From: Streptomyces sp. NBC_00224
GTDB lineage: Bacteria; Actinomycetota; Actinomycetes; Streptomycetales; Streptomycetaceae
DNA: 64,000 nt
Assembly (NCBI RefSeq): GCF_041435195.1
Contig: NZ_CP108106.1
Location: 1,488,001-1,552,000, forward strand
Direction of reading: 5' to 3'
Below, piece by piece: positions 1 to 64,000 of the stretch (its first letter is position 1; every line of letters begins with the position of its first letter). A model generated the notes under the pieces. That model did no database searches and had not been told where the DNA came from. It saw only the letters and a program-made list of their open reading frames with translations. Made by a program: the position numbers and the translations under genes.

Positions 1-7
1 ACGTGAA

Positions 8-42
8 GGGTGCTGCCGGGCCCCGCAGGTCCGGCAGCACCC
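8..42 (-). terminator. stem-loop terminator of AraC gene
   Basis: A perfect 12-bp inverted repeat (8-19 with 31-42, arms beginning GGGTGCTGCC) encloses an 11-nt loop. It lies 28 nt past the stop codon of the AraC-family gene on the minus strand, so it most likely terminates that transcript. There is no clear U-tract, which is usual for Streptomyces terminators. Confidence 0.6.
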
Positions 43-69
43 CTCCTCAGTTGTCGCCTCGGAATGTGG

Positions 70-966
70 TCAGCGGTTGAAGACGCTGGTGCGGCTCCCT
101 TCGACGGCCGCGGTGCCGTCCAGCGGGGTTTGGTTCGCGAGTCCGCACAGCTGCGCGGGTGTCAGGCCCGCCAGCGCCTTGAAGTCGCGGTTCAGATGCG
201 CCTGGTCGTAATAGCCGCACGCCGCCGCGAGTTCGGCGAGCGACCCGTGCGAGCCGTACGGCAGCGTCAGCGCACGCTGGAACCGCAGGATCCGGGCGAC
301 GGACTGCAGCGGCAGACCGATCTGCTCCCGGAAGAGCACCTGCAGACGCCGGCCGCCACGGCCGGTGGCCCCGGCCAGTTCGCCCAGCGTCATCCCGCCG
401 TGGCGCGCACTCAGCCTGCTCCAGGCCTCGGCGACCACGGGGGACGGCACGGGACCGTCGGCCAGCAGGCTCGCCAGGGCGTCGTCGAGGAGCGCCCAGC
501 GTGCCTCCCAGTCGGGTGCCGCGGCGAGCCGTTCGGTCAGCCGCTCCGTCCATCTCTTGCCCAGCAACTCGTCCGGGTGCACGGTCTCGTTCGCCAGATG
601 GTGCATGGATATGCCCAGGCACATATAGGCGCCGAGCGGGGTGAAATCCACTTCGACGGCTTGTCCGGATCCCCGGTAGCCGCCGAGGACGGGTGACGTC
701 CGCAGACCTCCGACCAGCGAGTACCACGCCCCGCCCGCCGATTCGCTCTCACCGGCGCCGAACAGGTGCAGCGGGTCGCCCCAGCCGACGATCATCGTCA
801 CCGTGGCGCCGGGGAGGGTCAGCCTGGCGGGCATCCCTCCCGGTGTGCGGCGGCCCCGGTACTTGACCACCTGGCCCCGCAGCCAGTCGGGTGCCGCTCG
901 TTCCACGCTCTCCCCTCGGTCTTCCTCCTCTCGGTCTTCGGTAATCAAGGATGCTTTGGCCTCCAC
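70..966 (-). CDS. AraC family transcriptional regulator
   Basis: A 298-residue AraC/XylS-type regulator. The last hundred residues carry the two helix-turn-helix units typical of the family: a first HTH beginning MTLGELAGATG and a second with the sequence LAELAAACGYYDQAHLNRDFKALAGLTP-like spacing. The N-terminal part is a ligand-sensing domain without a strong family signature. I chose the GTG at 966 because AGGAGAGGG lies 6 nt upstream; an ATG at 987 is possible but has no ribosome binding site. The open frame continues far upstream, but that is antisense to the divergent phosphatase gene. A stem-loop follows the stop codon. The ligand and targets are unknown. Confidence 0.85.
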   Translation of the reverse strand: MEAKASLITEDREEEDRGESVERAAPDWLRGQVVKYRGRRTPGGMPARLTLPGATVTMIVGWGDPLHLFGAGESESAGGAWYSLVGGLRTSPVLGGYRGSGQAVEVDFTPLGAYMCLGISMHHLANETVHPDELLGKRWTERLTERLAAAPDWEARWALLDDALASLLADGPVPSPVVAEAWSRLSARHGGMTLGELAGATGRGGRRLQVLFREQIGLPLQSVARILRFQRALTLPYGSHGSLAELAAACGYYDQAHLNRDFKALAGLTPAQLCGLANQTPLDGTAAVEGSRTSVFNR

Positions 967-1106
967 CTGCAACCCTCTCCTCACCATGCGCGTGTTCCGC
1001 CGACCGGAATCCGGCAAGGCAGTGCGCCTTCTTACAAGACCAGCGGTCGGCCTCGGCAGCAGTCTGTGATGGCAGAGGTGGTGAAGGCCAGGAACAGCCG
1101 AACCCC

Positions 1107-1165
1107 TGGCCGAATATCGGCCATCGCCCGAATGCCGAGCGCATATGCCCCTGGCCTTCGGCCAG
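1107..1165. repeat. two short perfect hairpins in divergent intergenic region
   Basis: In the 390-nt gap between the divergent AraC and phosphatase genes there are two short perfect inverted repeats: TGGCCGA-ata-TCGGCCA at 1107-1123 and CTGGCC-ttc-GGCCAG at 1151-1165. They share the TGGCC core and are about one helical turn multiple apart. They may be operator half-sites or RNA hairpins. No regulator is identified. Confidence 0.4.
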
Positions 1166-1206
1166 TCGAGCGGTGGTACGACGGGGCCCGGCGGGGCCGG
1201 CCCGGC

Positions 1207-1271
1207 CCGGTCCGTTTCCCTGTTGTCACCCGCCCACGGGGGTGGCGGGTGACAACAGGAAAGCGGACCGG
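1207..1271. repeat. long near-perfect inverted repeat (28-bp arms)
   Basis: Positions 1207-1234 pair with 1244-1271 around a 9-nt loop, with one C/A mismatch and one G/U wobble across 28 bp. The stem sits between two divergent genes, 89 nt before the phosphatase start, which is not where a normal terminator is expected. It could be a leader attenuator, a stray terminator left by gene loss, or the trace of a small palindromic element. The rest of the gap, apart from the two hairpins at 1107-1165, is GC-rich and shows nothing clear. Confidence 0.65.
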
Positions 1272-1359
1272 GGCACGGGAAGGGCGGAACCGCACGGCGA
1301 GGCCCGGCGTCCCTTCGGGCATCCGCGTGATCGCCATCTGCCCCAAAAGGACCTCGCCC

Positions 1360-1983
1360 ATGGCCGGAACGGCTGCCCGCTACCTCTACCTCGCGCGCCA
1401 CGGCGAGGCCCTGCCGGACGAGAGCGGACTGACGGAGAACGGGCGGCGCCAGGCCGTCCTGCTCGGCCGACGACTCCGGGACAGCCCGCTCTCGGCGGTG
1501 CTGCACAGCCCGCTCGCGCGCGCCGCGGAGACCGCGCGCCTGATCCACGGCGAACTCGACGGCGTCCCCATGGAACCGTCGGATCTGGCCGGGGACTACA
1601 TCCCGTACGTGCCCCGCAAGGAGGAGCTGCCGCCCGAGTACGCGGACTCGCTGCTCGAACGGCTCGCCCAGTTCCCTGCCGAGATGAGCGAGCGCGGGCG
1701 CGAGCTGGCGCCCGCCGCCCTCGCGCGGTTCGCCCGGCCCGTGGACGGCGACGAGCCGCGCCACGAGCTGGTCGTCACCCACAACTTCCTCATCGGCTGG
1801 CTCGTCCGGGCCGCGCTCGACGGACCGAAGTGGCGCTGGCAGGGCCTCAACCACGCCAACGCGGCACTGACCGTGATCCGGTACGCGCCCGACCGCCCGG
1901 CCTCCGTCGTCTTCTTCAACGACATGGGGCATCTGCCCGCGGAACTCCACTGGACCGGCTTCCCACCGGAGTTCCGCGTCTGA
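1360..1983 (+). CDS. histidine phosphatase family protein (phosphoglycerate mutase-like)
   Basis: A 207-residue member of the histidine phosphatase superfamily. The catalytic RHG motif is visible near the start (LYLARHGEALPDESGLTENGRRQ), followed by the conserved arginine region HSPLARAAETA and the second catalytic histidine in ELVVTHNFLIGWLV. These enzymes remove phosphate through a phosphohistidine intermediate; the substrate cannot be told from sequence. The ATG at 1360 follows AAAAGGA. The stop codon abuts the broken end of the pseudogene on the opposite strand, so the downstream neighbourhood has been rearranged. Confidence 0.85.
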   Translation: MAGTAARYLYLARHGEALPDESGLTENGRRQAVLLGRRLRDSPLSAVLHSPLARAAETARLIHGELDGVPMEPSDLAGDYIPYVPRKEELPPEYADSLLERLAQFPAEMSERGRELAPAALARFARPVDGDEPRHELVVTHNFLIGWLVRAALDGPKWRWQGLNHANAALTVIRYAPDRPASVVFFNDMGHLPAELHWTGFPPEFRV

Positions 1984-2637
1984 GCGGTCGCGCAGCTCCG
2001 CGCCGATGTCGCTCATCCGCGGGTTCACCAGCGGGGCGCTGTCCGCGTAGAGCGCCCGGTACTGGTTGATGATCCCGTCCAGGACCGGATAGCCGAGGCG
2101 GTCCTCGGCGATGTTGGACTGGTGGATGAAGTGCGGACGGGGGTCGTTGGCGAGCACATGGCCCAGCGCGATCCGGGTCTCCAGCGGCACGATGTAACCG
2201 GCGTACCCCGTCCCGAGGTCGAGCGGCGCGGGCAGACAGGTGCTCGTCCGCGGGTCGGCCTCGCAGATGCCGCTGCCGCCCTGGGCCCGGCTGGTGTAGA
2301 TCCAGTTGTACTCGTCGACCTCGTCGGCCGCCCGGCCCGCGTTGTAGAAGATGTTCATCGGGTAGCGCGACACGGTCAGGGCCGGGCCGATCTGCCGCTG
2401 CACGGGCTCGCGGGACAGGTCCGAGCCGACCCACCGCACCCCGTTGGCCGCGAGCGCGGGGGCGAAGTCGGGGTTGTCGCCGGGCTGCTGCGGCAGCAGC
2501 TTCAGCCCCGAGTGCTCACCGGGGACCATTTCGCTCGGGTCGATCGGCAGGCCGCCGCGCTGCGCCCCCTCCAGGTTGTCGGAGAGCTGCCTGGAGATCA
2601 TCTGACGGGTCACATCGTGCTTCGCCTTGTGGGGCTT
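1981..2637 (-). pseudogene. internal fragment of a secreted protein, possibly Agd3-like polysaccharide deacetylase
   Basis: About 215 codons of sense-looking sequence remain, with the stretches NGVRWVGSDLSREPVQRQ, YPMNIFYNAGRAADEVDEYNW and HFIHQSNIAEDRLGYPVLDG. There is no proper start: the frame opens after a TGA at 2638-2640 and lacks a signal peptide. At the other end the frame runs without a stop straight into the antisense of the phosphatase gene. Both ends of the original gene are therefore missing. The sequence recalls large secreted actinobacterial proteins related to the fungal galactosaminogalactan deacetylase Agd3, but I hold that assignment loosely. It is unlikely to make a functional product. 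Confidence 0.65.
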
Positions 2638-2738
2638 TCAGGGGTCCTATGTGAAACATGACGTGAACCGGTTGCTCGCGGCCAACAGGGCCCGCACCGG
2701 TGCGGATTCCCGGCAGCGACGCGCCGACGGCGGCTGCC

Positions 2739-2778
2739 TATGATCGTTCGAGGGTTCGATCGAGGTGCTGGTCGAACC
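2739..2778 (+). promoter_or_regulatory. candidate -10 box and operator of SDR gene
   Basis: TATGAT at 2739-2744 is a good -10 box, though no matching -35 is seen. Nine bases downstream lies the inverted repeat GGTTCGA (2753-2759) / TCGAACC (2772-2778). The arrangement, an inverted repeat just after the -10 and before the SDR start at 2811, would suit a repressor site. Confidence 0.4.
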
Positions 2779-2810
2779 GCACCGCACACGACCACGGAGG
2801 CTGAACGGGC

Positions 2811-3626
2811 ATGGCTGAACGACAGGTTGTCATCGTCACCGGAGGCGGGACCGGGATCGGCGCCGCCACCGCCCGGCTGCTCGCCGACGCCGGACACCGG
2901 GTGGTCGTGTCCGGGCGCCGCCCCGAGCCCCTGCGCGAGATCGCCGAGGAGACCGGCGCGCTGGCCCACCCCTGCGACATCGGCGACCCGGACGCCGTGC
3001 GGGGTCTGGTGGAGGCGGCGGTCGCGGCGTACGGCCGGCTGGACGGCGTGGTGCTCAACGCCGGGACCGGGCGCAGCGGGGCCGTCGGCGACACCTCGGT
3101 GGAGGACTGGGACCTGGTGATGCGCACCAATCTCACCGGCCCGTTCCTGCTGCTGCGCAGCGCGCTGCCGCATCTGGTCGAGGCCCGCGGGTCCGTGGTC
3201 GCGGTCGCCTCGGTGTCCGCGCTGCGCAACGGGGTGGGCAACGCCGCGTACGCCACGTCGAAGGCCGCGCTGCTCCAGCTGTGCAGCTCGCTCGCGGTCG
3301 ACTACGGGCCGAAGGGGCTGCGCGCCAACACGGTGTGCCCGAGCTGGGTGCGTACGGAGATGGCCGACCGGCGCATGGCGCGGTTCGCCCAGGACGCGGG
3401 CCTCGCGGACGTCGACGCGGCGTACGAGACGGCCACCCGGCTGCTGCCCGCCCAGCGCCCGGGTGAGCCGCGTGAAGTCGCCGAGGCCATCGCGTGGCTG
3501 CTCTCCCCCGCGGCGTCGTTCGTGAACGGCGCGACGCTCACCGTCGACGGCGGGGTGACGGCGCTCGACCCCGGGACCGTGCCCTTCGGGTTCCACGTCG
3601 AGCGCCGCGGGGACGCGACCGGCTGA
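2811..3626 (+). CDS. SDR family NAD(P)-dependent oxidoreductase
   Basis: A 271-residue classical short-chain dehydrogenase. The nucleotide-binding TGGGTGIG is at residues 10-17, NAG at 83-85, and the catalytic Ser/Tyr/Lys set is complete, with YATSK at 147-151. The C-terminal FVNGATLTVDGG is the usual end of the family. It should be a cytoplasmic NAD(P)H-dependent oxidoreductase acting on an alcohol or ketone; the substrate is unknown. GGAGG lies 11 nt before the ATG, and an inverted repeat at 2753-2778 may be its operator. It converges with the LuxR-family gene, with 19 nt between the stop codons. Confidence 0.88.
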   Translation: MAERQVVIVTGGGTGIGAATARLLADAGHRVVVSGRRPEPLREIAEETGALAHPCDIGDPDAVRGLVEAAVAAYGRLDGVVLNAGTGRSGAVGDTSVEDWDLVMRTNLTGPFLLLRSALPHLVEARGSVVAVASVSALRNGVGNAAYATSKAALLQLCSSLAVDYGPKGLRANTVCPSWVRTEMADRRMARFAQDAGLADVDAAYETATRLLPAQRPGEPREVAEAIAWLLSPAASFVNGATLTVDGGVTALDPGTVPFGFHVERRGDATG

Positions 3627-3645
3627 GGCCCGTTCTGACGATCCG

Positions 3646-4677
3646 TCAGGCAAGGCCGGTGAGGAGCTCCTCGCGGCTGTTGACGCCCGTCTTGCGGTAG
3701 ATCGCCTTGAGGTGGTCGTTGACCGTGTGCGGTGACAGGTCGAGCCGGCGGGCGATGTGCTTGGTCGGCAGGCCCTGGAGCACTTCCTGCATGACGGTCC
3801 GCTCCCGGGTGGTGATCCCGTACCAGACGGAGACGGCCGGCAACAGCAGGCGGCCCGGGGCCGGTTGGATCGTGACGGCCACCGCGCCCGCCTCCGGGCC
3901 TTCGAGCAGCTGGCCGTGGAGCGCGATCCAGCCGTCCCGGGTGGGGACGCGGCTCAGCGCCTGGCCGCCCGCGCGCCGGGCGAGGTGGGCGATGTTCCAG
4001 ACGGTGGCGGTCAGGTCCCTCTCGTCGGCCGAGGTGCCCACGGGGGCCAGCAGCCGCATCCACTCGTGCGCCGAGGGCGTGGCCGAGGTGACCTTGTCGT
4101 CGGCGCCGACGACCGCGACGCCGGGCGAGAGGCTGTAGCGCGACGGCCGCAGCGGCGTAGCGGCCACGAACCGCTTCAGTGCGGCGGCGAGCGGCTCGGC
4201 GAGCGTCTGCGCATGGGCCGCCTCGGCGGCCGAGAAGGGCCGACCGCCCCTCTCCCGTACGAGGATCAGGCCGCCCCAGGCGACGCGCGCGTGGGTGAGC
4301 CCGATGCGCATCTCGCTGTCGAACCCTTCGGGGACGCTGACGTTGTGCAGCCGCACGCTGTGCCGGTAGCGGGCCGCGCCGAGGCCGGCCACGCCGACCT
4401 TGGCGGGGCCCGCGACGAGCCGTTCGAAGGGGTGCCGCTCGGCTCCGGCGGCGTCGTCGAGCGCCATCCGGCGCGAGGCGGCCTCGCTGTAGTCGTGTTC
4501 CTCGGTGAAAAGGCAGCTGGCTCTGTTCAGCGGGTCGAGCCCGGCCAGCATGTAGCCGTCGTGCGGCACGATGCGCCCCAGCTCGTCCGAGAGCGCCCGC
4601 CCGAGATCCGGCACGGTCACCGCGTCCGACGCCTCGGCCGACAGGGCACGAAAGATCGCTTCAACTCCCCCGGTCAC
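3646..4677 (-). CDS. LuxR family transcriptional regulator
   Basis: A 343-residue regulator with a GAF-like N-terminal half and a C-terminal LuxR-type helix-turn-helix. The DNA-binding domain is in the last 60 residues: ITTRERTVMQEVLQGLPTKHIARRLDLS and HTVNDHLKAIYRKTGVNSREEL. There is no receiver-domain aspartate pattern, so it is not an obvious response regulator. The GTG at 4677 is chosen because it begins the conserved region (VTGGVEAIFRALS); an upstream ATG would add a proline-rich stretch with no support. It converges with the SDR gene, and a functional link is possible but unproven. Confidence 0.82.
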   Translation of the reverse strand: MTGGVEAIFRALSAEASDAVTVPDLGRALSDELGRIVPHDGYMLAGLDPLNRASCLFTEEHDYSEAASRRMALDDAAGAERHPFERLVAGPAKVGVAGLGAARYRHSVRLHNVSVPEGFDSEMRIGLTHARVAWGGLILVRERGGRPFSAAEAAHAQTLAEPLAAALKRFVAATPLRPSRYSLSPGVAVVGADDKVTSATPSAHEWMRLLAPVGTSADERDLTATVWNIAHLARRAGGQALSRVPTRDGWIALHGQLLEGPEAGAVAVTIQPAPGRLLLPAVSVWYGITTRERTVMQEVLQGLPTKHIARRLDLSPHTVNDHLKAIYRKTGVNSREELLTGLA

Positions 4678-4908
4678 CCCACGAGCGTAGCCCGTGGCCG
4701 TCGTGGAATCGCGGCAATTTCCGCCGGTCCATGGCCACTTGGCCGGAAGACGTCCGACGGTCCGCACGTCAACCCCTCAGTTCTGGGGATTCCGGACGAT
4801 CCACGGCCGGAGCACAGTCGTTGAGCCGGCCGCGTCGCACCGCGTCTCCACTAACCGCGCCGCTGTTCCAGGTGTTCCCAGGTGCTCCAGGACATGAAGG
4901 AGAAGGCC

Positions 4909-5280
4909 GTGACCGATCAGTCTCAGACGCGCCGAGGCGTCATCAGGGCCGCCGGCGGTGCGGCCCTGGCCGCCGGAGCGATGGCGCTCGCCGCGCCCGC
5001 GGCACAAGCCGCCCCGCACCACGGCACCAAGTCCGCCCCGGCGGTGCCGCCCGGCGCCGCCGCCCACAACGAAGTGAGGGCCGCCATGGGACTGCCGATC
5101 CCGGACGAGGTAACCGCGTACCAGAACAACTGGAGATTCTGCAATCACTGCTTCGGCCTCTGGTGGAACGGCGCCCCGACCAACGGCGCCTGCCCCTCCA
5201 GGAACTCCCCCGACGGCCAGCACCACGGCCCCGGCAGCTGGAACTTCATCCTGCCGGCGAACCCGGCCGAGCACATCTGA
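4909..5280 (+). CDS. small Tat-exported protein with zinc-ribbon-like repeat
   Basis: A 123-residue protein. The start GTG at 4909 is set by AAGGAG about eight bases upstream. The N-terminus has a twin-arginine signal (TRRGVIRAAGG followed by an alanine-rich core and cleavage near AQAAP). The mature part contains one WRFCNHCFGLWWNG...CPS...H..GSWNF unit; single or tandem copies of this Cys/His/aromatic unit occur in many secreted actinobacterial proteins. Its role is not known; binding of metal or a surface ligand is a guess. It converges with the beta-helix protein gene and shares the terminator between them. Confidence 0.72.
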   Translation: MTDQSQTRRGVIRAAGGAALAAGAMALAAPAAQAAPHHGTKSAPAVPPGAAAHNEVRAAMGLPIPDEVTAYQNNWRFCNHCFGLWWNGAPTNGACPSRNSPDGQHHGPGSWNFILPANPAEHI

Positions 5281-5303
5281 CATCGGACCCCCCTCAGAAA
5301 AGA

Positions 5304-5341
5304 GGGCGGCGGCACGGCTACACATGGCCGTGCCGCCGCCC
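5304..5341. terminator. bidirectional stem-loop terminator
   Basis: A perfect 15-bp GC-rich stem (5304-5318 with 5327-5341, loop TACACATG) sits between two convergent genes and is preceded by an A-run on the plus strand. It can serve both the Tat-exported protein gene and the beta-helix protein gene. Confidence 0.85.
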
Positions 5342-5345
5342 GGCG

Positions 5346-7571
5346 TCAGGGACCCGAGACCAGGTTCACCACGTTGTTCGAGGAGTTGGCGGTCCCTCCG
5401 GTGTTGTTGATGACGTGGTTGATCGTCCCCGTGCCGCCCAGCGAGACCGTCACCATGTCGTGGAAGCGGACCCCCGCCGTGCCCGGCGCCTCGAAGGAGC
5501 GCTCGGCCACCACCGACGGATTGGCGTTGAAGTAGCAGTAGCTGCCGAGGCCCCACGCCTCGTGGCCGGTCACCGAGCTCGCGACCTTGTACGCGTCGTA
5601 GCCCCGGGTCGAACCGTTCATCCACGCGGCCTGGTTCGGCGGGTCGTACGGCATCTCGTTCTGGAAGAAGTACGTACGGCCGCCGTTGCCGTTCCAGAGC
5701 ACCTGGTGCTGCTGGTAGTGCTCGACGAACAGGCCGTACATCGTCACGTCACTGCCGTTGACGACCAGCCCGTTCGCGGCCGTGTTGCTGGTCCAGCCGA
5801 CACCGCTACCGTGGTCGGCGCGCCACAGCCACATGTGGTCCCCGATGACGTCCGAGCTGTTGATCACCAGGCTCTGGGTGGCCCTGCCGACGCCCGCCCC
5901 GCCGATGCGGAAGAAGACGTCGTGCAGTGAGGTCGGGTCGGCGGTGTGGCGGGCGGTCGCGCCCGGGGTGCCCACCCGCATCAGGAGCGCGGAGTTCGTG
6001 GGCCCGGCGTCGACGAGCAGTCCGGCAACCTTCACCCCGTCGACGTCCGCGATGTTCATCGCGGTGATGCCGTTGTCGGGGACCAGGGTGGCAAGGCCCA
6101 GGCCGAGCACGACGGTGTCCGGGCGGTTCACCTCGATGGTCTGGTTCAGGTGGTAGACGCCCGGCGTGAACAGCAGGTTCTTGCCCTGGGCCAGCGCGCC
6201 GTTGATGTCCGCCGCCGTGGCGCCGGGCTTGACGACGTAGAACTGGTCGATCGGGAGCGAGGTGCCCGCCGGGTTGCCGTTCGCCCAGGTCGTGCCCTGG
6301 GCGGCGGTGCGCAGCGCGGGGACGAACACCTTGTACGCGCCCGCCGCGTCCACGTACAGGAACGGCTTCTCGCGGATCACGGGGCTCTGCGCCACCGTGG
6401 TGTAGGGCGGGCTGGGGAAGGTGTTGGCCGGGGCGTTGGTGTCGCCGACGAAGACCATGTTCCAGTTCGAGCCGTTCCAGCTGCCCCACTGGCTGTTGCG
6501 CGAGAGCCACTGCTGCTGCGAACCGGACCGCACCTGGCCGTCGATCTTGGAGTCGGCCATGAACCCGCCGCTCGACCAGCCACCGTCGTCCAGCTGGAGG
6601 TCTCCGCGCACGTGCATACGGCGGTACGGGGCGGCCTGCGAGACGGCCCACCGGTCGCTGCCGCCGCCCGGGGTGACCGACAGGTTCTCGGCGGAGCGCC
6701 AGAAGTTCTGGGTGGCGTTGCCCTGGAACCAGTCAGCCTCGGCGTGCACCGCGCCGTTGATGGTCACCGCGTCCGGCGACAGACCGAGCCCGGCCACCTG
6801 GGTGTAGAAGCCGACGTTGGCGTCCACGTTGTAGCTGCCCGGCTTGAAGAGCAGGGCATAGCGCTGGGCGCCGAACTGATTGGACTCCTGCTGGCCGAAG
6901 ACCTGGTTGAGCCTGCTCTGGACGGTGGCCGAGGACATCGACGGGTCGAAGACGGACACATTGGGGCCGAGGTCGGGATTGCCTCCACCCGGTGGCTGTG
7001 TGTCGACGGGGCCGACGTGGAACGACTGGGCCGCGCTGCCGTTGCACGCGTACTGCTGCATGCGCGCCCCGTCGGCCGTCGAGGCGCCCGGGACGTCGAG
7101 GCACTTGCCGCTGTGGCGATTGACGAAGTGGTAGGTCCCCGCGGCCTCTTCGACGGGCTTCCACTGCTGGTTGCCGCCGCCGCTGTACGTCCAGAGCTGG
7201 ATCGGGGCGCCGTCCGCGGTGGAGACGTCGGTGACGTCCCAGGCCTTGGTGGCGTCGTTGCGGTTGTCCACCCGTACATAGCCGTCGCCGGCGTCCTGGA
7301 ACCGCCACTGCTGCGCGGTGGTCGCGTTGCAGCCGTACTGCTGGACGGCGGTGCCGTCGGCGGTACCGGCCGACGCCGCGTCCACGCACTTGCCGCTGTG
7401 CTGGGCGGACACGGTGACCCACCCCGTCGGCAGCGGCGCGGCTTCGGCCCTGGGGGCGGCGACGGCACCGGTGGTCAAGGAGGCTGCGAGCGCGCCGACG
7501 GCCACCAGTGATGCGGCTCTGCCACGCGCGCTCCGACGGTCGGGCGGAGTGGGGGTTGCGGGAATGGTCAT
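5346..7571 (-). CDS. secreted ricin-type lectin plus right-handed beta-helix protein
   Basis: A 741-residue secreted protein. A Sec signal peptide spans roughly residues 1-45 (cleavage near AEAAP). Residues about 48-190 form a ricin-type beta-trefoil (CBM13-like) with repeated QxW motifs (TTAQQWRF, NQQWKP, AAQSFHV). The rest, from about 200, is a long domain of the parallel beta-helix kind often mis-named adenylyl cyclase or coagulation factor 5/8 in Streptomyces annotation, with stretches such as LLFKPGSYNVDANVGFYTQ and RPDTVVLGLGLATLVP. It probably binds and perhaps cleaves a polysaccharide outside the cell. The ATG follows AAAGGGTGAGG. Its promoter has a DasR-type operator upstream, which fits a sugar-polymer role. 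Confidence 0.85.
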   Translation of the reverse strand: MTIPATPTPPDRRSARGRAASLVAVGALAASLTTGAVAAPRAEAAPLPTGWVTVSAQHSGKCVDAASAGTADGTAVQQYGCNATTAQQWRFQDAGDGYVRVDNRNDATKAWDVTDVSTADGAPIQLWTYSGGGNQQWKPVEEAAGTYHFVNRHSGKCLDVPGASTADGARMQQYACNGSAAQSFHVGPVDTQPPGGGNPDLGPNVSVFDPSMSSATVQSRLNQVFGQQESNQFGAQRYALLFKPGSYNVDANVGFYTQVAGLGLSPDAVTINGAVHAEADWFQGNATQNFWRSAENLSVTPGGGSDRWAVSQAAPYRRMHVRGDLQLDDGGWSSGGFMADSKIDGQVRSGSQQQWLSRNSQWGSWNGSNWNMVFVGDTNAPANTFPSPPYTTVAQSPVIREKPFLYVDAAGAYKVFVPALRTAAQGTTWANGNPAGTSLPIDQFYVVKPGATAADINGALAQGKNLLFTPGVYHLNQTIEVNRPDTVVLGLGLATLVPDNGITAMNIADVDGVKVAGLLVDAGPTNSALLMRVGTPGATARHTADPTSLHDVFFRIGGAGVGRATQSLVINSSDVIGDHMWLWRADHGSGVGWTSNTAANGLVVNGSDVTMYGLFVEHYQQHQVLWNGNGGRTYFFQNEMPYDPPNQAAWMNGSTRGYDAYKVASSVTGHEAWGLGSYCYFNANPSVVAERSFEAPGTAGVRFHDMVTVSLGGTGTINHVINNTGGTANSSNNVVNLVSGP

Positions 7572-7596
7572 GGCCTCACCCTTTCTTCAAGGCGTG

Positions 7597-7625
7597 AAGT
7601 TAGAGCTCCACCATGGACACGTCAA
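7597..7625 (-). promoter_or_regulatory. sigma-70-like promoter of beta-helix protein gene
   Basis: On the minus strand TTGACG (7620-7625) and TAACTT (7597-7602) are 17 bp apart, a good match to a housekeeping promoter. It lies 26 nt before the start codon, which leaves room for a short leader with the ribosome binding site. Confidence 0.6.
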
Positions 7626-7643
7626 GGGTTCAGACCTCGAACG

Positions 7644-7659
7644 TCTGGTCTGCACCAGG
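7644..7659. promoter_or_regulatory. DasR-responsive-element-like operator
   Basis: TCTGGTCTGCACCAGG matches 12 of 16 positions of the commonly quoted dre consensus ACTGGTCTAGACCAGT, with both CTGGT and ACCAG arms intact. It lies directly upstream of the -35 box of the lectin/beta-helix gene. A second inverted repeat, CAGAC-N7-GTCTG (7631-7647), overlaps it. DasR is the GntR-family regulator of N-acetylglucosamine and chitin metabolism in Streptomyces; its control here is inferred only from the motif. Confidence 0.5.
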
Positions 7660-8119
7660 GGCTTGACAAGTTGTTAGCTCACCACTTAAGTCACGTAGTG
7701 AAATAAGAGGGTTCCGCTAAGGTGTAGACCAATTCGGCCCGCCTTTGGCGATCTTGCGTTCAATAAATGAACGAACATTCCACCTTTTCCATCAACACGC
7801 CGTATTCCTTGAATGCAATGACCGGCGACCAGACCACATGGGCACCTCTCGACGAGCACTACCCACCTGAGCTGCGAGACTGCAATTCAGCCTCTCGTCA
7901 AATTGACGAACCATCAGCAATCGCCCAGCAAAGCAAAAAGCAGCCGTAAGCCCGTTTCACCCCGTATTGCCGGGCAGATTAAGCCCCTCCCACCCGTATC
8001 CGAAAATTCCGTTGTCATCTCGTTAAGGGCTAACTTCTTGACGTCACCGCAGGGGCAGGGTTGGCTTCCAGCCACCTCGGCCGAAATTTATGCGGCCATG
8101 TCAGGGAGGTTGTTTTTAA
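7660..8119. other. AT-rich intergenic region between divergent genes
   Basis: This 460-nt stretch is markedly richer in A and T than its surroundings. A 60-codon open frame at 7767-7949 has no ribosome binding site and codon use unlike the neighbouring genes, so I do not call it. Candidate control elements of the sugar-binding gene are TTGACG at 8038-8043 and a small GTTA-AGGGC-TAAC palindrome around 8021-8033. Nothing else is recognised. Confidence 0.5.
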
Positions 8120-9226
8120 GTGAGCACGCGTACCGGCCGTGGAGCGATGACCGTAGGTGTCGTCGCGATGGCCGTCACCCTCGCCGCATGCGGCGGCGGG
8201 AGCAAGTCCGGCGACGGGTCCGACGGAGCCGCCAAGAAGAGGGACCTCAAGATAGGTCTGCTGCTGCCGGAGAAGCAGGCTGCTCGCTACGAGAAGTCGG
8301 ACAAGCCGCTGATCGAGAAGATGGTCGGCGAGCTGACCAGCGGCAAGGGCCAGGTCGTCTACGCGAACGCGGAGCAGGACGCGGCGCGCCAGAACCAGCA
8401 GGTCGACGCCATGATCGCCAAGAAGGTCGACGCGCTCATCATCGACGCGGTGGACTCCAAGGCCATCGGCGGCGCGGTGCAGCGGGCCAAGGACGCGGGC
8501 ATCCCCGTCGTCTCCTTCGACCGGCTCGCCGAGGGCCCGGTCGACGCGTACGTCTCGTTCGACAACGAGGACGTCGGCCATGTGCAGGCCAGGGCCCTGC
8601 TGGAGAACCTGGGCGAGAAGGCCAAGGACGGCCAGATCGTCATGATGAACGGTGCCCGCACCGACCCGAACGCCGCCCAGTTCAAGAAGGGCGCGCACAC
8701 CGAGCTGGACGGCAAGGTGAACATCGGGAAGGAGTACGACACCAAGGAGTGGAAGCCGGAGAACGCCGCCGCGAACATGCGCAGCGCGATCGCGGCCCTG
8801 GGCAAGGACAAGATCATCGGCGTCTACTCCGCCAACGACGGCATGGCCGGCGGCATCATCAGCGCCCTCAAGGCCGCGGGTGTCTCCAAGCTGCCGCCGA
8901 TCACCGGCCAGGACACCGAACTCGCCGGAGTCCAGCGCATCGTGGCGGGCGAGCAGTACATGAGCGTCTACAAGTCGTACGCGGAGGAGAGCCCGATCGC
9001 CGCGCAGATGGCGGTCGCGCTGGCCAAGGGGCAGAGCCTCATCTCCATCGCCAACTCCAAGACCAACAGCCCGACCAAGAGCGACATCCCCACCGCGCTC
9101 GTCCCGGTCGTCGCCGTGATCAAGGAGAACATCCGCTCCACCGTCGTCAGCGACGGCCTCTACACGATCGACGAGATCTGCACGGCCAAGTACAAGGCCG
9201 CCTGCAAGTCCGCCGGGCTGCAGTAA
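8120..9226 (+). CDS. sugar ABC transporter substrate-binding lipoprotein (xylose-binding-like)
   Basis: A 368-residue periplasmic-binding-protein-like lipoprotein. The signal ends in a lipobox, LAAC, and is followed by a Gly/Ser/Lys linker. The body is a type-I sugar-binding fold of the XylF/ChvE group: KIGLLLPEKQAARYEKSD, VDALIIDAVDSKAIGG, AGIPVVSFDRLA and VSFDNEDVGHVQARAL are characteristic. The GTG at 8120 follows AGGGAGGT. No permease or ATPase gene is adjacent and a strong terminator follows immediately, so it is an orphan receptor that must use transporter parts encoded elsewhere or act as a sensor. Confidence 0.85.
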   Translation: MSTRTGRGAMTVGVVAMAVTLAACGGGSKSGDGSDGAAKKRDLKIGLLLPEKQAARYEKSDKPLIEKMVGELTSGKGQVVYANAEQDAARQNQQVDAMIAKKVDALIIDAVDSKAIGGAVQRAKDAGIPVVSFDRLAEGPVDAYVSFDNEDVGHVQARALLENLGEKAKDGQIVMMNGARTDPNAAQFKKGAHTELDGKVNIGKEYDTKEWKPENAAANMRSAIAALGKDKIIGVYSANDGMAGGIISALKAAGVSKLPPITGQDTELAGVQRIVAGEQYMSVYKSYAEESPIAAQMAVALAKGQSLISIANSKTNSPTKSDIPTALVPVVAVIKENIRSTVVSDGLYTIDEICTAKYKAACKSAGLQ

Positions 9227-9252
9227 CGGCCGCAGTCGTACCGCCCGACCGT

Positions 9253-9299
9253 AAAGACTTCTGCCCGGCCCGCGTGACGCGGGCCGGGCAGAAGTCTTT
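9253..9299. terminator. strong bidirectional terminator
   Basis: A perfect 22-bp stem (9253-9274 with 9278-9299) with a TGA loop, beginning AAAGACTTCTG and ending CAGAAGTCTTT. The A and T runs at the two feet make it a textbook intrinsic terminator in both directions, placed between the sugar-binding gene and the convergent acetyltransferase gene. Confidence 0.93.
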
Positions 9300-9326
9300 G
9301 GTCCCTTTTGCGGGCCTCAGGGGCGG

Positions 9327-9914
9327 TCAGCCGCCGTACGCGCCCTTGGGCGGGCGGCGCAGCCGGGGCTCCGGGCGGGCCGCGCCGGAGGCGCAGGGCT
9401 CGAACCCGAAGGGTGCCAGCAGCTCGGCCTGGAAGGACGCGGGAGCGGTGGCGTAGGCGGGCAGGGACGCACCGTCCACGATGCGCAGGACCGGGTCCAG
9501 GACGGCTTCGAGGGCCGCCGGGTGGGCGGTCGGGGCGATGCCCACGGCCGCGAGCAGCCAGTGGTCCTCCTCGCCCGGTATCCGTCCGTCGTGGTCGCGC
9601 GCGGGCATCAGGGTCGGCCGGAGCCCGTGCAGTCGCAGCAGGGCTCTGTGCTCCTCCTCATCGATGGAGACGCCCGGCGGAATCCACACCGCGGCCGCCT
9701 CGGGCGCTCCGGAGCCCGACTCGGCGACCCACACCTTGCCGGTCTCCAGACCGAAGTGCGCGAGGATGAGCCGGAGTTGGGCCTGTGAGGCCGAGACGAG
9801 AGCGGCGGTCTCGGGCGGCAGCCCGTGGTCGCCGGAGAGCAGGCGCACTATCGCGTTCACATCCTGCAGGGACGCACGCCGAGCGCTGACCCTGTGCGCA
9901 AAAGTGAGGGCCAT
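9327..9914 (-). CDS. GNAT family acetyltransferase
   Basis: A 195-residue protein of the GNAT N-acetyltransferase type. It opens with a typical VSARRASLQDVNAIVRLL segment, contains the strand region GKVWVAESGSGAPEAAAVWIPPG, and a middle piece HWLLAAVGIAPTAHPAALEAVLDPVLRI where the acetyl-CoA loop would be. The Q/RxxGxG/A signature is weak, so the family call rests on overall layout. The ATG at 9914 has the weak purine stretch AGCGAAAGG upstream. Substrate unknown. It lies tail to tail with the sugar-binding gene across the strong terminator. Confidence 0.65.
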   Translation of the reverse strand: MALTFAHRVSARRASLQDVNAIVRLLSGDHGLPPETAALVSASQAQLRLILAHFGLETGKVWVAESGSGAPEAAAVWIPPGVSIDEEEHRALLRLHGLRPTLMPARDHDGRIPGEEDHWLLAAVGIAPTAHPAALEAVLDPVLRIVDGASLPAYATAPASFQAELLAPFGFEPCASGAARPEPRLRRPPKGAYGG

Positions 9915-10151
9915 AAGCCGTGCCTTTCGCTGTGGTGCGCGAGGACGGCAGTGGCCTCACGCACCTCTTTGGCTTCTCTTTACCGAGGCTACCCGCACAA
10001 GGGTAAGGGCATCGTATGAATCGGGGACCCCCCAGCCGGCCGGGAATTGTGCGCTGAAGGAGGCGCCCGGGGCGTGCGACGGCACCTGGGCGCCCTCGCC
10101 GCCCGCCACGAATCCGTCGAACCGGTCCGGTCACCGCTTCAGGGGCTTGCG

Positions 10152-10183
10152 GTGACGCCATCGTGGCGCCACTCTGGCGTCAC
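10152..10183. promoter_or_regulatory. three-part GTGACGCCA / TGGCGTCAC repeat
   Basis: GTGACGCCA-tcg-TGGCGCCAC-tc-TGGCGTCAC: an inverted pair of 9-mers followed by a direct copy, with one mismatch in the middle unit. It lies in the 330-nt gap between the VOC gene and the acetyltransferase gene, both on the minus strand, and so could act upstream of the latter. The regulator is unknown. The rest of the gap (9915-10245) shows nothing I can interpret. Confidence 0.45.
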
Positions 10184-10245
10184 GGACCTTGTGCCCCACG
10201 TCGGCAACCTCCGCCACACGGTCGAGGTCCGGCGGCCGCGCACCC

Positions 10246-10596
10246 TCAGAGGCTGTGGGCGACCGGGTGAAGAGGCTGGTAGAAGGCGAGCTCGGCCCCG
10301 CTCGGCAGACGGACCGCCGCGATGCGGCCCCAGGGCTGGTCGGTGACCGGCCGCGTCAGCTCGACCCCCTTGGCCGCGAACTCCTCCACCTGGGCGGTGA
10401 TGTCGTCGCACATCAGATACAGCTCGTGCTTGGGCTCGTCCGTGGTGGGGTGGACCGCCAGTTCGGTCGGCGGGAGCCGGAAGATGAGCCAGCCCTGGCC
10501 CGCGTCCACCCCGGGGAAGCCGAGCACGTCCCGGATGAAGGCCCGGTCTGCATCGGCGTCCGTGCTGTAGAAGATGGCGTGCGCGCCACTGAACAT
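10246..10596 (-). CDS. VOC family protein (glyoxalase/bleomycin resistance fold)
   Basis: A 116-residue single-domain vicinal-oxygen-chelate protein. It begins with GAHAIFYSTDADADRAFIRDVLGFPGVDAGQ, the usual first beta-alpha-beta unit, and ends with GAELAFYQPLHP. Potential metal or ligand residues are in HPTTDEPKHELYLMCDD. The ATG at 10596 is preferred over an upstream start because GCGAGGG precedes it and the family begins there. Function (lyase, dioxygenase or drug binding) cannot be read from sequence. Confidence 0.82.
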   Translation of the reverse strand: MFSGAHAIFYSTDADADRAFIRDVLGFPGVDAGQGWLIFRLPPTELAVHPTTDEPKHELYLMCDDITAQVEEFAAKGVELTRPVTDQPWGRIAAVRLPSGAELAFYQPLHPVAHSL

Positions 10597-10805
10597 GCTG
10601 CCCTCGCTTAGTCGTTCCGTCCGCACCGGCTGGTCCCCGGCATCCTCGCAGCCGGGCCACGGGCCCCTCGTCGACACGCGCGACCCGGCCGGAACCTACC
10701 GGGTCCGGACGCGGCGGGAGTCGAGCGCCGCTGGAGCGCGCGGATGGCGGACGGGGCCGACGCCAAGGCCAGGGCACCTCGATCCCTCGCGCACCCGGCT
10801 CGGCG

Positions 10806-13800
10806 TCAGCCGACCGTCGCGCCGAGTGCGGACAGCGCCTCCAGCTGCCGGGCGCTCAGCCCCCGCACCCCGCGCAGATCGAGCCGCTCGTACACGCGCG
10901 GGGCGTGGAACGTACTGACGCAGTGGCCGGTGCCGGTGTCCCAGAGGCGTACGTTGCCGTACTGGTCGCCGCTCGCCAGCGTGTCGTCGTCGCAGAAGGC
11001 GACCCGCAGGACCCAGCCGTGGTGGCCGGACAGCCTGCACCGGGGCTCCTCCGCCTCCAGGTCCCACAGCACCACGACCTCATCACCGCCCGCCGTGGCG
11101 GCCAGCCGCCCGGACGGGCTGGTCGCCGCGTTCCAGACCGGGCCGGAGTGCGAGCTCGCGAAGACCGCCCGGCAGGACAGGTCGGCGGTGTCCCAGAGCC
11201 TGACCTCGCCGTTGTACGCGCCGGTCAGGACGCGTCCCAGGGGCTCGCTCACACAGACGCCGGTGACCGGCGAGGTGTGGCCGGTGAACCGGCCGAGCAG
11301 CCGTCCCGACGCGGTGTCCCACCAGCCGACGGTACGGTCGTAACTGGCGGTGGCGACGCGGGAGCCGTCGGGGGTGGCCGCGACGCTCCACACCCAGCCG
11401 CTGTGCCCGGCCAGTTCGCGCTCCACGCGCCCGCCGTCGGCCATGTCGAGGAGGCTGACGCTGCCGTTCTCGGTGACCACCGCGATCCGGCGGCCGCCGT
11501 CCAGTGCCTCGACGGACCAGATCTGCTTGTTCAGGTCGGCCACCACCCGGCCCTGCCAGTGGTCGTCCGTGTACAGCCAGAGCCGGACGGTGCCGTCCTC
11601 TCCCCCGCTGACGATCCGGTCGGCGCCCACCACCCGCAACGACCAGACCCGGCCGGTGTGCCCCACGAGCTCGGCCTCCGGCTCCGGCGCCGCGCCGCCC
11701 TCGTGGCGCCGCCACACCCGAAGGACGCCGTCGGCGCCGCCCGTGACGACCTCCTTCGCCCTGGCGTGCAGGGCGCACAGCTGGCTGGTGCTGCCGTGCA
11801 GCGAACGTACGCACTCGCCGGAGGAGGCGTCCCACAGCCGCAGCGTCTCGTCGTCCCCTCCGGAGGCGAGCAGCCCGTCGCTCCCGGAGAATCCGAGGCT
11901 CCACACGCGTTGGGTGTGGCCGAGCAGGGTGCGCCGGACCGCCGGGCCGTCCTGCCCGCTGAGCCAGCTGCAGAGCGTGCCGTCCCCGTACCCGGCGGCG
12001 ATCCGGGAGCCCCGCGCGGCCACCGCCCAGACCCAGGCGCCGTGGCCCACCTCGACGTCGACCGCACCGGTCTCCAGGTTCCACACCCGTACGGTGCCGT
12101 CGTGGCCGCCGCTGATCAGCCGGAGCGGCGGTTCGGTGAAGGCGAGGGAGAGCACCCAGTCGGAGTGGCCGGTGAGGACGCTGTGCGGCTCCAACGTGCC
12201 CGCGTGCCACAGCCGTACGGAATGCTCCTCGCCCGCCGTCGCGATCAGATCGCCGTCCGCCGAGCGGGCCAGCGCCCACACCTGGCAGTCGTGGGCGCGG
12301 ACGCGTGCGCGCTCCCGCCAGGTGCGGGTGGACCAGGCGACGAGGAAGCCGTCGTCGCCCACCGAGAGCAGCTGCTCGTGCCCGGCGTCGAAGACCACGC
12401 CGGTGACCTTGCCCTCGTGTCCGGTGCAGCGGGCCACCTCCCGGCCGGTGCGGTGGTCCCAGATCCGGATGGTGCCGTCGTCGGCGGCGGAGGCGAGCAG
12501 GCGGCCGTCCGGGTGGAAGGCGAGCGCCCGAATCCAGTCGACGTGTCCGCGCAGCCGCCCCACCTCGGCGAGGTCGCTCACCCGGCTGATCCAGATGTCA
12601 CCGGTCGAGCCCCCGAAGGCGACGAGCAGCCCGTCCGGGCTGAAGGCGATGGCGTGGATGCTGCTCACCGGCGTGTGCAGGCGGCAGCCCACCAGGCGCG
12701 CGCCCCGGAAGTCGGCCCCGGCCACCCGGGCCCGGGTGAAGTCGGCGCGGCGCACGGTGCTTCCGGCGAACGTCCAGCCGCCGAGCTCGACGCCCTCGGC
12801 GGCGGCCAGGTTGATCAGATTGCCCGCGAGACAGCTGGTCGCCCGCAGCGTGCGGTCGTGGAGCTGGGTGTGCGTGCGGTGGAGCATCACGGCGGGTTCG
12901 ACCGTGGCGGCGGTGCGGTAGCGGTCGAGGACCGCCTGGAAGAGATAGCGGATCTGGGCGCTCTGCAGGTGGTCGGGGGCGTCCGGGTCGAACAGGGCGA
13001 CGGTGTCCAGCACGCGCGGCTCGACGGCGAGCAGTTCCGCGACGCAGCGCTCGACCAGACTGTCCGTCAGATACTCGGACACGGCGGGCTGCAGCACGAA
13101 CTGCCCGGCGTCGGTCCGCTCCACCAGGCTGCGCCGGTACAGCGAGGTGACGGCCCCGGACACCTCGCGCGCGGCGTGCCGGTCGGGGACGAGGGCCGTG
13201 AGCTCCGGGACGGTCAGCGCCGTGCGCTCGACCGTCAGCCAGTCGAGGAGGTGCTGCTCCAGCGGACTGATCCGCTCCACCTGCGCCCGCACCAGGGCGC
13301 CCAGATCGCCCGGCGCCTGCTCGTACGACACCAGGAAGGCGGCTATGTCCCCGCCGTACGTCTCGGCGGCGGCGCTCGCGGCGAGCTGGAGCTTGAGCGG
13401 GTTGCCGGACAGCGAGTGGCACAGGCCGCGCAGTTCGGCGGGGCTGCCGTGGAGATCGTACTGCCCGACCAGGGCCCCGGCCGCCGCCTCGGAGAGCCCG
13501 GCCAGCCGCAGCACCTTGACCCGGCCGTCGCGGGTCGCCGCCAGATGCACGTGCTCGGGCATCTCCCGCCCGGTGAGCACGAGCGTGGAGGGCCGGGCGG
13601 CCGTCAGGAAGAGGTCCATGAGCTGCCGGTAGCCCTCGAACCCGGCAAGGTAGTGCCCCGCGGTGGTGGTGCCGTCGAGGACGGACTCCACGTTGTCGAG
13701 GACGAGGAGGACCCGGGCGCGGCCGAGCAGCGCGGCCAGCTGCGCCAGGTCGTCCGCCGCCTGCCCGGTGGCCGCCTGGCGGCCTCGGGAGAGCAGCGTG

Positions 13801-14207
13801 AGCAGTTGGGCCAGGGTGGTCGCGGGCGCGGGCCCGTCCTTGAGGCTGCGCCACACGACGTAGTCGTACGCGCCCGCGCGCCGCTCCGCCGCCGCCTCGG
13901 CGATCTCCGAGGCCAGTCGGCTCTTGCCGATGCCCGCGGGACCGAGCAGCCCCACGAGCCGCTGCCGGTCCGCACCGCCGGTCCACGCCCGGAGCCGGGC
14001 GATCTCGTCCTCGCGACCGAAGAGCGCGCCGGGCCGGGCCGCGGTCGCCATGTCGACGGTCACCCCGGAGAGGCCGCCGCGCCGACGCTGCGGCGCCGGG
14101 GCCCGACGGGTCTCACTCCTCGCGCGCCGGAACTGGTAGTACGCGGTCGCCAGCCCCAGCAGGGCGGAGGGCACGGCGACCAGGGTGGTGAGGGCGGTCA
14201 CGTCCAT
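10806..14207 (-). CDS. membrane-anchored NB-ARC/STAND ATPase with pentapeptide and 14 WD40 repeats
   Basis: A 1133-residue STAND-class NTPase. Residues about 5-24 form a single hydrophobic anchor, followed by a basic stretch. A Walker A motif, GPAGIGKS, is at 89-96 and a Walker B-like LLVLDNVES follows about 100 residues later; the NB-ARC and winged-helix regions extend to about residue 480. A short pentapeptide-repeat stretch (VRRADFTRARVAGADFRGARL) links to fourteen WD40 blades, recognisable by endings such as IRIWDH, VRLWHA, VRVWNL and VRLWDT, enough for two seven-bladed propellers. Such proteins act as signal-triggered oligomerising switches; the trigger and effector are unknown. The ATG at 14207 follows GGAGCGAG. 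Confidence 0.85.
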   Translation of the reverse strand: MDVTALTTLVAVPSALLGLATAYYQFRRARSETRRAPAPQRRRGGLSGVTVDMATAARPGALFGREDEIARLRAWTGGADRQRLVGLLGPAGIGKSRLASEIAEAAAERRAGAYDYVVWRSLKDGPAPATTLAQLLTLLSRGRQAATGQAADDLAQLAALLGRARVLLVLDNVESVLDGTTTAGHYLAGFEGYRQLMDLFLTAARPSTLVLTGREMPEHVHLAATRDGRVKVLRLAGLSEAAAGALVGQYDLHGSPAELRGLCHSLSGNPLKLQLAASAAAETYGGDIAAFLVSYEQAPGDLGALVRAQVERISPLEQHLLDWLTVERTALTVPELTALVPDRHAAREVSGAVTSLYRRSLVERTDAGQFVLQPAVSEYLTDSLVERCVAELLAVEPRVLDTVALFDPDAPDHLQSAQIRYLFQAVLDRYRTAATVEPAVMLHRTHTQLHDRTLRATSCLAGNLINLAAAEGVELGGWTFAGSTVRRADFTRARVAGADFRGARLVGCRLHTPVSSIHAIAFSPDGLLVAFGGSTGDIWISRVSDLAEVGRLRGHVDWIRALAFHPDGRLLASAADDGTIRIWDHRTGREVARCTGHEGKVTGVVFDAGHEQLLSVGDDGFLVAWSTRTWRERARVRAHDCQVWALARSADGDLIATAGEEHSVRLWHAGTLEPHSVLTGHSDWVLSLAFTEPPLRLISGGHDGTVRVWNLETGAVDVEVGHGAWVWAVAARGSRIAAGYGDGTLCSWLSGQDGPAVRRTLLGHTQRVWSLGFSGSDGLLASGGDDETLRLWDASSGECVRSLHGSTSQLCALHARAKEVVTGGADGVLRVWRRHEGGAAPEPEAELVGHTGRVWSLRVVGADRIVSGGEDGTVRLWLYTDDHWQGRVVADLNKQIWSVEALDGGRRIAVVTENGSVSLLDMADGGRVERELAGHSGWVWSVAATPDGSRVATASYDRTVGWWDTASGRLLGRFTGHTSPVTGVCVSEPLGRVLTGAYNGEVRLWDTADLSCRAVFASSHSGPVWNAATSPSGRLAATAGGDEVVVLWDLEAEEPRCRLSGHHGWVLRVAFCDDDTLASGDQYGNVRLWDTGTGHCVSTFHAPRVYERLDLRGVRGLSARQLEALSALGATVG

Positions 14208-14338
14208 GCTCGCTCCGCTGAGTCGTGACTCCGGGTGACTGATCGGTGACGTCGTCCAGAGTGGCACGCGGGATGCGGTCGCGAAACGCGTTTGCCGAAG
14301 GCCGCGCACGCGGAGCGCGCACGGAGCCTGAACACGCG

Positions 14339-15223
14339 TTACGGCTGAACGGCCGCTGCCCCGCCGGGCTTTCGGCCCCGTACCGCCCAGGCGCGGGCGG
14401 TGAGAGCGATCGAGCCGTCCGGCCGGGCCGGTACGGCCTGGCGCAGCGCGGTACGAAGCCGGTCACGGGCGGGTGGGGCGAGTGCGGCCACATAGCCGGG
14501 AGCCGGGCCCTGCCCGCTGAGGAAGGGTTCCCACAGATCCGCGAAGCCGGTGAAGACGGTGTCCACCTCGATCTCGGCGACGGCCACGTCGAGGAGGCCA
14601 GCGCCGGTCCACAGGCCCCGCAGCGGATCCGGGCGGCACTGCGGGAACCGGCGGCCCTCGTGCAGCGCGGCGGCCGCCGGGTCCAGGGCGAGGGCGGCGT
14701 CCCAGAAGTGGCGCAGGAGGCGCATCCCCTCCGCGTAGTCCCAGACGTACGCCGCCACCGTCGCGCCGGGCCGCCCGACCCGTACCGCCTCGGCGAGCGC
14801 GGAGCCGGGTCCGGGCAGGAAGTTGAGCACGAGCCCGCTGACCACGACGTCGCAGGAGGCGTCCGGCACCGGCAGCGCACCGGCGTCCGCCACGGCGAAC
14901 CGCGCCCGCGCGGCGGTCCCGGGTACCTGGGCCGCGGCGAACCGCCCCCGTGCCGAGGCCGCGAACCCGGCGGACCGGTCCACGCCGAGCAGCGCGGCCG
15001 GTCCGCACCGCGCGGCCACGGTCGTGGTCAGGGCGCCGGTGCCGCAGCCCACGTCCAGCCACCGCAGCCCGTCCGGGCAGCCCAGCCACGTCACGAACCG
15101 CTCGGCGACCGTGCGGCTCCAGCGGCCCATGTACCGCTCGTAGGCGTTCCCGGCCGCCCAGACGTCGAAGCGCCGGTCCTGCGCGATGTGCTCGGCCTGC
15201 CCGCCTGCCGTGTCCGTGTCCAT
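14339..15223 (-). CDS. class I SAM-dependent methyltransferase
   Basis: A 294-residue methyltransferase of the Methyltransf_11/UbiE type. Motif I is LRWLDVGCGTGALTTTVA, motif II region FAVADAGALPVPDASCDVVVSGLVLNFL is intact, and the cap region carries ERYMGRWSRTVAERFVTWL, common in actinobacterial members. The substrate cannot be predicted. The ATG at 15223 starts the conserved region; the frame stays open upstream into the next gene but without a ribosome binding site. It lies 47 nt downstream of the DUF5954-like gene on the same strand and may share its transcript. Confidence 0.85.
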   Translation of the reverse strand: MDTDTAGGQAEHIAQDRRFDVWAAGNAYERYMGRWSRTVAERFVTWLGCPDGLRWLDVGCGTGALTTTVAARCGPAALLGVDRSAGFAASARGRFAAAQVPGTAARARFAVADAGALPVPDASCDVVVSGLVLNFLPGPGSALAEAVRVGRPGATVAAYVWDYAEGMRLLRHFWDAALALDPAAAALHEGRRFPQCRPDPLRGLWTGAGLLDVAVAEIEVDTVFTGFADLWEPFLSGQGPAPGYVAALAPPARDRLRTALRQAVPARPDGSIALTARAWAVRGRKPGGAAAVQP

Positions 15224-15270
15224 GGGACTCACGATCCCGGTCGCGGCCGGGCGGCGCGAGGCCGCCGCGT

Positions 15271-16395
15271 TCAGCCGTCCCCGGGGCGGTGCCCGCGTTC
15301 CTTCGCGGCCGCGGCGCGCACCATTTCCTGCTCCCACAGGCGGGAGAGCTCCTGGGCCTGTTCGTTCAGCTCGATCGGCTCGTCCTCCTCCTTCCAGAGG
15401 CCCTGTTCCTTGAGCCGGCGCACTTGGATGTCGACGGGCGGCTCCGGGTCGTAGTCGGAGGGGCGCGGGCCCTCGGGCCCGTCGGGGCCGATCCGGACGA
15501 GCCGTTCGACGCGGGTGACCCGGAAGCGCCGCTCGGCGACGCTCAGGGCGTTGCGGCGCTTGTCGTCGAGCCGGTCGGCCGCCTCCGCGTACACCGCCCG
15601 GGCAGCCTCGTCCAGCTTGAGCGTGAACGGCGCCATCACCCGCAGCCAGTCCGCCAGGGAGTCCCTGGCGGACTGGGGCGTCGTGTACGCCGCCCCGGGG
15701 TCGTGCGCCCGCCACTTCCCGTCCTCCCGCTCGGAGACCATGAAGACGGCGGGCAGCAGCACCCCGCCGGGGTACCGCTCGGCGGCCCGCCACGCGTCGT
15801 CCGTGACCTCGCGGGGCGCGCCGGGGGCAGAGCCGACGAAGCGGACCAGGTCCAGCTTGAGGATGCCGTCGGCCAGGCCGGTTCCGGTGTACGGGTCGAT
15901 CACGAAGCCCTTGGTGCGCGAGGGCACCCGATGCGACTCGCCCGCCTCGCCCGGGTCCGGGTCGGACGGGCGCGGCGGCTCCGGCCCACTGGCCCCCATC
16001 CGGATGAAGCGCGAGGCCCGGACGATCCGGAACCGCTCCCCCAGGACACGCACGTCGTCGACGACCTCCCGGTCCATCCGCGCGGCCGCCGCCAGCCACT
16101 TGCGACGGGCCTTGTCCCGACCGGCGCCCGAGGCGTCCTGCGCGCGCCCGCGGAAGCGCGAGCCCAGCGCGTCCCGGGCGCCCTGCGGAGTGTCGCTGCT
16201 GTACTCGGACAGCTCCCAGCCGCCCGTCTCGCACTCTCTGGCGTGGAAGAACTCCGGACTCCCGACCCCCAGGATCTCCGGGTACCGCTTCCGGGCCTGC
16301 CACGCCTCCTGTTCGGCGAACGCGGCGATCGGACCTTCCTGCGGCGTCACACGGAACGTCAGAAAGGCCGGCACCTTGTCCTCGTAACCGCTCAT
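15271..16395 (-). CDS. DUF5954-like family protein
   Basis: A 374-residue cytoplasmic protein with no signal or membrane segment. It has two related halves: each contains a RF-RVTRV/RIVRASR..RIGPDGPEGPRPSD-like segment (around residues 125-150 and 300-330), suggesting an internal duplication. The opening (FRVTPQEGPIAAFAEQEAWQARKRYP) resembles the Streptomyces-specific DUF5954 (PE-PGRS-named) family, and that is my best assignment. No enzymatic motif is seen. The ATG at 16395 has only a weak ribosome binding site. It lies upstream of the methyltransferase gene and divergent from the membrane protein gene. Confidence 0.68.
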   Translation of the reverse strand: MSGYEDKVPAFLTFRVTPQEGPIAAFAEQEAWQARKRYPEILGVGSPEFFHARECETGGWELSEYSSDTPQGARDALGSRFRGRAQDASGAGRDKARRKWLAAAARMDREVVDDVRVLGERFRIVRASRFIRMGASGPEPPRPSDPDPGEAGESHRVPSRTKGFVIDPYTGTGLADGILKLDLVRFVGSAPGAPREVTDDAWRAAERYPGGVLLPAVFMVSEREDGKWRAHDPGAAYTTPQSARDSLADWLRVMAPFTLKLDEAARAVYAEAADRLDDKRRNALSVAERRFRVTRVERLVRIGPDGPEGPRPSDYDPEPPVDIQVRRLKEQGLWKEEDEPIELNEQAQELSRLWEQEMVRAAAAKERGHRPGDG

Positions 16396-16577
16396 GCACC
16401 GACTGTGCCCGACCCGGGGACGGCGTTGTGGGGCGAAGCGTGAAATCAACTCATCGCGGGTGACGGGCGAAACCCCGCTGACGCGGACCCGCCGCCGAAG
16501 CCCAGCCCGTGAGGCCCCCACAGCCGGGCCCGCCCGCCCCGCAGGCCACCCGCGTCACCCAGCGTCACAATGAAACC

Positions 16578-18014
16578 GTGGAGTGGTTCGTCGCACCCGA
16601 CTACTGGCTGAGCCGGCTGGTCTTCCAGCGGGCGCTCGCCGCGATCTACCTCGTCGCGTTCCTGGGCGCGGCCCTGCAGTTCCGGGCACTGATCGGCGAG
16701 CGCGGCATGCTCCCGGTCCCCTGGTACGTGGAGCGGGTGCCGTTCCGCCACGCGCCGAGCGTCTTCCACTTCCGCTACTCGGACCGGTTCTTCGCCGGCT
16801 GGGCCTGGGCGGGCGTCCTGGTATCGGCGGGGCTGCTGGCCGGGGTCGACGCCCGGGTGCCGCTGTGGGGCGCGATGCTGCTGTGGCTGCTGCCCTGGGC
16901 GCTGTACCTGTCGATCGTGAACGTGGGCCAGACCTGGTGGTCCTTCGGCTGGGAGTCGCTGCTCCTGGAGGTGGGGTTCCTAGCGGTGTTCCTGGGCAAC
17001 GACGAGGTGGCGCCGCCCATCGTCGTGCTGTTCCTGATGCGCTGGGTGCTGTTCCGCGTCGAGTTCGGGGCGGGGCTCATCAAGATGCGCGGCGACGAGT
17101 GCTGGCGCAAGCTGACCTGCCTCGACTACCACCATGAGACACAGCCCATGCCGGGCCCGCTGAGCTGGTTCTTCCACCATCTGCCCCGGCCCTTCCACCG
17201 CGTGGAGGTCGCCGCCAACCACGTCACGCAACTGGCCGTCCCGGTCCTGCTGTTCACCCCGCAGCCCGTCGCCACGGCGGCCGCCTCGCTGATGATCCTC
17301 ACCCAGCTGTGGCTGATCCTGTCGGGCAACTTCTCCTGGCTGAACTGGACGACGGTCGCCCTCGCCGTCACCGCCGTCGACTTCTCCCCGGCCGCCGGCA
17401 CCCGGCACTTCGCGGCCACCCCGCTCTGGTACGAGGTCGTGGTCCTCGCCGTCGCCGCGTTCCTGCTCGCCCTGAGCTACCGCCCGGCGCGCAACCTGCT
17501 CTCGCGCCGCCAGATCATGAACTACTCCTTCGACCCGCTGCACCTGGTCAACACCTACGGCGCGTTCGGCAGCGTCAGTCGGCTGCGGCTCGAAGTCGTC
17601 GTCGAGGGCACGGCGGACCCGCTCCCGCTCGCCGACTCCGACTGGCGGGAGTACGAGTTCAAGGGCAAGCCCGGGGATCTCCGGCACTGGCCGCGCCAGT
17701 TCGCGCCGTACCATCTGCGGCTCGACTGGCTGATGTGGTTCGCCGGTCTCTCCCCGGGCTACGCGCGGCCGTGGTTCGGGCCCCTGGTGGAGCGCCTCCT
17801 CGACAACGACCCCGACACCCTGCGCCTGCTCAGGCGCTCCCCGTTCCCGCCCGACAGCCCGCCCCACTACATCCGCGCCCGGCTGTTCCGCTACCAGTAC
17901 ACGACGTGGCACGAGCTGCGGGCGACGGGGGCATGCTGGAAGCGGACGTACGTACGCGACTTCATGCCGCCCACGCGGCTCGGCGATCAGGCCGAGCAGA
18001 CCCCGCGCTCGTAG
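16578..18014 (+). CDS. lipase maturation factor family membrane protein
   Basis: A 478-residue polytopic membrane protein of the lipase-maturation-factor (LMF1-like) family. The N-terminal region has several hydrophobic spans and the family hallmarks [52 protein letters not shown] and [19 protein letters not shown]; the C-terminal part after about residue 310 is soluble. In animals LMF1 aids lipase folding; the bacterial role is unknown. I chose the GTG at 16578 where the conserved sequence begins; an upstream GTG at 16509 would add a proline-rich extension. The 3' end overlaps the convergent phospholipase D gene by 28 nt. Confidence 0.8.
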
Positions 18015-19636
18015 TCGAACGTGGCGGTCGCCTGCGAGTACTTCCACTGCGGAGCGAGCAGCTTCGCCTTCAGCTGAGCGGCGGCTTCGGGGCTCTCCAC
18101 CACGTATCCGAAGTCCTGGAGCCACGAGGGGTACAGGTTCTTGGAGCCGATGTAGAAGGCCGAGTCGTCGACGGAGACCAGCTTGTGGTGCTGGGCGTAC
18201 GGGTGGCCGTCGGCCCACTTCGGGCTGTCCGAGCTGCGGAAGGTCGCCAGCTGGAGGCTGGAGCACATCTTGGCGCGGGCGGCGCCCTTGTCGCCCGTCA
18301 GCAGCGCGAGGCGGTCGCGCAGGGTGTCGCTGACCTCGGAGAGCGACTTGATCTGCGAGTAGCCGCCGCTGCCGACCGCGCCGCGGTTGGCGGGGTCGCT
18401 GACGACGATCCGCACCTTGACCCCGGCGGCCATCTTCGCGGCGAGCGCGTCGTAGAGCCGGATGTCGTAGCGCGGGAGCGGCGGGCAGGTGGCGTTGAGG
18501 TCCTGCTGGGAGATCTCGATGTGGTCGCGCGCGCTGGCGACGAGGGCGCGCAGGGCGCTCTCCTCCGGGTTGACCGTGTCGTAGTCGCGGTCGGCGTTGG
18601 TGTTGTCGTGCAGCCCGACGACGCACTTGGTGTCGGCGGCGGTGGGCAGCGTCGGGCGGAACGCCGAGGCCGGGTCGTTGTTCTTGATGCCGACGCCGAG
18701 GCCGCCGACGGCGATCACGGGGACGTTGCCGTCGGCGGGGGCCGGGGCGGGGGCGTCCTGCGCGAGCGACGGCATGCAGCCGGCGCCGTTGGAGGAGGCG
18801 AACCAGACGCTGGCGATGTTGGACTTGTTCTGGCAGGTCCAGGCCCACAGCGTGTCGAGGTACTTGCCCGCGGAACCGGCGGCCGGTCCCGTCAGCGCAA
18901 GGTCGACGTCCGACACCGGGTGGGCGGTGTCGAGGTAGTCGTCCTTCCAGCCGTTGATGCCGCCGGTGACGGCCGACCGGTTGTCGACGACCAGCAGCTT
19001 GGAGTGGTTCCACGAGAACGCGGTCTTCGAGGTGGTCATCGACGCCACGTTGAGCGTGACGTTCTTCGCCGCCTCGCCCAGCCTGCCGACGAGTTCGTCG
19101 CGGTACTTCGAGGGGACCACGTTGAGGTGGTAGATCGGCGCGGCGCCGACGAGGACGCGGACCTTGAGCTTGTTCCCGGCGGCGGCCGAGGCCTTGAGGC
19201 CGTCGACGACCGCGTCCTCGAACGCCCCGTTGGGGAACGGCGCGAGCGTGGATATGTCGACCGTGCTCCTGGCCTTGGAGATGTTCTCGGTCATCTTGGC
19301 GAGCAGCCGCTTGGTCCCGGGCCGCTCGGCGCACTTGTCGTCGCCCCAGCAGCCGGGGGTCTGGAGCAGCCAGTCCGAGGGGTCGGCGCCCGAGGCGTCG
19401 AGCCGGTTGCCCGCGGTGCGCTCCCAGACGGTGCCCTCCAGGCCCGGCGAGACCTGGCGCAGGGCCTGTTCGACGGCGTCGAGGTGCGCGGTCGCGCCCG
19501 GGGCGGGCGGGGTGTCGCCGGAGTCCGCGAGCGCCGGGGCGGCGGGCAGGACCGCGAGCACGGTGGAGCAGGCCACCAGGTGACCGGCGAGGCGGGTGCG
19601 GCGGCGAAGCTGACGGTGAGCCAATTCTTTTCGCAT
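17987..19636 (-). CDS. secreted phospholipase D-like protein
   Basis: A 549-residue exported enzyme. A Sec signal peptide covers roughly residues 1-37 (cleavage near ALA-DSG). Two HKD motifs of the phospholipase D superfamily are present: [18 protein letters not shown] in the middle and [18 protein letters not shown] near the C-terminus, each with the H, K and D in place. It should hydrolyse or transfer phosphodiesters such as phosphatidylcholine outside the cell. The ATG at 19636 starts a strong basic signal ([13 protein letters not shown]). The gene is convergent with, and overlaps by 28 nt, the lipase-maturation-factor-like gene, an intriguing but unproven pairing. Confidence 0.9.
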
Positions 19637-19648
19637 TCTGGTCGGGGA

Positions 19649-19666
19649 GGGCGTTCGCGAACGCCC
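19649..19666. promoter_or_regulatory. 18-bp perfect palindrome upstream of phospholipase D
   Basis: GGGCGTTCGCGAACGCCC is a perfect 18-bp palindrome 13 nt before the start codon of the phospholipase D gene, so it would lie in the leader or promoter. It may be an operator or an RNA hairpin that affects initiation. The remainder of the 321-nt divergent gap to 19957 contains several CGGTCGG copies (about 19730-19760) and no clear promoter. Confidence 0.45.
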
Positions 19667-19957
19667 GCGCGGGGTGGGCGAGTCGGAACACCGGGACCGC
19701 CCACCAAGATCAACTCACTGAGGTTACCAATCGGTCGGAAGCGGTCGGACCCGACCGGGACGCGGGGAGCCCCCGATGGCCGGGAACCGCTGGTCGGCGA
19801 ACGTCGCCACAGGGCGCACGTCTCCAGCGTCGACTTCCAGCGACCGGCACCCAGTGACGGACATCCGCTGACCGGCCTTCGGTGGTCCCACCGTCGTCGC
19901 CGTCACGGGCGTATCGTCGCGCCCGTACCCGTCCCGGCTGACTTCGGCGAGGCCGCC

Positions 19958-20521
19958 TTGAGGAAGATCATCCTGATGATGTCCGTGTCCCTGGACGGAT
20001 TCTTCGAGGGACCCGAGCGCCGGCTCGACTGGCACCGGGTCGACGACGAGCTGCACATGCACTTCAACGACGAGATCCGGTCGATGGGCGGCCTCCTCGA
20101 AGGCCGCGTCACGTACGAGCTGATGGCCGGGGTCTGGCCGACCGCCGAGGCCGACCCGGCGAGCACCGCGCCGATGAGGGATTTCGCCAGGATCTGGCTG
20201 GACATGCCGAAGTTCGTGTTCTCGCGGACGCTGGAGCGGGCCGACTGGAACACCACGATCGTGCGGGAGGTGGTCCCCGAGGAGATCGAGGCGCTCAAGG
20301 CCCAACCGGGCGGCGACCTGGTGGTGGGCGGTCCCGACCTCGCCGCGAGCTTCCTGCGCCACGACCTGGTCGACGAGTTCCGGGTGTACGTCCACCCCGT
20401 CCTCATCGGGCGGGGCAAGCCCCTGTTCCCGTCCTCCGACGCGATCGTCCCGCTCCGGCTCGCCGAGAGCCGGGCGTTCGGCAACGGAGTCGTCCTGCTG
20501 CGTTACGAACGGGACGCCTGA
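19958..20521 (+). CDS. dihydrofolate reductase / RibD C-terminal family protein
   Basis: A 187-residue protein of the RibD C-terminal (bifunctional deaminase-reductase) family, usually annotated as dihydrofolate reductase family. Motifs are SLDGFFEGP near the start, GRVTYELM in the first third, LVVGGPDLAASFL with the glycine-rich nucleotide site, and VHPVLIGRGKPLF near the end. It should be a cytoplasmic NAD(P)H-dependent reductase of unknown substrate. The start is a TTG at 19958 preceded by GGCGAGG; later ATGs would cut into the first beta strand. Confidence 0.85.
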   Translation: MRKIILMMSVSLDGFFEGPERRLDWHRVDDELHMHFNDEIRSMGGLLEGRVTYELMAGVWPTAEADPASTAPMRDFARIWLDMPKFVFSRTLERADWNTTIVREVVPEEIEALKAQPGGDLVVGGPDLAASFLRHDLVDEFRVYVHPVLIGRGKPLFPSSDAIVPLRLAESRAFGNGVVLLRYERDA

Positions 20522-20548
20522 AGATCCTCAGCGCCGGGCCCGGACCGC

Positions 20549-20713
20549 TCAAGGGCGCCGCGTGCGGCCCTTCTCCTTCTTCGGGGCGGCCGCCCGGGGC
20601 GGGTGGGGGTCGAGTTCATGGAGCTGTACGCGGTGCAGCAGGTCGGCCAGATCGACGCCCGGCCGACGCGCTTCGGCGCGCAGGGCGTCACAGCCAGGAC
20701 AGCCGTACTGCAT
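20549..20713 (-). CDS. small CxxC protein (54 residues)
   Basis: An unrecognised 54-residue ORF: the N-terminus has a CPGC pair (MQYGCPGCDALRAEA), then an amphipathic stretch (VDLADLLHRVQLHELDPHPP), then a basic tail with KKEKGR. GGAG lies just upstream of the ATG at 20713, and codon use is Streptomyces-like with high third-position GC. It fits neatly between the convergent DHFR-like gene (27-nt gap) and the SixA-like gene on the same strand. A metal-binding or RNA/DNA-associated role is a guess; a single CxxC would need a partner. Confidence 0.55.
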   Translation of the reverse strand: MQYGCPGCDALRAEARRPGVDLADLLHRVQLHELDPHPPRAAAPKKEKGRTRRP

Positions 20714-20849
20714 CGCACTCCGTCCTCTCCCAGGGGCCTGCCGGACGCGGCAACTCCATCACGCCGCCCCCGCTCCAGCGGCGCAGCGAAACGATTCGTC
20801 ACTCCGATGGCCGGTCCCGCTCCCGCGCTCCCCGCGCCCGGCGGGCAGT

Positions 20850-21371
20850 TCAGGGACGGAGTCCGCGCGGTACCGCGAAGTCGGTGAGCAGGGCGGCGCC
20901 GGGCGCGAGGTCCGACCAGGAGCCGCGCCAGGTGAGCACGGCGATCGCCGAGGTGGGGAACTTGCTCCCGGCCCGGTCCAGGCTCTCGCCGAGGGCCTCC
21001 CCGGTGAGCAGCAGGGTCAGGTCCTGGACGCCGGGGTTGTGGCCGACCAGGAGCAACGTCTCGATGTCGGCGGGCCCTTCGCGCACGGCGTCGAGGAGGC
21101 CGCGGGCGTCGGCCGCGTAGAGCCGCGGGTCGTGGCGGACCGGGGGCGGGCTGCCCAGCTCGGCCGCCGCGAGCTCCCAGGTCTCGCGGGTACGACGGGC
21201 GGTGGAGCACAGGACGAGGTCGGGCAGGCAGTCGGCCGCGCTCAACCACCGCCCGGCGGCCGGTGCGTCGCGCAGCCCGCGCCGTCCGAGCGGCCGGGCG
21301 TGGTCGGGCACGCCGTCGGGCCACGCCGACTTGGCGTGGCGCAGGACCACCAGCCGCCGCAGCGGGCTCAT
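20850..21371 (-). CDS. SixA-like phosphohistidine phosphatase
   Basis: A 173-residue histidine phosphatase of the SixA group. It opens with LVVLRHAKSAWPDGVPDHARPLGRRG, in which RHA replaces RHG as is typical of SixA, and later has LCSTARRTRETWELAA and the second catalytic histidine in LLLVGHNPGVQDLTLLL. SixA-type enzymes remove phosphate from histidine side chains of signalling proteins. Its ATG overlaps the stop codon of the upstream CysRS-like gene (ATGA), so the two are translationally coupled. Confidence 0.88.
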   Translation of the reverse strand: MSPLRRLVVLRHAKSAWPDGVPDHARPLGRRGLRDAPAAGRWLSAADCLPDLVLCSTARRTRETWELAAAELGSPPPVRHDPRLYAADARGLLDAVREGPADIETLLLVGHNPGVQDLTLLLTGEALGESLDRAGSKFPTSAIAVLTWRGSWSDLAPGAALLTDFAVPRGLRP

Positions 21372-22087
21372 GCCCGCGCCCCGTCGGAGGGCGCCTTGCC
21401 GATCTCGCGGGTCAGCTCCAGGCCGAGGACCCGGTCGAGCCGGGCGAACGTCTCGAACTTGGCGCCCGCCGGTACGTCGGCGTCCGTCGCCAGTTCGCCC
21501 AGGATCCGCAGCACGGCGGCGGTGTCGAGGCTGTCCTCCAGCCCGTCGCGGGCCGTGCGCTCCAGGTCGGCCCGGAGCGGCTTGGACGGCTCCTCGGCCC
21601 ACCCGGAGACGGCCCGCCGCCACTGCGCGAGGAGCCGTTCGGCGCCCTCGACAGCTTCGGCCGTGACCACGACGGGTTCGTGGTAGAGACGATCGAGCAG
21701 CAACAAGCGCACGGCGAGCGCGTCCCCCTCCAGGTCCGTGCTCCCGCTCGCGCGCGCCTCCGCGATCCGTACGAAGGCACCGCCCCCGCCTTCGTACGCC
21801 CTGCTGGTGAGCTGTACGGCCGGTGGGCCGCCCAGGGCGTCGGCGATCTCGTCCGGGGTGCCCTCGGCGTCGGCGGGGTGGATACCGGCGGCGTCGGCGT
21901 CGGGGACCCGCGGTCCGGTCCGCCCCGTCAGGACGGCCCGGCCGCGCAGTTCGACGACGCGCGCGAGCACATCGGCGGTCAGGAGCACCCGTAGCCCGGC
22001 GAGATCGCCCGGACCACCGACCTCCGGCACATGCGCACAGATCCGCAGCGGCCCCCGGCCGACGAGATGATCAACGATTCGCAGCAC
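21368..22087 (-). CDS. conserved protein with cysteinyl-tRNA synthetase-like C-terminal region
   Basis: A 239-residue protein. The C-terminal 60 residues (ARDGLEDSLDTAAVLRILGELATDADVPAGAKFETFARLDRVLGLELTR) closely resemble the helical anticodon-side end of cysteinyl-tRNA synthetase/MshC-like enzymes, while no HIGH or KMSKS catalytic motif exists. The N-terminal half (LRICAHVPEVGGPGDLAGLRVLLTADVLARVVEL) is unassigned. It is probably a non-catalytic paralogue; a role in tRNA or cysteine metabolism is only inference. Its stop overlaps the start of the SixA-like gene. Confidence 0.6.
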   Translation of the reverse strand: MLRIVDHLVGRGPLRICAHVPEVGGPGDLAGLRVLLTADVLARVVELRGRAVLTGRTGPRVPDADAAGIHPADAEGTPDEIADALGGPPAVQLTSRAYEGGGGAFVRIAEARASGSTDLEGDALAVRLLLLDRLYHEPVVVTAEAVEGAERLLAQWRRAVSGWAEEPSKPLRADLERTARDGLEDSLDTAAVLRILGELATDADVPAGAKFETFARLDRVLGLELTREIGKAPSDGARA

Positions 22088-22182
22088 ACCACCGAGCCTA
22101 GGCGTTCACCCGCCCAGTGACAGGGACTCGCGCCACCGCGCCCGCCACGTGCCCGAAAACGATCGCATCAGCTTGATCGGGG

Positions 22183-22347
22183 TCAGCGCTCCTCTCGGAA
22201 GTCGACGTGACGGCCGGCGACCGGGTCGTACTTGCGCAGCGTGAGCCGGTCGGGGTCGTTACGGCGGTTCTTGCGGGTGACGTAGGTGAAGCCGGTGCCC
22301 GCGGTGGAGCGCAGCTTGATCACGGGGCGTAGTTCGTTGCGTGCCAT
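22183..22347 (-). CDS. rpmG: 50S ribosomal protein L33, zinc-independent paralogue
   Basis: A 54-residue L33: [19 protein letters not shown], then [22 protein letters not shown] and VDFREER. It lacks the two CxxC pairs of the zinc-binding form, so it is the C-minus type. In actinobacteria the C-minus paralogues of small ribosomal proteins are made when zinc is scarce, under the repressor Zur, and replace the zinc-containing copies. A Zur-box-like sequence 13 nt upstream of the start agrees with that. No other C-minus ribosomal protein gene adjoins it. Confidence 0.95.
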
Positions 22348-22359
22348 GACACCCACTAT

Positions 22360-22376
22360 ACCGAAATGGTTTTCAT
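22360..22376. promoter_or_regulatory. Zur-box-like operator
   Basis: On the minus strand ATGAAAACCATTTCGGT resembles the Streptomyces Zur box built on TGAAAATNATTTTCA; the left arm ATGAAAA and the ATTT of the right arm are kept, while the outer right arm is diverged. It lies just before the C-minus L33 gene and 55 nt before the start of the divergent 38-residue ORF, so it could control both under zinc limitation. Confidence 0.65.
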
Positions 22377-22431
22377 TACCGTTAAGGTGGTGACGTACGG
22401 AACACCGTCAGCCACGAAGGAGCCCTCTCCC

Positions 22432-22548
22432 ATGTCCGCCCACCACCAAGAGAATGAGCGGCGCCGCCTCGTCGTGGCCTGGTACGCGGTCAGGCGGGCC
22501 GCGCTGATGGCGATCATCCAGAGCTCGCGCGGCTCCGACGGCGGGTGA
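22432..22548 (+). CDS. 38-residue protein divergent from L33
   Basis: A short ORF not recognised as any family: MSAHHQENERRRLVVAWYAVRRAALMA followed by a short tail. AAGGAG sits nine bases before the ATG, and a perfect 14-bp stem-loop terminator starts 15 nt after the stop, so the transcription unit looks complete. The N-terminal HH and the basic amphipathic helix are its only visible traits. It shares the Zur-box-like site with the L33 gene and may be zinc-responsive; that is inference from position. Confidence 0.55.
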   Translation: MSAHHQENERRRLVVAWYAVRRAALMAIIQSSRGSDGG

Positions 22549-22563
22549 GCCGGTGACGGGAAA

Positions 22564-22594
22564 CCGGCCCTCGGCGGCACCCGCCGAGGGCCGG
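22564..22594 (+). terminator. stem-loop terminator after small ORF
   Basis: A perfect 14-bp inverted repeat (22564-22577 with 22581-22594, arms CCGGCCCTCGGCGG) around a CAC loop. It follows the 38-residue ORF directly and separates it from the regulator gene on the same strand. Confidence 0.8.
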
Positions 22595-22755
22595 ATCGCG
22601 GTGTACAGAGGGTGACCGTCCGGCAAGCGGGAGGGACCGGAATCCGCTCTTCCTGACACAGTTCCGGCCAAAGGGAAGCCGGAAAACGCGCTGTCCCCGC
22701 TCCATGCGGGAGCTTGTTGTACGCGGGAAGCCCGATGACCTGCGCGGGGGGAACG

Positions 22756-25314
22756 ATGCCGTACGACCTGGTACCGGGGGCGTTCGTCGCCAGGGAGCAG
22801 GAGCGGAAACAGGTGCTGGGGGCCGTTCTGGCCAGGAGAGGGGCCGCGGTCGTCGGGCCCGGCGGTGTCGGCAAGACGGCCCTGCTCACGGCCGTCACCT
22901 CACAGCTGGGCGCCTCCCGCTTCGAAGTCGTCTGGACAGCCGCCACCGAGGCGAGCCGCCAGGTGCCGTTCGGGGTCTTCCGCGGGCTGCTCGGCGTCGG
23001 CGGCCGCCTCGACCACGGCCAGGCGTACGGTCTGCTGCGCACCGAGCTCGCCCGCCGCGCGGGGCGGCGCACCCCGGTGCTCGTCATCGACGACGTCCAC
23101 CACCTCGACGACGCGTCCGCCGCTCTGACGCTGAGTCTGGCCGGTGACGGGAATCCGCGCCTCGTCGTCTCCGCGCAGTCAGGGCTGCCCGCCTCCGACG
23201 CCGTCGTCGCGCTCTGGAAGGACAGCTATCTGGAGCGCCTCGACATCGCGCCGTTCGGCCTCGCCGACACGGCCCGGCTCGTGCACGCGCTGATGGACGG
23301 CGCCGCCGCCCACCCCACGGTGGACCTGCTCTACCAGTGGACCGGCGGAAATCCGCTCTTCCTCACCGAACTGGCCCGCCACGGCCGCGCCACGCGCCGC
23401 CTGGTCAGCGCGGGCGGCCTGTGGTGGTGGCGGGGCCCGCTGAGCGTGCCGCCCCGGCTGGCCGAACTCTTCGAGCGCGAACTGCGCGGCCTCGACCCGC
23501 GCCACCAGGACGCCCTGGCGGCGGTCGCCCTGGGCGAACCGCTCTCCCTGCCCGTACTGGAAGCGGTCGCCCCGGACGTCGTGGAGAGCCTGGAGGAGCA
23601 GGGCCTGCTGTGCACGGTGGAGATCGGCGGGCAGATCCTGGTCCGGCTCGGCCAGCCGATGCTGGGCGCGGCGCTGCGCCACCGGCTGCCCCGGCTGCGG
23701 CGCCGACGGCTCGCCGCGGCCCTGCTCGACGCGTGCACCCCCAGCGGCCCCGATCCGGTGACCCGGGCGCGCTGGCAGCTCGACGCCCACGGCCCGGTCG
23801 ACTCGGCGCTGCTGATCCGCGCGGCGGAAACGGTGTGCCGCCAGGATCCCGAGCTGGCGTGCCGCTTCGCCCGCCGGGCCCTTGAGCGCTCCAGCGCCGC
23901 CGCCGTCCCGCTGGCCCACGCGCTGGTCGAGCTGGGTGACACCGCACAGGCCCGCAAGGTGCTGGAGCGGACGCGCGAGGCGGCGGCCACACCCAGCGGC
24001 CGGCTGCGGCTCGCCACGGCACTCGCCGCCCACCGCTGCTGGGCCGACCGCGACCCGGCGGGCGCCTCCGACGAGCTCGTCGCCCTGCGGGCCGAGGCGA
24101 CGGCGCCCAGCGCGCAGGCCGCGCTGGACGGCGTCCACGCCCTGGTCCTGCTCTTCGGCGGCCGCACCGCCGCGGCGGCACGGCTGGCCGAACGGGTCCT
24201 GCACGAGGCCTTCCACGGGCCCGGCGTCGCCGCCGCCCGTCTCGCGCTCGCCGCCTCCCTCGCCCTGACCGGGCGTACGGCGGACGCCGCGACGCTGGCC
24301 GAGGACCCGTCCCCGGACCGGGCACTGCCTTCCTATCTGCCCGATCTCGCCACCTCGCTGCGCGCCTTCGCACAGCTGTGGCCCGCCTCCGGCCCGCTCA
24401 GACCCATCGACTCCCGGCCCCTTCCCCGCCGGGCGGGCCAGGGCCTGCCGCCCGGTGGGGAAGGGGCGTTGCTCGGTGGCTACCTCCAGTGGGTGAGCGG
24501 CCGGCGTACGGAGGCGATGGCGCGGCTGCGCGAGGCGGTGGTCCAACAGGCGGGCGGCCCCCGCCTGTTCCTGACGGAGGCCTCCAGCTGGCTCGCCATC
24601 TGTCTGGCCGAGGAGCAGCGCCCCGACTGCGCCGAGCAGGCCATCGCGCCCTGCTGGGCGGACCGGGTGGCGGTGGTTCCCGGCCAAGTGCACCGGGCGG
24701 CCGCGGTGATAGCGGCCGCGCGCGGGGATTCGGCGGGCGCGGCGGTCTCGATACGGGCCGCCGTGGACGCGGCGCGGGAGGCGGGGTGCTGGGCGGTGGA
24801 GGCCGAGTACCTGACCTGCGCGGCGTGGCTGTCCCCCGCCGGACCGCCGCCCGCCGTGCTCGACCGGCTGACCGAAGTCGTCCGCCACGTCGACGCGCCG
24901 CGGCTGGTCACGGGGGCGGAGGCCGTGCTGGCGCTGGCCCGCGGCGCCGGTCCGGAGCTGCTCGACCACGCCGTACGTCTCGACGCGCTCGGTCTGAGTA
25001 CCCAGGCGTGGCGGCTCGCGGAGCGCGCGGCCGCCACGCTCCAGAAGCAGGGTGGCAGCCGCCGCGGTGACGCCGTGGTGCTGGTGGGGCGGCTGCGCGA
25101 GCGGCTCGGGGTGGCTGCGCCACCCGCCCAGCCGGTCGCGCTCACCACCCGGGAGGTGGAGATCGCCTCACTGGCCGCCGGTGGCCTGTCCGACCGGGCG
25201 ATCTCCCACCGGCTCGCGGTGTCCGTCCGTACCGTCGAGAGCCACCTCACCCGGATCTACCGCAAGCTCGGCGTGCACTCCCGGCGCGATCTGCCGCCCG
25301 TGCTGCGCGGCTGA
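22756..25314 (+). CDS. LAL-type LuxR regulator with AAA ATPase domain
   Basis: An 852-residue large ATP-binding regulator of the LuxR family. The P-loop VGPGGVGKT is at residues 33-41 and a Walker B-like TPVLVIDDVHHLDDAS follows at about 110-125. A long helical, TPR-like middle connects to a C-terminal LuxR HTH: LTTREVEIASLAAGGLSDRAISHRLAVS and TVESHLTRIYRKLGVHSRRDLP. Such proteins commonly activate natural-product clusters in Streptomyces. The ATG at 22756 follows GGGGGGAA. The 3' end overlaps the convergent ABC transporter gene by 147 nt, which points to a link with the peptide/export cassette next to it. Confidence 0.88.
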   Translation: MPYDLVPGAFVAREQERKQVLGAVLARRGAAVVGPGGVGKTALLTAVTSQLGASRFEVVWTAATEASRQVPFGVFRGLLGVGGRLDHGQAYGLLRTELARRAGRRTPVLVIDDVHHLDDASAALTLSLAGDGNPRLVVSAQSGLPASDAVVALWKDSYLERLDIAPFGLADTARLVHALMDGAAAHPTVDLLYQWTGGNPLFLTELARHGRATRRLVSAGGLWWWRGPLSVPPRLAELFERELRGLDPRHQDALAAVALGEPLSLPVLEAVAPDVVESLEEQGLLCTVEIGGQILVRLGQPMLGAALRHRLPRLRRRRLAAALLDACTPSGPDPVTRARWQLDAHGPVDSALLIRAAETVCRQDPELACRFARRALERSSAAAVPLAHALVELGDTAQARKVLERTREAAATPSGRLRLATALAAHRCWADRDPAGASDELVALRAEATAPSAQAALDGVHALVLLFGGRTAAAARLAERVLHEAFHGPGVAAARLALAASLALTGRTADAATLAEDPSPDRALPSYLPDLATSLRAFAQLWPASGPLRPIDSRPLPRRAGQGLPPGGEGALLGGYLQWVSGRRTEAMARLREAVVQQAGGPRLFLTEASSWLAICLAEEQRPDCAEQAIAPCWADRVAVVPGQVHRAAAVIAAARGDSAGAAVSIRAAVDAAREAGCWAVEAEYLTCAAWLSPAGPPPAVLDRLTEVVRHVDAPRLVTGAEAVLALARGAGPELLDHAVRLDALGLSTQAWRLAERAAATLQKQGGSRRGDAVVLVGRLRERLGVAAPPAQPVALTTREVEIASLAAGGLSDRAISHRLAVSVRTVESHLTRIYRKLGVHSRRDLPPVLRG

Positions 25315-27123
25315 GGAGGCGGGCTCCGAGGTGTACGCGGCCGCGTGGAGCGCGTACATGTCCGCGTAACGGCCGCCGCGCGCCAACAGGTCGGTGTGCG
25401 CGCCCTGTTCGACGATCCGGCCGCCGTCCAGGACGACGATCAGGTCGGCCTCGCGCACGGTGGTGAACCGGTGCGACACGATCACGGTGGTCGTCGCCGG
25501 GCCGGGCGCGCCCGCCCGCAGATACCGGCTGAGCAACTCGGCCTCGCTGTCCGGATCGAGACTGGCAGCGGGCTCGTCGAGGAGGACGAGGGCGGGCCGG
25601 GTCCGCATCCGGGCGCGGGCCAGTGCCAGCTTCTGCCACTGTCCCGCCGACAGGTCCGTGCCGTCCGGGAACGTCCGGCCGAGCTGGGTGTCGAGCCCCC
25701 GGCCCAGCGCCGCCACCACCTCGGCGGCGCCCGCCGACTCCAGGGCGGCCCACACCGCCTCCGGGTCGTCCAGCGCCCCGAGTTCACCGACACCGACCGC
25801 CTCCCGGGCGAGCAGCTCGAACCGGCAGAAGTCCTGGAAGCACGCCGTGATCCGCGCCGACCACTGCTCGGCGGGCATCCCGGCCAGGTCCTCGCCGCCG
25901 AAGGTGATCCGCCCGGCGGACACCGGTTGCAGCCCGGCGAGCAGCGCGATCAGCGTGGACTTGCCCGCCCCGTTGTCGCCGACCACGGCGACGGTGGCCC
26001 CGGCGGGCAGGCTCAGGTCGACGGGCCCGAGCGCCGGTTCCGTACGGCCCGGATAGGTGAACGAGACGCCTTCCAGGACGAGATCGCCGCCGGATTCCTG
26101 TACGTGGCCCGGCCGCGCGGCATCCTGCCGTTCGGTGCCCCGCCGCGTCCCGCTCCCCCGCGCGTAGTCGACCAGCCGCAGATACAGCGCGACCGTGTCG
26201 AGCGAGCGGCGCAGCCAGCCGATCAGCCAGCCGAGGCCGGTGGTCGCGCCGACCAGCCGCGTACTCAGCAGCAGGACCAGCACCGCCTGGCCCGCCGAAC
26301 CGGTTCCGTCGATCACCGATCGCGCGATCAGGTAGAGGCCGCCGATGAGCGCCGACGCGAAGACCAGCCACCCCGCGGCGACGGCGACCGCGCCCTTGGC
26401 CCGGGCCGCCTCACGCGGACCGCTCGCCGCGAGGAAGGCGTCCCGGTGGCGTGCCGAGAGCTCACCGGCGAGCCGGTACAGCCGCACCTCCCGGGCCGGT
26501 GCCGGATCGGTGGCCAGGGAGAACACGGCCCGGCGACGGCGGTCGGCCGCGGCACCCGCCCGCTCCGCCCCCGCCACCAGCCGCGCCTGCCGGCGGTTGG
26601 CCCCGGCCAGCGGCACGATCGTCAACGGCAGCAGCGCGAGCAGCGGATGCGCCCCCGCGAGCAGGACCAGCGCGCCCAGGAACCGGGCCACCAGGTTCGC
26701 GTTCTCCACCAGCGCGGCCAGGGCGGTGCCGAACTCCCCGCGCCGCTGGCGCACCACCTCGGCGGTGTCGAGGAACTCGGGGTCCTGGTAGTGCCCGATG
26801 TGCGGCGGCTCCGAGCACAGGGTCATCAGCCTGCGGTCGAATTCGAGGCCCACCCGGTGCTGCAGCACCAGCCGCAGATCGGTGGCGATCGCGGCGGCCT
26901 GGTGCACGAAGACGGTGACGCCGAGCAGGAGCAGCCCGCCGTGCACCGCCTCGGTACGGTCGTGGCCTCCGGCGCCGTCGACCATCCACTGCAGGCCCAC
27001 CGCCTGGAGCGCCGCCACGACGTTGAGCAGCGGGGAGAGGGTCAGGACCACCAGGGCGCGCCGGGGGTCCGCCCTGACGGCGGTCCCGACCAGCAGACGG
27101 ACAGCTGCGAGGCTCTTACGCAC
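25168..27123 (-). CDS. ABC transporter, fused permease and ATPase (second half-transporter)
   Basis: A 651-residue exporter half with an N-terminal six-helix membrane domain (about residues 15-300) and a C-terminal nucleotide-binding domain: Walker A GDNGAGKS, signature LSAGQWQKLALARARM (LSAGQ in place of LSGGQ), Walker B ALVLLDEPAASLDPDSEAELL and the switch histidine in TVIVSHRFTTV. The GTG at 27123 follows GGGGAGGAAG and overlaps the upstream transporter gene by 8 nt, so the two should form a heterodimer. The last ~48 residues extend past the family end, antisense to the LAL regulator gene. Confidence 0.88.
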   Translation of the reverse strand: MRKSLAAVRLLVGTAVRADPRRALVVLTLSPLLNVVAALQAVGLQWMVDGAGGHDRTEAVHGGLLLLGVTVFVHQAAAIATDLRLVLQHRVGLEFDRRLMTLCSEPPHIGHYQDPEFLDTAEVVRQRRGEFGTALAALVENANLVARFLGALVLLAGAHPLLALLPLTIVPLAGANRRQARLVAGAERAGAAADRRRRAVFSLATDPAPAREVRLYRLAGELSARHRDAFLAASGPREAARAKGAVAVAAGWLVFASALIGGLYLIARSVIDGTGSAGQAVLVLLLSTRLVGATTGLGWLIGWLRRSLDTVALYLRLVDYARGSGTRRGTERQDAARPGHVQESGGDLVLEGVSFTYPGRTEPALGPVDLSLPAGATVAVVGDNGAGKSTLIALLAGLQPVSAGRITFGGEDLAGMPAEQWSARITACFQDFCRFELLAREAVGVGELGALDDPEAVWAALESAGAAEVVAALGRGLDTQLGRTFPDGTDLSAGQWQKLALARARMRTRPALVLLDEPAASLDPDSEAELLSRYLRAGAPGPATTTVIVSHRFTTVREADLIVVLDGGRIVEQGAHTDLLARGGRYADMYALHAAAYTSEPASSAAQHGRQIAPGVHAELAVDPGEVALDGTDGHREPVGDRPVGQATGGQ

Positions 27124-28963
27124 GGCTGCTTCCTCCCCGTATTCCTTCCCGTATTCCTTGCCTTGCCGCAAGCGTTTCGTCCCGTGCCGCGAAGGGCTGG
27201 GACTGCACACGGAACATCCGTGCGTACCGGCCACCGGCGGCCACCAGCTCGTCGTGCGTGCCGTACTCGCTGACGCGGCCGTCCTCGACGACGGCGATCC
27301 GGTCCGCGAGGCGGACGGTGGCGAACCGGTGCGAGACGAGGACGGTGGTCAGCCCGGCGGTGATGTCCAGGAAGCGGGCGTACAGCTCGTGTTCCGCCTG
27401 GACGTCGAGGTGGGCCGTGGGCTCGTCGAGGACGAGCACGCGGGCGCCGTGCCGGACCGCGTACAGGGCCCGGCTCAGCGCCAGCCGCTGCCACTGCCCG
27501 CCGGACAGCTCGGTGCCGTCGGTGTAGGCGCCGCTGAGCAAGGTGTCCCAACCGCCGGGCAGTTCGGCCTCGACACCGAGGAAGCCACCGAGCCGGGTGG
27601 CCTCGGTGAGCGCCTCCTCGTCGGCGTCCGCCTCGATCCGGCCGAAGCCGACGTTGTCGCGTACGGAGAACGGGTAGCGGACGAAGTCCTGGAAGACCAC
27701 GGCCAGTTGGCGGCGCCAGGACTCGGGGTCGTGGGCGCGCAGATCCTGGCCGTCGACGGTGATGCGGCCGCTGTCCGGCCGGTAGAGCCCGGCGAGCAGT
27801 TTGGTGAGCGTGCTCTTGCCCGCGCCGTTGTCCCCGACGATCGCGAGCGAGGAGCCCACCGGGAGGGCGAGGTCCAGGCCGTCGAGGACCCGGCCGCGAC
27901 CGCCGGGGTAGGCGAAGCCGACCTTCTCGAAGCGGATCTCCCGCTGCGGCAGACCGGCCGCGCCGAGCCGTCCCGCTTCCCCGTCCGTCCCCAGCTCACC
28001 GACCGCCAGCGCGGCCGGGACCGCGGCGCTCGCCGTGTGCAGCATCCACTGGAGGTCCCCGCTGAAGCCGAGCGCGAACAGGCCGAGCAACGCCTGCAGG
28101 GCGACGGTCAGTTGCTCCACGGAGCGGGCGCCGTGGGTGGCCTGGTGGACGAGCGGGAGCACGACCGCGAGGTGCGCCGCGAGCAGCAGCAGGATCGCCA
28201 TGGCGTGGCGGCGCGGGCTGACCCTGGCCCGGCGCATCTGCACCATCCCGTCCCACCAGGCCGCGGTGAACCGCTCGACGAGCCAGGAGCGCAGGCCGAA
28301 GAGGCGCACCTCCTTCGCGGCGGGCGCCGTGGTGGCGACCTCGCGCAGATAGGCGGCGCGGCGCAGTTGCGCGGTCTCGCCCGCATGCGCGGACACCGAC
28401 CGCTGGATCTCCTTCTCCTGCCAGCGCCCGGTGACCACCCAGGCGGAGCCCAGCACGACCGGCATCCACCACTGCCCGGCCCAGCCGAGCAGCACGGCCG
28501 ACACCAGTCCGGTCAGCCGGAGCGGAACGAGCCCGGCGAGCGCGGTGACCGCCTGCCCCGGGGGGTGCGCGCCGAGGCCGACGGCCCGGGCGCGCTCGAT
28601 GCGGTCGGCCACGTCCGCGTCGTCCAGGTGGCCGATCTGCGCCGGGCGCAGGGCGCCGTCGACCGTGGCCTGGGCCGTCGCACCGTCGAGCGCGGTACCG
28701 AGGCGCCAGGCGAGCATCGTACGGATGGGGTCGAGGACGACATCGAGGAAGAGCACCACGCCGAGCAGCACGAGCCCGACCCTCACGCCGTGCATCGACT
28801 TGGAGGCGTCCGTCAGCGCGGCCACCAGCCGCCCGGTGGCCAGCGGCAGCAGGGCACTGCCCGCGGCCTGCCCGACGACGAGCGCGGCGAGCGCGATGGT
28901 CAGCCCTTTGGCGATCCGGGGCAACTGCCGGACCAGGAGCAGGATGTCACTGGTGGTCTTCAT
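27116..28963 (-). CDS. ABC transporter, fused permease and ATPase (first half-transporter)
   Basis: A 615-residue half-transporter: membrane domain (roughly residues 15-300), then an NBD with Walker A GDNGAGKS, signature LSGGQWQRLALSRALY, Walker B VLVLDEPTAHLDVQAEHELY and HRFATV switch region. The ATG at 28963 follows GGAGGG. It overlaps the second half-transporter by 8 nt and lies 94 nt downstream of a very short peptide ORF with a strong ribosome binding site; the radical SAM gene is divergent. Together they suggest an exporter for a small modified peptide rather than a drug pump, though no peptidase domain is present. Confidence 0.88.
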   Translation of the reverse strand: MKTTSDILLLVRQLPRIAKGLTIALAALVVGQAAGSALLPLATGRLVAALTDASKSMHGVRVGLVLLGVVLFLDVVLDPIRTMLAWRLGTALDGATAQATVDGALRPAQIGHLDDADVADRIERARAVGLGAHPPGQAVTALAGLVPLRLTGLVSAVLLGWAGQWWMPVVLGSAWVVTGRWQEKEIQRSVSAHAGETAQLRRAAYLREVATTAPAAKEVRLFGLRSWLVERFTAAWWDGMVQMRRARVSPRRHAMAILLLLAAHLAVVLPLVHQATHGARSVEQLTVALQALLGLFALGFSGDLQWMLHTASAAVPAALAVGELGTDGEAGRLGAAGLPQREIRFEKVGFAYPGGRGRVLDGLDLALPVGSSLAIVGDNGAGKSTLTKLLAGLYRPDSGRITVDGQDLRAHDPESWRRQLAVVFQDFVRYPFSVRDNVGFGRIEADADEEALTEATRLGGFLGVEAELPGGWDTLLSGAYTDGTELSGGQWQRLALSRALYAVRHGARVLVLDEPTAHLDVQAEHELYARFLDITAGLTTVLVSHRFATVRLADRIAVVEDGRVSEYGTHDELVAAGGRYARMFRVQSQPFAARDETLAARQGIREGIRGGSSRA

Positions 28964-29056
28964 GACCGGTTCACCCTCCGCCGGACGGGGTTCGCCGGCC
29001 CTCCCGGCCGACGGGTGCGGTGGCCGCTCCAGGACGGGAGCGACCACCGCTTCGCG

Positions 29057-29095
29057 TTAGCGACCGGTACCGACGGTCGGGGGCGGATACATCAT
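29057..29095 (-). CDS. very short peptide ORF, candidate precursor of a modified peptide
   Basis: The peptide MMYPPPTVGTGR is encoded from ATG at 29095 with GGAGGAGGT seven bases upstream, as good a ribosome binding site as any in the window, then TAA. The same frame is open upstream to a GTG at 29125, giving a 22-residue form with VTQSTEEVSL in front, but that GTG has no ribosome binding site. It sits between a divergent radical SAM gene and two ABC exporter genes on its own strand. I infer a precursor peptide (Tyr, Pro-rich, Gly-Thr-Gly core) or, less excitingly, a leader peptide. No homologue is known to me. Confidence 0.5.
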   Translation of the reverse strand: MMYPPPTVGTGR

Positions 29096-29173
29096 GAGGC
29101 TCACCTCCTCCGTGCTCTGGGTCACAGGAGAGGAAGCTAGCCGGAGGAGCGGGGCCGGGAGATCCGTATTCGA

Positions 29174-29270
29174 CTACGTAACTCAAAGCCGCCGCTACGC
29201 AGTTGGGGGCGCGCGGCTTGCGTACGTACCCCATGTGCGTACGTACGCGCCCGCGCTCATTGCGTACTTC
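29174..29270. promoter_or_regulatory. cluster of GTACGTAC-like repeats in divergent promoter region
   Basis: Five related units occur within 97 bp: ACTACGTAACT (29173-29183), GCTACGCAGTT (29194-29204), TTGCGTACGTACC (29218-29230), GTGCGTACGTACG (29235-29247) and TTGCGTACTTC (29260-29270). The two middle copies share GCGTACGTAC 17 bp apart. They fill the space between the peptide/ABC genes and the radical SAM gene, so they look like operator sites for a regulator that controls both directions, perhaps the nearby LAL protein. Confidence 0.55.
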
Positions 29271-29352
29271 GCCACGGACGACCGGCGGGCCGGGCGTTCG
29301 TAGCGTGCGGATCCGGCGACGTGTGTCGCCCCCGCGGCCTGGAGGTACGCCC

Positions 29353-30405
29353 ATGGACACCGTCGAGAACCCCAACGCCATCATCTGGGACGTCACGTTC
29401 GCCTGCCCGTTGCGCTGCTACCACTGCTACACGGAGTCGGGGCGGCGCCCCGCGAAGAACCTCAGCCACGACGAGATGATGCGGGTCGCGGACGCGATCC
29501 TCTCCCTGGAGCCGCAGCAGATCACCCTGTGCGGCGGCGAGCCGCTGACCATCAAGCGGATCGTGGACGTCGCCCGCTACTTCTCGGACGCCGGGCTTGT
29601 GGTCTTCGTCTACACCAGCGGCTGGGCGGTGCCGGTGGCGACGGTCGAGGCCCTGGCCGAGGTGGTCTCCAAGATCGTGGTGAGCCTCGACGGAGCGACC
29701 GCCGCGACCCACGACCGGATACGGGGGCGCGCCGGTTCCTTCGCGCGGGCGACCGGCGCACTGGCCCGGATCGACGCGGAGGTGGGGCGCAGGATCGCGG
29801 CGGGGCTTGTGGCCCCGCGCTTCGGCATCGACTATGTCGTGATCCGCAGCAACTTCGACGAGTTGGACCGGATGTGCGCGGAGGTGGCGCCGCGTTTCCC
29901 GCATCTGGAGACGCTGTACTTCGGGGCCGTGGTGCCCACCGGGCTCGCCAGCCGCCCCTCGTTCGTCGAGCACGAGCTGCTGCGGGACGAGCAGGTGGCC
30001 GAGCTGATCGCGCCCGAGACCCGGCGCCGGCTCCAGGCGGCCGCCCCCGCCTCGGTCGCCGTGGAGACCACCGAGAACTTCGAGGTCCAGATGAACCCGG
30101 ACTTCCTCGCGCGCACCCCGGGTTTCCGCCCCATGGAGATCGAGCCGGACGGCGAGGTGCGCGGCATGCCGATCTACGAGGGCACGGTGGGCAGCCTGCT
30201 CACCGAGGACCCCCTGGTCGTGTGGCGGCGGTCGCGGGCGCGCTGGGACGACCCGTTCGTCGTCGACTGCCTCAACGCCGTGCGCACCCGCGCCGACTGG
30301 GCCGAGGCGGTGCGCCGCATCGACCTGCGGTTCGGCTCGCCCGAGGTGCGCGAGCGGATCGAGGCCCGCCCGGTCCAGCTGCCGGTGGCCGGCCGACCGG
30401 TATGA
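29353..30405 (+). CDS. radical SAM protein with cysteine-less SPASM-like tail
   Basis: A 350-residue radical SAM enzyme. The cluster motif is C18-x3-C22-x2-C25 (ACPLRCYHCYTESG) and the SAM-binding CGGEPL is at residues 60-65. The C-terminal part keeps the SPASM/Twitch layout (MEIEPDGEVRG...EGTVGSLLTEDPLVVW), but the position normally held by Pro-Cys reads MP, so no auxiliary iron-sulfur cluster is evident. Relatives modify ribosomal peptides. GGAGGT lies eight bases before the ATG. It is divergent from the short peptide ORF and the ABC pair, across an array of GTACGTAC-like repeats, and ends in a hairpin. Confidence 0.88.
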   Translation: MDTVENPNAIIWDVTFACPLRCYHCYTESGRRPAKNLSHDEMMRVADAILSLEPQQITLCGGEPLTIKRIVDVARYFSDAGLVVFVYTSGWAVPVATVEALAEVVSKIVVSLDGATAATHDRIRGRAGSFARATGALARIDAEVGRRIAAGLVAPRFGIDYVVIRSNFDELDRMCAEVAPRFPHLETLYFGAVVPTGLASRPSFVEHELLRDEQVAELIAPETRRRLQAAAPASVAVETTENFEVQMNPDFLARTPGFRPMEIEPDGEVRGMPIYEGTVGSLLTEDPLVVWRRSRARWDDPFVVDCLNAVRTRADWAEAVRRIDLRFGSPEVRERIEARPVQLPVAGRPV

Positions 30406-30427
30406 GCGCGGCCGGCCGCGGCCGCGC
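30406..30427. terminator. stem-loop between convergent genes
   Basis: An 8-bp perfect GC stem (GCGCGGCC / GGCCGCGC) with a 6-nt loop begins at the base after the radical SAM stop codon and ends 4 nt before the stop of the convergent NAD(P)-binding protein gene. It can serve both. Confidence 0.6.
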
Positions 30428-30430
30428 GGC

Positions 30431-31276
30431 TCAGCGGAAGTCGTCGGCGTGGTCGTCCGCCCAGATCCGGAACGTACGCGCGGGCTTCCCGGTGATCTCC
30501 TCCACCGTGCCGGTGACCAGGTCCGACCGCGACCGCTTCTCGGCGCTCGCCAGCAGGGCCTCCACGAGGGCGGGCGGGCGGCCGTCCGCGAGCATCTGCT
30601 TCCGGGCGATCTCCACGGGCACCTCCTCGAACCGCAGCGGGCGCCCGATCGCCTCGCCGATCGCCCGCACCTGCTCGGCCCTGCTCACGACCTCCGGGCC
30701 GGTCAGGACGTGCTTCACACCCGCCTGCCCGGTATCGGCCAGCGCCCGTACCGCCACCGCCGCGACATCACGCTCGTGGATCACGGCGGTGGGCGCGATG
30801 TCGGGGCCGCGCATCGCACCGGTGCTCCGGATCTGCGCGGCCCAGCCGAGGGTGTTGGAGGCGATCGTGTTCGACCGCAGGACGGCCCACTCCAGTCCGG
30901 ACTCCTCGATCAAGGCCTCCATGTCGGCGTGGAGTTGGTTGATCGGATCGCTCTGCCGGTCGGCGTCCTCGCGCACGCCCGACGACGAGAGGTAGACGAT
31001 CCGGCGCGCCTGCCGTTCGATCGCCTCCAGGACGGCGGGCGCGCCCTCCGTGGTGAGGAACGGCCAGATCAGGAACACCGTGTCGATGCCCGTCAGTGCC
31101 GCATCCAGTGACGCCGGCTCCGCCAGGTCCCCCGTCGCGACCTCGGCGCCGTCCAACGCCCCGGCCGCTTGCGGCCGACGCGCCAACGCCCGTACGCCGA
31201 TGCCCTCGGCCACGAGTTGCGCGACCACCTGACGTCCCACATTGCCGGTCGCGCCGGTCACCAGAATCCCGTTCAT
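30431..31276 (-). CDS. NmrA-like NAD(P)-binding protein
   Basis: A 281-residue atypical SDR of the NmrA/QOR2 type. The dinucleotide motif is GATGNVG at residues 8-14 (ILVTGATGNVGRQVV), the strand after it carries VRALARRP, and YLSSSGV lies near residue 120. There is no YxxxK. These proteins either reduce quinones or sense NADP; which applies here is not clear. The ATG at 31276 begins the family. It converges with the radical SAM gene and is probably unrelated to it. Confidence 0.85.
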   Translation of the reverse strand: MNGILVTGATGNVGRQVVAQLVAEGIGVRALARRPQAAGALDGAEVATGDLAEPASLDAALTGIDTVFLIWPFLTTEGAPAVLEAIERQARRIVYLSSSGVREDADRQSDPINQLHADMEALIEESGLEWAVLRSNTIASNTLGWAAQIRSTGAMRGPDIAPTAVIHERDVAAVAVRALADTGQAGVKHVLTGPEVVSRAEQVRAIGEAIGRPLRFEEVPVEIARKQMLADGRPPALVEALLASAEKRSRSDLVTGTVEEITGKPARTFRIWADDHADDFR

Positions 31277-31364
31277 GATCAGCTCAACCGGCTCGTACCC
31301 GGGTTATTCCTCGGGCGCCACCCGCACCGTACGGTTCGGTGCTGCGCCCGGGGAACGGCCCGTG

Positions 31365-32252
31365 TCAGACGACCGTGAAGCCGTGGCGGGCGCCGAGCCG
31401 GGTGAGCGAGTCACGGCCGGGGATCCCGTCCGCGTCCGGGCCCGAATAGCCGCACCGCCGCTGCCAGGCGGAGTACGCCGTCTTCGTCTTCGTGCCGAAG
31501 GAGCCGTCCACCCAGGTGGCGCTGAGCAACCCCTCGGCTTGCAGGGCGCGCTCCACGACCAGGACCTCCGCCTTGTACGTGGTGCCGCCCTGGGGGAGGC
31601 CGGGGTCGCGCCTGGCCGCGGCGACCACATGGGCCAGCGAGACCTTCGCCTTCGGTGGAGCTCCGGTGAACTGGGGCCAGGAGCCGGGGTCCTGATGGGT
31701 GTTCTCCGGCACCTGCTGGTGTCCGTACCAGCCGCCCTGTGTCTCCCACACGTGCTCGTTGCGGTGCGAGGTGAAGTCGACCGGCCGCCCCATGGGCCAG
31801 GTGTCGGGCACGCCCCAGGAGCGCACCCAGGCGTTCAGCGTCGCCCAGCCGGTGCAGGGGGTGTCGACGAGCCGGGCGTAGACCTTGCCGCCGACCCGGC
31901 AGTACGGGAAGAAGTGCGACTCGATCTGTATGACGACCGTGCCCGCTCTGTTGGTCCGGGTGCCGCCGGATAAGTCGACCAGCGACTTGGAGCGCGAGTT
32001 CGCCGGGAAGAACTGGGTGAACGCGCCGGTGAAGGGCGACCAGAGCAGGTGGGGGGCGGACGGTTTGCCGTCGGGGTTGCGGCCGAACCACTCCTGCAGG
32101 TTCCCGTACGGCACCTGGTCCTGCGGGTGGGCGGCGGTGGCGTTCTTGTCCCAGGTGATGTGGGCGATCGCCTTGGCGGGGTAGGTGCTGTCGGTGGGGG
32201 CGTGGTCGCCCACGTCGATCCGTTGTGCGCCGGGCAGCCAGAGGTCTGGCAT
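31365..32252 (-). CDS. peptidoglycan amidase-like protein with PG-binding domain
   Basis: A 295-residue protein. The first 195 residues resemble the N-acetylmuramoyl-L-alanine amidase/PGRP fold, with possible zinc ligands in KAIAHITWDKN, SHRNEHVW and GHQQVPENTHQDPGSW. The C-terminal 90 residues are a PG_binding_1-like domain (VVERALQAEGLLSATWVDGSFGTKTKTAYSAWQRRCGY). There is no signal peptide, as in phage-type or autolysin proteins released by other means. GGAGGCACCG precedes the ATG. Leucine codon 94 is TTA (31971-31973), so translation should depend on the bldA tRNA and thus on development. Confidence 0.78.
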   Translation of the reverse strand: MPDLWLPGAQRIDVGDHAPTDSTYPAKAIAHITWDKNATAAHPQDQVPYGNLQEWFGRNPDGKPSAPHLLWSPFTGAFTQFFPANSRSKSLVDLSGGTRTNRAGTVVIQIESHFFPYCRVGGKVYARLVDTPCTGWATLNAWVRSWGVPDTWPMGRPVDFTSHRNEHVWETQGGWYGHQQVPENTHQDPGSWPQFTGAPPKAKVSLAHVVAAARRDPGLPQGGTTYKAEVLVVERALQAEGLLSATWVDGSFGTKTKTAYSAWQRRCGYSGPDADGIPGRDSLTRLGARHGFTVV

Positions 32253-32534
32253 CGGTGCCTCCAGAGCAGAGCCCCGGTCGTCCGGGGCCCGTGGGGGGAT
32301 GGGGGAATGGGTGGGGGCCGGCTGATGACGTCGAAGCCGAAGGCCCCACGGGCGCGTCCCGCCCGAGGTCTTCCGTGACGCTCCGTCGACCAGCCGGTGG
32401 GTCGAGGCGGAGTTGGCCTGTCATGAACAGTGTTGCGCGCAACGGCCCCGCCGAAACGATTCGGCGGGCCTCCTTGCCAAGGGCGTTACCAACACCGTCC
32501 GCATCACGAGGCCGGGCCGCAGGCCTGTCTGCTG
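32253..32534. other. intergenic region upstream of amidase gene
   Basis: About 280 nt between the amidase start and the terminator of the next gene upstream. It is GC-rich and must hold the amidase promoter, but I see no clear -35/-10 pair; the only small repeat is TTGCGCGCAA around 32433-32442, a perfect 10-bp palindrome. Confidence 0.4.
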
Positions 32535-32577
32535 GACCGCGGGCCGGAGTCGCCGTAGCCGACTCCGGCCCGCGGTC
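32535..32577 (-). terminator. strong stem-loop terminator
   Basis: A perfect 18-bp stem (32535-32552 with 32560-32577, arms GACCGCGGGCCGGAGTCG) around a 7-nt loop, 7 nt past the stop codon of the small secreted protein gene on the minus strand. Confidence 0.88.
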
Positions 32578-32584
32578 AGGTGGC

Positions 32585-32941
32585 TCAGCGGCCGGCGAGG
32601 AACACCGAGCGGAGCTTGAGGCGGTCGCTGGCGGGCCGACCGTGGGGCCGGAGGGTCCAGGAGTCACCGGTGCAGTCGGGCTCGGTGAAGACCAGCGCGT
32701 ATTCGTCGGTGTTGTTGTGCGGGGCGAAAGCGGGTTCGGAAGCATCCGGGTCGGCGGCCTCGGGGATCGTGATGCACAGGCGGCTTGCCGGGTCGTGCAA
32801 CGTGGCCGACTGCGCGCTCCCGTCGAGCCCCGTGAACTTGTACGAGAAGTCGCCGGTCGCGGCGTTGGCCGTGCCCGACACGGCGAGCAGGAGCGCGAAG
32901 GAGCCGGCCGTGACGGCGGCGGCAGCGGTGCGTAGACGCAT
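32585..32941 (-). CDS. small secreted protein of unknown function
   Basis: A 118-residue protein with a Sec signal peptide (MRLRTAAAAVTAGSFALLLA, cleavage near ANA-ATG). The mature domain is about 90 residues with two cysteines (RLCITIP and PDCTGDSW) that could form a disulfide, and is otherwise beta-rich; it resembles no family I can name. The ATG at 32941 is preferred to an upstream one because it opens the signal peptide; AAAGGG lies 11 nt before it. A strong terminator follows the stop. Confidence 0.68.
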   Translation of the reverse strand: MRLRTAAAAVTAGSFALLLAVSGTANAATGDFSYKFTGLDGSAQSATLHDPASRLCITIPEAADPDASEPAFAPHNNTDEYALVFTEPDCTGDSWTLRPHGRPASDRLKLRSVFLAGR

Positions 32942-33062
32942 GGAGACATAACCCTTTCGAAGAGCACCGACGCGCACAGCACACGCGTCAAGATCACCCC
33001 AATGGTCACTCTCCGCGAGCAATCGATTCTCCTGCGCCACCAGATCTACCGGAAAGCGTGGT

Positions 33063-33665
33063 TTACCCCTTCGTACCCTTCACGCTCCGCACATCCGGCC
33101 ACGAGCGGCGGCGCAATTGCGCCCAAGTGTGCAGCGGGCCGCACCACTCCTCCGTCGACACGGGGAGTTCGGCGCCCTCCAGGACGAGGGGCATGACCCG
33201 CAGATACAGCAGATACGCCCGGGCGGCCGCCTCCTCGCACAGCGCGGCGGCCGTGGCGCGCTCGGCGACGGCGAAGCGCTCCACCTCGACGATCGGCCCC
33301 GCGTCCACCCGCTCGACCATGTGGTGGCAGGTCACCCCGAACGTCTCCGCCGACCGCGCCAGCGCCACCTCGTACATCCCCACGCCCCGGATGTCGGGCG
33401 GCCCTGGATGGAAGTTGAGGGCGCCGCGCCGGGCGCGCTTCAGATCCTGGCCGGACAGGATGTAGTCGGCCTTGAAGCCGACTATCCAGTCGCCCTCCCA
33501 GCCGCCGAGCGGGTCCTGGGGGACCGGGTCGCCGTGCTCCCACAGCACGTGCGAGACGGCCGCACCGGCCGCCCGGGCGAACCGCCCGACCAGTTCGCCC
33601 CATGCCGACCTGTCCGTGACCAGCAGCAACGACGGATCGCCCCGTCGCGCGTGATGAGCTCCCAC
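33063..33665 (-). CDS. formyltransferase family protein
   Basis: A 200-residue protein of the formyl_trans_N fold (as in Fmt, PurN and ArnA). The key region is GALNFHPGPPDIRGVGMYEVAL, where the catalytic histidine and the RG of the folate site are recognisable, preceded by GFKADYIL; HHMVERVDAGPIVEVERF is the usual downstream segment with the catalytic aspartate. It lacks the C-terminal tRNA-binding domain, so it probably formylates a small molecule. The GTG at 33665 follows GAGGGGGG. It is divergent from a truncated acyl-CoA-ligase-like gene, perhaps what is left of a biosynthetic locus. Confidence 0.72.
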   Translation of the reverse strand: MGAHHARRGDPSLLLVTDRSAWGELVGRFARAAGAAVSHVLWEHGDPVPQDPLGGWEGDWIVGFKADYILSGQDLKRARRGALNFHPGPPDIRGVGMYEVALARSAETFGVTCHHMVERVDAGPIVEVERFAVAERATAAALCEEAAARAYLLYLRVMPLVLEGAELPVSTEEWCGPLHTWAQLRRRSWPDVRSVKGTKG

Positions 33666-33919
33666 GCGTCCCCCCTCGCTCGGGCCCGCCTGCCCGGCAT
33701 GAGCCAGGGTGCTGACAGGGTGACGACACGTCAAGAGCGCCCGGGAGCGGGCGCCCGGCGGACCGGCGCCACTCTCCCGCGACTTCGCCAACCCCCGCCC
33801 CACCAGCCCCAATCGTCGCCCTGTGCACGATCCGGCAAGGAGCGCGCACGGATCGTCAAGGACATCTCTAGTCGGCCCTCGTTGAATGAGGCACAAGCCG
33901 ACCAGGAGGGGGCAGGCAG

Positions 33920-35296
33920 TTGAACACCCCATCGCAAGCAGACCACGGATCCGCCCACGCGGACACCTTCGTACGGGACCACCTACCACCCGGGCCGCTC
34001 CAGCCCGACCTGCTCCTCGGCATGCCCTCCTTGCGCTTCCCCGCGCGGTTGAACTGCGCGTGGGAACTCCTGGAGGGGGGCGGTTCGTTGGACCGGGCAC
34101 AGCGGACCGCCGTGCTGTCCCCGCACGGCGTGCGCTGGACGTATGAGCATCTCACCGCCGTCGTGGCGCGCATCGTGCACGTCCTGACCGAGGACATGGG
34201 CCTGGTGCCGGGCAACCGGGTGCTGCTGCGCGGCGCCAACACACCGCTGCTGGCGGCGATCTGGCTCGCGGTGGTGCGGGCGGGCGGGGTGGTCGTGGCC
34301 ACGGCGCCCACGCTGCGGACCGAGGAGCTCACCTATGTGATCGACAAGGCCCGGGTCACCCACGCCCTGTGCGAGTCCGGCCTGCGGTCCCAGCTGGAGT
34401 CGACCGGGCGCGTGCCCCGGACGATGTTCTTCCGTGGCGGGGCGGGCGACGAGGCCGGTCTGGAACGGGCGATGGCGGACAAGCCCGACTGGTCGCTCCC
34501 GGTCGACACCGCCGCGACCGACCCCTGTCTGATCGCCTTCACCTCCGGCGCCGGGGGGATGCCCAAGGCCACGGTGCACTCGCACCGCGATCTGATGGCC
34601 GCGTGCAACTCCTTCCCCCGGCACGTCCTGAGGGCCACCAGTGACGACCGCTTCATCGGCACCCCCTCACTCGCGGACACCTACGGGCTGGGCGGACTGC
34701 TCCTCTTCCCCCTGCACGTCGGCGCCTCGACCGTGCTGCTCGACACCTCTTCGCCTCGCCAACTCGCCCGCGCCATCGGGGAGTTCCGTGCCACGGTCTG
34801 CTTCAGCGGGCCCGCCCGCTACCAGGCGATCTGCGCCGACACCACCCCGTACGACCTGGCCTCGCTGCGTGAGTGCGTCTCGTCGGGAGAGGCGCTGCCG
34901 ACCGAAACGCGCCGGAGATGGAAGCAGCGGACCGGCAACAGCGTGATCGACGGGCTCAGCTCCGCCGAGATGTTCCACATCTTCGTCTCGATGCGCGGCG
35001 AGGAGGCCTGGTCCCGGCCCGGCGCGATCGGGCGGGCCGTCCCCGGCTATCTCACCGCGATCGTCGACGACTCCGGGCGCCCCCTCCCGTACGGCCAGGT
35101 CGGCGCCCTCGCCGTCAAGGGGCCCACGGGCTGCCGCTACCTCGACGACGTACGCCAGCAGGACACCGTGCGCAACGGCTGGACCTTCACGGGCGACGCC
35201 TGCTGGGCCGACGAGTACGGCTTCCTCTACTACCACTCCCGCATGGACGACCCGCTCAGCGATTCCGGACTGCCTCGCGGTAGTCACGCGGGCTGA
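33920..35296 (+). CDS. AMP-dependent acyl-CoA ligase-like protein, C-terminal domain missing
   Basis: A 458-residue adenylate-forming enzyme of the aryl-CoA ligase kind. The nucleotide loop IAFTSGAGGMPKATVHSH, the GLSSAEMFHIFVS motif and the GWTFTGDACWADEYGFLYYHSRMDD hinge region are present. The protein then ends with a short random-looking tail, so the whole C-terminal lid domain (about 100 residues, with the catalytic lysine) is absent. Its sense sequence stops where the convergent AraC gene ends, and the two overlap by 41 nt, which suggests a deletion. It may adenylate weakly or be dead. TTG start at 33920 behind AGGAGGGGG. Confidence 0.75.
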   Translation: MNTPSQADHGSAHADTFVRDHLPPGPLQPDLLLGMPSLRFPARLNCAWELLEGGGSLDRAQRTAVLSPHGVRWTYEHLTAVVARIVHVLTEDMGLVPGNRVLLRGANTPLLAAIWLAVVRAGGVVVATAPTLRTEELTYVIDKARVTHALCESGLRSQLESTGRVPRTMFFRGGAGDEAGLERAMADKPDWSLPVDTAATDPCLIAFTSGAGGMPKATVHSHRDLMAACNSFPRHVLRATSDDRFIGTPSLADTYGLGGLLLFPLHVGASTVLLDTSSPRQLARAIGEFRATVCFSGPARYQAICADTTPYDLASLRECVSSGEALPTETRRRWKQRTGNSVIDGLSSAEMFHIFVSMRGEEAWSRPGAIGRAVPGYLTAIVDDSGRPLPYGQVGALAVKGPTGCRYLDDVRQQDTVRNGWTFTGDACWADEYGFLYYHSRMDDPLSDSGLPRGSHAG

Positions 35297-36224
35297 TCCC
35301 GTACGCCGCACGGAAGGCGCGGCTGAAGTGGGACGGCTCGATGAAACCCCAGCGGGCGCCGATCGCGTACACCGGGCGGCGGCGCAGGGCCGGGTCGGCC
35401 AGGTCCCGGCGGCAGCACTCAAGCCGCCGGGCCCGGATCCACGCGGCGACCGTCGTACCGCGCGAGTCGAAGATCTGGTGGAGGTGGCGCAGGGATATCC
35501 GGTGTGCGGCGGCGACCGTCGCGGGCGAGAGGGAGGGGTCGCTCAGATGCCGGTTGATGAAGTCGCAGACCTCCACCCGCAGCGCCTGCTTGCGCGACTC
35601 CGGGGTCATCTCGTCCTCGACGGCCATACGGCGCCCGAGCACGGCGGCGAGCAGGTCCACCGTCACCGAGGCCAGGGCCGGGATGTCGGCGGGCGCGCAC
35701 TCGTCGGCGCGGGCGTCGAGGTCGGCGAGCCAGCGCCCGAACACCCCGCCCATCCCGTGGTCCGCCGCGATCGGGGTCGCGGTGACGCGCTGGACCACGT
35801 CCTGGGGCAGCGGCAGCAGGGTCCGGGGCAGCTGCACCACCGTCATCGACGAGAGCTCTCCGTCGAAACCGCCCTCGAACGGGCGGCTGCTGTCCACCAG
35901 CACCAGTTCTCCGGCGCGCACGACCGCCGCCCGCCCGCTCTGCGCGGCGTGACCACCGCCCGACCTGAGGACGTTGACCTGGTAGACCTCGGGATCGTCC
36001 TGCCGTATCAGCTGGGGCGTACGAGTGATCTCCACGCTCGGGTACGTGAGCGTGGACACCCGCACATCGCCCAGGTCGAGGACACGCAGCCGGGCGTGGA
36101 AGTCCTCGGCCCACTCGCTGCGCAGCCAGTTGCGCACATGGGACTGGCCGGCCAGCTCGCTCCACAGCGCGAACCGCTCGGCCGCCGGCACGACCGCGGT
36201 GGTGAACTCGCTCGTCAGACCCAT
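35256..36224 (-). CDS. AraC family regulator with AraC_binding_2-like domain
   Basis: A 322-residue activator. The N-terminal 190 residues match the AraC-binding-like domain common in Streptomyces regulators (FALWSELAGQSHVRNWLRSE, VNVLRSGGGHAAQSGRAAVV, PLVLVDSSRPF-type strands). The C-terminal part has both HTH units: LSPATVAAAHRISLRHLHQIF and PVYAIGARWGFIEPSHFSRAFRAAYGISP. The ATG at 36224 opens the conserved region, with GGGGGTG upstream. It overlaps the end of the truncated ligase gene; it may once have regulated that locus. Confidence 0.87.
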   Translation of the reverse strand: MGLTSEFTTAVVPAAERFALWSELAGQSHVRNWLRSEWAEDFHARLRVLDLGDVRVSTLTYPSVEITRTPQLIRQDDPEVYQVNVLRSGGGHAAQSGRAAVVRAGELVLVDSSRPFEGGFDGELSSMTVVQLPRTLLPLPQDVVQRVTATPIAADHGMGGVFGRWLADLDARADECAPADIPALASVTVDLLAAVLGRRMAVEDEMTPESRKQALRVEVCDFINRHLSDPSLSPATVAAAHRISLRHLHQIFDSRGTTVAAWIRARRLECCRRDLADPALRRRPVYAIGARWGFIEPSHFSRAFRAAYGISPRDYREAVRNR

Positions 36225-36449
36225 CCCACACCCCCGTTGTGCCAGATGTCCGATGTGGCGCGAGCATGGCACACGTGTTCGCCTAGCGTCGAGCGCGTCG
36301 TCGGCCATCCACCGCCGTATACCTGCCGCGTCCCACTTGAATCCGGAACACGTCGAAAATGCCGCGAAGAGCCGCGCGGCAGCCGTCTCACCTCGGCGCG
36401 GGCCAAATTCCGTTGCCCCGCGGCCGACCCATGAGGAAGGCTTCGCGCC

Positions 36450-36749
36450 ATGTCAGAGAACACCGCCGACGGCACGTCAGAGAACATCACCAACGGCTCC
36501 CGAGCCGTGGCCGCGCTCTTCTCCCACGGCCGGCTGACGGCGATCCCCCGCAAGGCGGCCCGCCGTGAGCAGTTGCTCGTCCACCTCAAGGAGACGCTCT
36601 TCGAGCCGGGACGGCAGTACACCGAGCGCGAGGTCAACGAAGCGCTGCTCACGGTCCATGACGACTTCCCGGCGCTGCGCCGCTACCTGATCACGGCGGG
36701 CCTGCTGACCCGTACCCGCGACGGCGCCAGCTACCAGCGGGCGGCGTAA
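36450..36749 (+). CDS. DUF2087 domain protein
   Basis: A 99-residue cytoplasmic protein. From about residue 20 it matches DUF2087: LTAIPRKAARREQLLVHLKETLFEPGRQYTEREVNEALLTVHDDFPALRRYLITAGLLTRTRDG. The fold is helix-turn-helix-like and related proteins are often fused to regulators, so a DNA-binding role is plausible. The ATG at 36450 has GAGGAAGG upstream. It is divergent from the AraC gene and stands alone. Confidence 0.82.
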   Translation: MSENTADGTSENITNGSRAVAALFSHGRLTAIPRKAARREQLLVHLKETLFEPGRQYTEREVNEALLTVHDDFPALRRYLITAGLLTRTRDGASYQRAA

Positions 36750-36780
36750 CCGGTCGGGCATCGGCTCGGCCCCCAGCCCT

Positions 36781-37986
36781 TCAGGGGTTCTCAAACCTCA
36801 CCTCCGGGTTCCCGGCCGTCGGCCCCGCGAGCACCGGCTGCGGTATCCCCCGCAGATGCTCGTCGAAGAACGCGGCCACGTACGTACGCGTGATGCCGAT
36901 CGCGCGCCGCGCGGGCAGCGGTGGCCGGGGCAGCCCGAAGTGCTCCTCGATGGCGGGGCTGTCGGAGAAGCTGAAGTGCTCCGATCCGGCCACACTCAGC
37001 CAGCGCTTCCAGCCGCCGAGCGTCGGCCACGTCCGGTCCCAGGTCTTGTCCTCGCCGCCGGGCCGGTGCTCGTCCGTGCCGAGCATCATGAAGGGGCGCC
37101 CGCCGAGCCCTCCCGCGGGCAGGGCGTCCCAGAACGCCCCGTCCATGTTGATCCCGGCCCCGACCCGCCGGTCCTCCAGCATCGTCGTGGCCGCGCTCGC
37201 GCCGCCTATGGAGTGCCCGGCCATGCCGATGCGCCGATTGTCGATCATGTCGGCGTACCGCCATATCGGATGGCGTCCGGTGAGACGGTCGAGGACGAAG
37301 GAGACGTCCTTGGCGCGCGTCGCGGTGACGACGCTCCCCGACACACCGCCGTCGCCCACCGCGTCGCAGGCCAGACAGGTCAGGGTCCGGCCGCCGGGGA
37401 CGGAAATGCCGTACGACTCGTACGCGTGGTCCAGCGAGGCGACCACATAGCCCCTGCTGGCGAGGTCCTCGGCGAGATTGGTCAGGGTGTAGCGGGACAC
37501 GCCGAAGCCGGGCGAGAGCACGATCAGGGGGTGACTCCCCCGCGCGGGCCGTGCGTCGGGGCGGCTGTTGGTCCGCGTGGCGCTCAACTGCGCCGCCGGG
37601 ACGGCCGCTTCGATGCCGAGGCCCTTCACCAGGAGGGCCGTCTCCTCGGTGGTGGCGTACGGCGCCGGGCGGCCCGGCCCGGGCCGTGCCGCCGGATAGT
37701 GCAGCGTGAGCATGAGCTCGCGCGCGTCGGCGCCGGGCTTCCACGGGTCCGTACGCGACCGGTCGACCAGGTGGAACACGGAACTGCCCACCCCGTACTC
37801 ACCGGTGGGGCGCGGCAGTTGCAGGGGGCCGGCGGCGACGTCGGCCGGTGCGGCCGGTGCCGGCGACGCCGCCGCGGGTAACGCCGATGACTGCGGCGCC
37901 GCCGAAGCGGTACTCGCGGCGACGACGGGCAGCGCGAGAGCGAAGGAGAGTGCGACGGCCGTGACCGCCCGAGTGCGTCCGATCAT
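36781..37986 (-). CDS. secreted alpha/beta hydrolase (PAF acetylhydrolase/lipase-like)
   Basis: A 401-residue exported esterase. Signal peptide about residues 1-29 (cleavage near ASA-APQ). The serine nucleophile is in GMAGHSIGGASAATT; the oxyanion region is HPLIVLSPGFGVSRYTLTNLAEDLASRGYVVASLDH, and SEHFSFSD near residue 340 supplies the likely catalytic histidine. It resembles platelet-activating-factor acetylhydrolase and cutinase-like polyester hydrolases. The ATG at 37986 opens the signal peptide. Substrate not determinable. Confidence 0.85.
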   Translation of the reverse strand: MIGRTRAVTAVALSFALALPVVAASTASAAPQSSALPAAASPAPAAPADVAAGPLQLPRPTGEYGVGSSVFHLVDRSRTDPWKPGADARELMLTLHYPAARPGPGRPAPYATTEETALLVKGLGIEAAVPAAQLSATRTNSRPDARPARGSHPLIVLSPGFGVSRYTLTNLAEDLASRGYVVASLDHAYESYGISVPGGRTLTCLACDAVGDGGVSGSVVTATRAKDVSFVLDRLTGRHPIWRYADMIDNRRIGMAGHSIGGASAATTMLEDRRVGAGINMDGAFWDALPAGGLGGRPFMMLGTDEHRPGGEDKTWDRTWPTLGGWKRWLSVAGSEHFSFSDSPAIEEHFGLPRPPLPARRAIGITRTYVAAFFDEHLRGIPQPVLAGPTAGNPEVRFENP

Positions 37987-38153
37987 GCTCTCGACGGTAG
38001 AGCGCGGGGCCGGGCGTGCGCGTCGTCCTCTGGTCCCTATTCGCAGGCCGCCGCATCCACCCGAGGGTTGCCCCTCGCCTCCACCCGGAGGTGGGCTTGC
38101 GTGATCACTGCCCCCCGGGACCGGTTGCGGCGGGCCGTGGGACGACGGAAGGT

Positions 38154-38180
38154 GATTCGGGTGCCGCTTACACCCGAATC
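38154..38180. promoter_or_regulatory. inverted repeat upstream of small basic protein gene
   Basis: GATTCGGGTG (38154-38163) and CACCCGAATC (38171-38180) are perfect 10-bp arms around a 7-nt spacer, 48 nt before the ATG at 38228. Directly after it, GGGGTACCC forms a second small palindrome. It may be an operator or a leader hairpin. Confidence 0.45.
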
Positions 38181-38227
38181 GGGGTACCCGGATCGACACA
38201 GAAACACGAAAGCCTCAGGGAGTCGTC

Positions 38228-38554
38228 ATGCCCCGTGGATCCAGCCCGAAGCGGGAACGTCAGTACGAGCACATCAAGGAGAGCGCCGAAGAGCGCGGCG
38301 AGAGCACCAAGCGGGCGAAGGAGATCGCCGCCAGGACCGTCAACAAGGAGCGCGCCCGCTCCGGTGAGTCCAAGACCGCCGGCAAGAGCTCCACGCAGGA
38401 CATGTCGTCGTCCAAGCGCGGCGGCCGGCGCTCGCACAGCGGCTCCCAGGGACCGACGTACGACCAGCTCTACGCCGAGGCCCGGCGCCGCAACGTCCAC
38501 GGCCGCTCCGACATGAACAAGGCCCAGCTCAAGCGGGCTCTCGACGGCAAGTGA
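38228..38554 (+). CDS. small basic 'plasmid stabilization'-annotated protein
   Basis: A 108-residue, highly charged protein. Residues 1-60 are rich in Lys, Arg, Glu and Ser (RERQYEHIKESAEERGESTKRAKEIAARTV) and probably helical or disordered; the C-terminal 40 residues (PTYDQLYAEARRRNVHGRSDMNKAQLKRALDG) form a SAP/Rho-N-like helix-loop-helix that can bind nucleic acid. Streptomyces copies are often labelled plasmid stabilization protein without evidence. AGGGAG lies just before the ATG. It stands alone with an inverted repeat upstream. Confidence 0.75.
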   Translation: MPRGSSPKRERQYEHIKESAEERGESTKRAKEIAARTVNKERARSGESKTAGKSSTQDMSSSKRGGRRSHSGSQGPTYDQLYAEARRRNVHGRSDMNKAQLKRALDGK

Positions 38555-38756
38555 GCCGTCGGGCGGGACGGCGGCCGGACGGCCCGGGCCCCTCCGGCGG
38601 CCGGATACCGCCTCCGATACGGTGAGCGACACCATACGCAGCGTAGCCACTACACTGTGTAACGACCCACCACCCAAGCGGCTGGGTGCGGGGTGCCCGT
38701 TTTGCGGGAAAATGGTGACGCAGGAAGCCGCCAAGCGCTAGCGAACGGCATCAGCG

Positions 38757-39578
38757 ATGGACAGGACAACCACGGTTCCGGACCGCAAGGCCTCGTCGAG
38801 TGCGGCGGTGCTCGGGGCACCGTGCTGGGTGAGCCTCATGGCGCGCGAGCTGGAGCCCGCGCTCGACTTCTACGGGGCCGTCTTCGGCTGGACGTTCCGC
38901 ACCGGGCGGCTCGGCGAACAGTTCCGGGTGGCGCTCGACGGCGGCGAGCCCGTGGCCGGGATAGGAGCCCTGGCGCCCGCGCTCCAGGTGGCCGTGGCCT
39001 GGACGCCGTACTTCGCGGTCGAGGACGCCGACAAGACCGCCTCGCGCATCCGCGAGCGGAGCGCCACGGTCGCCGTGGGCCCGGTCGCGTTCCAGACGGG
39101 GCGCGGCGCGCTCGCCGCCGACCGGGACGGCGCGGTCTTCGGCATCTGGCAGGGCAAGCTCGTCGACGACTGGGAGTCCTGGCGCGACCGCGAGCCGGCC
39201 TGGCTGCGGCTGCGCACCCGTAACGCCTTCGAGGCAGCGATCTTCTACGGCGAGGTCCTCGACTGGGCGGACGAACGGCCTGGCTGCTGCGACGTCCAGT
39301 ACGAGGCCGAGGAGGTCGTCCTGCGGCACGGCGGCCACATCGTGGCGCGCCTCGGCTCCGGCGCCCTGGAAGCGGCGCCGGACCCCACCATCCGGCCGCA
39401 CTGGGAAGTCCACTTCGTCACCACGGACGTCCCCGCCAAGACGGCCACCGCCCGCGCCCACGGCGGCATGGTCATCGCCCAGGGCACGGCCGCCAACGGC
39501 CCCTGGGCGACCATCCGCGACCCCGACGGCGCCACATTCACCGTCAACACGCGCGCGGTGGCGCAGCGGAAGGCGTGA
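38757..39578 (+). CDS. two-domain VOC family protein
   Basis: A 273-residue protein with two glyoxalase/VOC modules: residues about 15-140 begin with PCWVSLMARELEPALDFYGAVFGWTF, and 150-265 with RTRNAFEAAIFYGEVLDWADE and end in WATIRDPDGATFTVN. This double layout is common for hydroxylase-like or antibiotic-resistance VOC proteins in Streptomyces (the CFP30B/27-kDa antigen type). The metal-binding residues are not complete in either half. The ATG at 38757 has no good ribosome binding site, so translation may be weak or start elsewhere. Confidence 0.8.
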   Translation: MDRTTTVPDRKASSSAAVLGAPCWVSLMARELEPALDFYGAVFGWTFRTGRLGEQFRVALDGGEPVAGIGALAPALQVAVAWTPYFAVEDADKTASRIRERSATVAVGPVAFQTGRGALAADRDGAVFGIWQGKLVDDWESWRDREPAWLRLRTRNAFEAAIFYGEVLDWADERPGCCDVQYEAEEVVLRHGGHIVARLGSGALEAAPDPTIRPHWEVHFVTTDVPAKTATARAHGGMVIAQGTAANGPWATIRDPDGATFTVNTRAVAQRKA

Positions 39579-39635
39579 CCGGGCGCCCGGTCGGCCCGGG
39601 TACGGCAGACGCCGGGATCACCGGCATCACCGGCG

Positions 39636-40373
39636 TCACTGCGCGTCGTGGAAGACGAGCCCCAGGGTGTGCCGTCGACCGGAGCGGACCGTGCTCACCC
39701 CGTGCCGCATGGGGCCCGCCGACCAGCCTCGCTGTGAGCGCACGGGCCGGTCGCGCATGGTGAAGACGAGCCCGTGGCCCTGCGGCAGGGTGGCGGCCGA
39801 CCCCCTCGACTGTGCGCGGGGCCGCTGCTCGGTCATGAGGAACTCCCCGCCGGTGAAGTCGGTTCCGGGTGCGTTCAGGCCGATGACGACCTGGAGCGGG
39901 AAGACGGCCTCGCCGAACACGTCGCGGTGCAGGGCGTTCCAGTCGCCGGGTCCGTAACGCAGAAGGATCTGGGCGGACTTGGCCTGCCCGGCGTCATGGC
40001 ACATCCGCAGCCACTCCCCCAGCGTGTCGGGCCACGGCGCCGGACGTCCCAGCTTCGCGGCCCACTCGCGCGCGATGGGCAGCAGGCGTGGATAGAACGC
40101 GGCGCGCAGGTCGGCGACCACGTCGGGCAGGTCGTGGGTGAAGTAGCGGTACTGGCCGGAGCCGAAGCGGTGCCGGGCCATGTCGACGGTCGTACGGAAG
40201 TGCTCGCCCTCGTCGTAGAGCGCGGCGATCTCGTGGCACTCGTCCGGGGTGAGCAGCGGGCCGGTGGGCGCGCTGCCGTGCTCGTCGAGTTCTTCGGCCA
40301 GCGCGGGCCAGGCCACCGCCGCGACACGGTCGGCCGGGCGGCCCGCCGGACGCGTGGCGTCGTTCGTGTTCAT
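39636..40373 (-). CDS. 2-oxoglutarate-Fe(II) oxygenase
   Basis: A 245-residue member of the 2OG-Fe(II) dioxygenase superfamily. The HxD iron ligands are in WNALHRDVFGEAVFPLQVVIGL, the distal histidine in MRHGVSTVRSG and the 2OG-binding arginine in GRRHTLGLVFHDA. It is similar to bacterial prolyl-hydroxylase/AlkB-neighbour-type proteins often annotated as 2OG-Fe(II) oxygenase. The ATG at 40373 is about 190 nt from the divergent PadR regulator, which may control it. Confidence 0.84.
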   Translation of the reverse strand: MNTNDATRPAGRPADRVAAVAWPALAEELDEHGSAPTGPLLTPDECHEIAALYDEGEHFRTTVDMARHRFGSGQYRYFTHDLPDVVADLRAAFYPRLLPIAREWAAKLGRPAPWPDTLGEWLRMCHDAGQAKSAQILLRYGPGDWNALHRDVFGEAVFPLQVVIGLNAPGTDFTGGEFLMTEQRPRAQSRGSAATLPQGHGLVFTMRDRPVRSQRGWSAGPMRHGVSTVRSGRRHTLGLVFHDAQ

Positions 40374-40525
40374 AGTGCGAGGGTGGCGCTTCGCGACAGG
40401 GGTTGCTGGCGGGATCCGGACGCCACGGTGCGGCCGCGTCCGGGGCGCGCGGCGAGGACCGCGCCCCGGTCTCCGTCCCGGTCCACGCATCACTCGATCT
40501 CGACCGATCTCAAACGTGTCGATTA

Positions 40526-40546
40526 TTCACCTAATTGCCTAGTGAA
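40526..40546. promoter_or_regulatory. imperfect palindrome upstream of PadR gene
   Basis: TTCAC-N11-GTGAA spans 40526-40546 in a locally AT-rich stretch, with a TAAATT box at 40555-40560 a few bases before the ATG of the PadR gene. PadR proteins usually bind their own promoters, so this is the most likely operator of the PadR/oxygenase divergon. Confidence 0.4.
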
Positions 40547-40566
40547 GAAAGTGATAAATTGGCGCG

Positions 40567-41130
40567 ATGGCACTGCGCAACGCCGTTCTCGCCGCGCTCC
40601 TGGAGGGCGAGGCTTCCGGGTACGACCTGGCCAAGGGATTCGACGCGTCCGTCGCCAACTTCTGGATGGCGACCCCGCAGCAGCTCTACCGGGAGCTGGA
40701 GCGGATGGAGTCCGAGGGGCTGGTCGAGGCGCGGCTCGTGCATCAGGAACGCAGGCCCAACAAGCGTCTGTTCTCGCTCACCGACGCGGGCTGCGCGGCC
40801 CTGTACTCCTTCACCGCCGAGCCTCCCCGCCCCAGCGCGATCCGCGACGAACTCCTGGTCAAGGTGCAGGCCGTGGACGCGGGCGACGCCGAAGCCGTAC
40901 GGGGCGCGGTCGCGGAGCGGCTGGAGTGGGCCCGGGCCAAGCTGGCCCGCTACGAACGGCTGCGGGACCGCCTGCTCGACGGGCGCACCGAGGACGAGTA
41001 CCTGGCCCTCGCCGAACGCGTCGGTCCCTATCTGACCCTGATGAGGGGCCGCGCGTTCGAGGAGGAGAACATCCGCTGGGCGGAACGGACCCTCGCGATC
41101 CTGGACCGGCGTGCGGCCGTGACCAAGTGA
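40567..41130 (+). CDS. PadR family transcriptional regulator
   Basis: A 187-residue PadR-type regulator: N-terminal winged helix (LAALLEGEASGYDLAKGFDAS, PQQLYRELERMESEGLVEARLV) and a C-terminal helical dimerisation arm of the Vir_act_alpha_C kind (VAERLEWARAKLARYERLRDRLL). It probably represses itself and perhaps the divergent oxygenase gene. No good ribosome binding site is seen before the ATG at 40567, so the transcript may be nearly leaderless. Ligand unknown. Confidence 0.88.
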   Translation: MALRNAVLAALLEGEASGYDLAKGFDASVANFWMATPQQLYRELERMESEGLVEARLVHQERRPNKRLFSLTDAGCAALYSFTAEPPRPSAIRDELLVKVQAVDAGDAEAVRGAVAERLEWARAKLARYERLRDRLLDGRTEDEYLALAERVGPYLTLMRGRAFEEENIRWAERTLAILDRRAAVTK

Positions 41131-41177
41131 CCTTGGGCCTCTGACAATTGGGGGCCACGAGTAGGCACCCCCCGCCC

Positions 41178-42392
41178 TCACCCCGCCACGCGCGCGACCG
41201 CCCGAGCCACCGCCCCCGCCCCGTCCTCCGTCGCCATGCGACGCGAGAGCGCGGCGGCGGCGCGGGTGTGGGCCGGGTCGCGTACGGCTCGGTCCAGGGC
41301 GTCCGCGAGGCGCGCGGCGGTCAGTCGCCTGAACGGGACCGGGTGCGGGGCCGCACCGAGCGCGGCCAGCCGGGCGGCCCAGAACGGCTGGTCGGCGGTC
41401 ACCGGCACCGGCACCGCGGGCTTGCCCGCGCGCAGCCCCGCCGCCGTGGTGCCCGCTCCCGCGTGGTGCACCACGGCCGCGACCTGCGGGAAGAGCAGGG
41501 CGTGCGGCACTTCGCCGATGGTGAGCACGTCGTCGCCGCAGGCACAGAGGCCGGCCCGGCCGGTCTGGAGGATGCCACGGAGTCCCGCGCGGCGCAGGGC
41601 CTCCACGGCGATGGCACCCAGGCGCTCCCCCTCGCCCGCCGCCATGCTGCCGAAGCCGATGAAGACGGGCGGCGGTCCCGCTTGGAGGAAGTCCTCAAGC
41701 AGTGACGGAAGTTGGGACTCCGGATCGAGGTGCGGCCACCAGTTGCCCACCGTTTCCAGGCCCTTGCGCCAGTCCCCGGGCTGCGGCACCACGGCGGGGC
41801 TGTAGCCGTGCAGTACGGGCCAGGCCGCGGCCTCCTGCCTGCCGCGGGCTTCGCCGGGCGTGGCGGGCGGAAGGCCGAGGCGCGCCCGCAGGTCCGCGAC
41901 CGCGCCCGCGAAGATCCGGTCGACCATCCGCAGGGAGAACCGCCCCGCCGCGCGGTTGCCCCACGGCCCGAGCGACCTCGCACCCCCGACCACCGGCGCG
42001 AACTCCCGGGTGGGGTGTGTCGGTTGGAGATACACGCCGAGGCGGGGTATCCCCGTCGCCTCGCCGATGTGCCAGCCCAGCGGGGCCGTGGTCGTGGAGA
42101 GCAGCATCAGGTCGGTGTCCTGGGCCACCACGTCCACCAGGCCGCCCGCCATCTCCCCGACGGACACGCTCGCCGCCCGCATCAGGGCCCGCTTGCCGGC
42201 GCCGGGCGCGGCCTGCGTCCGGGGGTCTGCGGGCAGCGGCCGGAACTCCAGTCCGGCGTCCTTCACCAGCGTGGCGAAGGGGTCGGGCGCGGCGAGGGCC
42301 ACTTCGTGCCCTTCGAGCCGGAGCCGGGCGCCGAGGCCGGTGTACGGGGCGATGTCACCGTACGACCCCGCCGCGGTGATCAGAATCTTCAT
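41178..42392 (-). CDS. GT1 family glycosyltransferase (UGT/sterol glucosyltransferase-like)
   Basis: A 404-residue glycosyltransferase with the GT-B layout. N-terminal ILITAAGSYGDIAPYTGLGARLRLEGHEV holds the acceptor-side loop; the nucleotide-sugar motif is VVHHAGAGTTAAGLRAGKPAVPVPVTADQPFWAARLAALG. The PVTADQPFW ending is typical of the sterol-3-beta-glucosyltransferase branch, which in bacteria glycosylates diverse lipids and antibiotics. Its ATG overlaps the stop of the MerR gene (ATGA), so the two are co-translated and the regulator presumably controls it. Confidence 0.87.
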   Translation of the reverse strand: MKILITAAGSYGDIAPYTGLGARLRLEGHEVALAAPDPFATLVKDAGLEFRPLPADPRTQAAPGAGKRALMRAASVSVGEMAGGLVDVVAQDTDLMLLSTTTAPLGWHIGEATGIPRLGVYLQPTHPTREFAPVVGGARSLGPWGNRAAGRFSLRMVDRIFAGAVADLRARLGLPPATPGEARGRQEAAAWPVLHGYSPAVVPQPGDWRKGLETVGNWWPHLDPESQLPSLLEDFLQAGPPPVFIGFGSMAAGEGERLGAIAVEALRRAGLRGILQTGRAGLCACGDDVLTIGEVPHALLFPQVAAVVHHAGAGTTAAGLRAGKPAVPVPVTADQPFWAARLAALGAAPHPVPFRRLTAARLADALDRAVRDPAHTRAAAALSRRMATEDGAGAVARAVARVAG

Positions 42393-43198
42393 GACTGCCC
42401 TTCGGTGGCTTCGGTACTACCGGCACTACCGGCATGACGTGCCGCATTGGCCTCGATCGCGGTACGCAAGTAGGCGGCCAGGCCGGGCCGTTGCTGCGAC
42501 GGGGGCACGACCAGCGCGAAGGCGCGCGGGTCACCGGCGAAGTCGTCGCCGATGCGGCGGTGCGTCTCGGGCGGGCAGGGCGTGAACCAGCGGCCGATGT
42601 GGGCGCGGTGCTCCTCGGCCAGGTCCATGACCGTCTCACCGTCGGCAGGCTCGCGGCCGTCGAAGGCCTTCAGCAGGTCCTCGCGCCAGGCGGCGGCCTC
42701 GGCCATGATGCGGGCCCAGTCGTCCTTGGTGTGCGCGGCAGCGCTGGCCATGGACTGGCGGTAGCCCTCGCTGTCCTGCCACCTGAGCTGCGCCTCGGTG
42801 GCGTAACTGAGGTCGAACGCGACCTCCCCGAAGACCTCGAACCGCTCCTGCGGAGTGAGCCGGACGCCCGTTTCCTGCACGGCCATGGCCCGCTCGGCAA
42901 CCTCCATCATCCGCTGGAGCTTGCCGATCTGCTCGCTCAGCCGCCGGTGCCGGGCGCGCAGTTGGTCCAGGGCGTTGGCCTCCGGGTCCTCCAGGATCGT
43001 GCCGATCTCGTCGAGGGAGAACCCGAGCTCCCGGTAGAAGAGGATCTGCTGGAGCCGTGCGAGGTCGGTGTCGCTGTAGAGCCGGTAGCCCGCGGGGCTG
43101 CGCTCACTGGGGGTGAGCAGCCCCGCCGTGTCGTAGTGGTGCAGGGTGCGCACGGTGATCCCGGCGAACCCCGAGACCTGGCCGACGGAGTAACTCAT
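42389..43198 (-). CDS. MerR family regulator, TipA-like
   Basis: A 269-residue regulator. The MerR winged helix occupies residues 1-70 (YSVGQVSGFAGITVRTLHHYDTAGLLTPSERSPAGYRLYSDTDLARLQQILFYRELGFSLDEI), followed by a coiled coil, and residues about 145-250 match the TipAS antibiotic-binding domain (EHRAHIGRWFTPCPPETHRRIGDDFAGDP). TipA proteins capture thiopeptides and other peptides and turn on their own promoter. The promoter shows the long spacer and palindrome typical of MerR targets. It is co-translated with a glycosyltransferase gene. Confidence 0.9.
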   Translation of the reverse strand: MSYSVGQVSGFAGITVRTLHHYDTAGLLTPSERSPAGYRLYSDTDLARLQQILFYRELGFSLDEIGTILEDPEANALDQLRARHRRLSEQIGKLQRMMEVAERAMAVQETGVRLTPQERFEVFGEVAFDLSYATEAQLRWQDSEGYRQSMASAAAHTKDDWARIMAEAAAWREDLLKAFDGREPADGETVMDLAEEHRAHIGRWFTPCPPETHRRIGDDFAGDPRAFALVVPPSQQRPGLAAYLRTAIEANAARHAGSAGSTEATEGQS

Positions 43199-43230
43199 CA
43201 CGGTGCCTTTCGTCGTGCCGCAGCGTGCCG

Positions 43231-43252
43231 CCTCACGTGGCGTGAGGGTCAA
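43231..43252 (-). promoter_or_regulatory. MerR-type promoter with 17-bp palindrome
   Basis: On the minus strand a -35 TTGACC (43247-43252) is followed by CCTCACG-CCA-CGTGAGG, a perfect 17-bp palindrome (43231-43247) that fills the spacer. A -10 at a 19-bp spacing would be CACGCT (43222-43227), weak, as expected for an activator-dependent MerR promoter. This is the likely autoregulatory site of the TipA-like gene. Confidence 0.65.
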
Positions 43253-43365
43253 GCCGATCATGCGACGCGATGCGCACGGGCAGGTCACGGCCGCCCGGAG
43301 ATGCGGGTCGCCGAGCACCTCGACGCGGTACGCCCCGAGAGCGGCGCCCCGGAGACCGAGCGCGC

Positions 43366-43752
43366 TCAGGGCACCCGGTAGCCCGGAACCGAGGGCCAGC
43401 GGACGGTCAGGACGACGGACTCCTCCTCCGCGTGCCAGGAGTGGTCCACCCCTTTGCCCCACACGACGTAGTCGCCCTGCTCCGCCAACGTCACGGTGCG
43501 GCCCGGAAGTTCCACCCGGAAGCGGCCGCTGATCAGGACGAGCAGCGCCGTGCGCTCCTCGCCGGTCACCCACCGCGCCCGCTCGTCGCCACGGGGGTGG
43601 ACGCCCCACTTGATCTCGACGGCGTCGCTGTGCCGTGGATCCCCGGCGTCCTTGAAGTGCCCGAGCAGCCAACCCCGGTCGAGCGCGGCGTCCTTGCCCG
43701 CGTTGCCCACGTACACCTCGTCGGCGGGAAGGGCGTCCACGTCGTCGTTCAT
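43366..43752 (-). CDS. cupin-fold protein
   Basis: A 128-residue protein with one cupin-like beta-barrel: EIKWGVHPRGDERARWVTGEERTALLVLISGRFRVELPG then AEQGDYVVWGKGVDHSWHAEEESVVLTVRWPS. The usual signal for metal binding is partial (one H in VDHSWH). Such proteins are frequent as signal-binding or small-molecule-modifying proteins. The ATG at 43752 has a weak ribosome binding site. It stands 22 nt after the SDR gene on the same strand and may be co-transcribed with it. Confidence 0.75.
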   Translation of the reverse strand: MNDDVDALPADEVYVGNAGKDAALDRGWLLGHFKDAGDPRHSDAVEIKWGVHPRGDERARWVTGEERTALLVLISGRFRVELPGRTVTLAEQGDYVVWGKGVDHSWHAEEESVVLTVRWPSVPGYRVP

Positions 43753-43774
43753 GGTGTCGACCCTAACCGCCGCC

Positions 43775-44566
43775 TCAGATGAGCGTGCGGCCGCCGTCCA
43801 GTGGCAGGAACGTGCCCGTGACCTTCCTCGACAGGTCGCTGGCCAGCACCACGACCGCATCGGCCACATCCTCCGCCCGGATCGGCTCGGGCAGCGGTGT
43901 GCCGGCGGCGACATGGGCGATCAAGGACGCCTGGTGCGGGCCCGCGTTGGCGTCGGTGGGGACGAAGCCGGGGGCGACCGTGTTCACGCGGATGTTGTCG
44001 GGGGCCAACTCCCGTGCCAGCGCCCGACCGACCGCGTCCTGGGCGCTCTTGGCCGCCGTGATCTCGACGGGGACGGGATAGGGGTTGTGCGTGGCGGAGG
44101 CGCCGATCAGGACGATCGAGCCGCCGCCTTGGCGCCGCATCGCGGGGACGACGGCGTGGCAGCAGGCGAGCGTGGCGTCCAGTTGGGAGGCGACCGCGTC
44201 CCGGACCGAGGCGATGCCCTCCGGGGTGTCGATGAAGCTCCCGGCCGCACCCGCCCTGGCGGCGACGGCCTCGGTGCCGACCATGACGTTGCAGACCAGC
44301 ACGTCCGGCGCGCCCAGCGCCGCCGTGCTCGCCGCCACCACGGCCCGTACCTGTTCCAGGTCGCTCATGTCTCCCGCCACCGCCACGGCCCGGCCGCCGG
44401 ACTTCTCGATGTCGGCGACCACGCCCGCGGCGGCGTCGGCACTGCGCAGGTAGTTCACGGCCACCGCCGCCCCGTGCGCCCCCAGCGCCCGGGCCACGGC
44501 GGCACCGATCCCCCGGCTCGCACCCGTGACCAGAGCCACCCGACCGTCCAGTAACGCCGACGACAT
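43775..44566 (-). CDS. SDR family protein lacking the catalytic tyrosine
   Basis: A 263-residue SDR-fold protein. The cofactor site TGASRGIG is at residues 14-21 and the C-terminal VTGTFLPLDGG is normal, but the active site is altered: the lysine (K173) and serine (S157) are there while the residue four before the lysine is isoleucine (EITAAK) instead of tyrosine, and NNAG reads CNVM. Reductase activity is doubtful; it may bind NAD(P) or act differently. Leucine codon 5 is TTA (44552-44554), so translation should depend on the bldA tRNA. AGGGGAG precedes the ATG. It is divergent from the RppA-P450 operon. Confidence 0.8.
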   Translation of the reverse strand: MSSALLDGRVALVTGASRGIGAAVARALGAHGAAVAVNYLRSADAAAGVVADIEKSGGRAVAVAGDMSDLEQVRAVVAASTAALGAPDVLVCNVMVGTEAVAARAGAAGSFIDTPEGIASVRDAVASQLDATLACCHAVVPAMRRQGGGSIVLIGASATHNPYPVPVEITAAKSAQDAVGRALARELAPDNIRVNTVAPGFVPTDANAGPHQASLIAHVAAGTPLPEPIRAEDVADAVVVLASDLSRKVTGTFLPLDGGRTLI

Positions 44567-44650
44567 GCCCACTCCCCTTCGTATGGCCCTCGCATGGCCC
44601 TCGTACGCCCCGACTCCTGGCAGTCCGGCGTCACACTCGCCACTCGTATG

Positions 44651-44662
44651 ACACTTTTGTGT
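44651..44662. promoter_or_regulatory. small inverted repeat in divergent promoter of SDR and RppA genes
   Basis: ACAC-TTTT-GTGT (44651-44662) lies in an AT-rich patch of the 221-nt gap, 85 nt upstream of the SDR gene and 126 nt upstream of rppA. It is the only symmetric element I see there and may be an operator; no regulator gene is adjacent. Confidence 0.3.
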
Positions 44663-44787
44663 ACTTTCAGATGGATCTGAGAAGTCTTCCCCCATGGGCC
44701 TGGAATGATCCAACACGGCTGTCCGGCAGCCCGCCCGTCCCCCGTCACGAGACCGGGCGCCGTCTACCCCCTCAGGATGTTCCGCCC

Positions 44788-47175
44788 ATGGCTGTCTTGT
44801 GCCGACCTGCCGTCGCCGTGCCCGAGCACGTGATCACGTCAGAGCAGACTCTCGACCTGGTGCGCACCGTTCACGCCGACCATCCCCAGCTCGCGCTCGC
44901 GCTGCGCCTGATCGAGAACACCGGAGTGGCCAAACGGCACGTCGTCCAGCCGCTTGAGGACACCCTGCGGCATCCGGGCTTCGAAGTGCGGAACAAGCTG
45001 TACGAGGCGGAGGCCAAGGCGCGGGTGCCGCAGGTGGTGCGGCAGGCGCTGGAGACCGCCGAGTTGTCGCCGCGCGACATCGATCTGATCGTCTATGTGT
45101 CGTGCACGGGGTTCATGATGCCGTCCCTGACGGCCTGGTTGATCAACAGCATGGGTTTTCGGCCAGAGACCCGCCAGATCCCGATCGCCCAGCTCGGCTG
45201 CGCGGCGGGCGGCAGCGCGATCAACCGCGCGCACGACTTCTGCACCGCCTATCCCGAGGCCAACGTACTGATCGTGGCCTGCGAGTTCTGCTCGCTGAGC
45301 TATCAGCCGACCGACCTGGGCGTCGGCACGCTGCTGTCCAACGGGCTGTTCGGCGACGCGGTGGCCGCGGCGGTCGTCCGGGGCTCGGGCGGCACCGGCA
45401 TCCGACTGGAGCGCAACGGCTCGTACCTCGTACCGCAGACCGAGGACTGGATCGCGTACGCGGTGCGCGAGACCGGATTCCACTTCCTGCTCGACAAGCG
45501 GGTCCCCGGCACGATGGAGGCGCTGGCACCCGTCCTCAGCCGACTCGCCGACCAGCATGGCTGGAACGCCTCCACCCTGGACTTCTACATCGTCCACGCG
45601 GGCGGGCCGCGCATCCTGGACGACCTCTGCAAGTACCTCGGCGTGCCGCCGGAGGCGTTCCGGTTCAGCCGCGCCACGCTCACCGAGTACGGGAACATCG
45701 CCAGCGCCGTCGTCCTCGACGCGCTCGGGCGGCTGTTCGACGAGGGCGGTGTGGAGCACCAGGCCAAGGGCCTGATCGCCGGGTTCGGCCCGGGCATCAC
45801 CGCCGAGGTGGCCCTCGGACACTGGACCGCCGTCCCGGCCGTACCGAAGAAGGCCGCGGCGCCGAAGGAATCGGCCGTGCCGAAGGCCGCCGCACCGAAG
45901 GCGGTCGTACCGAAAGCGGTCGTCGTGCCGGACTCGGCCGCCTGTCCCCGCACCCCCCAGCCAGGAGGCGAGAACGCCATGGCCGAACCGCAGATCCACT
46001 TCTGGGCGCCGCCGGACCTGCCCGGCCTCGCCTTCGACCCGCTGCTCGCGCGGCTGCTGCACGAGGAGCCGGTCGCCCGGGTGAAGCTGCCCAACGGCGA
46101 GGGCCACGCCTGGCTGGCGACCCGCTACGACGACGTGCGGTTCGTCTCCGTGGACCCCCGCTTCAGCCGTCAGGCCGTGATGGGACGCCAGGTCACCAGG
46201 CTGGCCCCGCACTTCATCCCGATGGACGGGGCCGTCGGGTTCGCCGACCCGCCGGACCACACCCGGATGCGGCGCGTGGTCGCCAGCGCCTTCACCGCCC
46301 GGTCGATGCGCCGGCTCCACGAACACGCCCAGCGGGTGGTGGACCGCCTCCTCGACCGGATGGAGGGCCGGGGCGGGCCGCTCGACCTCATGGCCCACCT
46401 CAACCGGCCCTTCCCGCTCGCCATGGTGTGCGCGCTGATGGGGGTGCCGGACGAGGACCAGTCCAGGATGGCGCACTGGTCGGACACCATCATCTCCGCC
46501 GCGCGCGGCCGCGAGGCCAGCGAGCGGGCCAAGGCGGAGATGGCCGAATATTTCCGCGATCTCATCGAGCGGCGCAGGGCGGAGCCCGAGGAGGATCTGG
46601 CGGGTGTGCTGGCGGGCGCCCTGGAGAACGAGGTGCTCGACCAGGACGAGGCCGTCGGGCTCGCCGTGCTGATCCAGATCGGCGGCGCACACGCCGTGCG
46701 CAACAACAGCGCGAACATGGTGTACGCACTGCTCACCCGACCCGGGCACCTGGCCCGGCTGCGCGCCGAGCCGGAGCTCGTCCCGCAGGCCGTGGAGGAG
46801 TTGCTGCGCTACATCCCGCACCGCAACGCCGTGGGCCTGTCGCGGATCGCCCTGGAGGACGTCGAGGTGGGCGGGGTGCTGATCCCGGCGGGCGACCCCG
46901 TCTACGTCTCGTATCTGACGGCCAACCGCGACCCGCAGGTCTTCGCCGACCCGGAGCAGCTCGACTTCGACCGGACCCACAACCCGCACGTCGCCTTCGG
47001 ACACGGCCCGCACTACTGCCCCGGCGCCACGCTGGCCCGGATGGAGTCCGAGATCCTGCTGCGCTCGCTGTGGGACCGCTTCCCCGGCCTGCGGCTCGCC
47101 GTGCCGGAGGACGAGCTGGTGTGGGAGCGCGGGGCGCTGATCCGCGGGCCCAGGGAACTGCCGGTGCAGTGGTGA
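44788..47175 (+). CDS. rppA: type III polyketide synthase (RppA) fused in frame to a CYP158A-like cytochrome P450
   Basis: One uninterrupted 795-residue frame. Residues 1-350 are RppA, the 1,3,6,8-tetrahydroxynaphthalene (THN) synthase that condenses five malonyl-CoA: the triad is C138 (QLGCAAGG), H270 (YIVHAGG) and N303 (EYGNIAS). Residues 351-397 are an Ala/Pro/Lys/Val linker with repeated VPK/APK units. Residues 398-795 are a complete P450: ELLRYIPHR in helix K, AFGHGPHYCPG as heme loop; helix I reads QIGGAHAVRN with no acid-threonine pair, as in CYP158A2. A strong internal ribosome binding site and ATG at 45979 may also yield free P450. AGGATG precedes the first ATG. Heads the flaviolin operon. 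Confidence 0.88.
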   Translation: MAVLCRPAVAVPEHVITSEQTLDLVRTVHADHPQLALALRLIENTGVAKRHVVQPLEDTLRHPGFEVRNKLYEAEAKARVPQVVRQALETAELSPRDIDLIVYVSCTGFMMPSLTAWLINSMGFRPETRQIPIAQLGCAAGGSAINRAHDFCTAYPEANVLIVACEFCSLSYQPTDLGVGTLLSNGLFGDAVAAAVVRGSGGTGIRLERNGSYLVPQTEDWIAYAVRETGFHFLLDKRVPGTMEALAPVLSRLADQHGWNASTLDFYIVHAGGPRILDDLCKYLGVPPEAFRFSRATLTEYGNIASAVVLDALGRLFDEGGVEHQAKGLIAGFGPGITAEVALGHWTAVPAVPKKAAAPKESAVPKAAAPKAVVPKAVVVPDSAACPRTPQPGGENAMAEPQIHFWAPPDLPGLAFDPLLARLLHEEPVARVKLPNGEGHAWLATRYDDVRFVSVDPRFSRQAVMGRQVTRLAPHFIPMDGAVGFADPPDHTRMRRVVASAFTARSMRRLHEHAQRVVDRLLDRMEGRGGPLDLMAHLNRPFPLAMVCALMGVPDEDQSRMAHWSDTIISAARGREASERAKAEMAEYFRDLIERRRAEPEEDLAGVLAGALENEVLDQDEAVGLAVLIQIGGAHAVRNNSANMVYALLTRPGHLARLRAEPELVPQAVEELLRYIPHRNAVGLSRIALEDVEVGGVLIPAGDPVYVSYLTANRDPQVFADPEQLDFDRTHNPHVAFGHGPHYCPGATLARMESEILLRSLWDRFPGLRLAVPEDELVWERGALIRGPRELPVQW
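45963..45981 (+). promoter_or_regulatory. internal ribosome binding site and start codon for the P450 domain
   Basis: AGGAGG (45963-45968) stands ten bases before an in-frame ATG (45979) where other CYP158A-type proteins begin (MAEPQIHFWAPPDLPGL). This is how a separate P450 gene would start, so the stop codon between the two genes may have been lost recently, leaving both a fusion and a possible free P450. Confidence 0.75.
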
Positions 47176-47210
47176 CGGAGCGTCAGGACCCGTACCGAGA
47201 GGAGAGAGCC

Positions 47211-47816
47211 GTGGACGACGTCGACCCGTACACCCGCCCGACCGACGGCCTGGTGATCCCGCCCGGCGGCGGCCGGACCGTCAGGACCGCCGCCCAGCAG
47301 GTGACCTTCAAGGTCACCGGCGCGCACTCGACCGTCGCCTCCACCTTCGAGGTGGTGGTGCCGCCCGGCTTCGACGTCGGCGCGCACGCCCACAGCCGCA
47401 GCGAGGAGCTGTTCTACCTGCTGGAGGGCGAGCTGGACGTGATGGCCTTCGAGCCGAAGGTCCGTACCCTCGACGACTGGCGGGAGTGGGAGTCGCCCTC
47501 CGGCCGGCGCCACCTCCGGGCGACGGCGGGGACGATGATCCTGGTGCCGCCCGGCTGCCCGCACGCCTTCGCCAACCCGACCGGCCGCCCTGCCAGGATG
47601 CTGTTCCAGGCCGCCCCTCCCCCGGACCACGAGCGGTACTTCGAGGAGCTGCTCGAACTGCTCAACAGCGGGGGCGGGATCGACCCGGCGGCGGTGCAGG
47701 AGCTGCGTGTGCGGTACGACATCGAGCAGCTCACCCCGCTGCGGCACTCGCCTCCCGTACAGGCCCCGACGGCGGACGCAGCGGCTCCGACGGCGAATGC
47801 GCGGGTCACGTCATGA
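47211..47816 (+). CDS. cupin monooxygenase, MomA-like (THN to flaviolin)
   Basis: A 201-residue cupin protein. The barrel motifs are FDVGAHAHSRSEELFYLLEGELDVMAF and TMILVPPGCPHAFANPTGRPARML. Its place between a THN synthase and two flaviolin-coupling P450s, and its fold, match MomA-type quinone-forming monooxygenases that oxidise THN to flaviolin. The GTG at 47211 follows GAGGAGAGAG; an upstream GTG overlapping the P450 stop is possible. The Ala/Pro-rich C-terminus overlaps the next gene by 4 nt (ATGA). Confidence 0.8.
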   Translation: MDDVDPYTRPTDGLVIPPGGGRTVRTAAQQVTFKVTGAHSTVASTFEVVVPPGFDVGAHAHSRSEELFYLLEGELDVMAFEPKVRTLDDWREWESPSGRRHLRATAGTMILVPPGCPHAFANPTGRPARMLFQAAPPPDHERYFEELLELLNSGGGIDPAAVQELRVRYDIEQLTPLRHSPPVQAPTADAAAPTANARVTS

Positions 47817-49051
47817 GCGAGGACGTACGTGTCGACGAGCTGCGCCGCCGCACCTCCGGCGAGGCCACCGAGCACTTCTGGCCGGTGGAGCACCTGGAGG
47901 CGCTGGAGTTCGACCCGCTGCTGCACCGGCTGCTGCGCGAGGAGCCGGTCGCGCTGGTGCGGATGCGGTTCGGGGACGGGCACGCCTGGCTGGTGACCCG
48001 GTACCAGGACATCAAGGAGGTCACCTCGGACTCGCGGTTCAGCCGGGCGCTGACCGTCGACCGGCCGGTGACCAGCATGACCCCGCACGTCGTGGCCCCC
48101 GCCGGAGGCATCGGCCGCACCGACCCGCCCGACCACACGCGGCTTCGGCGGCTCCTCGCGCAGACCTTCAACCGCAAGCGGGTCGCGGTGCTCAAGGTGG
48201 AGGCGGAGGCGATCGCGGAGCGGCTGGTCGGGGAGATGCTGGCGCAGGGCCCGCCCGCCGACCTCACCGAGTGCGTGACCGGCCCGATGCCGGAGCAGGT
48301 GATCGGGAAGCTGCTCGGGGTGCCGGAGTCCGACCTCGGCCGACTCCAGGCCTGGCGGGGCGTCATCCTCTCCAGCGACCACTCCCTGGAGGAGAGCAAC
48401 GCGGTCAAGGCCGAGATCGCCGGGTACTTCAGGACGCTCGCGGACCATCGCCTCGACCACCCGGGCGACGACCTGTTCAGCGAGCTGTCCCTGGCGCAGG
48501 CCGAGGGCGCGCTCAGCCGTCCCGAGCTGATCTCGCTGGCCGTGATGATCGTCCTCAACGCCCTCGACCAGGTCCGCAACCAGTGCTCCACGATGGTGTA
48601 CACGCTGCTCACGCACCCCGAGCAGCTGGCGCGGCTGCGGGCGGACCCGGAGCTGCTGCCCACCGCCATCGAGGAGTTGCTGCGGTTCATCCCGCAGCGC
48701 AACGGCGTGGGGCTGCCCCGGATCGCCACCGAGGACGTCGAGGTGGGCGATGTGCTCATCCGTGCCGGGGAGGCCGTGTACGTCTCCTATCTGGCCGCCA
48801 ACCGCGACCCGGAGGTCTTCACCGACCCGGACCGCTTCGAGTTGACCCGCGACGAGTCCCCCAACCTCTCCTTCGGGCACGGCGCGCACTACTGCCTCGG
48901 GGCGGCGGTGACCCGGATGGAGTCGGAGGTGATCCTGTCCACGCTGCTGCGCATGGCCCCGGAGCTGCGGCTGGCGATCGAGCCGGAGCAGGTGCGGTGG
49001 CGCCGGGGCTCGATCAACCGGGGCCCGGAGACGCTGCCGCTTGCCTGGTGA
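47813..49051 (+). CDS. cytochrome P450, CYP158A-like
   Basis: A 412-residue soluble bacterial P450. The heme loop is LSFGHGAHYCLGAAVTR, helix K has ELLRFIPQR, and helix I reads LNALDQVRNQCSTMV, again without the usual acid-threonine pair, as in CYP158A1/A2 which couple two flaviolin molecules to biflaviolin on the way to melanin-like pigment. It resembles the P450 joined to RppA in this operon but is clearly diverged, so the pair may give different coupling products. Translationally coupled to the cupin gene by an ATGA overlap. Confidence 0.9.
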   Translation: MSEDVRVDELRRRTSGEATEHFWPVEHLEALEFDPLLHRLLREEPVALVRMRFGDGHAWLVTRYQDIKEVTSDSRFSRALTVDRPVTSMTPHVVAPAGGIGRTDPPDHTRLRRLLAQTFNRKRVAVLKVEAEAIAERLVGEMLAQGPPADLTECVTGPMPEQVIGKLLGVPESDLGRLQAWRGVILSSDHSLEESNAVKAEIAGYFRTLADHRLDHPGDDLFSELSLAQAEGALSRPELISLAVMIVLNALDQVRNQCSTMVYTLLTHPEQLARLRADPELLPTAIEELLRFIPQRNGVGLPRIATEDVEVGDVLIRAGEAVYVSYLAANRDPEVFTDPDRFELTRDESPNLSFGHGAHYCLGAAVTRMESEVILSTLLRMAPELRLAIEPEQVRWRRGSINRGPETLPLAW

Positions 49052-49076
49052 GGAACGGGGGCGGGATCGTACGGGG

Positions 49077-49715
49077 ATGACCTCTCTCCGGCACGACTTC
49101 CTCGCCCTGGCGGGCTCGGTCCCGGACCTGCTGCGCGACCCGGCGGTCGCCGCCGCGTGGCCGGGGCCGAGCGCGCTCGCGGAATTCAGCGTGGGCGGTC
49201 TGGCGGGCCATCTCGCCTACCAGGTCCTGTCGATCCCGCCCGCGCTGGCCGCACCCGTACCGCCCGAACCCACGGTCCCGCTGCTCGGGCACTACGAGCG
49301 GGTGGAGTGGATCGGGGCGGGACTCGACGACGAGATCAACGTACGGATCCGGCAGGGCGGCGAGAGCACGGCCGCCGACGGGCCCGAGGCGCTCGCGGAC
49401 CGGGTGGACGCGGCCGTCACCGAACTCGCGGACACGCTGGCCTCGGCGGAGAACCGGCCGGTCCGCATCCCGCTCTGGGGCCCGTGGTCACTGCTGCTCG
49501 ACGACTTCCTGACCACTCGGATGATGGAAATCGCGGTGCACGGCGACGACTTGGCGGTGAGCGCGGGCATCGCCCCGCCGCGGCTCGCGCCGAGCGCCGT
49601 CGAGACCGTCGTCGATCTGCTCTCGCGCCTGGCCGTGCGGCGCCACGGCCAGGCGGCGGTCCTACGGGCGCTGAGCCGTGCGGAGCGGGCGCCCCGCACG
49701 ATCGCCGCGTTCTGA
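49077..49715 (+). CDS. mycothiol-dependent maleylpyruvate isomerase-like (DinB fold) protein
   Basis: A 212-residue four-helix-bundle protein of the MDMPI/DinB kind. Recognisable parts are EFSVGGLAGHLAYQVLSIP with a histidine of the metal site, and DDFLTTRMMEIAVHGDDLAVSAG, whose H-x-x-D carries further ligands. Members use mycothiol or a metal for isomerase or transferase chemistry. It starts 25 nt after the second P450 on the same strand, so it is probably the last gene of the flaviolin operon, where its role is unknown. The ATG at 49077 follows a G-rich stretch. Confidence 0.78.
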   Translation: MTSLRHDFLALAGSVPDLLRDPAVAAAWPGPSALAEFSVGGLAGHLAYQVLSIPPALAAPVPPEPTVPLLGHYERVEWIGAGLDDEINVRIRQGGESTAADGPEALADRVDAAVTELADTLASAENRPVRIPLWGPWSLLLDDFLTTRMMEIAVHGDDLAVSAGIAPPRLAPSAVETVVDLLSRLAVRRHGQAAVLRALSRAERAPRTIAAF

Positions 49716-49722
49716 GGCCCCC

Positions 49723-50481
49723 CTACAGCCCGAGCTCCGGGGCCACCGCGCTGACCTTGGTGAACACGGAGAGCGGGTACTGGGTGTCGCAGTACTTGTT
49801 GCCGGTCGAGACGATGCCGATCAGCTTGCCGTCCGCGACCAGCGGGCCGCCCGAGTCCCCGGAGCAGATGCTGTCGGTGGTGCCGGTGCGCGGCAGTCCG
49901 CAGACCCGGAGGTCGCGCGTGTCGCCGGGGTCGGTGAACGGGGCGCAGGAGTCCTGCGGGGCGAGCGTGAGCGTGGCCTGCTTGAGCTTGCCGCCGAGGA
50001 CACCGGGGCCGGTCATGCCCCACCCGTACACGGTGGCCGTACGGCCGTTGCGGTACAGCGCGGTGTCCGTCTTCTTCGCGAGCGGCAGCGGCTTGTACGG
50101 GAGGGGCTTGTCCAGGGTGATGACGGCCGCGTCGTGATCCAGGTTCCAGTTGAAATCGGGGGCGACCTTGAACTTGGCGATATGGCGCACCTGTCCGCCC
50201 GTGGAGGACAGGTCGGACCGGCCACCGACCACGAGCAGCGACTTGGGGTCCGCCGCGTTCATCAGACAGTGCCCCGCGGTCAGGACCTTGTCCGGGGCGA
50301 TCAGCGTGCCACCGCACCACTGCGACCCGTCGGGGTTCTCCAGCACCACCGCGAACGACGGCGAACCGCTCACGGTCTTCCCTCCGTGCACGGCGGAGGC
50401 CGGAACGGCGCCCGCCGCCACCAGCCCGGCGGCGGCCACGACCGCACCCACAACGGCCCGGCTCGTCTTCTTCGACATCAT
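49723..50481 (-). CDS. secreted trypsin-like serine protease
   Basis: A 252-residue S1-family protease. Signal peptide about residues 1-31 (cleavage near ASA-VHG). The catalytic triad is in VLTAGHC, LDHDAAVITL and SICSGDSGGPLV, all intact; cysteines flank H and S in the chymotrypsin pattern. The N-terminus of the mature form lacks the canonical IVGG, reading VHGGKTVSG, so activation may differ from trypsin. The start is one of two adjacent ATGs at 50481/50478. It converges with the flaviolin operon, 7 nt apart, with no terminator between. Confidence 0.88.
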   Translation of the reverse strand: MMSKKTSRAVVGAVVAAAGLVAAGAVPASAVHGGKTVSGSPSFAVVLENPDGSQWCGGTLIAPDKVLTAGHCLMNAADPKSLLVVGGRSDLSSTGGQVRHIAKFKVAPDFNWNLDHDAAVITLDKPLPYKPLPLAKKTDTALYRNGRTATVYGWGMTGPGVLGGKLKQATLTLAPQDSCAPFTDPGDTRDLRVCGLPRTGTTDSICSGDSGGPLVADGKLIGIVSTGNKYCDTQYPLSVFTKVSAVAPELGL

Positions 50482-50781
50482 GTTCTCGCATTCGTCAGGG
50501 AGGAAGCGGGGCCGACCGACCCCGCGACCACACACTCGCCGCCCACCCGTCCCACCTGCCAGCTCCCACGGCGAGTTGGGGACGCTGGAACGTTCCTACC
50601 GCCCTGACCTGCACGAACACCGTTTCCTGGAACACGGAACTGGGACGGGTGCCGCGGGTCCCGCCCGCGCGGACTTCTTCACCGGCTCGGTCCCCCTTCG
50701 TCCCGATTCGGTGACCGCGCCCCTGGAGTCCGTTGTGTGGCGGTACGGTCCCCGTGCGTACCAGACCTCCGGGGGGAATCC
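50482..50781. other. divergent intergenic region of protease and lipoprotein genes
   Basis: This 300-nt gap must hold both promoters. The only clear symmetric element is GGAACGTTCC (50587-50596), a perfect 10-bp palindrome, near two further GGAAC copies (about 50631-50640). I see no strong -35/-10 pair on either strand. Confidence 0.4.
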
Positions 50782-51450
50782 ATGCGCAAGACCCTGCTCG
50801 CCGCCGCTACCGCCACCGCCGTCGCCTGCCTCTCACTGACGGCCTGCCAGAACGACTCCGGCGCCAAGTCGCCGTCCGGCCAGGCACCCACCACCCAGGC
50901 GCCCAGCACGCAGCCGCCCACGACCGCGCCCACCGACGCGCCCGGCGGCGGCGCCGGCAGCGACCCCACGTCCGGCACGGTCGCGCAGGCGCTGGGCGAG
51001 CCGTCGCGGACGGTGGGCGCCAACACCGTGGGCATCCTGGAGATCACGCCGATGACCGTCGTGTACCTCAAGGACGCGGGCGGGCAGAGCTCGAAGTACG
51101 GCACGTTCGCCGTCGTGACCATGGACGAGAAGTCGCTCAGCGCCAACCCGGCCGCCGAGACCGCGCTCGCCAAGGGCGGCGGCTGGCACTGGATCGCGCC
51201 GAACGGCACGCTCATCGCGGAGGGCGCGGGCAACGCCGCCCGGGTCGCCCTCGGCAAGTACCAGCACTCCGGCGCCATCGAGCCCGGCGCCCACCAGCTG
51301 CGCGCCAAGGTCTTCGACCTCACCCCCGCCCAGGCCGGGGGCGGCAGGCTGATCTACACGGACGGAACGGAGTCCTCCGACCGCTGGAGCATTCCCGCCA
51401 AGGACTCCGGCCCCCAAGTCACGGACGTCAAGGCCGAGTTGAATCACTGA
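50782..51450 (+). CDS. lipoprotein of unknown function
   Basis: A 222-residue lipoprotein. The signal ends in the lipobox LTAC (ATAVACLSLTACQNDSG), then a long Thr/Pro/Gln/Ala linker to about residue 68, then a beta-rich domain of about 150 residues (NTVGILEITPMTVVYLKDAGGQSSKYGTFAVVTM, WHWIAPNGTLIAEG) with an immunoglobulin-like look. It resembles several Streptomyces lipoproteins of unknown function. GGGGGGAA precedes the ATG. Promoter region is shared with the divergent protease gene. Confidence 0.75.
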   Translation: MRKTLLAAATATAVACLSLTACQNDSGAKSPSGQAPTTQAPSTQPPTTAPTDAPGGGAGSDPTSGTVAQALGEPSRTVGANTVGILEITPMTVVYLKDAGGQSSKYGTFAVVTMDEKSLSANPAAETALAKGGGWHWIAPNGTLIAEGAGNAARVALGKYQHSGAIEPGAHQLRAKVFDLTPAQAGGGRLIYTDGTESSDRWSIPAKDSGPQVTDVKAELNH

Positions 51451-51524
51451 GCGTCTGACAAGGTGTCCGCTCCACGGATACCTTGTGCGGGCGAATCCGT
51501 ATGGACGGTCCGGGACGGGGTGCG

Positions 51525-52208
51525 ATGGCGATACGTGGGGCGCGCGGCCGTGCCTGGCTGATAGGTGGCGCGGGCGCGGCCGCGGTGGGCGCGGTCCTGC
51601 TCTGGGCCCCGGGCGGAGCCCTGTCGTGGTCCGGCGGAGTGGCGGCCGCGGCCGCCGCCGCGTATCTGAGCCAGGACCTGCCCCGGCAGTTCAGCGACCG
51701 GCTGGCGCGGCGCCGGGGCCGGCAGGACTCAGGCACCACGATCCCGGTCCTCGTCTCGACGCGGATCAGGAACCAGGACCTGGTGGTCCTCGACGACGGT
51801 GGCCGGACCGTCGAGATCCCGGCGAGCGGGCACACGGTCCGGCTGGTCGCGACCGGGGCCGGACCCCTTCCCGTGGTGCTCACGGACCTGCGCGTCGAGG
51901 TGATCGCGCGGGCGGACCGCTCCGGGGACCTCTCCCGGCACGCGGCGGAGGTCCCGCTGCGGCGGTTCGAGGTGCTGCTCGACGCACGGCCGCCGCGCGT
52001 ACGTCCGCTTTCCAGCAGCGACTTCCCCTACCAAGTCGGCCAGGACGAGGTGGAGGTGCTGGACCTGGAGGTCAGGACCGAGGCCGGGGACGTCGAGTGG
52101 GTGCTGTGGCTCGACTGGTCCTGCGGGGGCCGGACCGGGAGCGTCCGGGTGGACCTCGGCGGCCGCCCGTTCCGGACCGCCGCCCGCCACGCCCGTCCGG
52201 CCCGCTGA
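51525..52208 (+). CDS. membrane protein of unknown function, paired with the next gene
   Basis: A 227-residue protein with two hydrophobic spans near the N-terminus (AWLIGGAGAAAVGAVLLWAPGG and a following alanine-rich span), then a soluble region. Its second half (RRFEVLLDARPPRVRPL through EVRTEAGDVEWVLWLDWSCGGRTGS) resembles a region in the next protein (KRPDFEVRLDDGPATVRPV, ESGAWVHWRLEAEIACDGRTHT), so the pair share a beta-sandwich domain. The stop overlaps the next ATG by one base, so they are co-translated and probably interact. GGGACGGGG lies before the chosen ATG; one 24 bases upstream is possible. Confidence 0.65.
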   Translation: MAIRGARGRAWLIGGAGAAAVGAVLLWAPGGALSWSGGVAAAAAAAYLSQDLPRQFSDRLARRRGRQDSGTTIPVLVSTRIRNQDLVVLDDGGRTVEIPASGHTVRLVATGAGPLPVVLTDLRVEVIARADRSGDLSRHAAEVPLRRFEVLLDARPPRVRPLSSSDFPYQVGQDEVEVLDLEVRTEAGDVEWVLWLDWSCGGRTGSVRVDLGGRPFRTAARHARPAR

Positions 52209-54460
52209 TGGCGTCGGCACCCGCGCTGCGCGGCGCGGCCCTCACCACCCTTGTCCCGCTCGTCCTGGGCGGCGCGGTCCTGCTCGCGGGCGGAACCCAC
52301 GCCTGGCCCGCGTGGGCGGCCGTCGTCGCGGTGTCCGTCATCTCGGGAGCTCTGGCCCTGCGGCGGACCGCGCCACCGAAGCTCCCGGCCACGCCCGCCC
52401 GGCCCGCCCGGCCCGCCCCCGACGAGAGCGGCTCGGCGATGTACGCGATGCAGCGGCCCGTCCGAGGAGTGCTCACTAACGGGCTTCCCGACAACGTGCC
52501 GTACACCCTCAAGGTGACGACGCGCAGCCACCTCGCGGTGATCGGACCGCCCGGTTCGGGGACCGGCTCCGAGGCGGTGCACATCCCGCTCACCGGCCAC
52601 AACCTGGTGTTCTCGCTGACCGCCGACGGGCCGTGCGACGTCACTCTGGTACGCCTGGAGGCCCGGGCCACCCAGCACGCCTCGATCGTCGCGGACGGCA
52701 TCAGCATGGCCCACCGCCGGGTGCCGGACATGGTGTACAGCCCCGACCTGCTGGAGTCGATCCAGCGCTCGGTGGACGCGTTCGAGCCGCTGAAGCGGCC
52801 GGACTTCGAGGTCCGGCTCGACGACGGGCCGGCAACCGTGCGCCCTGTCGGCGAGGACGCGCCGTCGCTCCCGCTGACCGTCCCCGGGGGCGAGAGCGCC
52901 ACCCTGGTCCTGGCCCCCGTCACCGAGTCCGGCGCCTGGGTGCACTGGCGGCTGGAGGCCGAGATCGCGTGCGACGGCCGTACGCACACCCCGAGCTGGG
53001 ACCTGACCGTCACCGCCACGACCGGTATGTCGGCCTACCATCCGGGCGGCGGCCGAACCAGCACGCCCGCGCACGAACTCTTCCCGGACCACTGGGACCC
53101 GTCCGCCCCGGACGGCGAGCCCGGACAGGACCCCTCGAAGCAGCGCTTCGAGGTCGCCGCCCATATCGCGGCCGACGGCGCCGGCGTCATGCGCGGCCCC
53201 GCGCGGCCCGCCCCGGATCTGGAGCCCCGCGAAAGCCTGCGCCAACGCGAGGCGGGCGACCGGCACCGGGCGGCAGGCCGGGTGCGCGAGGCGGCGGACG
53301 CCTACCGGGCCGCGGCCGAGGCGGGCAGCGGCCAGGCCGCCTTCGCATTGGGCCAGCTGCTGCACGAGCAGGGCGACCTCGCGGGCGCGGAGCACTGGTA
53401 CGGGGTCGCGGCCGAGCGCCGCGTCGCGGTGTCCTTCAACAACCTGGGCATGGTGGCGCTCCAGCGCGGCGAGGCGGCCGAGGCCGAGCGGTGGTACCGG
53501 CGGGCCATGGACGAGGGCGACTGGACAGCGGCCGACGGACTCGGCGCGCTCCTCGCCGGACGGGGTGACACCGCCCAGGCCGAGACGCTGTGGAGACTCG
53601 CCGCCGACAACGGGCAGCCCAACGCGGCACAGAACCTCGCGGTCCTGCTCAACCGGCAGGGGCGCACCGCCGAGGCGGAGGAGCTGTGGGCCCGCGCGGC
53701 CCGGGAGGGCAACACCGAGGCCGCGGTCCACCTCGGCTTCCTGCGGCACGAGGCCGGGGACCTCAAGGAGGCCGAGCGCTGGTGGCGCGAGTCCGCCGAG
53801 CGGGGCAACAGCCGGGGCGCCTACTACTTCGGCGTGCTCCTGGCCCGGGCCGACCGCACCGACGAGGCCGAGCACTGGTGGCGGCTGGCCGCCGGGCGGC
53901 TCGGCGACCCGGAGGATTTCACCGGCTCCCGGATCAGCGAGGAGGGGTTCAGCTACACGCTCGGCACCGCCGCCGACTCGGGCGAGGCGCTCTCCGCGTA
54001 CCAACTGGCCTGCCTCCTGGACGAGAAGGGCGACCGGGCGGGGGCCGAGCGCTGGTGGACCGCCGCCGCCCGGGCCGGTCACATCGAGGCGGTGCTGCGG
54101 ATCGCGCAGGTGGCCATGAACGACCACGACGACCTCGACGGCTGTCTGCACTGGCTGCGGCTCGCCGTCGAGGACGAGCGGACCCCGGTGGAGCGGCTGC
54201 GCACGGCGGCGGACGCGCTGCACCGCCTCGCGGGCGGGCTGTACGACCGGACGCGCCCCGACAACCCGGACGCGCTCGCGGCCTGCGCGCTGGCGGTCGA
54301 CGCCTACGAGCGGCTGCACGGCCAGGACGCGGCGGCCTACGCGCAGCCGTACGGCCTGGTGCTGGCGGACTCCGCCCGTCTCCACCGGGAGGCGGGAGAG
54401 GCCGTGGCGGCCGACGCGGCCGACCGGCGGCTGAGGGCGCTCGGGCTGCCGCCCCGCTGA
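52208..54460 (+). CDS. membrane-anchored tetratricopeptide/Sel1-like repeat protein
   Basis: A 750-residue protein. Two adjacent hydrophobic spans (about residues 10-55), a beta-sandwich region (about 75-285) similar to the preceding protein, then from about 335 a series of TPR/Sel1-like repeats with the pattern AEHWYGVAAERR, AERWYRRAMDEGD, AETLWRLAADNGQ, AEELWARAAREGN, AERWWRESAERGN and AEHWWRLAAG. The repeats form a protein-binding solenoid. The pair may assemble at the membrane; nothing suggests an enzyme. The overlap with the preceding gene implies a fixed ratio. Function unknown. Confidence 0.78.
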   Translation: MASAPALRGAALTTLVPLVLGGAVLLAGGTHAWPAWAAVVAVSVISGALALRRTAPPKLPATPARPARPAPDESGSAMYAMQRPVRGVLTNGLPDNVPYTLKVTTRSHLAVIGPPGSGTGSEAVHIPLTGHNLVFSLTADGPCDVTLVRLEARATQHASIVADGISMAHRRVPDMVYSPDLLESIQRSVDAFEPLKRPDFEVRLDDGPATVRPVGEDAPSLPLTVPGGESATLVLAPVTESGAWVHWRLEAEIACDGRTHTPSWDLTVTATTGMSAYHPGGGRTSTPAHELFPDHWDPSAPDGEPGQDPSKQRFEVAAHIAADGAGVMRGPARPAPDLEPRESLRQREAGDRHRAAGRVREAADAYRAAAEAGSGQAAFALGQLLHEQGDLAGAEHWYGVAAERRVAVSFNNLGMVALQRGEAAEAERWYRRAMDEGDWTAADGLGALLAGRGDTAQAETLWRLAADNGQPNAAQNLAVLLNRQGRTAEAEELWARAAREGNTEAAVHLGFLRHEAGDLKEAERWWRESAERGNSRGAYYFGVLLARADRTDEAEHWWRLAAGRLGDPEDFTGSRISEEGFSYTLGTAADSGEALSAYQLACLLDEKGDRAGAERWWTAAARAGHIEAVLRIAQVAMNDHDDLDGCLHWLRLAVEDERTPVERLRTAADALHRLAGGLYDRTRPDNPDALAACALAVDAYERLHGQDAAAYAQPYGLVLADSARLHREAGEAVAADAADRRLRALGLPPR

Positions 54461-54563
54461 CAAGGGCGGCTCAATCCAACTGCCTGCCCGGTGAGTTGGC
54501 TTGTCCGTCCGGCTCGCTGGGAATGGCCCTATCGTTCCGCTGTGCACCAGCGAGGAGGGGCGT

Positions 54564-54866
54564 GTGGACAAGGACGAGGAGCGGCGGTTACGGGCCATCG
54601 CGCCGGACATCACCCGCGTCACCATCGACCTGCTGAGGACGGTCGTCGGCCTCGAACCGGCGGAGCGGGTGCCCGAGGAGGCGCTGCGGGCGGCCGACGC
54701 GGTGCTGGCGAAGTACGGCTCCGACGGGCTGCGGGTGCTCATCATGAGCATGGCGGGGTGGACGGCGGTCGGTATCGAGTCGAACGCGCATCTGACCGGC
54801 AAGACCCACGAGGCGTACCTCGACGAGATGGAGCTCACCTGCTGGGAAGCCAACCCCGACGGCTGA
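54564..54866 (+). CDS. small conserved protein of unknown function with a TTA codon
   Basis: A 100-residue cytoplasmic protein, mostly helical ([60 protein letters not shown]). I do not recognise the family. The GTG at 54564 follows GAGGAGGGG. Leucine codon 9 is TTA (54588-54590), one of three such codons found in the window, so the protein should be made only when the bldA tRNA is active, late in growth or during development. Confidence 0.65.
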
Positions 54867-54925
54867 CGCGGACGCAAAGGGTGCCCGAAGAGCGGGTTTG
54901 CCGGACGGGATGTCAGGATGGGGGC

Positions 54926-55423
54926 ATGACGACCAAGGTCTACTTCGACATCACCATCAACGACGAGCCCGCCGGGCGGATCAACTTCAACCTGTTCGAC
55001 GACGTGGTTCCCAAGACGGCGGAGAACTTCCGCGCGCTCGCCACGGGCGAGAAGGGCTTCGGCTTCGCCGGCTCCTCCTTCCACCGTGTGATCCCCGAGT
55101 TCATGCTCCAGGGCGGCGACTTCACCCGGGGCGACGGCACCGGCGGCAAGAGCATCTACGGCGAGAAGTTCGCCGACGAGAACTTCAAGCTCAAGCACGA
55201 CCGGCCGGGCCTGCTGTCCATGGCCAACGCCGGCCCGAACAGCAACGGCTCGCAGTTCTTCGTCACCACCATCGTGACCGGCTGGCTGGACGGCAAGCAC
55301 GTCGTCTTCGGCGAGGTCGCGGACGAGGACAGCATGAAGCTCGTGAAGAAGATCGAGGGCCTCGGCTCGCAGAGCGGCAAGACCAAGGCGAAGATCACCA
55401 TCGCCTCGTCCGGCCAGCTCTGA
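54926..55423 (+). CDS. cyclophilin-type peptidyl-prolyl cis-trans isomerase
   Basis: A 165-residue cytoplasmic cyclophilin. The active-site segments are complete: [16 protein letters not shown] with the catalytic arginine, [21 protein letters not shown] and [12 protein letters not shown] with the tryptophan that in many homologues gives cyclosporin sensitivity. It catalyses proline isomerisation in folding. AGGATGGGG precedes the ATG at 54926. It stands as its own unit, closed by a terminator. Confidence 0.95.
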
Positions 55424-55458
55424 CGGTCCCCTTCCGTCTGCTGTCCGCCGACGGCGGT

Positions 55459-55491
55459 CCGAGGGGCACACGTCCTGCGTGAGCCCCTCGG
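55459..55491 (+). terminator. stem-loop terminator of cyclophilin gene
   Basis: CCGAGGGGC (55459-55467) pairs with GCCCCTCGG (55483-55491), and an inner CACG/CGTG extends the stem after one unpaired A on each side. It begins 36 nt after the cyclophilin stop codon. Confidence 0.75.
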
Positions 55492-55561
55492 CGCCCGGCG
55501 CGGCCCGCGCCACCCGAGTGGGCGATCCCGGTCCCGCGTGATCGGTGTTTGACTCGACGGC

Positions 55562-56065
55562 ATGATCATTCGTACGCGCGTCCACACCGCCGGTCGTACG
55601 CGCGCCCACACCGCCGGTGTCGCGGCGGCCGCGGCGCTGCTCGGCCTTCTGGGCGCCGGGCCCGTCGCCGCCGACCCCGTCCCCGTGCCCACCCCGGTGA
55701 CCGCGGCAGCGCCCGCGCCCGTCCTCGCCGCACAGGACCAGGTCGAGGCGTTCTTCATCGCCTACCGCAACGCGCGCCTCGGCACGACCGAGGACGCGAC
55801 CCCGGCCGAGGTGCGGACCAGGTTCCTCACCAAGGAGCTGAACCAGGCGCTCGACGCGTGGGCGGCCGCGCACACCGGCCAGGACCCGGTGTTCCGCGCC
55901 CCGAACGTCCCCTCCACGTGGACGTTCACCTCCTCCGGTGCGGACGGGGCGAACGTCGTCGTCACCCAGAAGTGGGGCGACGGCACCACCGCGGACGTCG
56001 CGTACACCGTCCGGCCGGGCGACCTCATGATCACCGCGATCGCGGACCCACCCGCCACCGCCTGA
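55562..56065 (+). CDS. small secreted protein of unknown function
   Basis: A 167-residue protein with an N-terminal signal (an arginine-rich start with two GRTRAHTAG-like copies, then an alanine/leucine core, cleavage near VAA-DPV). A Pro/Val-rich linker follows, then a 110-residue domain (DQVEAFFIAYRNARLGTTEDATPAEVRTRFLTKELNQAL, then beta strands ending in VAYTVRPGDLMITAI) with the look of an NTF2/calycin-type fold. No family is recognised. The ATG at 55562 has no ribosome binding site, so the transcript may be leaderless. Confidence 0.65.
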   Translation: MIIRTRVHTAGRTRAHTAGVAAAAALLGLLGAGPVAADPVPVPTPVTAAAPAPVLAAQDQVEAFFIAYRNARLGTTEDATPAEVRTRFLTKELNQALDAWAAAHTGQDPVFRAPNVPSTWTFTSSGADGANVVVTQKWGDGTTADVAYTVRPGDLMITAIADPPATA

Positions 56066-56113
56066 TCCCCGGGCCGCTGGTTTCACCGGCCGCCCCGCCG
56101 GGGAGAGTCCGGC

Positions 56114-56668
56114 ATGAATCCAAGGCCCCGGTCCAGGTCCTCGCTGCGCCGACGCGCGGGCGCGCTCCCCGTACTGCCCCTCGCCGCCGCCCTGCTCACC
56201 TCAACCGTCGCGCTCTACATGGCACTTGTGGCGTTCGGGAACATCACCGACTTCGACACCAACCGCGCCTTCGTCCGCCATGTCCTGGCCATGGACACGA
56301 CGTTCAAGGACCCGGACCTCATGTGGCGGGCCGTCGGGTCGACGACGCTCCAGGACATCGCGTACGTCCTGATCATCGCCTGGGAGACGGTCGCCGCGCT
56401 GGTGCTCGTCGCGGCGGGCGTCGGGTGGGCGCGGGCGCTGCGGGGTGGCGGTGGCTTCGCCCGGGCGCGGCGGCTGAGCACGGCGGGGCTGCTGATGGTG
56501 CTGCTGCTCTTCGGCGCCGGGTTCATCGCCATCGGGGGCGAGTGGTTCGCGATGTGGCAGTCCAAGGCGTGGAACGGCCTGGACGCGGCGATGCGCGACT
56601 TCATGCTGGCCGCGTTCACCCTGCTCATCGTCCACCTTCCCGGGGTCGAGGAGCGGGGCGGCGGCTGA
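56114..56668 (+). CDS. DUF2165 family membrane protein
   Basis: A 184-residue protein with four predicted membrane spans (LPLAAALLTSTVALYMALVA; IAYVLIIAWETVAALVLVAAG; LLMVLLLFGAGFIAIGG; FMLAAFTLLIVHL) and the DUF2165 hallmark FVRHVLAMDTTF...LMWRAVGSTTLQDIAYVLIIAWE. The family is of unknown function and usually stands alone, as here. GGAGAG lies shortly before the ATG at 56114. It converges with the SDR/DUF2867 gene. Confidence 0.83.
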   Translation: MNPRPRSRSSLRRRAGALPVLPLAAALLTSTVALYMALVAFGNITDFDTNRAFVRHVLAMDTTFKDPDLMWRAVGSTTLQDIAYVLIIAWETVAALVLVAAGVGWARALRGGGGFARARRLSTAGLLMVLLLFGAGFIAIGGEWFAMWQSKAWNGLDAAMRDFMLAAFTLLIVHLPGVEERGGG

Positions 56669-56670
56669 CC

Positions 56671-56691
56671 CGGCGGGCCGTCAGCCCGCCG
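56671..56691. terminator. short stem-loop between convergent genes
   Basis: CGGCGGG (56671-56677) and CCCGCCG (56685-56691) form a 7-bp stem that spans the stop codon of the minus-strand gene; a weak shared terminator. Confidence 0.4.
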
Positions 56692-58186
56692 CTCCCCGCT
56701 CCACCCGCGCCGCCGCCCGCGTGATGTTCCGCGCCATCCCTCCGAACACCACGGCGTGGAACGGCGACACGCTCCACCAGTACGCGTGCCCGAGCAGCCC
56801 GTGCGGATGGAACAGGGCGCGCTGGTGGTAGCGGGTGCGGCCGTCGGGCTCGCGCTCCGCGTACATCTCCAGCCAGGCGAGCCCCGGCAGCCGCATCTCG
56901 GCGCGCAGGCGCAGCAGATGCGGCCGGGTGATCTCCTCCACACGCCAGAAGTCCAGCGAGTCCCCCACCCTCAGCCGTGCGGCGTCCCGGCGGCCCCGGC
57001 GCAGTCCCACCCCGCCGGTGAGCCGGTCCAGCCAGCCGCGCACGGCCCAGGCCAGCGGGAAGGAGTACCAGCCGTTCTCCCCTCCAATGCCCTCGATGAC
57101 CTGCCACAGCGCCTCCGGCGACGCGTCCACGACGCGCTCGCGGCGGTCGGTGTAGAGGCTGCCGCCCGCCCAGTCGGGGTCGGTGGGCAGCGGGTCGCTG
57201 GGGGCGCCGGGGAGCGCGGCCGAGGACCAGCGGGTGGCCACGTTGGCCTCCTTGATCCGGCGCAGGGCGAGCTCGATCGCCTCGTCGAAGCCGATCGGCG
57301 TGCCGGGCGGGTCGGGCACATGGCGCGCGATGTCGTGCTCGTGGCAGACCACTTCATGGCGCAGCGACTCCGCGAGCGGTCGCGCTAGCGCCCTGGGGAC
57401 CGGGGTGACCATGCCGATCCAGTGGCTCGACGGCCGTGGCGGCAGCATCGGCACCTTCAGGATCAGCCGGTGCGGCAGCCCCGCCACGGCCGCGTACCGC
57501 CGCATCATCTGCTCGTACGTGAACGCCTCGGGGCCGCCGATGTCGAACGTCCGGTTGACGTCGGCGGGCATCCGGGCACTGCCGACGAGATACCGCAGCA
57601 CATCCCGTACGGCGATCGGCTGGATCCGATTGGACAGCCAGCTCGGGGTGATCATCACCGGTAGCCGCTCGGTCAGATGCCGCAGTATTTCGAACGAGGC
57701 CGATCCGGAGCCGATGATGACGGCGGCGCGCAGCACGGTCGTCGGCACGGCCGAGTCGAGGAGGATCCGGCCGACCTCGGCGCGGGAGCGCAGATGCGGG
57801 GACAGGTCCTCCTGCGGCACGCCCACGGGTGTGAGGCCGCCGAGGTAGACGATCCGCCGGACCCCGGCCGCCGCCGCCTGCTCGGCGAAGATCCGGGCGG
57901 CCGAGCGGTCGGTCTCCTCGAAGCCCGGCCCGGCGCCGAGCGAGTGCACCAGGTAGTACGCCACGTCCACGCCCCGCAGCGCCGCCCCGACCGACTCCGC
58001 GTCCGTCACATCGCCGCGCACGGTCTCCACACGCCCGGCCCACGGGTGGTCGCGCAGCTTGCGCGGCGTACGGGCCAGACAGCGCACCCGGTAGTTCGCG
58101 TCGAGGAGCTCGGGCACCAGTCGGCCGCCGATGTAGCCGGTCGCGCCGGTCACCAGGACGAGTTCCGGGGTGCCGTCGCTCTTCAT
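56681..58186 (-). CDS. NAD(P)-binding protein with C-terminal DUF2867 domain
   Basis: A 501-residue two-domain protein. The N-terminal half is an atypical SDR: GATGYIGG at residues 16-23, VRCLARTPRKL, VDVAYYLVHSLG and RIVYLGGL. The C-terminal half, from about residue 345, is DUF2867 (SRPBCC-like: RRERVVDASPEALWQVIEG, GENGWYSFPLAWAVRGWLDRLTGGVGLRRGRR, FHAVVFGGMARNI). This fusion is common in actinobacteria; it is thought to be an oxidoreductase, with no known substrate. GGAGGCGGGT precedes the ATG at 58186. Confidence 0.87.
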   Translation of the reverse strand: MKSDGTPELVLVTGATGYIGGRLVPELLDANYRVRCLARTPRKLRDHPWAGRVETVRGDVTDAESVGAALRGVDVAYYLVHSLGAGPGFEETDRSAARIFAEQAAAAGVRRIVYLGGLTPVGVPQEDLSPHLRSRAEVGRILLDSAVPTTVLRAAVIIGSGSASFEILRHLTERLPVMITPSWLSNRIQPIAVRDVLRYLVGSARMPADVNRTFDIGGPEAFTYEQMMRRYAAVAGLPHRLILKVPMLPPRPSSHWIGMVTPVPRALARPLAESLRHEVVCHEHDIARHVPDPPGTPIGFDEAIELALRRIKEANVATRWSSAALPGAPSDPLPTDPDWAGGSLYTDRRERVVDASPEALWQVIEGIGGENGWYSFPLAWAVRGWLDRLTGGVGLRRGRRDAARLRVGDSLDFWRVEEITRPHLLRLRAEMRLPGLAWLEMYAEREPDGRTRYHQRALFHPHGLLGHAYWWSVSPFHAVVFGGMARNITRAAARVERGAAG

Positions 58187-58356
58187 ACCCGCCTCCGCGG
58201 CTCGCCGTGCCATCGAGCAACGATCTCCCGCGCGCACCGCTTCCCGGCGGCACGACACCACACGGTTTGCCGTTCGCGTCCCGGCGGAGGAGGCTCGAAG
58301 CGTAGGCCCCTCGCGGCCCACCAGGCGCGGGCCGCGACCTTCTGAAGGAGGTCATC

Positions 58357-58710
58357 ATGGGCACCGCCTTCGACACCGAGACGCTGCGCCGCGGCATTGA
58401 GGGCCACGACGCGAAGGCCCTGCTGTCGCTCTACGCGGACGACGCGGAGATCCGCGTCGTCGACCGCAACACCCAGCCGAGCCACCCGATGGTCATGCAC
58501 GGCCAGGGCGAGATCTCCAAGATGCTCGACGACGTCTACAGCCGTGAGATGACGCACAAGCTGGAGCAGTGCGTGGTCCAGGGCGACACCGTCGCCTTCA
58601 CGGAGTCCTGCGAGTACCCCGACGGCGTACGGGTGCTGGCCAACTCGATGATGTCGCTCAAGGACGGGAAGATCGTCGAACACACCCTGGTGCAGGCCTG
58701 GGACGAGTAG
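58357..58710 (+). CDS. SnoaL/NTF2-like protein
   Basis: A 117-residue single-domain protein with the SnoaL-like cone fold: TLRRGIEGHDAKALLSLYADDAEIRVV at the start and DTVAFTESCEYPDGVRVLANSMMSLKDGKIVEHTLVQAWDE at the end. Members are cyclases, isomerases or ligand-binding proteins. AAGGAGGTCATC precedes the ATG at 58357. Its 3' end overlaps the convergent NACHT gene by 53 nt. Confidence 0.85.
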   Translation: MGTAFDTETLRRGIEGHDAKALLSLYADDAEIRVVDRNTQPSHPMVMHGQGEISKMLDDVYSREMTHKLEQCVVQGDTVAFTESCEYPDGVRVLANSMMSLKDGKIVEHTLVQAWDE

Positions 58711-61549
58711 CGGGAGCGGGAGAAGAGGAGAGGCGTTCCTGCAGGCGCGCGTGCCGGAACTGGTACACCGCGCCCGCCTGCCGCAGCACGCCCAGGCGGT
58801 GGGCCTCGCCCAGGAACGCCATCAGCCGCCAGGGCAGGGCGCCGCGCGCGCACAGCCACAGCCGGGCCACGGCGAGTCGTCCCCACGCCGACATCGCCAC
58901 CGTGACCACGCCGGTGGGGATCAGCGCGTACGCACCGATGCTCGCGGCGTCCGGGAGGCCGAGGAGGCGCGGCAGGGCGCTGCCCGCGAGGACGGCGGCC
59001 AGATAGGTGAACAGCGCGCGGGCGAGGGCGGTGCCCCGGTCGGTTCCCAGGATCGCCGAGGGGCTGAGGCTGCGGGTGACGTCGACGGGCGCCCCCAGCC
59101 ACCGGTGCAGCCCGGCCGCGATACCGCCGACGAGCCCGAGGCCGAGGCCGCCCGCGAGCCCGAAGACCACAGCGGTACGCAGGATCGCGCCCGGGCTCTG
59201 CCGGGTCACCCACTCGCTCCGGGCGCGGTCGAGGAGCGGTGACAGATCGTACGAGCCGGCGTCGCGGCCGTCCGTGAGCCGGACGGTGAAGACCTCACCG
59301 TCCGGCCGGTAGTCGTGCGCGGAGATCGCGAGCCGCTGGTCGATCGCCGTGCAGCGGGCCGGTGGGGCGCACAGCTCCAGGTCGCGTACGTCGGCGGGCA
59401 GCGCGAAGTCACGCGTACCGCCGCGCTCGACCAGCGTGCCGTGGACCGGCTCCGGCAGCACGAGGTAGGTGTGGCCGTGCGCGCGCAGGCCGTAGCGGGT
59501 GCCGTCCGCCGCGTCGACGTAGCGCGAACCGTCCGGCGCGTGGCGCACGGGCCCGCTGACGGGGAAGTCGTCGCGCAGCGCCGCGCGCGTCGCCGCCGTG
59601 CCTCCTTCGGCCAGGGTGAAGACCGCCCCGAGCGTCAGCCCCGCGAGCAGGCCGACGGCGAGGCCGTGGACCATCGCCCGGCCCAGGCGGCGCGTCCGGC
59701 CGGCGGGGTCGCGCCGCCCGCCCTTGGCCACCACGGCCGACTCTCCGCGTACGAGGTACGCCGTCACGGCGCCCGCGACCACCGCCCCGAGCGCGGTGAG
59801 CAGCGGTGCGTCCGGCAGGACCCCGGCGCCGACGAGCAGCACCCCGGCGGCCGTGAGCAGCCCGGCGCCCGCCCGCCGCGCCCAGCGGCCGCGCGGTCCG
59901 CGCCGCCGGCGGCCGAAGAACGGCATCGTCGACGGCAGGGGCGACGCCGGCATGCCGACGGCCGCGAGCCCGGTGGCGATCACCAGGCCGTAGAGGCCGC
60001 CCACGGCGAGCCAGCCGAGCGCCCGTGGCATGCCCGCGAAGGGCACGGCGAAGTAGGGGTCCTGGCTGAGCGGCCGGGTGAGCCCGACGGCGAGGCTGAG
60101 CGGCACCGCGTACACCAGCGGCAGCAGGAACTGCCGTCGCGGCCGGCCCCGCGCGGCGTACCCGGCGCAGACCCCGGCCACCGTGGCGGCGGTCACCGCG
60201 GGCAGCGCGGGGTCCTGGCCGAGCGCCCACAGCGGCAGGCACACGGCCTCCGCGAGCAGTCCGAGCAGCAGGAGCGGGCCGAGGCTCGGCAGCGGCCGGG
60301 GCAGTGCGGTGTGCAGCTCCCACCAGGCGAGGTCGCGGGTGTCGCGGTGTTCCAGATGGCGGGCGAGGAAGCGCAGCCAGTGCACGGCGCGCCCGGTGTC
60401 CCAGCGCGTGGACCCGGCGAAGGCGGCGGGGACGAAGGCGTCGAGCAGATACTCCTCCAGGGCCGTCGGATCGGCGAACTCCGGGCGCCGCAGCAGCTCC
60501 TCGGGGTCGTTCCCCGACTCGCCGTAGACGGCCCTGGCCATCGCCACCATCAGGGGCGAGGCGAGCACCCGGCGCACCGGGTCCCCGGGCCGCGTCCGTG
60601 CGAGCACCGGGTCCCAGGCGGTGGTGCGCTCCCCCGCGGGGCCGCGCACGGGCCGCGCGGTGCGCCGCAGGAAGTCGGCGGCCTCCTCGAAGGCCAGCGG
60701 CTGGAGCTCGACGACCGCCGCCGCCGTGAACACGTCGCCGTCGGCGACGACTTGGGCGTACACCTGGCTGCGGCAGGTCAGCAGCAGCGGACTGCCGTCG
60801 TCCAGCGCGGAGTTGAGGCGGCGGACGGCCTCCGCACGCAGGGGCGCGGCGAGTTCGTCGAGCCCGTCGAGCACGGGCAGGACCCGCCCGGACTCAAGGA
60901 GCTCCGCCGCCAGCGAGGACCCCGACCGCTGGAGGGATCCCAGGGCCGGATACCCCTCCGCGAGCCGGGCCGAGAGCCAGGCGTACAGCTCCGTGCTGTC
61001 GGGCTGCCAGGTGGCGAGCGGGAAGATCACCGGCACCGGGTCGCCCGTGTCGCGGCGCTCCAGGAGGTCGAGGGTGAAGCGGACGGCGAGGACGGTCTTG
61101 CCGCTGCCGGGTGCGCCAAGCACCACGAGCCGCCGCGCGGGGACGCGGGCGAACACCCGGGCGATGTCGTCCAGTACGCCGTCGAACCGGGCGTCCCCGC
61201 CGCCCCCGATGTTCTCGGCCGCGTCGGCGAGCCAGGGGTCCGCCGTGGTCCAGCGCACCGGCAGCGGCTTGGGGTCCTGGAGCCTGCGCAGCCGCCACTC
61301 CGCCTGCCAGTGCAGCCGCACCCCCTCGGCCAGCGCGTCGGCGGCGTGCTCCAGGTGCTCGGCCGGAGAGCGCTCGCCGGGCCCGGTTCTGAGCGTGTTG
61401 GCGACCAGTCCGGCCATGGAGACGAGGAAACCGAGCACCGAGACGAGCGAACCGGCACTGCTGAGGCTGCGCTCCCGCACCGCCACGGCGACAACCGCCC
61501 CGGTGGCCAGCACCGCCCCCACCCAGATCCCGCGCCGCCAGTACCGCAT
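58658..61549 (-). CDS. multi-spanning membrane NACHT NTPase
   Basis: A 963-residue protein. Two hydrophobic spans open it (about residues 8-25 and 33-52). The NACHT domain follows: Walker A GAPGSGKT at 145-152, Walker B region VLPVLDGLDELA, sensor-like PLLLTCRSQVY. From about residue 405 the chain has some eight to ten membrane spans broken by a soluble insert (about 660-780), and ends in a short basic tail. Membrane-embedded NACHT proteins are found in actinobacteria; their trigger and output are unknown. The start is ATG 61549 (GTG 61552 adjacent). Its end overlaps the SnoaL-like gene on the other strand by 53 nt. Confidence 0.84.
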   Translation of the reverse strand: MRYWRRGIWVGAVLATGAVVAVAVRERSLSSAGSLVSVLGFLVSMAGLVANTLRTGPGERSPAEHLEHAADALAEGVRLHWQAEWRLRRLQDPKPLPVRWTTADPWLADAAENIGGGGDARFDGVLDDIARVFARVPARRLVVLGAPGSGKTVLAVRFTLDLLERRDTGDPVPVIFPLATWQPDSTELYAWLSARLAEGYPALGSLQRSGSSLAAELLESGRVLPVLDGLDELAAPLRAEAVRRLNSALDDGSPLLLTCRSQVYAQVVADGDVFTAAAVVELQPLAFEEAADFLRRTARPVRGPAGERTTAWDPVLARTRPGDPVRRVLASPLMVAMARAVYGESGNDPEELLRRPEFADPTALEEYLLDAFVPAAFAGSTRWDTGRAVHWLRFLARHLEHRDTRDLAWWELHTALPRPLPSLGPLLLLGLLAEAVCLPLWALGQDPALPAVTAATVAGVCAGYAARGRPRRQFLLPLVYAVPLSLAVGLTRPLSQDPYFAVPFAGMPRALGWLAVGGLYGLVIATGLAAVGMPASPLPSTMPFFGRRRRGPRGRWARRAGAGLLTAAGVLLVGAGVLPDAPLLTALGAVVAGAVTAYLVRGESAVVAKGGRRDPAGRTRRLGRAMVHGLAVGLLAGLTLGAVFTLAEGGTAATRAALRDDFPVSGPVRHAPDGSRYVDAADGTRYGLRAHGHTYLVLPEPVHGTLVERGGTRDFALPADVRDLELCAPPARCTAIDQRLAISAHDYRPDGEVFTVRLTDGRDAGSYDLSPLLDRARSEWVTRQSPGAILRTAVVFGLAGGLGLGLVGGIAAGLHRWLGAPVDVTRSLSPSAILGTDRGTALARALFTYLAAVLAGSALPRLLGLPDAASIGAYALIPTGVVTVAMSAWGRLAVARLWLCARGALPWRLMAFLGEAHRLGVLRQAGAVYQFRHARLQERLSSSPAPATRPRPAPGCVRRSSRP

Positions 61550-61644
61550 CACGCGCGCCCCCCGTCAGGGTCACCCCTTTGGTGCGCGCCATTGTCCCAG
61601 CGGACGGCCGGGACGGAACCGGGTGCGGCACTGCGAACGTGCGG

Positions 61645-62094
61645 CTACTGGACGCAGAACTCGTTGCCCTCCGGGTCGGCCATGACCACATGGTTGGTGC
61701 CGGGCTCGACGACGACCTGGAGCACGCTCGCGCCCAAGCCCTCCAGCCGCTTCACCTCCGCCTCGCGGCGTTCGGGGCCGAAGTGCAGGTCCATGTGGAG
61801 GCGGTTCTTGACCTGCTTGGGCTCGGGGACGCCCTGGAAGAGCAGGCGGCGGCCGAGGCCCACGCCGGAGGCCGCCTCGACGGGGTCGTCGGGGTGGCGC
61901 ACGGCGGCCAGGGTCCGCCAGGCCTTGCGGCCGTCGACCACCGTGTACAGCTCGTCGGTGACGGCGCCCGCGGCGACCAGCCGCTCGATGAGCACGGTGT
62001 GGTCCTCCACCTCGTAGTCGAGGGCCTCGGCCCAGAACGCGGCGAGGCTCAGCGGCCGAGCGCAGTCGACGACGAGTTTCCAGTGGACTGCCAT
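61645..62094 (-). CDS. VOC family protein (glyoxalase-like)
   Basis: A 149-residue single-module VOC protein: MAVHWKLVVDCARPLSLAAFWAEALDYEVED at the start, LLFQGVPEPKQVKNRLHMDLHFG in the middle and VVMADPEGNEFCVQ at the end. This is the actinobacterial 'glyoxalase-like domain' type with the KNRLHxD motif. GGAGAGCC precedes the ATG at 62094. Function unknown; it is 91 nt from the NACHT gene start on the same strand. Confidence 0.85.
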   Translation of the reverse strand: MAVHWKLVVDCARPLSLAAFWAEALDYEVEDHTVLIERLVAAGAVTDELYTVVDGRKAWRTLAAVRHPDDPVEAASGVGLGRRLLFQGVPEPKQVKNRLHMDLHFGPERREAEVKRLEGLGASVLQVVVEPGTNHVVMADPEGNEFCVQ

Positions 62095-62160
62095 ACGGCT
62101 CTCCCAACGGTCGGATGCCCGCGTGGGCGTACGGAGTTCGGCACACCCATTGTCCGGGGC

Positions 62161-62183
62161 GCCCGGCATCGTGCGTGCCGGGC
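62161..62183 (-). terminator. stem-loop terminator of secreted protein gene
   Basis: GCCCGGCA (62161-62168) pairs with TGCCGGGC (62176-62183) around a 7-nt loop, 22 nt past the stop codon of the minus-strand secreted protein gene. Confidence 0.6.
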
Positions 62184-62205
62184 ACCTCCGTTCCGTGCGC
62201 GTGAC

Positions 62206-62568
62206 TCAGCCGGTTCTGACGATGGTCCAGGCGTTGGGGTCGATGCTGGGGACGACCGAGTAGCGGCAGGAGCTGTTGTAGTACGTGCTGGTGATGGTCC
62301 AGCCCGCGGGCGGGTACGTGGAGGCGCAGGCGTTGACCCTGGTGCCCACCGGGTAGCCGGTGAGCTGCATGATCCGCTTGCTGTTCGGGCTGAAGCCCGA
62401 TCCGCAGCCGGCGCTGTTCCACCACTGGGTGTCGATCCAGCCGGTCGGGGTGAGCGTCGAGGCGCACATGTTGAGCGTGTCACCGGGCGCGGCGTTGGCG
62501 GGGGTCGTTCCGGCGACGCCGGCCGCGGCGGCCAGGAGGGCGAGACAGGCGAAACGGGTCCGAATCAC
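62206..62568 (-). CDS. small secreted cysteine-containing protein
   Basis: A 120-residue exported protein. Signal peptide about residues 1-26 (cleavage near ANA-APG). The mature part contains two similar segments (LNMCASTLTPTGWIDTQWWNSAGCG and VNACASTYPPAGWTITSTYYNSSCR), a clear internal duplication with C-x-S-T-x-x-P-x-G-W and a second cysteine, so each half probably closes one disulfide. Such proteins are common and uncharacterised in Streptomyces. The GTG at 62568 follows AGGAGACC. Confidence 0.7.
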   Translation of the reverse strand: MIRTRFACLALLAAAAGVAGTTPANAAPGDTLNMCASTLTPTGWIDTQWWNSAGCGSGFSPNSKRIMQLTGYPVGTRVNACASTYPPAGWTITSTYYNSSCRYSVVPSIDPNAWTIVRTG

Positions 62569-62738
62569 GTTGGGTCTCCTCGTCAGTGCAGCGGGGATGC
62601 GCCGACGACGTCGGCGTCCGGTCACTTGCGCTGAGCAATTACTACCGGCACATGCGGACCTGCGGACAGTCACCTTTCAGCCCTGGCGACGAACGCACAT
62701 TCGGCCTCCGTTCGCCTGTTCCCCTCCTGTGAAGTGCC

Positions 62739-63026
62739 CTAGCCCACGGAGGGCAGCAGACCCGTGATCGGGGCGACCGGGTCGGTGACCTGGTGGAGCT
62801 GGTTGAGGTCGTTCAGCTTGTTCAACTGGCTGAGCTGGGCTTTCACGGTGGGCATCTCGCCGCGGTGCTCCGCCGGGATGGAGTTCTGTACAAGCCCGTC
62901 GAGCACGGCGACCGGGGAGATGGGCTGGATGCCGGCCGTGCCCGCGGCGCTCGCCGCGGACGCACCGAGGCCCGAGACTCCGGCGGCGAGGGCGAGGACT
63001 GTGGCGATACGTCGTGTTGAGATCAC
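62739..63026 (-). CDS. small secreted protein of unknown function
   Basis: A 95-residue exported protein with a Sec signal (ISTRRIATVLALAAGVSGLGASAASA, cleavage near ASA-AGT). The 65-residue mature part has no cysteine and is rich in Gln, Leu and Asn (KAQLSQLNKLNDLNQLHQV), which looks like a short amphipathic or coiled-coil helix; a leading hydrophobic strand precedes it. The GTG at 63026 has CAGGGC upstream. No family recognised. Confidence 0.62.
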   Translation of the reverse strand: MISTRRIATVLALAAGVSGLGASAASAAGTAGIQPISPVAVLDGLVQNSIPAEHRGEMPTVKAQLSQLNKLNDLNQLHQVTDPVAPITGLLPSVG

Positions 63027-63119
63027 GCCCTGACAACCGGCGGACCCCGCCGATGGACACGGCCGCGGCCCAGCCTCACCCGAGAAGCCGATGCCGAGGT
63101 CTTCGGCGCGGATGACGCG

Positions 63120-64000
63120 TCAACCCCGCGCCGGTGTCCTGCCCTCGCGCGTCCAGGCCAGCAGCTCCTCTTCCGTCCACGTCGTGATGACGCGCTCGGC
63201 CGGGACCCCGCACTCCTCGGCCCGTACACAGCCGAACACCTGCCAGTCCAGCTGCCCGGGTGCGTGCGCGTCGGTGTCGATGGAGAACAGCACGCCCGCG
63301 TCGACCGCGCGCCGCAGCAGGCGGCGCGGCGGATCCAGGCGTTCGGGACGGCTGTTGATCTCGACGGCGGTGTCCGACTCGGCGCAGGCGGCGAAGACCT
63401 CGTCCGCGTCGAACTCCGACTCGGGCCGCTTGCCCCGGCCCCCGGTGACCAGCCGCCCGGTGCAGTGCCCCAGTACGTCGGCGTGCGGATTGCGGACGGC
63501 CGCGACCATGCGGCGGGTCATCGCGGCGCCGTCCATGCGCAGCTTGGAGTGGACCGACACCACCACGACGTCCAGCTGCTCCAGGAGCTCCTCCTCCTGG
63601 TCGAGCGAGCCGTCCTCCAGGATGTCGCACTCGATGCCGGTGAGCAGCCGGAAGGGCGCCCAGCGCTCGTTCGCCCGGGCCACCACCTCCAGTTGCCTGC
63701 GCAGGCGTTCCGGGGACAGGCCGTTGGCCACGGTCAGCCGGGGCGAGTGGTCGGTGAGCACCGCCCACTCGTGGCCGAGCTCCGCCGCCGCCCACCCCAT
63801 CTCCTCGATCGGGCTGCCGCCGTCGGACCAGTCGGAGTGCAGATGGCAGTCGCCGCGCAGGGCCGCGCGCAGTTCCTCGCCGCCCTCGACGAGGGGCGCG
63901 GAGGCGCCTTCCTCCTCCAACCGCCGCAGATAGTCCGGCAGTTCTCCCGCCAGGGCCTCGCGCACCACCCGCGCGGTCTTCGGGCCGATCCCCTTCACCG
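63120..64000 (-). CDS. PHP-domain protein, 5' end outside the window
   Basis: The C-terminal 293 residues of a protein that continues beyond the right edge. It opens with a helix-hairpin-helix (GIGPKTARVVREAL) and then a PHP domain: GDCHLHSDWSDGG, LTDHSPRL, GIECDIL, VVVSVHSKLRM, GHCTGRL and EINSRPER/DTDAHAP, so all expected metal ligands seem present. This arrangement matches the DNA-polymerase-X-associated PHP proteins or stand-alone histidinol-phosphatase-like hydrolases; the missing N-terminus would decide. The gene ends at 63120 in the minus direction. Confidence 0.85.
   Translation of the reverse strand, partial: VKGIGPKTARVVREALAGELPDYLRRLEEEGASAPLVEGGEELRAALRGDCHLHSDWSDGGSPIEEMGWAAAELGHEWAVLTDHSPRLTVANGLSPERLRRQLEVVARANERWAPFRLLTGIECDILEDGSLDQEEELLEQLDVVVVSVHSKLRMDGAAMTRRMVAAVRNPHADVLGHCTGRLVTGGRGKRPESEFDADEVFAACAESDTAVEINSRPERLDPPRRLLRRAVDAGVLFSIDTDAHAPGQLDWQVFGCVRAEECGVPAERVITTWTEEELLAWTREGRTPARG

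Follow-up and report, generated by a model that had tools for sequence, protein, structure and literature searches.

The divergent gene cluster considered here lies in a 64,000-nucleotide stretch of Streptomyces sp. NBC_00224 DNA (the window) and is best explained as a leaderless radical SAM (rSAM) RiPP system, in which a precursor of only 10-14 residues would be made and exported and the enzyme would target an aromatic-Pro segment. From sequence comparison, we put the probability of this reading at roughly 0.8. It is based on the conservation of the ORF, its ribosome-binding site and a hairpin, on the constant neighbours, on an operator-like element and on the aromatic-Pro motif shared by the enzyme family. 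The features of the cassette are presented in Table 1.

Table 1. Features of the cassette (positions in the window)
Feature	Position	Strand	Basis and remarks
LuxR-family LAL/STAND-type regulator	22714..25314	+	Pfam GerE, AAA_16, TPR_19; in 14/14 cassette loci; start codon tentative
ABC exporter half-gene 2	25168..27123	-	overlaps half-gene 1 at its start and the convergent LAL gene at its 3' end; in 14/14 cassette loci
ABC exporter half-gene 1	27116..28963	-	Pfam ABC_tran; in 14/14 cassette loci
14-bp hairpin, starting 6 nt past the precursor stop	29017..29050	-	stem conserved in 14/14 loci
Precursor ORF, 12 codons, MMYPPPTVGTGR	29057..29095	-	ATG 29095-29093, stop TAA; sequence, conservation, pattern specificity
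Ribosome-binding site GGAGGAGGTG	29102..29111	-	alignment; AGGAGGTG conserved, AGGTGGTG in L009
Operator/promoter-like element of the precursor/ABC operon, TTACGTA-N6-TACGGAT-N22-TAGC	29136..29181	-	alignment
Matching element of the rSAM gene, TTGCGTA-N6-CACGGAC-N21-TAGC	29260..29304	+	pattern search
Radical SAM enzyme, one [4Fe-4S] motif CX3CX2C	29353..30405	+	Pfam PF04055, 3.3e-15

The sequence-only reading had described a 12-codon ORF with a ribosome-binding site, adjacent to overlapping ABC genes and opposite an rSAM gene, and both the coordinates and the conservation bear this out. The ORF, preceded in the window by CGGAGGAGGTGAGCCTC, is placed between the divergent rSAM gene and the two overlapping half-transporter genes. 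That reading also held that lack of a short ORF beside homologous rSAM and ABC genes would speak against it. The cassette loci, that is, those read with an intact rSAM gene of at least 60% identity, were 14, and every one of them presented an ORF of 10-14 amino acids that has a strong ribosome-binding site in front and a hairpin past its stop, a ribosomal precursor gene conserved beside a tailoring enzyme as in RiPPs. In other cassette loci the tiny ORF reads MAFPPTTLGGTR or MAYPPTGLGR, and the common pattern is M-[MA]-[YF]-P-P-[PT]-[TG]; all 14 peptides are free of Cys. Synonymous changes were observed at positions 3, 4, 5 and 9, among others.

An ORF this short might be a chance reading frame; we find that hardly credible, as it is kept with synonymous change in 14/14 loci from at least two genera and is specific in genome scans. 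The DNA pattern built from the relatives' ribosome-binding site and ORF matched 11 of the 12 genomes given, each solely at the cassette, with 0 matches in the controls. The sole related genome without a match (L010/G753) has an rSAM match without residues 1-117 and an ABC match of 43 residues. When 293 Streptomycetales genomes were scanned with the pattern of binding site and ORF, two matched, and both matches were the cassette.

It had also been suggested that the frame could start at an upstream GTG and give 22 residues. The first ten residues of such a precursor (MTQSTEEVSLMMYPPPTVGTGR) would then be a leader. This in-frame GTG, ten codons upstream, is confined to the window and three close relatives (L001, L002 and L041), and the conserved ribosome-binding site falls inside the extension. 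Furthermore, an in-frame stop lies three codons 5' of the start in five other loci (L004, L007, L009, L042 and L062), which indicates that it is the short form that is conserved as a gene. The longer form was rejected because the GTG is not conserved, and we regard it as very improbable. With these upstream stops and an ORF of 10-14 amino acids in 14/14 loci, the N-terminal leader usual in leader-guided RiPPs was not found in the cassette.

The hairpin has a stem of 12-18 bp in all 14 loci, with dG values from -27.5 to -38.1 kcal/mol, and a T-rich stretch follows it 3' in L061 and L063 and, in a shorter form, in L007. It is a candidate partial terminator or mRNA-stability element separating the precursor from the exporters. 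A strong hairpin right past the stop with ABC genes downstream, together with three prolines in the ORF of 10 of the 14 loci, could also point to a regulatory leader peptide, in which a ribosome slowed at PPP would control the hairpin and the ABC genes while the rSAM enzyme acts elsewhere. However, PPP is missing in Kutzneria (FPPTT) and in L061-L063 (YPPTG), and in none of the 14 loci did the pairing of the ORF with the 5' arm of the hairpin clearly exceed that of shuffled sequences (the fraction as good was 0.21-0.80). Rfam gave just two matches, far under the gathering scores and taken as chance, and such an attenuator would leave unexplained the aromatic-Pro motif common to precursors of related rSAM clusters. 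Judged by the duplex energies against shuffles and the loss of PPP in relatives, this reading is not supported and we consider it unlikely.

As regards the neighbourhood, both ABC genes and the LAL gene accompany the tiny ORF in 14/14 cassette loci, and these three and the rSAM gene are the only genes common to the loci. No protease or second tailoring enzyme was common to the cassettes, LanKC/LanL appeared within the fetched flanks in 0/14 loci, and a C39 peptidase domain, expected of a PCAT, was absent from both half-exporters by Pfam. The operator-like pattern occurs in the window's genome only at the precursor side and the rSAM side of the same intergenic region. Nineteen matches were found in 13 of the 14 genomes, all within the divergent intergenic region; the exact pattern is on the precursor side in 13 genomes and also on the rSAM side in 4/14, and Kutzneria gave no match. 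The LAL regulator may control both divergent promoters.

The exporters and the TPR repeats of the regulator would also suit a signal or bacteriocin peptide that leaves the cell without modification, with the rSAM enzyme serving another substrate, and the modification itself is something that we infer. Against this, the rSAM gene is the divergent partner in 14/14 cassette loci and its relatives accompany RiPP precursors with the same motif, so that we hold unmodified export to be improbable. Three observations favour the earlier proposal that the tiny peptide is the substrate of the rSAM enzyme: the presence of the operator-like element, the RiPP setting in which related enzymes occur, and the shared aromatic-Pro motif.

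The enzyme has the CX3CX2C motif and the Radical_SAM fold of the superfamily, with C18, C22 and C25 conserved in at least 85 of 86 sequences, and Radical_SAM and Fer4_12 are its only Pfam domains. Its AlphaFold2 model (pLDDT 91.6) gave the best Z against solved folds with SkfB (24.4). Unlike SkfB, PqqE, MftC and other rSAM RiPP/cofactor maturases, it is without conserved auxiliary-cluster cysteines, as found in SPASM proteins, and none of the 25 NCBIfam matches listed reached its cut-off. Sactipeptides and ranthipeptides involve a thioether on a core Cys and a SPASM maturase; here Cys is absent from the peptides and auxiliary-cluster Cys from the enzyme. Besides CX3CX2C, just Cys175 is present in most of the 86 sequences, and it is near-invariant (84/86). 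For rSAM peptide epimerases (PoyD, EpeE), PMC8326336 reports leader-independent action and a critical Cys, and the cassette enzyme resembles them in its extra Cys. The epimerase idea drawn from this residue was set aside, there being no evidence for its placement in the active site.

In the tree, the cassette rSAMs form one clade with support 100/99. Inside it are relatives with 62-67% identity (P0012, P0014 and P0017, protein only) under names including Plantactinospora and Actinoplanes; most other rows of the clade (15 of 29) are proteins of this kind, without gene context. The search for database relatives showed 1020 matches at E <= 0.001, not necessarily all of the same family, and the plasmid search gave nothing at E <= 1e-50.

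More distant rSAM relatives have a class III/IV lanthipeptide synthetase alongside in 22 of 33 loci, the type having been verified on five synthetases. That rSAM enzymes do occur within lanthipeptide clusters is stated in PMC7268733. An aromatic-Pro motif (WPC, YPC, FPC, HPC, WPEPT) was present in the precursors of 17 of the 18 rSAM-linked loci with candidates versus 2/26 controls (Fisher p 4e-9, overstated with close relatives counted in, for a motif noticed before being tested); most control precursors belong to a single SapB-like type, and phylogeny may account for part of the contrast. The two controls that do show the motif come from the pair of genomes with the rSAM paralogue L030/L031, and L034, the tree neighbour of this paralogue, has a precursor very similar to theirs. 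A precursor with the motif was absent in 8 of 36 non-cassette rSAM loci (L030, L031, L040, L065, L071, L075, L085 and L096), among which L096 covers just 4 kb and L040 stops close to its synthetase; in L074 one of three precursors lacks it.

The rSAM enzymes of these class III/IV clusters belong to the family of the cassette enzyme (49-56% identity), and the precursors there contain [WYFH]-P-[C/P/E]. The cassette differs from these clusters in having no LanKC/LanL, leader or peptide Cys, and the Ser/Thr plus Cys expected in the core of such lanthipeptides is found in none of its peptides (0/14 with Cys). In the SapB-type ramCSAB-ramR layout, a modifying enzyme and a small precursor are accompanied by a pair of ABC half-genes and a regulator of the LuxR type. 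The cassette presents the same arrangement, except that the rSAM enzyme replaces LanKC, the precursor is leaderless and the regulator is a large LAL protein. Biarylitides and myxarylin, P450 RiPPs whose precursors are the smallest reported (PMC12951456), also have an ultra-short precursor gene with Tyr at position 3 behind two residues. In contrast, their pentapeptide precursor is crosslinked by a P450, whereas the cassette has an rSAM enzyme, and no P450 is among the neighbours conserved in its loci.

In the leaderless rSAM RiPP system that we propose, the enzyme would recognise no leader but bind and modify the [Y/F/W]-P segment directly, a host peptidase might trim the variable C-terminal tail and the ABC pair would export the finished product. 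The aromatic-Pro chemistry could be a C-C or C-N crosslink from the aromatic ring to following residues, or epimerisation or oxidation there. The string YPPPTVGTGR was not found in the literature covered, nor was the cassette described in the titles and abstract openings among the matches listed on two subjects, rSAM enzymes within lanthipeptide clusters and RiPP precursors that are leaderless or very short; subscription papers and preprints lie mostly outside this coverage. Were the proposal correct, a gene of 10-14 codons would encode a leaderless peptide that is modified by an rSAM enzyme, and such genes can escape annotation and RiPP mining that rely on leaders, recognition domains or the length of ORFs. 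The aromatic-Pro motif would serve as a concrete rule for the substrates of an rSAM family that has many database relatives and no matching NCBIfam equivalog. In addition, so short a peptide is open to synthesis and direct trial on the purified enzyme, which makes the chemistry tractable.

A broader proposal, on which we are evenly divided, is that the family performs a new aromatic-Pro RiPP chemistry on both leader-bearing lanthipeptides and leaderless 10-14 residue genes with ABC or MFS alongside, the modified cassette peptide perhaps being also a pheromone that the LAL regulator, with its TPR repeats, would sense in a peptide-based autoinduction loop in Streptomyces. In another rSAM clade (L068, L069/L070), the short ORFs MAYWPPTKVSH and MAWPSWPEGIR, found with the aromatic-Pro motif as a search filter, lie directly after the rSAM genes. 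The ORF of L069 has no in-frame stop for 156 codons upstream, its start being assigned by the ribosome-binding site. MFS genes follow the short aromatic-Pro ORFs in both loci checked (L068 and L069).

The sequence-only reading had placed a 12-codon ORF, as presumed substrate of a radical SAM (rSAM) enzyme, between the divergent rSAM gene and a pair of ABC half-transporter genes, and the window sequence bears out this arrangement, with CGGAGGAGGTGAGCCTC preceding the ORF. No Pfam or NCBIfam model matched the peptide, queried in its 22-residue form.

Coordinates of the features (plain numbers, window positions)
Feature	Position	Remarks
12-codon ORF	29095-29057	minus strand; ATG ATG TAT CCG CCC CCG ACC GTC GGT ACC GGT CGC TAA
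rSAM gene	29353-30405	divergent from the tiny ORF
ABC half-transporter genes	28963-27116 and 27123-25168	overlapping
LAL regulator gene	22714-25314	convergent with ABC half-gene 27123-25168
Formyltransferase-domain and ligase genes	33063-35296	divergent
Short ORF	L068 9136-9171	MAYWPPTKVSH; directly 3' of rSAM gene, strong RBS
Short ORF	L069 9073-9108, also L070	MAWPSWPEGIR; directly 3' of rSAM gene, strong RBS
LanL-like locus L161	G000:C1:1565060-1575678	synthetase ~17 kb past window end; precursor MRESDVSALQMLEEEEAPDSGSWPPPTAGSCCSTF
Second rSAM of own genome	L030 7995-9011 = G000:C1:7846945-7847967	same family, 54% identity
Acylase-like gene	L030 5335-7827
Precursor array	L074 13026-13355	three precursors
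Precursor array	L086 12866-13364	four precursors

Scanning genomes with the rSAM sequence as query gave 11 loci, including a distant Bacillota match (L011, 27%), and further loci came from genome samples; L002 and L003 are contigs of one strain, and the duplicate L003 was counted once with L002. The cassette type is rare, being present in 3 of 391 Streptomycetales genomes and, among 297 genomes from the family of Kutzneria, in four (centre genome counted). The names of close database proteins (P0013, P0075) suggest that genomes G839, G808 and G878 belong to Crossiella. Fourteen loci with rSAM identity of at least 60% were read in detail (the window, L001, L002, L004-L009, L041, L042 and L061-L063). 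In all of them the rSAM frame is open through to a normal stop, both ABC genes and the LAL gene are present, and the short ORF lies beside the homologous rSAM and ABC genes, so that the conservation left to be checked by the sequence-only reading was found in 14/14. LanKC/LanL genes occur in 0/14 within the fetched flanks, and gene clustering of 13 cassette loci gave no further gene common to all. In the tree, the 14 rSAMs form one clade (support 100/99) together with 15 database proteins without DNA context.

The peptide is MMYPPPTVGTGR in the window, L001, L002 and L041; MMYPPPTTGGN (two loci) and MMYPPPTVGDAS, MMYPPPTTSGPRPS, MAFPPTTLGGTR, MMYPPPTVGD and MMYPPPTVGE (one each) were also observed, as well as MAYPPTGLGR (two loci, one with a GTG start) and MAYPPTGVGR (one). 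The alignment showed the RBS AGGAGGTG at all cassette loci except Kutzneria, which has AGGTGGTG, and codon counts revealed silent changes at Tyr3, Pro4, Pro5 and Gly9, among others. The pattern GGTGN{4,9}ATGRYKTWYCCNCCNMCNAC, derived from these same RBS/ORF sequences, matched 11 of the 12 genomes supplied, solely at the cassette (control 0), and two of 293 Streptomycetales genomes, both at this cassette. The genome without a match is that of L010 (78%), where the rSAM match begins at residue 118 and the ABC match spans just 43 residues.

The GTG-started 22-residue form was not supported: a GTG ten codons upstream is confined to the window, L001, L002 and L041, and a stop lies 3 codons 5' of the start in L004, L007, L009, L042 and L062. 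On these comparisons, the ORF is a putative tiny precursor without leader. Pfam showed no peptidase domain in either half-exporter, which would fit a precursor having no N-terminal part to cleave.

Alignment of the intergenic regions showed, on the precursor side, a TTGCGTA-N6-TACGGAT-like sequence followed ~20 nt on by TAGC, and a similar TTGCGTA-type element facing the rSAM gene. The pattern GCTAN{18,24}RTCCGYRNNNNNNTACSYAA, which was built from these very sites and tests uniqueness alone, gave 19 matches in 13 of the 14 genomes scanned, all inside the rSAM/precursor intergenic region (control 0); it occurs on the precursor side in the 13 genomes, additionally on the rSAM side in four (G000, G279, G746, G808), and nowhere in Kutzneria. 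This operator-like element suggests a dedicated regulon of two divergent units. Furthermore, a 12-18 bp hairpin lies 6-15 nt past the tiny-ORF stop codon in 14/14 loci; L061 and L063 have a T-rich stretch after it, and L007 has a shorter stretch of this kind. The hairpin probably terminates transcription in part, or stabilises the mRNA, between the precursor and the exporter genes. Attenuation was not supported: pairing of the tiny ORF with the hairpin 5' arm was not clearly better than in shuffles (0.21-0.80 of shuffles as good), and PPP, through which it might act, is lost in Kutzneria and L061-L063.

Outside the cassette clade, 33 loci were compared (rSAM identity 39-57%, 49-57% in all but one), and 22 of them contain a class III/IV lanthipeptide synthetase within the fetched flanks, its type confirmed by profile for five. 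The precursors at those loci include QWPCSNS, LWPCANS, AWPEPTRC, LFPCCGTC, LYPCTFTC, LWPCQVT, LYPCFATC, AHPCYSH and similar sequences. A single leader-based rule, which does not require the aromatic-Pro motif, was applied to LanKC/LanL loci with and without rSAM. Among rSAM-linked loci, 18 of 22 gave candidates, 17 of these 18 with [WYFH]P in the core (24/27 candidates), versus 2 of the 26 that gave candidates among 31 controls without rSAM within 4 kb (2/34 candidates). The misses among linked loci were L073 (motif ahead of the core cut), one L074 copy and, in L090, an ORF that is probably spurious. Fisher's test by loci gave p = 4e-9, a value overstated by close relatives on both sides, and many controls are SapB-like. 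Overall, 28 of 36 non-cassette rSAM loci have an aromatic-Pro precursor, and none was found in L030, L031, L040, L065, L071, L075, L085 and L096, of which L096 is a 4-kb piece and L040 stops near its synthetase. In L101 a longer ORF containing YPEPT lies 3' of the rSAM gene, and L099 has FPC. The arrayed precursors of L074 and L086 are nearly all LYPC or LWPC, a single L074 copy being LMAC.

Both control exceptions are L161, in the own genome, and its counterpart L160; both have a precursor ending in GSWPPPTAGSCCSTF, the WPPPT of which resembles the YPPPT of the tiny peptide. Neither locus has an rSAM within 4 kb, and both genomes (G000 and G279) also carry an rSAM paralogue (L030/L031). The paralogue groups with the rSAM of L034 (88/91, not a strong branch), and the precursor adjoining L034 ends in GAWPEPTRCSCCSTF. 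The paralogue probably serves the L161/L160 precursor in trans; no RiPP precursor was found near the L030 rSAM. Its upstream neighbour is penicillin or AHL acylase-like, judged by eye.

The rSAMs of L068-L070 form one separate clade (99/95), those of L069 and L070 being nearly identical. Their short ORFs came from scans requiring aromatic-Pro and are supporting, non-independent evidence. An in-frame stop lies 3 codons upstream in L068 and 19 in L070, with none within 156 codons in L069. In L068 and L069, the two loci checked, an MFS transporter gene comes next, and these ORFs between rSAM and MFS genes represent a predicted second cassette type. An M28 peptidase gene lies further downstream in L068.

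Most likely, the LAL regulator would control both divergent promoters, the rSAM enzyme would modify the leaderless peptide at its aromatic-Pro segment (crosslinking, epimerisation or oxidation being candidate chemistries), peptidases would trim the variable tail and the ABC pair would export the product. What is observed of this scheme is the gene arrangement, the conservation, the operator-like element and the motif.

Biarylitides have the smallest reported precursor according to PMC12951456, and use a P450, whereas the cassette has an rSAM; the reference list of that paper includes a preprint on the macrocyclisation of leaderless ribosomal peptides by P450 enzymes. PMC7268733 notes rSAM enzymes in lanthipeptide clusters. 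The cassette was not found in the literature searched on leaderless or very short RiPP precursors and on rSAM in lanthipeptide clusters.

Elsewhere in the window, the formyltransferase-domain gene and its divergent AMP-binding ligase gene, kept as a pair in L001 and the ligase also in L041, are possibly a small biosynthetic unit.
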